Shown in pieces: positions 1 to 20,429 of a stretch of 20,429 nucleotides of DNA. The position numbers and the translations under genes were made by a program. The DNA lies in the IMG/VR virus record IMGVR_UViG_3300033153_003960, positions 1 through 20,429 of that record; one strand, written 5' to 3'. Below the pieces are notes generated by a model that saw only the letters and a list, made by a program, of their open reading frames with translations, ran no database searches and was not told the origin of the DNA. The stretch comes from a virus. Each line of letters begins with the position of its first letter. Position 1 is the stretch's first letter.

Positions 1-585
1 GACATTGACGCCGACTTAGTGGCGACGATGAGCGACGAACTCACAGCCGGTATCGACCGCGAGATTCTTGGAACTGCTTTTAATGCAGTCGAGCCTGAAG
101 CTCGCGTTAAGTGGGATCGTGCGACTCCAAGTGGGATTTCTGATCCAGATCACCTCAAGTCACTCACGATTCAAATGAGTCGCGCCAGCCAGTTTATTCA
201 CCGGCGCACCCAACAGGGCGCTGCGAACTGGGCCGTGACTTCAAGCGAATTCGCTGCGTTGCTTAACACGATGGACGGCTTCCAGGCTGTCGATGAAGGC
301 CATGTCTACCAGGGCGGAATCGTCCGGGGCGGCGTTCTGAATCGTCAGTGGGTTGTCTACATTGACCCGCAGTTCCCAGCCGACAAGATCCTTATGGGTC
401 ACCAGGGCTCCTCGATTCTCGACACCGGGATCATCTACAGTCCATATATCCCAATGGAGATCACTCCTCCGTTCGTTGATCCGAACGACTTCACGATTCG
501 TCGTGCCGTGCGGACCCGTCACAAGGTGACATTGGTTAGACCTGAGTTCTTCTCAATCGTCGACGCCGACAACATGACTAACTGA
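1..585 (+). CDS. Major capsid protein, T4 gp23-like, C-terminal part (5' end outside window)
   Basis: The frame is open from base 1, so only the last ~194 residues are seen. The fragment reads like the C-terminal part of a T4 gp23-family major capsid protein: a helical stretch rich in Ala and Arg, then GHQGSSILDTGIIYSPYIPM, which resembles the conserved glycine-rich loop followed by 'PYvPl' in gp23, then a beta-rich tail ending with the RPEFFSIVDADNMTN segment. Gp23 forms the hexameric shell lattice and in T4 is matured by the prohead protease gp21. The gene is followed after 30 bases by a strong terminator, as expected for the most highly expressed late gene. The family call is from motif recognition only. 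An internal GTG/ATG start is unlikely because codons before it are also coding-like. Confidence 0.75.
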   Translation, partial: DIDADLVATMSDELTAGIDREILGTAFNAVEPEARVKWDRATPSGISDPDHLKSLTIQMSRASQFIHRRTQQGAANWAVTSSEFAALLNTMDGFQAVDEGHVYQGGIVRGGVLNRQWVVYIDPQFPADKILMGHQGSSILDTGIIYSPYIPMEITPPFVDPNDFTIRRAVRTRHKVTLVRPEFFSIVDADNMTN

Positions 586-614
586 TTCGCGTAAGGCGAT
601 CGGAAACAACCATG

Positions 615-653
615 GAGGCGTGGCGGCAACAACCGCCGCGCCTTCTTGTGTTT
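615..653 (+). terminator. Rho-independent terminator after the capsid gene
   Basis: A 10-bp stem (617-626 pairs with 633-642, one G-T pair) has a six-base CAACAA loop and is followed by a T-rich tail at 643-653. It lies 30 bases after the capsid stop codon. A GTG-initiated extension of the next gene would run through this stem, which argues for the ATG at 665 instead. Confidence 0.8.
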
Positions 654-664
654 CTGGAGGGTTG

Positions 665-865
665 ATGGAGAGAACACCGCTTTTGTTGATTGAGGGTAGA
701 CTAGAGGAGTCGGCAGGGTTGACTGCGCTGATACAAGCTCAGGGACAACTGGTGAACAGCCAGGGTTATCTAATCGGTATTAACGCCCCGAAGAGAAAGA
801 TTGATGCGGTAAATCAAGCTCTGCGATGTATTGCAAGGGCTATTGCTGCTTTACGCAGGAGGTAA
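665..865 (+). CDS. Small protein of unknown function
   Basis: The product has 66 residues, starting at the ATG at 665 with GGAGG at 656-660 upstream. An in-frame GTG at 620 is rejected because it lies in the capsid terminator. The protein has a short beta-like N-terminus (PLLLIEGRL), a central glycine-containing segment (SQGYLIGINAP) and a basic amphipathic C-terminal helix ending in ARAIAALRRR. I recognise no family. It is the first gene of the run that follows the capsid terminator, and the next gene begins seven bases after its stop. Confidence 0.6.
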   Translation: MERTPLLLIEGRLEESAGLTALIQAQGQLVNSQGYLIGINAPKRKIDAVNQALRCIARAIAALRRR

Positions 866-871
866 TTGACA

Positions 872-1069
872 ATGACGTTAAATAGGGCGAAACTGGAGTT
901 GTTGTCGGAGACGAAACCCTATGTTGTGGGGGACGAGGACGAGGCTTGGTTCAAGTGGTTTCATAAAGGATTTGAAGCTGCGAAGAAAAGAAAGCCCAGG
1001 CGGCCAACGGGTGTTCCTCGGGAGTTTAAGTCAGATTGGTTAAATGGCTGGGATTCTTACGAAGATTGA
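872..1069 (+). CDS. Small RMF-like basic protein (tentative)
   Basis: The product has 65 residues. The ATG at 872 is preceded by a perfect AGGAGG at 857-862 with nine-base spacing; an alternative TTG at 866 is too close to that site. The second half (FHKGFEAAKKRKPRRPTGV...WLNGWDSYED) has the layout of ribosome modulation factor: an aromatic/Gly-x-x-Ala motif, a basic Pro-containing middle and a terminal W-L-x-G-W. RMF drives dimerisation of 70S ribosomes in stationary-phase bacteria. Similar short G-x-x-A...GW proteins are common in phage genomes, so the likeness may not reflect function. The sequence supports a real gene; the function is a guess. Confidence 0.6.
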   Translation: MTLNRAKLELLSETKPYVVGDEDEAWFKWFHKGFEAAKKRKPRRPTGVPREFKSDWLNGWDSYED

Positions 1070-1090
1070 TAATGGTGAAGGGTTGACCCT

Positions 1091-1849
1091 ATGGGCATGA
1101 CAACCGAAGAAGTGAAAGCATATGTCATTCGCAAGCTAGGCGGCGGGATTGAAGACGTTGAGCTTACTGATGAGCATATGAGCGATATCATTAAAGATAC
1201 AAATCGTTGGTTTGCGTTTCGTGCGGGTCAGAAAGCATTCGTCCGACTTCAAGGGATTCAGGGTAAGACTGATTACATCTTGCCTCAATTTGCTATCGAA
1301 GTTTTGAATGTGAGAACAACGTCTCGCGCTTTTCAGGGCATCGGTCTTGGTACCGATGACTTCTCTTACGCTTACGGCTTTATGTTTGGCTCCTGGTATG
1401 TTGGAAACACTTACGGAGCAGGCTCGAACACCAACTACTCGCAGTCACCCTACCCATACTCAGATCTTGTCCAGCGTCTTCAGTTTTTGGAAACGATTGG
1501 GCGTATCTGGGGGGCAGATCCCGAATGGGATTGGCGGCCCGGATCACGAGAGCTTGTAATTGCTCCTGCTTCGACCATCGAAGGTGATATCATTGTAGAG
1601 GTGTTCACTAGCAATGTAGACCCTCGTGATTTCGATCCAGAGACAGAGGATTTATACCTTCGCTGGGCTATTGCTGAAGCGATGGAGACGCTTGGAGAGA
1701 TCCGACGTAAATACGATTCTTACCCGACTGTTGGCGGAGATAGAGGGATGAACGGGGAAGCACTTGTTGCTGATTCGTTGCAGCGTAAAGAAAAATTAGA
1801 GATTCAAGTGCTTAACAGACTGCGTAGTACGCCTATTGTTCTTGGTTGA
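1091..1849 (+). CDS. Putative neck / head-completion protein (T4 gp13-like)
   Basis: The product has 252 residues, starting at the ATG at 1091 with GAAGGG at 1077-1082 upstream. The N-terminus (VKAYVIRKLGGGIEDVELTDEHMSDIIKDTNRWF) follows the pattern of T4-like neck protein gp13, in which a short helix, 'LGaPvxxvelxddq' and a long helix open the protein. The middle is Tyr/Ser/Gly-rich (residues ~95-120: YAYGFMFGSWYVGNTYGAGS). The C-terminal half (FTSNVDPRDFDPETEDLYLRWAIAEAMETLGEIRRKY) is a mixed strand-helix domain. In T4-like phages gp13 and gp14 seal the filled head before the tail joins. Position after the capsid gene and before gp14/gp15/sheath candidates supports this call, which rests on pattern memory rather than a search. 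Confidence 0.55.
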   Translation: MGMTTEEVKAYVIRKLGGGIEDVELTDEHMSDIIKDTNRWFAFRAGQKAFVRLQGIQGKTDYILPQFAIEVLNVRTTSRAFQGIGLGTDDFSYAYGFMFGSWYVGNTYGAGSNTNYSQSPYPYSDLVQRLQFLETIGRIWGADPEWDWRPGSRELVIAPASTIEGDIIVEVFTSNVDPRDFDPETEDLYLRWAIAEAMETLGEIRRKYDSYPTVGGDRGMNGEALVADSLQRKEKLEIQVLNRLRSTPIVLG

Positions 1850-1851
1850 CA

Positions 1852-1860
1852 TGATATACT
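1852..1860 (+). promoter_or_regulatory. Possible extended -10 promoter for the 1213-residue gene
   Basis: TG-A-TATACT (1852-1860) matches an extended -10 (TGn followed by 5 of 6 of TATAAT). It lies 30 bases before the ATG at 1891, in one of the few gaps of this operon. No convincing -35 is visible. A similar TGC-TATGAT lies before the gene at 7857. Confidence 0.3.
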
Positions 1861-1890
1861 TCATCAGTCTGTGACTAAAGGATTGAAACA

Positions 1891-4800
1891 ATGAAGCAAA
1901 CACCACTTTTCCGTTCTGATTATAATTCACTCAATTTTGAGCATATGATGAATCAGATTAACGAGGAAGAAATCAACGGGATGGACGACGCCCTGCGATC
2001 GTTGACAGAATACCGTGGGTTTGAGCGACGTCAGACCCCAGAAATGGTGAGGGCTGCGGCACGCGGAGATCTTGATTCTTACTTTAAGGCAGCGGGGATG
2101 GAAGGGCCGGATACCAGAGACCCTTTTAAGCGCAAATTCATGGAGCTTACGCTCCCCCAAATAGCCCGCGATCATGCTAATAAAGCTCAGGCTCCAAGAG
2201 CTAAGTCGGCCAAGTCTCCGCTGGCAAAAAGAACAATGTCAACCAAACCCGGTAAGGCGCGTTATAAAGGACCGTCGAAACGGGGTTTTGGCTACCTGAG
2301 TCTGAGCAAAGCTCTGAAGCGCCTCGCGGGAGGCCCTAAATCGACTAAAGCACGATTAGAACGTGCGGTGGGTACAAAGCTTTACAGTTGGCTTATGGAT
2401 GCAGTATCCAAAGCGAAGCCTGTGAGGATAGGAAAGCGCGGTAAGCCACTGAAGAAGCGTGGCCCGATAACGGCCAAGTCAGCAGCGCAAATAGGCGGCA
2501 AGTTCTTCGGCAAGATGTCGAAAGCTTATCCATTTTCAGATAAGAGTGGTAGATCCCCAAAGAATCGTGATGAGCGTGTAATGAATAAAGCTCATTTCAT
2601 TCGCGGTCTCTCCCTCGCGTATCAATTGCTGGCGAGTAACGTCGGCAGAGCAGACAAGGCCGCAGCGAAGATCTGGCTTGGTGACAAGAAGAAAAAGCTC
2701 CGGCTCTTCGAGTGGCAGTTGATGCGTGACCTGGAGTATCTCGGCGAAGACATCTACGCGACCTTTATGGCTCTAGTAGAGGGCTGCGAGCGGGAGCTTG
2801 AGGAGTGTATTGATAGGCTCGATGTTCTTGAAGAGGGCTCTGAACTAGAAGCAGATTATGAGGACTTGTGTGACACTATTGACATGTTGAGTGAAGGTAA
2901 GCAGTCGCAAGAAGCTCGCGAGCTTGAGCTTTACATTAACAACAACGATGACGCCCCCTACAGGCAGAAGCGCGCAATCTTCAAGAATCTTGCAAAGAAG
3001 AAAAAGAAGGGCCGTTACGACCGCAAGCTGGCCGTCAAGGGAATGATGCACGCGGTTGATAACGGCGCACGGGCTTACACCAAAGAACACGGATCACCCG
3101 GCTCTCGCCCGAAGGACATCTTCCCGCGCAGCGCCCGCACCGAAGTCGCCAACGCGTTCGTCGACGAGTTCGAGGACGAACATGATATCGGCAACGTCGA
3201 CGAGTCTGTCTGGATCGACGAAGACGACCGCGAATACTACGGTGAGGACGCCCCGGAATACATCGACGAGGCTGTCAACTTCAAGGCGGCGGCCAAGGTG
3301 CTTCTGAAGAAGGCCACCGATGCCAAGCGGCCCATCGGCTACACGGGCTACCTACGTGCGGTGATCCAGGGCAACGGCGGACAGGCGACTCACATGCGGA
3401 CATCCAAGACCTACAAGGACGATGCCGGTCAGGCGATGCAAGACCTGATTGACATGGCGGGCAAGGCCAATTATGAAGAGAGCCTCGACGAAGCGAGTGA
3501 TTCGGATAAATATCGCAAGAAGCTTCTTGCTGCCGCATGGAGAGCTACGAATAAAAATTATCGTTCTGGGACACTCCGTAACAATCCGAAGATCATGGTC
3601 ATGAGCAGTGCTGGAACAAGGGCCAAGAATCTTAATGACCTATCTAATGACGAATTGAGAAAAAAGGCCCGTCAGTCGGACCTGGATAAAATAGGCCCCG
3701 CTCCTGTTTCTGAAGCATGGCTTGACGAAGCGGAATTTACCAAAGGACCGGAAGCTTCACTTAAGGCTGCCGAGTTGCGGCGCAAGAAGGCCGAGTGGGA
3801 TGACCTTCCAAGCGTGGCCTACGACCCAGCTTACTTTGACGAGGCTGTGTTGGACGAAGAGACTTTAGCTATCTTCGATATCGTAGAGTCAATGGAGGAG
3901 TCAGATCTCGACCAGTTCCTCGAAGCTATAGACGATATTGAATACGAATACGGACACGACGAAGACCTGTATGAAGAGGTTTTGGAGGAGTTTTTCTCGA
4001 AGCTCAAAGCTTTAGCGTCTAAAGCCAAAAGCATGTGGAAAGGGGCTAAGGAATCGGGCGCGAAGCACGATAAAGGCGAGAGAGCAAAAGAACATAAGCA
4101 AGCGAAAGCTCACCATAAACGCCAGGAGAGAGAACGCAAACACGCGAGGAACAAAGAAGCCGGTTCAGCAGCCGGTGGCACCAAGATGAGCAAGAGCGGC
4201 AAGAAGAAGCTGCATCAGAAACTCAAAGATTGCAAAGGCTCAATCAGAAAAGTATTTGGGCACCCTTATTGCCACGATAAGTCTTCCAAAAGCAATAAAG
4301 CGCGCAAGAAAGCGCGCGAGCAGGATAAGCGCAAGAAGGCTATGGAAAAGGTGAAGGCCATTAGGCGACGCAGAGGTAAAGCAGGGCGACGCAGAGGTAA
4401 AGCAGGGGCCGATGGCCGTAGCATAAGGCCCGCTGCTGCTTACAACCCGGCTTACTTCGATGAGGGTGTGATGCAAGAGGATCTTCGGCTCAATCAGTCT
4501 GATAAGAAAGTAATTCGGGCGTTTCTTAACGGGCAGGCGTTGAGCAGCAACAAGCTCTCAACCAACGGCAGGTCTCTCGACATCAGCGGGATGGGTGGCA
4601 AAGGAGCCGCTACACGCCGTGACAACGGCATGATTGCGCTCCACGACCTTGGATCACGATCAGGCGAGACGGTTCACCGCGCAGTCAAGAAGCTAGCCCC
4701 AGGCGGCATGGTGGAAGGCAAAGATCTGGTGGGGATGCTTCGCTCGCATTTGCCAAGCGAAGCGAAGGTCAAGGGCCAGTATGAAAAAGGTGTTTATTCA

Positions 4801-5532
4801 TACGAAGAAGCGGCGAAATATCTCAAGATGCACGGCTATTCATCAGTGAAGATCAAAAAAGCACTTGCCGAGAGTACTAAGTCGGATTGGCGGCTAGAGC
4901 AGTTCAAGCTCCGCAAGGAACTATCCAACGGCGCGATCATCTCCACAGTCAACGCCTTTGGAACCTACGAGACCTTGGTGTTCGCTAAAGGCGAGAGACG
5001 GCTTGAGATCGACGGCAGCAGATACAACGGCAAATCGTCAGCGGTCAAAGGTCACCATAAGTTCGTGGCAAAGTGGAAGAGGAAGTCTGCGGCAGACGTT
5101 GCCAAGGCGTTTTCCTCACGGAACCGCAACGAAAGCGCCGAAGGCGATCTGAGTATGGGCTATCTGCTCGGCGAGGGTCTTACAACGGAGAATATCGACG
5201 CGGTGGACAAGGCCATAGGAGCCTATGGGTTGCTTAATGAGACCACGTTGACTCTTCCTGCGGAGTATTCCGATGGACGCTCTGCGCGCTCTCTCGCAGA
5301 AGGTCATGACTATCACAAGCTCGGCGCAGAGCTTCAGCATTGGAACAAGGGCGAAGGCTCGCCGGTGCATAAGGTTGGATCGATGTTGTTTGCTGGACGC
5401 AAGCCGTGGCGCAAAGATGTCTGCGATGCTGTTGAAGAACTTCAAGCCATGATGATGAGTCCCAGCTATGGTGAGCATGAGCAAGAGCTTCGCTCGATCA
5501 TCTCGCGTCTTCGCAGCGTATGTTTGGGTTAA
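1891..5532 (+). CDS. Giant charged protein, candidate internal head (polyprotein-like) protein
   Basis: The product has 1213 residues, starting at the ATG at 1891 with AAAGGA at 1877-1882. No enzymatic domain is recognised. It alternates Lys/Arg-rich, histone-like blocks (roughly residues 95-220, 365-385 and 710-840) with acidic helical blocks (285-345, 415-465, 650-705). A motif A-Y-[DN]-P-A-Y-F-D-E-[AG]-V occurs at 643-653 and 850-860, each after a basic block and before an acidic or polar one. There are many (L/I/F)-x-E followed by A/G sites (295-298, 313-316, 333-336, 458-461, 532-535, 611-614, 649-652, 856-859, 1093-1096, 1135-1138), like T4 prohead-protease sites. Residues 826-839 hold a duplicated RRRGKAG. 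Codon use shifts to G/C-ending near 3000-3470. Its place between neck and connector genes and its high charge suggest DNA-associated proteins packaged in the head. This is inference; the protein could instead be a large structural or injected protein. Confidence 0.7.
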   Translation: MKQTPLFRSDYNSLNFEHMMNQINEEEINGMDDALRSLTEYRGFERRQTPEMVRAAARGDLDSYFKAAGMEGPDTRDPFKRKFMELTLPQIARDHANKAQAPRAKSAKSPLAKRTMSTKPGKARYKGPSKRGFGYLSLSKALKRLAGGPKSTKARLERAVGTKLYSWLMDAVSKAKPVRIGKRGKPLKKRGPITAKSAAQIGGKFFGKMSKAYPFSDKSGRSPKNRDERVMNKAHFIRGLSLAYQLLASNVGRADKAAAKIWLGDKKKKLRLFEWQLMRDLEYLGEDIYATFMALVEGCERELEECIDRLDVLEEGSELEADYEDLCDTIDMLSEGKQSQEARELELYINNNDDAPYRQKRAIFKNLAKKKKKGRYDRKLAVKGMMHAVDNGARAYTKEHGSPGSRPKDIFPRSARTEVANAFVDEFEDEHDIGNVDESVWIDEDDREYYGEDAPEYIDEAVNFKAAAKVLLKKATDAKRPIGYTGYLRAVIQGNGGQATHMRTSKTYKDDAGQAMQDLIDMAGKANYEESLDEASDSDKYRKKLLAAAWRATNKNYRSGTLRNNPKIMVMSSAGTRAKNLNDLSNDELRKKARQSDLDKIGPAPVSEAWLDEAEFTKGPEASLKAAELRRKKAEWDDLPSVAYDPAYFDEAVLDEETLAIFDIVESMEESDLDQFLEAIDDIEYEYGHDEDLYEEVLEEFFSKLKALASKAKSMWKGAKESGAKHDKGERAKEHKQAKAHHKRQERERKHARNKEAGSAAGGTKMSKSGKKKLHQKLKDCKGSIRKVFGHPYCHDKSSKSNKARKKAREQDKRKKAMEKVKAIRRRRGKAGRRRGKAGADGRSIRPAAAYNPAYFDEGVMQEDLRLNQSDKKVIRAFLNGQALSSNKLSTNGRSLDISGMGGKGAATRRDNGMIALHDLGSRSGETVHRAVKKLAPGGMVEGKDLVGMLRSHLPSEAKVKGQYEKGVYSYEEAAKYLKMHGYSSVKIKKALAESTKSDWRLEQFKLRKELSNGAIISTVNAFGTYETLVFAKGERRLEIDGSRYNGKSSAVKGHHKFVAKWKRKSAADVAKAFSSRNRNESAEGDLSMGYLLGEGLTTENIDAVDKAIGAYGLLNETTLTLPAEYSDGRSARSLAEGHDYHKLGAELQHWNKGEGSPVHKVGSMLFAGRKPWRKDVCDAVEELQAMMMSPSYGEHEQELRSIISRLRSVCLG
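4364..4405 (+). repeat. Perfect 21-bp tandem duplication inside the giant gene
   Basis: Two identical 21-bp units (4364-4384 and 4385-4405) each encode RRRGKAG. The duplication keeps the frame and lengthens the basic block just before the second AYNPAYFDEGV motif. It looks recent because no base differs between the copies. Confidence 0.9.
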
Positions 5533-5535
5533 GCA

Positions 5536-5949
5536 ATGCCGAAGACACTTGAACCGTTGTATGGTCTTAACGCTTGGGCCGCAATTCGCGACCCGGAGTC
5601 GATGCCGTACTACATGAAGCGTGGAATCGCGTCATTGATCTGGAGAGAAAACGGAAAATCTGAAAAAGCATATATACCAGGGGTAAGCAGTGAGCAGTTT
5701 ATCAAGGCTTTCAACATCATCGGTGCGTCTCTTGTGGATAATAAGGCTTTGAAGAGACCGGATAGTGTTCAAGGCGTCTTGGATTTGACTGTTGAAGGCG
5801 AAGCAAAGCAAATATTATTGAAGAAGCCTCGCACTAAATCAGAACGAGATCGTTTGAAACGCGCCCGGAGTGCTGTAAAATATCTGGACTCCGTGCTATC
5901 ACAATTAAAAGAAGACCTCGAAGCAGGGGTCATCAAGGAGAAGACATGA
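5536..5949 (+). CDS. Protein of unknown function in head/neck operon
   Basis: The product has 137 residues. The ATG at 5536 begins three bases after the giant gene's stop, with only a weak upstream GGGTTA, so translation may depend on coupling. The stop overlaps the next start (ATGA at 5946-5949). The N-terminus (LYGLNAWAAIRDPESMPYYMKRGIASLIWRENGKSEKAYIPGVSSEQF) looks like a small mixed fold. The C-terminal third is a basic helix with regular charge (KPRTKSERDRLKRARSAV...QLKEDLEAGV), possibly a coiled coil. No family is recognised. Coupling on both sides suggests it works with the two charged proteins around it. Confidence 0.65.
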   Translation: MPKTLEPLYGLNAWAAIRDPESMPYYMKRGIASLIWRENGKSEKAYIPGVSSEQFIKAFNIIGASLVDNKALKRPDSVQGVLDLTVEGEAKQILLKKPRTKSERDRLKRARSAVKYLDSVLSQLKEDLEAGVIKEKT

Positions 5950-6749
5950 GCACTCTGCGACAACTATTCGAGGAAGCTCTCACCGAGAAGATCGGCTCGT
6001 TCGACAACAACTTGGCGAATGTTCAGGGCTACCAGAAAACCCTCATCACTGGCGGCCAATGGCACGGTGCTCCCCTCGCTGCTGACGGCAAGCACCAAGG
6101 CAAGAGGACGCCAAACCCGTATCACGACGAGCTTGGTAAGTTCTCACAGAAGGACGACGCAACGTCGATGTCTTGGGGGCGTGGCCTCCGCAAGGCCAAG
6201 ATGGATGGCGGCGAGCCATCGGACACCTCCAAGAAAGCGGGCCGGACCTCGGGCAGCGGCAAGATATACACGTCCAATAAGACAAAAGGTTACCGTGCGG
6301 TCGCTTGGGCCAAAGGCCCGAGCCCGGATCGCATTCTCGCTCGCACCGGCAAGACCCGCGCGAACTCGCTACCGATGGCATCTCCAAGCGCCTCGAAGAA
6401 GCACCTTATGAACCTGATTAAAGGCAAAGGTAAAGTGAACATCAGAGCAGCTAGGAAAGCGAAAGCTGCGGCTGCTGGTGCTGGTGGACGCAAGGCCAAG
6501 AAGGGCGCGAAGCAAGCGGCCTACTACAACCCGGCTTTCGTCGAGGCGCAGGAACTGTTCATGGCACGGCTCATGGAAGGCGCGGAAACGCATCCTCTTG
6601 AGCACGTTGACTACGCCCGCAACGCTATCCAAGAAGCTCTTCAGGCATTGATTTCTATGCCTGACGCCGAAGATTACGATGAGATCGTAGAGTCTGCTGA
6701 AGCACTTGCTGAGATCGACGAATTTCTGGATTACAGCGACGAGGGCTGA
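5946..6749 (+). CDS. Basic protein with NPxHDxxGxF motif and shared NPAFVEA motif; candidate internal head protein
   Basis: The product has 267 residues. The ATG at 5946 has AAGGAG at 5935-5940 and overlaps the previous stop by four bases. The N-terminal MSTLRQLFEEAL resembles the T4 capsid-targeting peptide of internal proteins (M-x-T-x-x-x-F-x-x-E-A). Residues 57-66 (NPYHDELGKF) match the NPxHDxxGxF box common in phage head-morphogenesis proteins. A Lys/Ala/Gly-rich block (~160-190) then leads into AAYYNPAFVEAQ (191-202), a variant of the motif repeated in the giant protein. The C-terminal ~65 residues are acidic and helical. Candidate protease-like sites are LFE/EA at 7-11, FVE-A at 198-201, LME-G at 209-212 and IQE-A at 228-231. 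Its codons are more G/C-ending than those of the gene before it. Function is inferred only. Confidence 0.65.
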   Translation: MSTLRQLFEEALTEKIGSFDNNLANVQGYQKTLITGGQWHGAPLAADGKHQGKRTPNPYHDELGKFSQKDDATSMSWGRGLRKAKMDGGEPSDTSKKAGRTSGSGKIYTSNKTKGYRAVAWAKGPSPDRILARTGKTRANSLPMASPSASKKHLMNLIKGKGKVNIRAARKAKAAAAGAGGRKAKKGAKQAAYYNPAFVEAQELFMARLMEGAETHPLEHVDYARNAIQEALQALISMPDAEDYDEIVESAEALAEIDEFLDYSDEG

Positions 6750-6776
6750 TTGCAGTCCCTCACAAGGGGCTGACCC

Positions 6777-7442
6777 GTGCCTGAGATCAACCAAGTCCCT
6801 GGTTTCAGGGATACGTTCTTCGGACCCGCAGGTAAAAATTACATCGACCGGATCAACCGGGATGTAACGCGGGTTCGGGGAATAAACTGTCTCTACTATC
6901 CCCTGCTAGATCAGTCTAAACGCACTGATGGGATCAAGCCTCTGGCCGACAAGCCGGATCTTGGTCCTTTTGACGTTCGACGACATTCCGGCGACCCTCT
7001 TTATGGTGAAGCATCGGTCGTGCGCCGTCGCGTTGATTCTGTCGTGCGGGAAATTGAGCCTGCGTGGGCTTACGGTGAACCTATTGCAGTTCGTGGAGTC
7101 GCGTTCACCCCTGGCTCAGACGAGCAGCCGGATGAGCGCGGAACGATATACAATCGCACCCTTACCTTTCACCTTGCACGGGTGATCGCGGACGAGTGCG
7201 GCCAGAATTCTTATTTGAATCGTCCGATGCGCCCAAGACAAGGCGACGTGATACAATTTACTGAGTTACTAGATGGATACTTTGAAGCAAACGATGTATC
7301 ACGAGACGATAGCAGGTTCGGCGGGACAGGGTTTTTTGCTGTTTATAGTTTTGAATTAACACAGACTGGTAAGTTCATCGCATCCAGGAAAGTCTTACCT
7401 GGGTATGGAACACCGGTGCCGGAGGATACAGATGGATCTTAG
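6777..7442 (+). CDS. Putative neck / connector protein (possibly T4 gp14-like)
   Basis: The product has 221 residues, from a GTG at 6777 preceded by AAGGGG at 6765-6770. The N-terminus (FFGPAGKNYIDRINRDVTRVRGINCLYYPLLDQSKRTDGI) recalls the start of T4-like neck protein gp14, where a helix is followed by a 'G-x-x-x-x-Y-x-P' strand. The middle (VVRREIEPAWAYGEPIAVRGVAF) and the segment near 160-175 (RQGDVIQFTELLDGYFEANDV) are beta-rich, as in connector proteins that bridge portal and tail. The end (FFAVYSFELTQTGKFIASRKVLPGYG) is also strand-forming. Position between a gp13-like gene and tail-completion/sheath genes fits gp14. Sequence similarity alone is weak. The next gene overlaps its 3' end by 11 bases. 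Confidence 0.5.
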   Translation: MPEINQVPGFRDTFFGPAGKNYIDRINRDVTRVRGINCLYYPLLDQSKRTDGIKPLADKPDLGPFDVRRHSGDPLYGEASVVRRRVDSVVREIEPAWAYGEPIAVRGVAFTPGSDEQPDERGTIYNRTLTFHLARVIADECGQNSYLNRPMRPRQGDVIQFTELLDGYFEANDVSRDDSRFGGTGFFAVYSFELTQTGKFIASRKVLPGYGTPVPEDTDGS

Positions 7443-7812
7443 TAGAACACCTCTTCAAAGCTTAGGCGAAAGACGCTCGATGTCGACTAGCCGGAGGATA
7501 AAACTCTCTCGGACAATGCGTGCAATGAAGGCTCGGTTGAGTGCTGTTCATAAAAAACCAGCGGTTATTCGCAAGGGTCAGATTTCTCGTCGGAGGAACA
7601 AAGCGTTGAACAAGGTGAGTACTTCCGGTGGCCTTATGCGGAGAGGAGCAGCGAAAATCTGGAACCGGATAAAGAGGATCGCTCAGAAGCGGGTGGGTAC
7701 AGGGATCTTCTCGCGGTGGCGGCGTAAAGCTGATGATATGGATTACGTGACCAAGGTCGAGGCTTACGAGTCTCTCGTTGAGTATTTGCAGGAGAGTCGT
7801 GCTTCAAGGTAG
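7432..7812 (+). CDS. Small, strongly basic protein of unknown function
   Basis: The product has 126 residues. I chose the ATG at 7432, which has GGAGG at 7421-7425 with six-base spacing; an in-frame ATG at 7405 has no such site and would overlap the upstream gene by 38 bases. Residues 1-100 are extremely Arg/Lys-rich (for example SRRIKLSRTMRAMKARL and GQISRRRNKALNKV) with almost no acidic residues. The last ~26 residues are acidic or neutral and helical (DDMDYVTKVEAYESLVEYLQE). This basic body plus acidic C-terminal helix echoes the blocks of the giant protein. It may bind nucleic acid or be packaged in the head. No family is recognised. Confidence 0.6.
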   Translation: MDLSRTPLQSLGERRSMSTSRRIKLSRTMRAMKARLSAVHKKPAVIRKGQISRRRNKALNKVSTSGGLMRRGAAKIWNRIKRIAQKRVGTGIFSRWRRKADDMDYVTKVEAYESLVEYLQESRASR

Positions 7813-7814
7813 TA

Positions 7815-7823
7815 TGCTATGAT
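7815..7823 (+). promoter_or_regulatory. Possible extended -10 promoter before the gene at 7857
   Basis: TG-C-TATGAT (7815-7823) is an extended -10-like site in the 44-base gap after the stop at 7812. It lies 34 bases before the ATG at 7857, an arrangement like that at 1852-1860. No -35 is evident, so this is only suggestive. Confidence 0.25.
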
Positions 7824-7856
7824 TGGCGCACCTAAAGAAGAACAAGGAGTCTCACA

Positions 7857-8300
7857 ATGAGTGTTTTCGATAGAATTTTTACTGAATCTGTCTCTGACGA
7901 AGCCGAGGAGATGCGGCGTGGCAGTTCCTCTGCATGGCTTAAAAGGACGCAATCTGGCGGCCCTCGTTCGACACCAAGTACAGCCGCAGGTAAGTGGTCG
8001 TATAATCCTGTCACTTCGGATGATGGTCAATTCACTAAATGGATGCCACCAGCGAGGATGTCTAAGTACGCTTCGGCTGGACGGCCAATAACAGTACATC
8101 AGGAGTCGTTGGAAGACGTCTCCGAACGGCTTGACACCATCGGTGAAGCCGTTTTTGGTGAGGGTAAAGATCTGGGGCTCCAGATCAAGGAGATCAAGCA
8201 GATCATCGCGAATCTCAAGAGGAGTGATAACGATTTCTCCAGCATAATTGTCCTCCTCAACAAGAAGCTCGCGATGCTCAAGAGCAAGCGCATCGCCTGA
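7857..8300 (+). CDS. Unknown structural-operon protein with possible capsid-targeting-like N-terminus
   Basis: The product has 147 residues, from the ATG at 7857 with AAGGAG at 7844-7849. The N-terminal MSVFDRIFTESV is a short amphipathic helix like the first residues of the 267-residue protein. A Ser/Gly/Pro-rich, probably disordered region follows (GGPRSTPSTAAGKWSYNPV) with NPVTSDDGQF, a loose version of the NPxHDxxGxF box. From about residue 78 the protein is predicted helical, with a coiled-coil-like region (LQIKEIKQIIANLKRSDNDFSS...LLNKKLAMLKSKR). Candidate IGE-A and FGE-G sites occur near residues 94-102. It may be an internal or scaffold-associated protein. Function is unknown. Confidence 0.6.
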   Translation: MSVFDRIFTESVSDEAEEMRRGSSSAWLKRTQSGGPRSTPSTAAGKWSYNPVTSDDGQFTKWMPPARMSKYASAGRPITVHQESLEDVSERLDTIGEAVFGEGKDLGLQIKEIKQIIANLKRSDNDFSSIIVLLNKKLAMLKSKRIA

Positions 8301-8310
8301 CGGGGTTCAC

Positions 8311-8673
8311 ATGAGTCTCATCGCCACGTCACGCGCCTATTTGCTTAGAATAGCCATTCAAGAGAGCACGGCGACGATCACGCAGACTGAAGGTGCAGCA
8401 GCGCCAGAATCAGAGCATCAGAACCCAGCATGGGTTCGACGGTGCGTTGCGTCATATTTGCATGGCGGGGGAACCAAAAAGAAAGCTCCTGGCGGCCTTG
8501 ACCGGGAGGGTGTGAGTAAGGCATTTGCCATTTGCACCGCGCAGTATAAGAAGCTCGAAGACCCGGAAGCGAAGGATGCTGCGGCTGGTGAAGGAAAGAA
8601 GGCGAAGACCAGAGCCGTGCAGTATCAGAAGATTCTCAGTAAGGTTCGCAAAGGCCCTAAGAAGGGTGGCTGA
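8311..8673 (+). CDS. Small protein with AFAIC motif, unknown function
   Basis: The product has 120 residues. The ATG at 8311 follows the previous stop by ten bases, with GGGG at 8302-8305. The central part (WVRRCVASYLHGGG...GVSKAFAICTAQYKKL) has a Cys, a glycine-rich loop and an AFAIC helix. The pattern 'C-V-x-x...G...AFAIC' recurs in short proteins of many large phages, though their role is not known to me. The C-terminus is a Lys-rich tail (KVRKGPKKGG). Residues 1-20 form a hydrophobic helix (LIATSRAYLLRIAI) but carry no signal-peptide features. Confidence 0.6.
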   Translation: MSLIATSRAYLLRIAIQESTATITQTEGAAAPESEHQNPAWVRRCVASYLHGGGTKKKAPGGLDREGVSKAFAICTAQYKKLEDPEAKDAAAGEGKKAKTRAVQYQKILSKVRKGPKKGG

Positions 8674-8703
8674 CAGGATCATTGAAGGGGCCGTGAGCCT
8701 CTG

Positions 8704-9393
8704 TTGGAGCGTCTCTTGGCATTCAAGGCCAAATTCACTATCCCAGACCTATCTAAAGTGCGGCGCAAGGTCCAGAAGGCTGTCGACGCTGCTAGTGTAG
8801 TTATAGGCACTGAATTGGTCGATAAGCTCTTGACCGAAGTGCAAAGTCGAATTCCGAAGAAAGATGCTTGGACGAAGATTTATCGAGACTCTCTTCATGT
8901 TGAAGTAGAGCCTCCTGGTAAATTTCTTTTGGTTGCTGACACAGTCGCGAAGCTTGAGACTTTTCCTGCCGATAAGACTGCTGTTTTTGTTGAGGGCGAC
9001 AGCGTGGTCGCGTCTATATTGAAGAGGTATAATCCGTGGACTATCGACATGTTGCCAGCCATAAAAGGTGGCGCAACAGTTGACTTGAGGACGGTTCCTT
9101 CAGGTTTGACAGAGACAAATTCTTTGAGAAAGACAATTATATCTCAGCTAGACTTGGTGAGGAAGGATCTCAAAGAGGCGGGTGTTATAGTAGAGGACGG
9201 TGGTATTCCTGTATTTAATGGGCGAACCTATTTTGACCTTAAATTTATGGCTCTTAGGCTTGAACACGGGCTTGGGCCTTTCAGACCTACTCCTCATTGG
9301 GGACCGGCAAAGAAGTATCTGAGGGATAAGGCTGGTATAATTGTAGGTAGGGTATCAACCGAAGTCGTCAAGGCAATGAGGGATAACCTGTGA
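8704..9393 (+). CDS. Putative head-tail connector / tail completion protein (HK97 gp10-like, tentative)
   Basis: The product has up to 229 residues. The start is ambiguous: TTG at 8704 has GAAGGGG at 8684-8690 but 13-base spacing, while TTG at 8716 has GGAG at 8706-8709 with six-base spacing and may be the true start. The pattern 'RIPKKDAWTKIYRDSLHVEVE...VAD' followed much later by 'LEHGLGPFRPTPHWGPAKKYL' recalls HK97-gp10-like tail completion proteins (T-x-x-Y-R-x-S-L ... E-x-G-T/L ... RPxPhxxPA). These sit at the head-tail joint and help stop or cap the tail tube. The gene overlaps the next one by four bases (GTGA). A distant match only. Confidence 0.5.
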   Translation: MERLLAFKAKFTIPDLSKVRRKVQKAVDAASVVIGTELVDKLLTEVQSRIPKKDAWTKIYRDSLHVEVEPPGKFLLVADTVAKLETFPADKTAVFVEGDSVVASILKRYNPWTIDMLPAIKGGATVDLRTVPSGLTETNSLRKTIISQLDLVRKDLKEAGVIVEDGGIPVFNGRTYFDLKFMALRLEHGLGPFRPTPHWGPAKKYLRDKAGIIVGRVSTEVVKAMRDNL

Positions 9394-10169
9394 CAGCAAG
9401 GACTCATGGGACACGAATTGGTAACTTAGACCTGAGAGATTGGGATAAGGCTGTTTTGTTGAGTATCGGATCGATTCTTGACGAGGCAAAGAATCGTTAT
9501 TATTTGCCGATCAATGTTTACGTCAACGATGATCATAACGGGGAGTGCCATATAGATCGTGCGTCGGTTATCTACAAGAAGATGGAACCGACCCTTCATG
9601 AGTTCGATCTTCCAGCTATTCTTATAAACCGAGACGACTACGCTAAAGCTCCTAGATTGTTTGGTGTTGTAGAGCAATATCGAGTCCCTGCTGCGGGTTC
9701 AACACCAGTATCTATAGGGGATTGCTTAGGTGCCACGGAATATGAGACCAAGCCTCAAGAATACCCTTACGACCTCAATTATACGTTTGAAGTTTGGTCC
9801 AGATATAGAAATGTAGCCCAAGTCCTGATACAGATCCTGATGGCACGATACCCGGTTCATGGTAAACTTAGCGTGTTCGATTCGCTGGGTGTGGAACGAG
9901 AGTACTATACCTCTCAAGAAGGCACGAGTGATCTCACTGAAGTATCATCGCTGGTGGATCGTATTGTCGGCTATAGTTTGAGTATTAGTATTCAGGGAGA
10001 AATTACGTTGGGCGCTGTTGCTGTTACTGATCCCTCTCTCACGGGAGATACATCTGACACACCTATTGATCCGAATAATCCTGGCGTCGACCCAGGACCG
10101 GGCGGAATATACGCGGACGGTCTCGCAGAAGTGACTGTAGAGTCGTTGGAGGATAATGATGGCTGCTGA
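9390..10169 (+). CDS. Putative tail terminator / tail completion protein (T4 gp15-like)
   Basis: The product has 259 residues, from a GTG at 9390 overlapping the previous stop. The middle (EYPYDLNYTFEVWSRYRNVAQVLIQILMARYP...LSVFDSLGVEREYYT) has the layout of phage tail terminator/completion proteins: a paired beta-hairpin 'pYdlxYxixvWsr', a helix reaching across the ring, then 'xxxvxDsxGxxrxyy'. In T4, gp15 caps tube and sheath and joins them to the neck. The gene stands two genes before the sheath, as expected. The C-terminus has a Pro/Asp/Gly linker (DTPIDPNNPGVDPGPGG) and a short acidic tail of unknown role. Confidence in the gene is high, in the precise orthology moderate. Confidence 0.6.
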   Translation: MTARTHGTRIGNLDLRDWDKAVLLSIGSILDEAKNRYYLPINVYVNDDHNGECHIDRASVIYKKMEPTLHEFDLPAILINRDDYAKAPRLFGVVEQYRVPAAGSTPVSIGDCLGATEYETKPQEYPYDLNYTFEVWSRYRNVAQVLIQILMARYPVHGKLSVFDSLGVEREYYTSQEGTSDLTEVSSLVDRIVGYSLSISIQGEITLGAVAVTDPSLTGDTSDTPIDPNNPGVDPGPGGIYADGLAEVTVESLEDNDGC

Positions 10170-10392
10170 GTGGTATGAAGTCCGACCTGGACGATCGACT
10201 ATGGTTGAATTTACCAATGGCGACGTGAAGATTCTTAAATCAGGAACTGTGTTCAAAGAGTTAGCTGGCAATCCGTCTGTTAGACGGCTTTCTGGTGGTA
10301 AACAACCGCGATTGCGTAAGCTCAGCGCGGCAGAAATAACATATCATGGGCTCGGGGAAGACATTATTGTCATTCTCGACTCTAGTGATTGA
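10159..10392 (+). CDS. Small protein of unknown function upstream of sheath gene
   Basis: The product has 77 residues. GGAGG lies at 10148-10152; the ATG at 10159 gives six-base spacing and is preferred over the ATG at 10156 (three bases). It overlaps the end of the upstream gene by 11 bases. The sequence looks like a compact beta protein (MVEFTNGDVKILKSGTVFKELAG) with a basic middle and a C-terminal strand (EDIIVILD). No family is recognised. Its place directly before the sheath gene suggests a tail function. Confidence 0.55.
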   Translation: MAAEWYEVRPGRSTMVEFTNGDVKILKSGTVFKELAGNPSVRRLSGGKQPRLRKLSAAEITYHGLGEDIIVILDSSD

Positions 10393-10407
10393 GGAAAGGT
10401 CGGATAG

Positions 10408-12528
10408 ATGGTTCAAGAGTATCTTTCCGCAGGTGTTTATGGTTTAGAAGTTGCTCCAGCCTCTACCCCTGCTGCTCTGTCTCCTGCGATTCTTGCGATG
10501 GTGGGATGGACAGACAAAGGGCCGACGAACGACCCGATACGTGTAAACGGTGTCGAGGAGTTTACCAGGCGCTTTGGCGACATTAACACCACCGGCATCA
10601 TGGCGTTGTCCAGTCGTGGCTTCTTCGGCAATGGCGGACAGGATTTGGTCGTCGTCAGGGTTGCGCCATCAGACGCAATTTCATCGACAATCGATGTTTT
10701 GAGAACCGCACCGCCAGGAACTCGTTGGACCTTCACGGCCCAAGGAGAGGGTGTGTGGGGTGATGCTCTTGCCGTGTTGATTCGAGGCAATAATAACTTT
10801 CTGGACCGGACGACCGGCAGCTACACCCGCTATGACGTGTTGGTTCTCGAACCGTTTTCTTTTGATACCAGCATTGAAGTGGCAGTGGAAGTTTACGAAG
10901 CTGTCCAGTTCGATGACCCTGCTGCTTCCAATTATTTTCCGGACGTTATCAACGATGACCGCGCCCCTTCCCAACTGATCGACGTTCTCGTCGGCGTTGG
11001 TGGGACGCCGGACGAACTCGCTGGCGCAACCATCCTTCTCGAAACTGTCGTTGCCTCGGCGGCTGCTGTCCTGAATCAAACAGGGACGCTGGCCGCAGTG
11101 CCTGCACTTGACCTGACCGTGGTCTTGTTGGCTGATACCGGCGTTTCGTCCGGTGCCAACTTGCTCCATACGGACGTCGGCGGTGTCGTTCACGACCTCG
11201 CCACGACCCCGATCACCGTCGCACTCGGTATCTACCCAGGAACCGGAACACTCTCGATCGACATCGGCGGTGGCCCGCAGACCCAGACCGACGACGGCGC
11301 AGGGGCATTCCCGATCACGGCGGAACTACCGGCTGGCGGAACGATCGACTACGCGACCGGAGCTTTGACGGGTGTGACAGCCGCTTTGGTCGCTGCCTCG
11401 ACGATCACTGAGACCCACGATACGGCTTTGGTCGTGACCGACGACGGACTCGGCAACCTGATCGGCGATATTGATCTCGGCGGGACCAACACCATTGACT
11501 ACACGACCGGCGCTTTCGACGTGGACTTCGCGACGGCACCGGTCGTCACCACGGTCATTTACGCGTCCTACCGCAACCTTCCGACCGAAGCGCGCTTTGA
11601 TCTAACAGGTGGAAATGATGGTACGGCTGTTGGCCGCGCCAATGTTTCAGACCCTGCTATCGAAGCTTCGGAGCTTGGTATCTACGCTCTTGATCGTTTC
11701 GAGGAACCCGTCAATCTGGTCGTTCCTGACTTCGAGGGTTCGACCTTGGTGCAGGGTGATCTCGTGGCATTTGCCAAGGAGCGGGATGACCGTTTCTTGA
11801 TTCTCGGAATGAGCAATGGGGCTACAGTTGCCCAGGTTGTTCAGTACGTGCTTACTACTCAGGCTGGTATCTTCGATGAACGCATCGGAGCATTCTACTG
11901 GCCGAACGTGCGCTTCGTGCGGCAGGACACCGACACGGTTGAGACTGTGCCTGTGACACCGTTCGTGGCTGGGGCCTACGCTCGGACTGCTGAAAACAAG
12001 AACATCGGCAAGGCTCCGGCTGGAGTCGCTGACGGGGCTGTTAGTGCTCCTGGTGTTGTTGGTCCTGAGCTTGATCTTAATCAAACCGATAGAGATACGC
12101 TCTACCAAGCGCGTATCAACCCTGTTTATCGATCACTTGCGACTGGTTATGCTGTTTGGGGCGCTCGTACACTGTCTTTGGAAGCTCGGTGGCGATATGT
12201 CAACGCACGTTTGCTTCATAATTTTCTTATGTTCCGTATAAGACGGCTCTTAACTATTCAGGTGTTCGAGAACAACGGACCTACGCTCTGGACGCAGGTC
12301 CAGCAATCGACGAGTGGTTATATGGACTCACTTTTTGAGCAGGGGTTCTTCGCTGGTAACACGTCAAACGAGGCTTATTTCGTTAGGGCTGATGCTACTA
12401 ATAATAGTCAGGCTACGTTGAAAGAGGGTAAGGTGTTCTTGGATGTCGGGTTTGCACCCAATACGCCTGCTGAGTTCATTATATTCCGTCTTCAGCAGCC
12501 TGTGACGACGGTTACTACCGGAACCTGA
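10408..12528 (+). CDS. Tail sheath protein (T4 gp18-like)
   Basis: The product has 706 residues, from the ATG at 10408 with AGGAAAGG upstream. It has the family's N-terminal signature (YLSAGVYGLEVAP...VGWTDKGPTNDPIRVNGVEEFTRRFG) and the conserved C-terminal domain (residues ~560-700: VWGARTLSLEARWRYVNARLLHNFL ... LWTQVQQSTSGYMDSLFEQGFF). The C-terminal domain carries the strands that link neighbouring subunits in contractile sheaths. Between roughly residues 265 and 398 lies an extra beta-rich domain with two similar units of 50-residue period (TDDGAGAF...IDYATGA and TDDGLGNL...IDYTTGA). That segment uses G/C-ending codons, while both ends of the gene prefer T-ending codons, so it looks transferred. 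The tail tube genes follow directly. Sheath contraction drives the tube through the host envelope. Confidence 0.93.
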   Translation: MVQEYLSAGVYGLEVAPASTPAALSPAILAMVGWTDKGPTNDPIRVNGVEEFTRRFGDINTTGIMALSSRGFFGNGGQDLVVVRVAPSDAISSTIDVLRTAPPGTRWTFTAQGEGVWGDALAVLIRGNNNFLDRTTGSYTRYDVLVLEPFSFDTSIEVAVEVYEAVQFDDPAASNYFPDVINDDRAPSQLIDVLVGVGGTPDELAGATILLETVVASAAAVLNQTGTLAAVPALDLTVVLLADTGVSSGANLLHTDVGGVVHDLATTPITVALGIYPGTGTLSIDIGGGPQTQTDDGAGAFPITAELPAGGTIDYATGALTGVTAALVAASTITETHDTALVVTDDGLGNLIGDIDLGGTNTIDYTTGAFDVDFATAPVVTTVIYASYRNLPTEARFDLTGGNDGTAVGRANVSDPAIEASELGIYALDRFEEPVNLVVPDFEGSTLVQGDLVAFAKERDDRFLILGMSNGATVAQVVQYVLTTQAGIFDERIGAFYWPNVRFVRQDTDTVETVPVTPFVAGAYARTAENKNIGKAPAGVADGAVSAPGVVGPELDLNQTDRDTLYQARINPVYRSLATGYAVWGARTLSLEARWRYVNARLLHNFLMFRIRRLLTIQVFENNGPTLWTQVQQSTSGYMDSLFEQGFFAGNTSNEAYFVRADATNNSQATLKEGKVFLDVGFAPNTPAEFIIFRLQQPVTTVTTGT

Positions 12529-12540
12529 TAGGAGACATTC

Positions 12541-13068
12541 ATGGCAAGAGGAATTCAGACTGACCCATTTCAGAATTTTCGGTTTCACCTCATTGATTTA
12601 GCAGTAGCTGATACGGGGAGTAAACCGTTTTTTGATAAGGCCGCTGGCTTTATGTCGGTCACTTTACCAAACATTACGCTTGACCCTGCTGAATACAAAA
12701 CAGGTATCATGAAGTTCAAGCAGAAGTTTCCTGGTCCACCGACCATTGCTGACGTGTCGTTGACGCAAGGAATCTTCCGTGGTGAGAGCCCGCTCTACCA
12801 GTGGGTTCTGGACATTGTCAACGGTGGCGTGAGCTACCGGCGTGATCTTGCTCTTTACCACTATCATATTCAGGATAGTCCGACCGACCAGCCTGCACGG
12901 ATTATCCGGCTTATGAATTGCTGGCCGACCGACCTAAAGCCCAACCCGGACTACGAGGCGAACAGTAGTGACGTGTCGATCTTGGAGATGACGCTGGCCT
13001 GTGAGCAGTTCACGATCATACGCGGTAACCAAAAGGTTCTTTCAGGCGGGCACGACAAAACGCCGTGA
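12541..13068 (+). CDS. Tail tube protein 1 (T4 gp19-like)
   Basis: The product has 175 residues, from the ATG at 12541 with AGGAGA upstream, 12 bases after the sheath stop. It follows the T4-gp19/tail-tube family: 'DPFQNFRFHLID' at the N-terminus, a first strand pair with 'FMSVTLPNITLDPAEYK', 'TIADVSLTQG', then 'SPLYQWV' and a terminal 'NCWPTDLKPNPDYEANSSDVSILEMTLACEQF'. Length is typical of the family. It should form the hexameric rings of the inner tube around which the sheath assembles. A second paralogue follows 20 bases downstream. Confidence 0.9.
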   Translation: MARGIQTDPFQNFRFHLIDLAVADTGSKPFFDKAAGFMSVTLPNITLDPAEYKTGIMKFKQKFPGPPTIADVSLTQGIFRGESPLYQWVLDIVNGGVSYRRDLALYHYHIQDSPTDQPARIIRLMNCWPTDLKPNPDYEANSSDVSILEMTLACEQFTIIRGNQKVLSGGHDKTP

Positions 13069-13088
13069 GTCGGCTATGGTAGGCTGAT

Positions 13089-13661
13089 ATGGCGCGTTCT
13101 GGGGTATCTGATCCTCTTCAAAATTACTCATTTGCTTTGCGGGAACTAGCGAGCCCGCCCGTGGGTAATAATCCTCTTCTTAGCGCACCTGTCCTTGGTG
13201 AAGACGGTAGTACTAGCCTTATAGGTTTTCAGTCAATCTCGATGCCAGACGTTACGCTGGAACTAAAGGAAGTAAATGAGGGTAATTGGCCTCATATTCA
13301 TAAGGTCCCGATGACGCGGATGACTACTGGCGACGTAACTTTGACTAAAGCCTTGTATCCTAAGAACTCTGACTTTAACACTTGGATATTTCAGTCTGTT
13401 TGGGGTCGCGGATCGGTAAGGCGTAGTTTTGTAATAGTTCATCTTGCACGTTATCACGGGGCTCAGATTGGCGAGGATCATTTTGACAGTGGACGGTTTA
13501 TTCATATCCATAACTGTTTGCCTGTGTCGTGGAAACCGGGGTCAGATTTAGAAGCGAATTCCAGCGACGTGTCACTTGAGGAACTGACTATACATGTTGA
13601 GCGAATATCGCTGGAGAGAGTCTCACCTTCCCAAGACCTTGGGAACATTTTCGATATTTGA
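13089..13661 (+). CDS. Tail tube protein 2 (gp19-like paralogue)
   Basis: The product has 190 residues, from the ATG at 13089 with a weak TAGGCT site. It aligns along its length with the upstream tube protein: MAR...DPLQNYSFALREL, FQSISMPDVTLE, TTGDVTLTK, NTWIF and NCLPVSWKPGSDLEANSSDVSLEEL, with the EANSSDVS string identical. It has an ~11-residue insertion near the N-terminus (NPLLSAPVLGE) and an extended C-terminal tail. Such a pair can mean a main tube protein plus a specialised ring (baseplate initiator or tube end). Which copy is the main tube cannot be told from sequence alone. Its codons are more T/A-ending than those of tube 1. Confidence 0.87.
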   Translation: MARSGVSDPLQNYSFALRELASPPVGNNPLLSAPVLGEDGSTSLIGFQSISMPDVTLELKEVNEGNWPHIHKVPMTRMTTGDVTLTKALYPKNSDFNTWIFQSVWGRGSVRRSFVIVHLARYHGAQIGEDHFDSGRFIHIHNCLPVSWKPGSDLEANSSDVSLEELTIHVERISLERVSPSQDLGNIFDI

Positions 13662-13669
13662 GGTGTCCG

Positions 13670-14155
13670 ATGGACTTGATATCTATTCTACCGCTGGCCC
13701 AGGCCGCTGAGAAAGCGAGTACCATGTTTGACATGGGCTTCGTGAAGTGGCTGGCTGGTTTTTTGGTGGCTGGGTATGCTCCGTTGCTTTATTACCTCAA
13801 AGGCTTGTTAGACCAGCGTAAAGAACTGTTGGAAAAGCAAGTTGTAGATTCTGAAGCTAGATCGATCATGACCGAGAAGATACGCAAAGAAATCGAAGGC
13901 GAGGTTCGGGAGCGATGGCGGTTGGTGGTAGAGACCAAAGATAAAGAGCTTAACACGCAGGAGGATGAGCTAAAATCCATGCGTGGTGATAGGCTTAAGA
14001 TGCTAACCGAGCAGATTGGGGATGGTCATAGACAAGAGAAACATCTAGCCGGTGTCACAGACGACTACCGCGACCTGGTGGATGCGCTTCACCCTATAAT
14101 TGTTGAGAGTGTAGACGTGTTGCAATACTACAGAAGGAAACGCGAAAGAGGTTGA
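13670..14155 (+). CDS. Membrane-anchored coiled-coil protein, unknown function
   Basis: The product has 161 residues from the ATG at 13670; an in-frame TTG at 13658 overlaps the previous stop and is less likely. One hydrophobic segment (residues ~24-43, FVKWLAGFLVAGYAPLLYYL) is followed by about 90 residues of charged, heptad-like helix (LDQRKELLEKQVV...KEIEGEVRERW...ETKDKELNTQEDELKSM). The C-terminus is basic. One transmembrane helix plus a coiled coil resembles inner-membrane spanins and some holin-associated proteins, but no lysis gene is adjacent. It may also be a tail-linked membrane protein. The topology is read from sequence; the role is unknown. Confidence 0.6.
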   Translation: MDLISILPLAQAAEKASTMFDMGFVKWLAGFLVAGYAPLLYYLKGLLDQRKELLEKQVVDSEARSIMTEKIRKEIEGEVRERWRLVVETKDKELNTQEDELKSMRGDRLKMLTEQIGDGHRQEKHLAGVTDDYRDLVDALHPIIVESVDVLQYYRRKRERG

Positions 14156-14157
14156 CC

Positions 14158-14340
14158 ATGATTGATAACAGTGAAGTCGGCAACGAGAGCATCTTTGTAG
14201 GTAAGAGTGCTGAGGATCGCACCACCAAGCGCAACAACCTAAGAGATACCCGCCGCAAGAAATTAAGCGGCATCGTGGAGATAACTCAGAAGCTCAAGAG
14301 GCCAGCAGCCCCATTGGTGGCGGACGAGGCTGCGGCCTGA
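14158..14340 (+). CDS. Small charged protein of unknown function, last gene of the left + operon
   Basis: The product has 60 residues from the ATG at 14158, three bases after the previous stop, with GAGG at 14148-14151 (short spacing). An in-frame TTG at 14152 would overlap the stop. The middle is strongly basic (TTKRNNLRDTRRKKL) and the end is Ala-rich (APLVADEAAA). Its stop lies directly before a bidirectional terminator. No family is recognised. Confidence 0.5.
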   Translation: MIDNSEVGNESIFVGKSAEDRTTKRNNLRDTRRKKLSGIVEITQKLKRPAAPLVADEAAA

Positions 14341-14376
14341 ACGAAGAAAAAGCCCCTCACGGGGCCGTTCCTTCGT
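14341..14376. terminator. Bidirectional terminator between convergent gene sets
   Basis: A GCCCC/GGGGC stem (14352-14356 and 14361-14365) is flanked by outer pairing ACGAAG/CTTCGT. Read on the minus strand it is followed by TTTTTCTTCG, a good terminator. On + the tail is less T-rich. It ends the + operon and the minus-strand unit, and the stop codon of the minus gene (14357-14359) lies in its loop. Confidence 0.75.
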
Positions 14377-14527
14377 ATTTGTCCCGATACTCAACTTTCG
14401 TTGGCGGTCCAAATAGTTCGATAAACATAACCAGGTCTCTTTGGAAATCTGGCGTCTCGCTGTTTAGGTAGCCGCCCCACTTCGGTCGCTCCGGATCGAA
14501 CCATTCGACGAATATTCTTGGATACAT
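14357..14527 (-). CDS. Small 56-residue protein (g1), unknown function
   Basis: The gene starts at the ATG whose first base is 14527, with a strong GAGGAGG five bases upstream on the minus strand. The 56-residue product (MYPRIFVEWFDPERPKWGGY at the start) is rich in aromatic and acidic residues. Its stop codon lies in the loop of the terminator at 14341-14376, as for the genes ending at 15597 and 16806. That shared design, the ribosome site and the otherwise empty stretch support a real gene. No family is recognised; it is the last gene of the third minus-strand unit. Confidence 0.7.
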   Translation of the reverse strand: MYPRIFVEWFDPERPKWGGYLNSETPDFQRDLVMFIELFGPPTKVEYRDKYEGTAP

Positions 14528-14569
14528 TGTTCCTCCTCAGAAAACAATTGTGTCGCGCCTTATCGCGCT

Positions 14570-14598
14570 CATCGACGAAAGGCCCCCGAAGGGGCCAA
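14570..14598 (-). terminator. Intergenic hairpin with CATC...AAGGCCCCC box (between g2 and g1)
   Basis: GGCCCC/GGGGCC stem (14581-14586 with 14591-14596) is followed on minus by CTTTCG. The repeated box occupies 14570-14587. It lies right after the stop of g2 and may act as a partial terminator or an RNA processing/stability element, since no promoter is visible before g1. Confidence 0.65.
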
Positions 14599-14600
14599 GC

Positions 14601-15059
14601 TCACGGCGTCTCACCGTTTCTCGCTTTGCGGCTGAAAGCCACGCAGCGATCCATCGTCTCGCTGTCGAGCCCTCTCAGCGGCTCCTCACGGTCCCACTGG
14701 ATTGGCAGAGCAGCGAATTCGCTCGCCCAAAGGATTGCTACGGCCTTCCTGCCGATGCAGGTAGTAGCCGCGAGCCCGCTGTGACGGTGCGTTACGGTCC
14801 AAGGCCCACGAGTCTCCCCCCAAGCGCGATGCACCGCGAAGTGTTCGCCCACCGGGATAGCTTCGATGATCCGTTCGGGCAGATCCTTCGCAGTCGCCAG
14901 CTTGAGCATGAAGCTCTTGCCGCTGGCTATCCGCTTGGCCTTGCCCTCCGCGACCTTCTCACGAAGGAATTTCTTCACTTCTTCGACATCGCCGTCTTCC
15001 AGCTTTCGCAGGAGTTTCGCCATTGTCGAGTCAGTGATTGATACTGTTTTGGTTGCCAT
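14601..15059 (-). CDS. Unknown 152-residue protein (g2)
   Basis: The gene starts at the ATG at 15059 with GAGGAG upstream, inside a 70-bp leader shared with g5. The N-terminal ~50 residues are a charged helix pair (MAKLLRKLEDGDVEEVKKFLREKV). The C-terminal half (GPWTVTHRHSGLAATTCIGRKAVAILWASEFAALPIQWD) looks like a small alpha/beta domain. 'VTH..(S/T)G' followed by an Ala-rich helix and 'LP..W' is a pattern I have met in small phage proteins of unknown role. It has no membrane segment. A large + strand frame over the same bases has no ribosome site and is rejected. Confidence 0.65.
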   Translation of the reverse strand: MATKTVSITDSTMAKLLRKLEDGDVEEVKKFLREKVAEGKAKRIASGKSFMLKLATAKDLPERIIEAIPVGEHFAVHRAWGETRGPWTVTHRHSGLAATTCIGRKAVAILWASEFAALPIQWDREEPLRGLDSETMDRCVAFSRKARNGETP

Positions 15060-15116
15060 TTTTGACTCCTCAGTCTAGCGGGGCAGAATGCCCTGCAACA
15101 TCGACACAAGGCCCCC
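15047..15116 (-). repeat. 70-bp leader repeat, copy A (start of g2)
   Basis: These 70 bases match 16737-16806 at 68 positions. The repeat spans the first four or five codons, the ribosome site (GAGGAG, in the loop of a GACT/AGTC pair), a GGGCA-TTC-TGCCC hairpin (15081-15093) and the CATCGACACAAGGCCCCC box. A diverged third copy precedes g6 (17031-17093). Confidence 0.9.
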
Positions 15117-15127
15117 GGTCGGGGGTC
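15107..15127 (-). terminator. Hairpin upstream of g2 leader
   Basis: CCCCCG/CGGGGG stem (15112-15117 with 15120-15125, two-base loop) is followed on minus by CCTTGTGT. It includes the end of the repeated CATC box. Only 15 bases separate it from another hairpin at 15141-15170. Confidence 0.55.
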
Positions 15128-15140
15128 TCTGTACATAGCC

Positions 15141-15170
15141 AAAGGCCCCCACGCAACAAGCGCAGGGGCC
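15141..15170 (-). terminator. Second hairpin between g3 and g2
   Basis: GGCCCC...GCGC pairs with GCG...GGGGCC (15144-15154 with 15160-15170, imperfect in the middle) around a short loop, followed on minus by TTTGG. With 15107-15127 it forms a double hairpin. No gene fits in the gap 15171-15267, which also holds a CCGGG/CCCGG pair near 15236-15250. Confidence 0.6.
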
Positions 15171-15267
15171 GATGACCTCAGACAGAGGAGGGGTATATTG
15201 AAAGGGCTTTGCACCCTATTGAGGATCATCACTGGCCGGGTTGCCCCGGTCTAAGCTCGTATCCTTA

Positions 15268-15543
15268 TCAGCTTATTTCAAGCTCCAGGCGCTGAACGCC
15301 TGTAGAGCAACGGATCTCGTCGATCAACGAGATGAGGCGTTGAACGCCTATGTTGCACCGACACCCCGCGTACTCGAAGTCGACAGCGAAGTCGCCATTA
15401 TCGAGCAAATCGCGCAGCCCGACCAAGACTCGGTCGAACTGTTGTAGTTCGTCGATCTCGATCCCTTTGGGGGTCTTTTCGCCGCAAGAGAAGCAGCTTC
15501 TGCTGTCCTCTGCGATGAACTTTTCGCAAGTTTGGCAAATCAT
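15268..15543 (-). CDS. Small zinc-ribbon-like protein (g3), unknown function
   Basis: The product has 91 residues, from the ATG at 15543 with GGAGGG upstream. The N-terminus has two CxxC pairs, C3-C6 and C17-C20 (MICQTCEKFI...CFSCGEK), a compact zinc-ribbon spacing. A helix then follows (IDELQQFDRVLVGLRDLLD), then DFEYAGCRC and a C-terminal part with GVQRL twice. The DNA for the C-terminal part has three neighbouring inverted repeats (15287-15349). The fold could bind nucleic acid or protein. No family is recognised. Confidence 0.65.
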   Translation of the reverse strand: MICQTCEKFIAEDSRSCFSCGEKTPKGIEIDELQQFDRVLVGLRDLLDNGDFAVDFEYAGCRCNIGVQRLISLIDEIRCSTGVQRLELEIS

Positions 15544-15579
15544 TCAGCCCTCCAAGGCTCTTGAAAGCATGATTGCTCC

Positions 15580-15608
15580 CATCGACACAAGGCCCCCTAT
15601 GCGGGGGC
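15580..15608 (-). terminator. Hairpin at end of g4 with stop codon in the loop
   Basis: GCCCCC/GGGGGC stem (15592-15597 with 15603-15608) has a five-base loop that contains most of the g4 stop codon (15597-15599). On minus it is followed by CCTTGTG. The repeated CATC box is 15580-15597. Confidence 0.65.
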
Positions 15609-15821
15609 TGCGACGATCTCCTTTCGGAGAAGCTCAGGAGTGTCCTTCCCGAATGCCTTGCCGTCTTCAGTGAAGACGTAAAGCTGGATGTTGTCTCCAG
15701 CCTTGTAGCTTTGCTCGACGTCAATGTGGAACGTAAGTCCTGGGAAAGCCCGAAGCCCGAAGGTCCCAGGGAACTTTGCCGCAGCTTTCGCCACGGCTGC
15801 TACTTCTTCTGTAAAAGTCAT
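15597..15821 (-). CDS. Small 74-residue protein (g4), unknown function
   Basis: I chose the ATG at 15821, with GAGGAGG six bases upstream, over an upstream ATG at 15866 that would lie in the conserved leader. The protein is soluble: an Ala-rich helix (EEVAAVAKAAAKF), then strands (FGLRAFPGLTFHIDVEQ, IQLYVFTEDGKAFG) and a short helix (TPELLRKEI). The gene is first in the unit that conserved element P1 should drive. No family is recognised. Confidence 0.65.
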   Translation of the reverse strand: MTFTEEVAAVAKAAAKFPGTFGLRAFPGLTFHIDVEQSYKAGDNIQLYVFTEDGKAFGKDTPELLRKEIVAAPA

Positions 15822-15853
15822 TATTCCTCCTCTGCGATGGACCATTCCATCTA

Positions 15854-15922
15854 CCCCTATCATCAAACCCTATCGAGTTATCAGATTGGGAGTATAAGTC
15901 CTTTAGAATTAAGAACTTAAGC
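15854..15922 (-). promoter_or_regulatory. Conserved upstream element P1 with dyad (before g4)
   Basis: The 69-base element is nearly identical to P2 and similar to P3. Its core is a 25-bp dyad at 15895-15919 with arms TAAGTCCTT and AAGAACTTA, flanked by a conserved stretch (CCTATCATCAAACC..., then GAGTTATCAGAT). On minus it contains TATACT (15891-15896), a possible -10, next to the dyad. I infer a promoter with an operator; no clear -35 is seen. Confidence 0.6.
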
Positions 15923-15949
15923 CATCAACGAAAGGCCCCCGAAGGGGCC
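15923..15949 (-). terminator. Terminator at end of g5 (unit B)
   Basis: GGCCCC/GGGGCC stem (15934-15939 with 15944-15949) with a CGAA loop is followed on minus by CTTTCG. The CATC box is 15923-15940. It lies between the g5 stop and P1, so it probably ends unit g7-g6-g5. Confidence 0.7.
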
Positions 15950-15954
15950 AAACG

Positions 15955-16749
15955 TCAATACCCGCTCCACTGCTTCGCCCTCTCAACGAACTCGCCGTCA
16001 AGCGAGCAGTAGGGGCATTTGCCTTCGGCGTCGACCCCGCGAACGGGGCTCACGCTGCGATTGCAGTCGATGCATTCAAGCGGAGACATTTCCTGCTTGA
16101 ATACCTCTCGGCCCTTCTCAGAGAGGGCCATGCGGTTGTAGTTCTCGCCGCTGAAGATATGGCTCACGAGACGCTCAACGCGCTTCGTGATCTCCTCTTT
16201 CGTCGGCTCGGTCTTCGACCACGAGCAGCGCAGGGAAGCTGTGACAGCCTCCTTGAACCCTTCCCGCGCGGCGTCCTTCAAGGCTTCTTCGTTTCCGAAG
16301 TAGCCATTCAGAGCCTTCTCGTAAGCCTCTCGCCCAATGAGCGGGAGGCTGTCAAGCAGGTCGCCGTAGCCGTCGTCGCCACGACCTTCGACCGTCTCGA
16401 ACAGCGGCTTGTAGAGAGCCGCGCTCTTGGCTTCGTAGGTCTTGGCGAATCGCATGTAGATCGAGGCTTTTTCTTCGCCCCGCAATTCCATGCGGCACGA
16501 GAGATTATGCGCGCTGGCTTCCGTGTCGCGTCCGCCGACGATCGAGGAAAGAACCTCTTTCCTATAGCGTGGAAGGATGCTCCAGAACTCGTCGTCGGTC
16601 AGCAACTCCAGACTTGCCTCAAGGCGAATCATGGAACGATTGAACGCAGCCGTAGCAATGACCAACGCCCGCGCCATAGCGACGTGGCCCGCTGCGTCGA
16701 GCTTGGCTATCAACCACTCCTCATTCTCAGGATCAATTTTGGTTGTCAT
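15955..16749 (-). CDS. 264-residue protein with C-terminal zinc ribbon (g5), unknown function
   Basis: The product starts at the ATG at 16749 with GAGGAG upstream, within the 70-bp leader also found at g2. The first ~215 residues are mostly helical and charged (for example DEFWSILPRYRKEVLSSIV, AAREGFKEAVTASLR, EEITKRVERLVSHIF). Near the C-terminus CIDC and, 17 residues later, CPYC make a four-cysteine zinc-ribbon-like site (LECIDCNRSVS...GKCPYCSLDGEF). This is the largest gene of the island. A 198-residue + strand frame opposite is a shadow, lacking a ribosome site. No family is recognised. Confidence 0.7.
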   Translation of the reverse strand: MTTKIDPENEEWLIAKLDAAGHVAMARALVIATAAFNRSMIRLEASLELLTDDEFWSILPRYRKEVLSSIVGGRDTEASAHNLSCRMELRGEEKASIYMRFAKTYEAKSAALYKPLFETVEGRGDDGYGDLLDSLPLIGREAYEKALNGYFGNEEALKDAAREGFKEAVTASLRCSWSKTEPTKEEITKRVERLVSHIFSGENYNRMALSEKGREVFKQEMSPLECIDCNRSVSPVRGVDAEGKCPYCSLDGEFVERAKQWSGY

Positions 16750-16806
16750 TTCTGACTCCTCAGTCTAGCGGGGCAGAATGCCCTGCAACATCGACACAAG
16801 GCCCCC
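16737..16806 (-). repeat. 70-bp leader repeat, copy B (start of g5)
   Basis: These 70 bases match copy A (15047-15116) at 68 positions, the differences being in the first codons and just before the ATG. The hairpin GGGCA/TGCCC is at 16771-16783. The near-identity across a 1.7 kb gap suggests recent duplication or gene conversion. Confidence 0.9.
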
Positions 16807-16818
16807 TATCGGGGGGCT
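16789..16818 (-). terminator. Hairpin at end of g6 with stop codon in the loop
   Basis: GCCCCC/GGGGGC stem (16801-16806 with 16812-16817); the g6 stop codon (16806-16808) starts the loop. On minus it is followed by CCTTGTG. The CATC box is 16789-16806. It probably acts as a partial terminator or processing element, since g5 has no P element of its own. Confidence 0.65.
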
Positions 16819-17033
16819 CTTGCGCGATCAATCGCGTTTCTACTCTTTGCGTCAGCGATCAGCCTGCGCCTGTCCTCGGCGGAAAGCCGATGACGGCCCT
16901 TGACGTATTCCGGAAAGACGTTTGAATACGTCCCCTGATGTTCTCTACCGAAGAACACGCTTGCTTCCCAGCTATAACCCCAGCGGTAATCTTCCCACTG
17001 GTTGAGCCTGATCGACCATCTTTTGGTAGCCAT
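16806..17033 (-). CDS. Small basic, aromatic-rich protein (g6), unknown function
   Basis: The product has 75 residues, from the ATG at 17033 with GAGAGGG upstream; a longer upstream extension would run through the preceding hairpin and is rejected. The start MATK is shared with g2 and forms part of the same duplicated leader. The N-terminal half is rich in Trp/Tyr (SIRLNQWEDYRWGYSWEASVFF minus a few residues) and suggests a small beta sheet. The C-terminal half is a basic helix (SAEDRRRLIADAKSRNAIDRAR). No family is recognised. Confidence 0.6.
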   Translation of the reverse strand: MATKRWSIRLNQWEDYRWGYSWEASVFFGREHQGTYSNVFPEYVKGRHRLSAEDRRRLIADAKSRNAIDRARAPR

Positions 17034-17093
17034 CTCTGGTCCCTCTCTGTTGTAGCTGGGCGGAATGCCCTGCAACATCGGCGCAAGGCCCCC
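17031..17093 (-). repeat. Diverged third copy of the leader repeat (start of g6)
   Basis: It shares the TTGGTAGCCAT start region, a GGGCG-GAA-TGCCC version of the hairpin (17058-17070) and TGCAACATCG-GCGCAAGGCCCCC with the two 70-bp copies, but differs around the ribosome site. Confidence 0.7.
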
Positions 17094-17104
17094 AGGAAGG
17101 GGGC
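17085..17104 (-). terminator. Hairpin after g7
   Basis: GCCCCC/GGGGGC stem (17088-17093 with 17099-17104) with an AGGAA loop follows the g7 stop by five bases. The minus-strand tail CCTTGCG is weak, so readthrough into g6 is likely. Confidence 0.55.
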
Positions 17105-17109
17105 GCGGG

Positions 17110-17427
17110 CTACACAGCCCAGTCCATTGCTCCGACCTCGCCGCCGCAATCAGGGCAGCGAGGGGAATCCTTCTCGTCGCGCTCAACGTCGCCGCCGTCC
17201 ACGTATTGGGACCAGCCGCAGCGCATTCGCTTGGCGATCGGGATATGCTTGCAAGTCTTCCGAAACTGGAAGCCCTTGCATTCGCACTGCCAATCCCTCT
17301 GGACTGGCCCGAAAGGCACCGGGCCGAAGCTCACGATGTAAACTCCCGTTTTGCTCGACGGAACGTTTACCTCGAAGTACTCGAACTCCTTGCAGTGCCA
17401 ATAACTCACGGGAATTAAGTCAGGCAT
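17110..17427 (-). CDS. SWIM-type zinc finger protein (g7)
   Basis: The product has 105 residues, from the ATG at 17427 with GAGGAGG upstream and conserved element P2 before that. Residues ~48-61 (CECKGFQFRKTCKH) match the SWIM zinc finger CxCx(n)CxH with n = 8. SWIM domains bind nucleic acids or proteins and occur in transposase-associated, Rad5/16-like and homologous-recombination proteins. A second Cys set follows (RMRCGW...RCPDCGG), giving at least three further cysteines, perhaps a second knuckle. The N-terminus is beta-rich (GVYIVSFGPVPFGPV). It probably binds nucleic acid or a host protein. Its target cannot be told from sequence. Confidence 0.75.
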   Translation of the reverse strand: MPDLIPVSYWHCKEFEYFEVNVPSSKTGVYIVSFGPVPFGPVQRDWQCECKGFQFRKTCKHIPIAKRMRCGWSQYVDGGDVERDEKDSPRCPDCGGEVGAMDWAV

Positions 17428-17446
17428 GGTTAGCCTCCTCTCCTAT

Positions 17447-17514
17447 CCCTATCATCAAACCCTATCGAGTTATCAGATGGGGAACGTAAGTCCTTTAGAA
17501 TTAAGAACTTAAGT
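17447..17514 (-). promoter_or_regulatory. Conserved upstream element P2 with dyad (before g7)
   Basis: It is nearly identical to P1, including the same 25-bp dyad (17487-17511, arms TAAGTCCTT and AAGAACTTA) and the GAGTTATCAGAT block. P1 and P2 differ between block and dyad (TTGGGAGTA versus TGGGGAACG). It should drive unit g7-g6-g5. Confidence 0.6.
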
Positions 17515-17542
17515 CATCAAGAAAAGGCCCCCAATCGGGGGC
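17515..17542 (-). terminator. Terminator after g8 (unit A)
   Basis: GCCCCC/GGGGGC stem (17527-17532 with 17537-17542) is followed on minus by CTTTTCTTG, the best T-tract of the set. It lies between the g8 stop and P2. The CATC box is 17515-17532. Confidence 0.75.
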
Positions 17543-17548
17543 TCTTTC

Positions 17549-17908
17549 TCAGTTGTCGGTCGGTTGCGCCCCGCCGAGAGCAGCAAGGATTTGGGGAATC
17601 TCCAAAGCGGAGAGTCCGACAGTCTTCTCACCCTTCGTTGCCGTGACCAGCAAAGGCCCGACGAGATGGGTCTGATGCCCGCTAGCGTGAGTCAGAACGA
17701 CGTTGAGGGGCATTTGCTTCAGCAATCCCTCTTCGTTGACCCAGACACTCACAGTCTCGGAGAAGTCGTCGTTGGACTTGAGCGTTACGCGCTCGATGTA
17801 GCCCTTCACGGATTTCGACATAAAGTCGTAAGGGATCTCTCCGTCCGAAGACGGCTCGACGTCTACGATTTTTGGGGCTTCCCCCGGATTCTTAGTAATG
17901 ACCTGCAT
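17549..17908 (-). CDS. DUF3846-like protein (g8)
   Basis: The product has 119 residues, from the ATG at 17908 with AGGAGG upstream. The sequence follows the DUF3846 layout: an N-terminal strand with 'PGEAPKIVDVE', a short helix, 'VKGYIERVTL', then 'VWVNEEGLLKQMPLNVVL' (the conserved NEeGkl...lplN), and 'LVGPLLVTATKGEKTVGLSA' (the G-x-(V/L)-(V/L) strand). DUF3846 proteins are frequent in phages and plasmids and have no established biochemical role that I know. It is a single-gene unit driven by P3 and ended by the terminator at 17515-17542. Confidence 0.7.
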   Translation of the reverse strand: MQVITKNPGEAPKIVDVEPSSDGEIPYDFMSKSVKGYIERVTLKSNDDFSETVSVWVNEEGLLKQMPLNVVLTHASGHQTHLVGPLLVTATKGEKTVGLSALEIPQILAALGGAQPTDN

Positions 17909-17944
17909 GGCAGACCTCCTCTGCGAGGGATCATTCCCTCTGTA

Positions 17945-18015
17945 CCTATCATCAAACCCTAGCGAGTTATCAGATGGGGAACGTAAGTCATTGAAAACAT
18001 TAGACTTATACTCCC
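17945..18015 (-). promoter_or_regulatory. Conserved upstream element P3 with extended dyad (before g8)
   Basis: It keeps the CCTATCATCAAACC and GAGTTATCAGAT blocks of P1/P2. The 25-bp dyad (17984-18008) has a different centre but kept arms TAAGTC and GACTTA. The symmetry continues outward: GGGAACGTAAGTC on + mirrors GGGAGTATAAGTC on -. The second half-site equals the left flank of P1. A divergent operator serving both g8 and the + genes at 18134 is plausible. Confidence 0.6.
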
Positions 18016-18033
18016 GCCATCGGGCCTTTATTT
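18013..18033 (+). terminator. Weak terminator-like hairpin, + strand
   Basis: A four-base CCCG/CGGG stem is followed by CCTTTATTT. The stem is short, and no + gene ends here, so it may only be a remnant of a cassette boundary or part of the operator region. Confidence 0.25.
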
Positions 18034-18083
18034 GGTAGGATTATGTTTATTCCAGGGCGTTTCTTAAATCCCTTCTTGCATTT

Positions 18084-18100
18084 TGAGTCTGCCAGACTCA
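18084..18100. promoter_or_regulatory. Perfect dyad TGAGTCT-GCC-AGACTCA before the RHH gene
   Basis: Seven-base arms separated by three bases lie 34 bases before the ATG at 18134. A further TGAGTC half-site is at 18109-18114. The half-site differs at one base from the TAAGTC arms of P1-P3, suggesting a common binding protein, possibly the RHH protein itself. Confidence 0.5.
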
Positions 18101-18133
18101 GAATATGATGAGTCGGATTGGCTCAGAGGGGTA

Positions 18134-18574
18134 ATGGTGGCAGCAGGACAGTCGGTTAGGTTGAACTTTCAGATCACGACGGAGGCGGAGACGCGTATCA
18201 GTGATTATTGTAAAACGACTGGTCGTTCAGCTTCTGATATTGTTCGGCAACTTGTCAGCGAATACCTAGACGGGTTCCGAGAGCTAGGCCCCAACGTGCC
18301 TGCGCTCAACGGGCGGCGCACGAACTGCACTCTCCCTCCTCGCATGGTAACTAAACTTGACATGCGTGTGAGAGCTATCGGACCGGGCGCTTCCAAGGGC
18401 CTGGTTATTAGTAATTTGCTGGAGGATTGGAAACCCGACAACGTAGTCGCTTCCAGATTACTGGCTAATTTAGTTGGGGCAATCAGGCACCGTGGGGGGC
18501 CTGACAATTCCGTATACCAGAGGGCTTTAACAGACGCTGAGATTTATCTCAGGCGAGGATCAGAAAATGACTGA
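18134..18574 (+). CDS. Ribbon-helix-helix (CopG/Arc-like) DNA-binding protein
   Basis: The product has 146 residues. The ATG at 18134 has AGAGGGG just upstream and is chosen over a TTG at 18083, which would place the dyad 18084-18100 inside the gene. Residues ~9-50 (VRLNFQITTEAETRISDYCKTTGRSASDIVRQLVSEYL) fit an RHH domain: a short strand, helix A, a 'tGrS' turn and helix B. A second similar unit follows (residues ~66-100: CTLPPRMVTKLDMRVRAIGPGASKGLVISNLLEDW), so the protein may carry two RHH motifs in one chain. RHH dimers bind short inverted repeats. It begins the right + operon and overlaps the next gene by eight bases. Role as a regulator of the island is inferred. Confidence 0.65.
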   Translation: MVAAGQSVRLNFQITTEAETRISDYCKTTGRSASDIVRQLVSEYLDGFRELGPNVPALNGRRTNCTLPPRMVTKLDMRVRAIGPGASKGLVISNLLEDWKPDNVVASRLLANLVGAIRHRGGPDNSVYQRALTDAEIYLRRGSEND

Positions 18575-19469
18575 AGAGAGAACCACCATGTCGGAGGTAG
18601 CATCATTGCAATCCGAGATGGCTGCAATGAATCAAGAGAGCGACCTGCGTGTTCCCGTGTTCGGGCACTCATCGGAGGATTTCAAGCTGCCTTGCGGCTA
18701 CGTAGATTCCAGTGGCAAGTTACATAACATCGTGGTGATGCGCCAAATGACTGGTGTCGAAGAAGACATGATGGCTAACGATAATCTTGCTGTTACAGAG
18801 AGGGTGCGGAACATTCTGCGCTCGTGCTGCGATAAGATTGGCGACATCGACGACCCGAAGATCGTGATCGCGGCGTTGGAGGACAACGGTGACCTGCCCA
18901 AAGGCGCTCTCCCTGTGACAGCGGCTGATAGGCTCGCAATGTTGTTGTTTCTGCGTATCGTGTCAGTAGGCAACACCTACCGTTACGACACGACTTGTCC
19001 GCATTGCGACAAGGAAAACAAAGGCAACATGATCGATCTCCGGACTTTGGATATAAAATATGTTGACGACCCCACCAAGCGGGTCGGCAAAGTCAAGCTG
19101 CCTCGCTCCGGGGTCGAAGTGTCTTTGAAGATCTTAACAGCGAAGGATGAGGTTGAAGTATCGAAGCTTAATCCGAATCAAGCCAATGCGCGAACCTTGG
19201 CTTTGATGGCTCGGATCGTGACCATTGGTGGTAAACCGCTTCCGCCGCAATTCGCGGGGATAGAACTCGTAAAGCAGATGCCTTATCAAGACAGGATTTA
19301 CCTTCGTAAAGTCTTCGATTTCATGGAAGGGGCTATTGATACGGAAATTGAGGTTGTTTGTTCTAAGGCGGCCTGCGAGAAGATTTATAAATTCTCGTTA
19401 GATCTGGGTCAGGTTTTTTTCTCGCCGCAAGGGGATACGGTTACGCAGGATTCGATCGAGTGGATGTGA
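18567..19469 (+). CDS. T4-baseplate/gp26-like tail assembly protein (chaperone, zero-frame product)
   Basis: The product has 300 residues, from the ATG at 18567 with GAGGA upstream (a second ATG at 18588 is possible). It opens with 'LPCGYVDSSGKLHNIVVMRQMTGVEEDMM', the 'LP.G...v.vr.mtG.eE' start seen in gp26/gp51-type baseplate proteins and in tail chaperones. CPHC at 144-147 and C265/C270 form the expected four-cysteine zinc site of the T4_baseplate family. The position directly before the tape measure gene matches the gpG-type chaperone of other phages. At 19415-19421 the T UUU UUC-type heptamer (T6C in zero frame T TTT TTC) would allow -1 shifting into the next ORF. The stop overlaps the next start region. 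Confidence 0.75.
   Translation: MTEERTTMSEVASLQSEMAAMNQESDLRVPVFGHSSEDFKLPCGYVDSSGKLHNIVVMRQMTGVEEDMMANDNLAVTERVRNILRSCCDKIGDIDDPKIVIAALEDNGDLPKGALPVTAADRLAMLLFLRIVSVGNTYRYDTTCPHCDKENKGNMIDLRTLDIKYVDDPTKRVGKVKLPRSGVEVSLKILTAKDEVEVSKLNPNQANARTLALMARIVTIGGKPLPPQFAGIELVKQMPYQDRIYLRKVFDFMEGAIDTEIEVVCSKAACEKIYKFSLDLGQVFFSPQGDTVTQDSIEWM
19415..19421 (+). promoter_or_regulatory. Candidate -1 programmed frameshift site
   Basis: A run of seven T (19414-19420) followed by C gives the heptamer T TTT TTC in the correct register (zero-frame codons GTT TTT TTC). The -1 frame is open from here through 19678. This is a classic X XXY YYZ site just before the end of a tail-chaperone gene. Confidence 0.6.
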
Positions 19470-19678
19470 GAGGTCCGAGGTTCTCCTCGTTTCTCCCTCT
19501 TGGCGACAATCAAATTCTGGAAAGTCATATTCTCTTTTTCGCAGAAGCGTACAATTGGTCGGCGGACCAAACGCTGCGGCTTGACTCCGCCCGTCGTTTT
19601 CGTCTTGTCTCGCGGCGATCAGCTATCATTGAGGAACGCAACAGAGAAATTAGGGCTCAGAACGCAAGAAGGCGGTGA
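19460..19678 (+). CDS. Tail assembly chaperone, second frame (GT-like extension)
   Basis: As a free ORF this encodes 72 residues, from GTG at 19460 (AGGA at 19447-19450) or GTG at 19466, overlapping the stop of the previous gene. The frame extends upstream without a stop to the heptamer at 19415, so the natural product is probably the fusion of the 300-residue protein's first part to this segment. The sequence (ILFFAEAYNWSADQTLRLDSARRFRLVSRRSAIIEERNREIRA) has the 'hxxaxxxxwsxxxhxxLxxxxxxxhh' helix pattern of second-frame chaperones. Its C-terminus is a basic helix. It ends at the tape measure start (GTGATAGTG). Confidence 0.7.
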   Translation: MDVRGPRFSSFLPLGDNQILESHILFFAEAYNWSADQTLRLDSARRFRLVSRRSAIIEERNREIRAQNARRR

Positions 19679-19680
19679 TA

Positions 19681-20028
19681 GTGGCTAGTAGTATTGCATT
19701 TGATCTTCAGGGTGAACTCGATATTGATTCGAGCAGGGCTGTTAATTCACTCAATCAAGTCGCTCGTACTGCTAGCAATATATTCAGTGGTGTAAACTTC
19801 AAAGAAGTCAAGCAAAGCATGAGCGCAATGCAGAAGGAGATGGTCGCAGAAGCAAAGAAGACTAGGAAAAAGGAACGAAAGGCGCGTAATCAAGACGCGG
19901 TGCTAGCCCAGGAGGACTGGACGAACGTTAAAGGCACTGTGGGTGAGATCTGGAAGGATTTGTCTCGCCTTCCCCGCGCCGCCCAGTTCACGGTTGACAA
20001 GCTCCAAGCTCAAGGGCAACTACATTGA
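19681..20028 (+). pseudogene. Tape measure protein, N-terminal part (frame interrupted)
   Basis: The frame starts at GTG 19681 (GAAGGCGG upstream; GTG 19675 also possible) and encodes 115 residues before TGA at 20026-20028. The N-terminus (SIAFDLQGELDIDSSRAVNSLNQVARTASNIFSG) is the 'fdltaeldids...l.q...' start typical of tape measure proteins, followed by charged helix (KKTRKKERKARNQDAV). The tape measure sets tail length and lies after the chaperones, as here. The frame breaks at a perfect 7-bp tandem duplication (19998-20011). Removing one copy joins '...TVDKLKGNYIDIKTEF...', a natural continuation. It may be a real lesion, an assembly artefact or an unusual recoding site. Confidence 0.65.
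19998..20011 (+). repeat. 7-bp tandem duplication that breaks the tape measure frame
   Basis: CAAGCTC occurs twice in a row (19998-20004 and 20005-20011). It adds seven bases, moving the frame from position 1 to position 2. The downstream frame is open to the window end. Confidence 0.9.
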
Positions 20029-20429
20029 CATCAAGACCGAGTTCAATGAAGCCGACTTCCAGAAGGCAATTGCAGGCGGCCAAGAGTCTTTGGATGCCTT
20101 CGCTGAGTCCTTTTCTGCGGCTCTCAAGGCAGACGCCGAGTCCTACAGTGGTGACGAACGACTCGCTGCGTATGCAGGGGCGGCGTCAGAGGCTCAGGCA
20201 TACCGCAAAGCTTTAGAGGAAGTTCGCAAGCAAGCACGAAAGAATTCAGACGGTACTGAGGAATATGCCAAAGGGTTGAAGGATCTCGACGCTTCCTATG
20301 CCAAAGCTTTGAAAACTCAGCGAATCATGAAAGGAAAATCCGTTATCAAAGGTGGCGGCATCTACGCCAACGAAGACGACCTGACGACGATGGCGAAGGA
20401 CATCATCCCCAAGATTGGCGAAGCTTGGG
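20006..20429 (+). CDS. Tape measure protein, continuation in second frame (3' end outside window)
   Basis: This frame (codons starting at 20006, 20009 and so on) has no stop to base 20429, and the open frame reaches back to 19907. It encodes at least 141 residues: KLKGNYIDIKTEFNEADFQK, then long Ala/Glu/Lys-rich helix (SFSAALKADAES, AAYAGAASEAQAYRKALEEVRKQ), as expected of tape measures. The only candidate start near its beginning, TTG at 19994, has no ribosome site. It is therefore best read as the rest of the gene that starts at 19681. The true gene continues beyond the window. Confidence 0.7.

Follow-up and report, generated by a model that had tools for sequence, protein, structure and literature searches.

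A predicted -1 frameshift at a conserved poly-T heptamer and the short and long tail assembly chaperones of T4-type phages

In the window, by which we mean the whole stretch of viral DNA analysed here (20,429 nt; IMG/VR record IMGVR_UViG_3300033153_003960), the gene for a T4-baseplate-type protein ends over a second open frame that runs on to the start of the next gene. Do ribosomes pass from the first frame into the second by programmed -1 frameshifting, and what is the protein that would be extended in this way? An earlier note on this DNA had proposed that a shift at a poly-T heptamer joins a baseplate-type protein to a chaperone in the second frame. From the sequence and its comparison with other phages, we consider it very probable that the window encodes a short/long pair of tail assembly chaperones, the long form being made by a -1 slip at 19415-19421. 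The features in question are:

18567..19469, plus strand: gp26-like T4_baseplate (PF12322) gene, 300 aa with four cysteines, presumed short tail assembly chaperone (TAC-N); from Pfam, PHROG and alignment.
19415..19421, plus strand: slippery heptamer T TTT TTC, in register (GTT TTT TTC); from direct reading and a register check, and kept in relatives.
19421..19678, plus strand: -1 frame extension (TAC-NC part), 85 aa past the shift, ending with TGA at 19676-19678; from translation, with an equivalent domain in relatives.
19460..19678, plus strand: alternative GTG-started reading of the extension frame, 72 aa; from the mechanical list of open reading frames.

The 300-aa protein passes the Pfam cut-off of PF12322 (T4_baseplate; 32.1 bits vs 24.5, residues 55-271) and matches PHROG 150, baseplate hub, at 1.1e-9. 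Its cysteines C144, C147, C265 and C270 form two pairs that are invariant in 11 aligned members of PF12322, T4 gp26/gp51 being among those aligned; it had thus been described correctly as a four-cysteine protein of the T4-baseplate type. T4 gp26 and gp51 each match PF12322 over the full length of the profile, and gp51 carries about 48 extra C-terminal residues relative to gp26. A review of the T4 tail describes gp26 and gp51 as hub assembly chaperones and gp51 as absent from the particle (PMC3004832). Judged by these relations, the "baseplate protein" of the window would itself be the short, G-like chaperone and not a partner that is fused to one, and the -1 frame is best read as adding a C-terminal domain that gives the long, GT-like form. 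Of the original proposal, the frameshift stands as the best reading in view of the relatives, but the division into a baseplate protein and a separate chaperone does not. The identity to the proteins of jumbo phages and of S-BM1 is only about 14-27%, and the window gene is a deep-branching new member of a family already known. Searches based on the sheath gave a 97% relative (L025) and relatives at 50-52%, none of which holds the gp26 gene, and no close relative of the window with this gene was found; in 392 genomes of one bacterial phylum there were only four PF12322 matches. Neither the sequence nor the fold comparison with the PDB yielded a usable match. A model of a fused relative from IMG/VR, L001, reached a pLDDT of 75 and had no PDB match at E <= 0.001; its fold matches were other gp26-type proteins, such as that of SP-15, and its extension is modelled as three helices.

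The T run of the slip site spans 19414-19420 and is followed by a C at 19421. In the gene starting at 18567 the codons are GTT (19413-19415), TTT (19416-19418) and TTC (19419-19421), which is the X XXY YYZ register, in agreement with the claim that the heptamer lies correctly in the 300-residue gene. The second claim, that the -1 frame runs without a stop to 19678 through a small open reading frame, agrees with our reading as well: no stop interrupts this frame between 19391 and the TGA at 19676-19678, and it takes in the GTG-started frame at 19460-19678. The predicted fused product has 370 aa, 285 before and 85 after the shift, and the short product 300 aa. The stop of the extension overlaps the next GTG start at 19675 (GTGA). 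Could such an arrangement arise by chance? A strong slippery heptamer turns up in about 6% of synonymous shuffles of the gene, and a given frame stays open for 206 nt beyond the stop in about 5.5% of Markov sequences, and the combined chance of both is ~0.003, a figure that, for one gene chosen out of the whole window, is suggestive and not decisive. In-register X XXY YYZ heptamers are found eight times among the 5,043 codons of the window, and one of the eight is T TTT TTC. The case for a frameshift therefore rests on conservation in relatives, which goes far beyond chance.

An in-register T TTT TTC was indeed found at the 3' end of gp26 in Paride (a relative of PA5oct), Atu_ph07, Phosso, XaC1, CBB, Munch, Vibrio phage 2.275.O, Hallingskeid, BF, SCTP-2, 121Q, RaK2 and the metagenomic LR756511, and CM1 gp26 has T TTT TTT at the slip position. 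In about a dozen jumbo-phage lineages the heptamer lies at the identical Phe-Phe and the -1 frame, which stays open for a further ~150-225 nt, leads into a homologous small domain. The arrangement recurs in ten IMG/VR loci that were retrieved with BF gp26, some of which duplicate isolates such as BF and CBB, and in three relatives of LR756511, two of them near-identical. Alignment with related phages, put forward in the earlier note as a check, is thus in favour of the frameshift: heptamer and open frame are kept in jumbo phages, in LR756511-like contigs and in the cyanophage S-BM1. The expectation that such a site would be less usual on a protein of this type was not borne out, since it is present in every T4-like jumbo phage read and in one cyanophage. 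In database records the extension of these relatives is annotated as a separate hypothetical protein or omitted.

Among the many cyanophages with gp26 relatives, S-BM1 is the one that was read for a slip site. Its gp26 ends with AGT TTT TTC GCG TAG (L063 2040-2252), and its annotated "gp51", of 31 residues, is the last part of a -1 frame whose opening lies upstream of the heptamer. Cyanophage gp51 was described as having only ~20% of the length of other gp51 proteins and as resembling their C-terminal region (PMC3037559), which would be explained by the end of the -1 frame seen in S-BM1. Short cyanophage "gp51" genes in general may be unrecognised frameshift extensions.

Downstream of the heptamer, the window shows no significant RNA structure (z +0.4 to +1.7), and searches of it for Rfam families and tRNAs found none. 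In Atu_ph07 an extremely stable stem-loop is predicted directly after the slip site (L011 2323-2400; -31.8 kcal/mol, z -5.9) and is a good candidate stimulator, and LR756511 has moderate RNA structure after its heptamer (z -2.7).

It is conceivable that the extension is a separate small gene that is started at GTG 19460, from its own ribosome-binding site or by re-initiation or coupling close to the upstream stop, and that the T run is coincidental. The 72-aa frame has an AGGA about 9 nt upstream of its GTG, in Atu_ph07, Phosso and 121Q an ATG lies across or next to the stop of gp26, and several of the relatives with the extension in the +1 frame, discussed below, have an ATG near the junction. 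We nevertheless regard a separate gene as improbable. The -1 extension of Paride has 73 codons without any ATG, GTG or TTG. In other phages the conserved -1 reading starts at the slip site, well ahead of any ATG: the first start codon comes 12 codons after the site in CBB, BF and SCTP-2, 14 in Munch and 30 in RaK2, and the residues in between (RxxLLxxEPEEI) are conserved. Moreover, the heptamer is kept though the preceding residue varies, as the codon before Phe-Phe ends in T in 23 of 23 loci, which are partly non-independent, and encodes eight residues across them (V, S, H, N, Y, D, R, G). Finally, some phages have the short and the long form as two genes, the long copy being in frame. T4 has them as genes 26 and 51, both with PF12322 and without a slip site, and T4-like Straboviridae carry both genes; in L001 a short gp26 comes first and a long copy, in frame, second, and in phage NCTB (L053 1596-3310) two gp26-type genes stand in tandem just ahead of the tape-measure gene, the short one first. 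Such two-gene phages keep Phe-Phe in the short gene and lose the site (GAG TTC TTT in T4 gp26, AGC TTC TTT in NCTB). Taken together, the start-free extension of Paride, the conserved residues ahead of the first start, the T-ending codon and the two-gene phages without the site argue for a -1 frameshift over a second start.

The surroundings of the gene are those of a contractile tail, as suggested by a sheath gene and two gp19-like tube genes upstream of the gp26-like gene:

10408..12528, plus strand: tail sheath gene (Pfam Phage_sheath_1, 4.1e-10; PHROG 23, 4.5e-60).
12541..13068, plus strand: tail tube protein, gp19-like (Pfam Phage_T4_gp19, 3.4e-18).
13089..13661, plus strand: second tail tube-like protein (Pfam Phage_T4_gp19, 1.3e-14).
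19675..20028, plus strand: start of the presumed tape-measure gene, overlapping the extension stop; by position, in comparison with SP-15, LIS04 and immuto.

The next large gene after the extension is an annotated tape measure in LIS04 and immuto and a putative tail protein in SP-15. About 750 nt of the presumed tape-measure gene lie inside the window, with a broken frame. It is split over two frames (19943-20428): the frame opened at 19675 stops at 20028, while the +1 frame carries the coding signal further (IDIKTEFNEADFQKAI...). The break, near 20000-20028, has no obvious slippery site and looks like an indel or a damaged gene, and single-base assembly errors are therefore possible in the window. 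Could the T run of the heptamer be such an error, the true gene being one long open reading frame or one copy of a two-gene pair? The run has seven Ts, and the second frame break is only ~600 nt downstream. This explanation is nevertheless very unlikely, since the same heptamer is found at the same place in complete, independent isolate genomes and in several metagenome contigs, and errors would not keep producing T TTT TTC in register.

Further upstream, small genes on the minus strand interrupt the tail operon at 14357-18036, between the tube genes and gp26. This block contains a 97-nt repeat in three copies (15851, 17443 and 17940), an intergenic 84-nt repeat in three copies and a 29-nt hairpin-like GGCCCCC element in six intergenic copies; possibly, it is an inserted module with shared promoters and terminators.

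The extensions of different phages are related to each other. In profile comparisons, two extension sets from jumbo phages were linked with an E value of 8e-9, one jumbo set matched the LR508/immuto set at 6e-7, and the SP-15 set matched the LR508/immuto set at 4e-9. The C terminus of T4 gp51 matched the Slickus extension at 6e-6 and the S-BM1 extension at 1.6e-5. Against the combined extension profile it gave 2e-4 with a score of 25.0, compared to a maximum of 20.3 among 318 decoys, which were single sequences, so that the comparison tilts slightly toward gp51. The extension of the window aligned with the combined profile in the expected register with a marginal score of 15.4, equalled by 5 of 250 decoys, and with the RaK2-type set alone weakly (E 0.02). 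DUF6760 (PF20546) was considered as family of the extension and rejected (12.1 bits vs a cut-off of 27). The weak conservation of the window's own extension would fit a genuine slip site whose -1 product is tolerated as a by-product, the frame-0 product being the only one of importance, but this is hardly credible, as the extension is conserved across phages and is kept as a full gene copy where the frameshift is absent.

In a further group of relatives it is the +1 (equivalently -2) frame that encodes the extension. These are SP-15 (a Bacillus phage), LIS04 (Listeria), GXN1 (Streptococcus), immuto (Flavobacterium), Mel-JY01 (Microcystis), LR756508, Slickus01, L044 and L058. The first five share with the window the order of sheath, tube and gp26 and the homologous extension before the tape-measure gene, and differ from it in the frame of the extension and in having no -1 heptamer. 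Extensions in this frame follow gp26 at:

L049 2135-2440: +1 (or -2) frame extension.
L024 2141-2431: +1 (or -2) frame extension.
L004 4605-4928: +1 (or -2) frame extension.
L058 1936-2196: +1 (or -2) frame extension.

A conserved NCC CGA was at first a candidate for the +1 slip site in SP-15, LIS04 and GXN1. It was discarded, as L058 does not have it and the residues of the +1 frame may explain it. With an ATG near the junction, several of the +1-frame extensions were possibly started independently there. We lean slightly towards the view that the gp26 and extension domains are joined in three ways: by -1 slippage on T TTT TTC, by +1/-2 shifting, or as separate short and long genes.

The slippery heptamer of phage lambda is G GGA AAG, unlike the T TTT TTC of the window. 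The arrangement is like that of lambda G/GT, where a short gene before the tape measure undergoes a -1 shift near its 3' end that gives a longer second-frame product (PMC5009743). The comparison is one of arrangement; the gp26-type protein is mixed alpha/beta, has four cysteines and is about twice as long as lambda G. The same review, from 2016, describes G-T frameshifting as shared widely among long-tailed phages "except T4" (PMC5009743). By description, the window also resembles phage 0305phi8-36, whose gp143/gp144 is a published short/long chaperone pair made from two genes (PMC2147016). RaK2, 121Q, CBB, Munch, Paride and S-BM1 share with the window T TTT TTC at the same Phe-Phe and the -1 extension. 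T4 gp26/gp51 share with it the PF12322 domain and a long form with a related C-terminal domain, but T4 has two genes and no slip site, whereas the window has one gene and a -1 site.

Tail assembly chaperones of T4-like phages were reportedly identified by Vladimirov, Gautam & Davidson 2022 (Virology 566:9-15). A passage of PMC10885494 cites this work on the short and long copies of the gene that T4-like phages carry, and a passage of PMC12846349 cites it for poly-T slippery sites in T4-like TAC-N genes. From the sequence relations we infer that the T4 pair named there is gp26/gp51. In view of these citations, the link of T4 gp26/gp51 to frameshifted chaperones is not new, and the mechanism is known in kind. 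To this the window contributes a deep branch, and our survey may contribute the +1 forms, the case free of start codons and the two-gene phages as natural controls.

How would the pair work in the window? Translation of 18567-19469 would give the short chaperone, in a phage with a contractile tail of the T4 type. Some ribosomes, probably a few percent as in lambda, would slip back one base on T TTT TTC and read the -1 frame to 19678; their product, the long form of 370 aa, would carry the additional C-terminal domain. If the two forms behave like lambda G and GT, the tape-measure protein would be coated by many copies of the short form and few of the long one, tail-tube subunits would be brought in by the additional domain, and short and long forms would leave before the tail is completed. 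Slip site, register, open frame, conservation and domain relations are seen in the sequences; slippage in the cell and its rate, the chaperone role, the action on the tape measure and the departure are inferred. If the numbering follows the GenBank record, CBB_250/249 are absent from the published list of 55 CBB proteins; the GenBank record itself labels CBB gp250 "structural protein".

This reading would settle how a gene pair is to be annotated that appears in many jumbo-phage records as a baseplate hub protein next to a hypothetical protein without relation to it, and in one cyanophage record or more with a truncated gp51. It also brings together, for T4-type phages including T4 itself, the ways in which short and long tail chaperones are produced. 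If the +1 cases are true frameshifts, the mode of decoding was switched in evolution at one and the same junction, and the family would be a natural experiment in the gain, change and loss of recoding.
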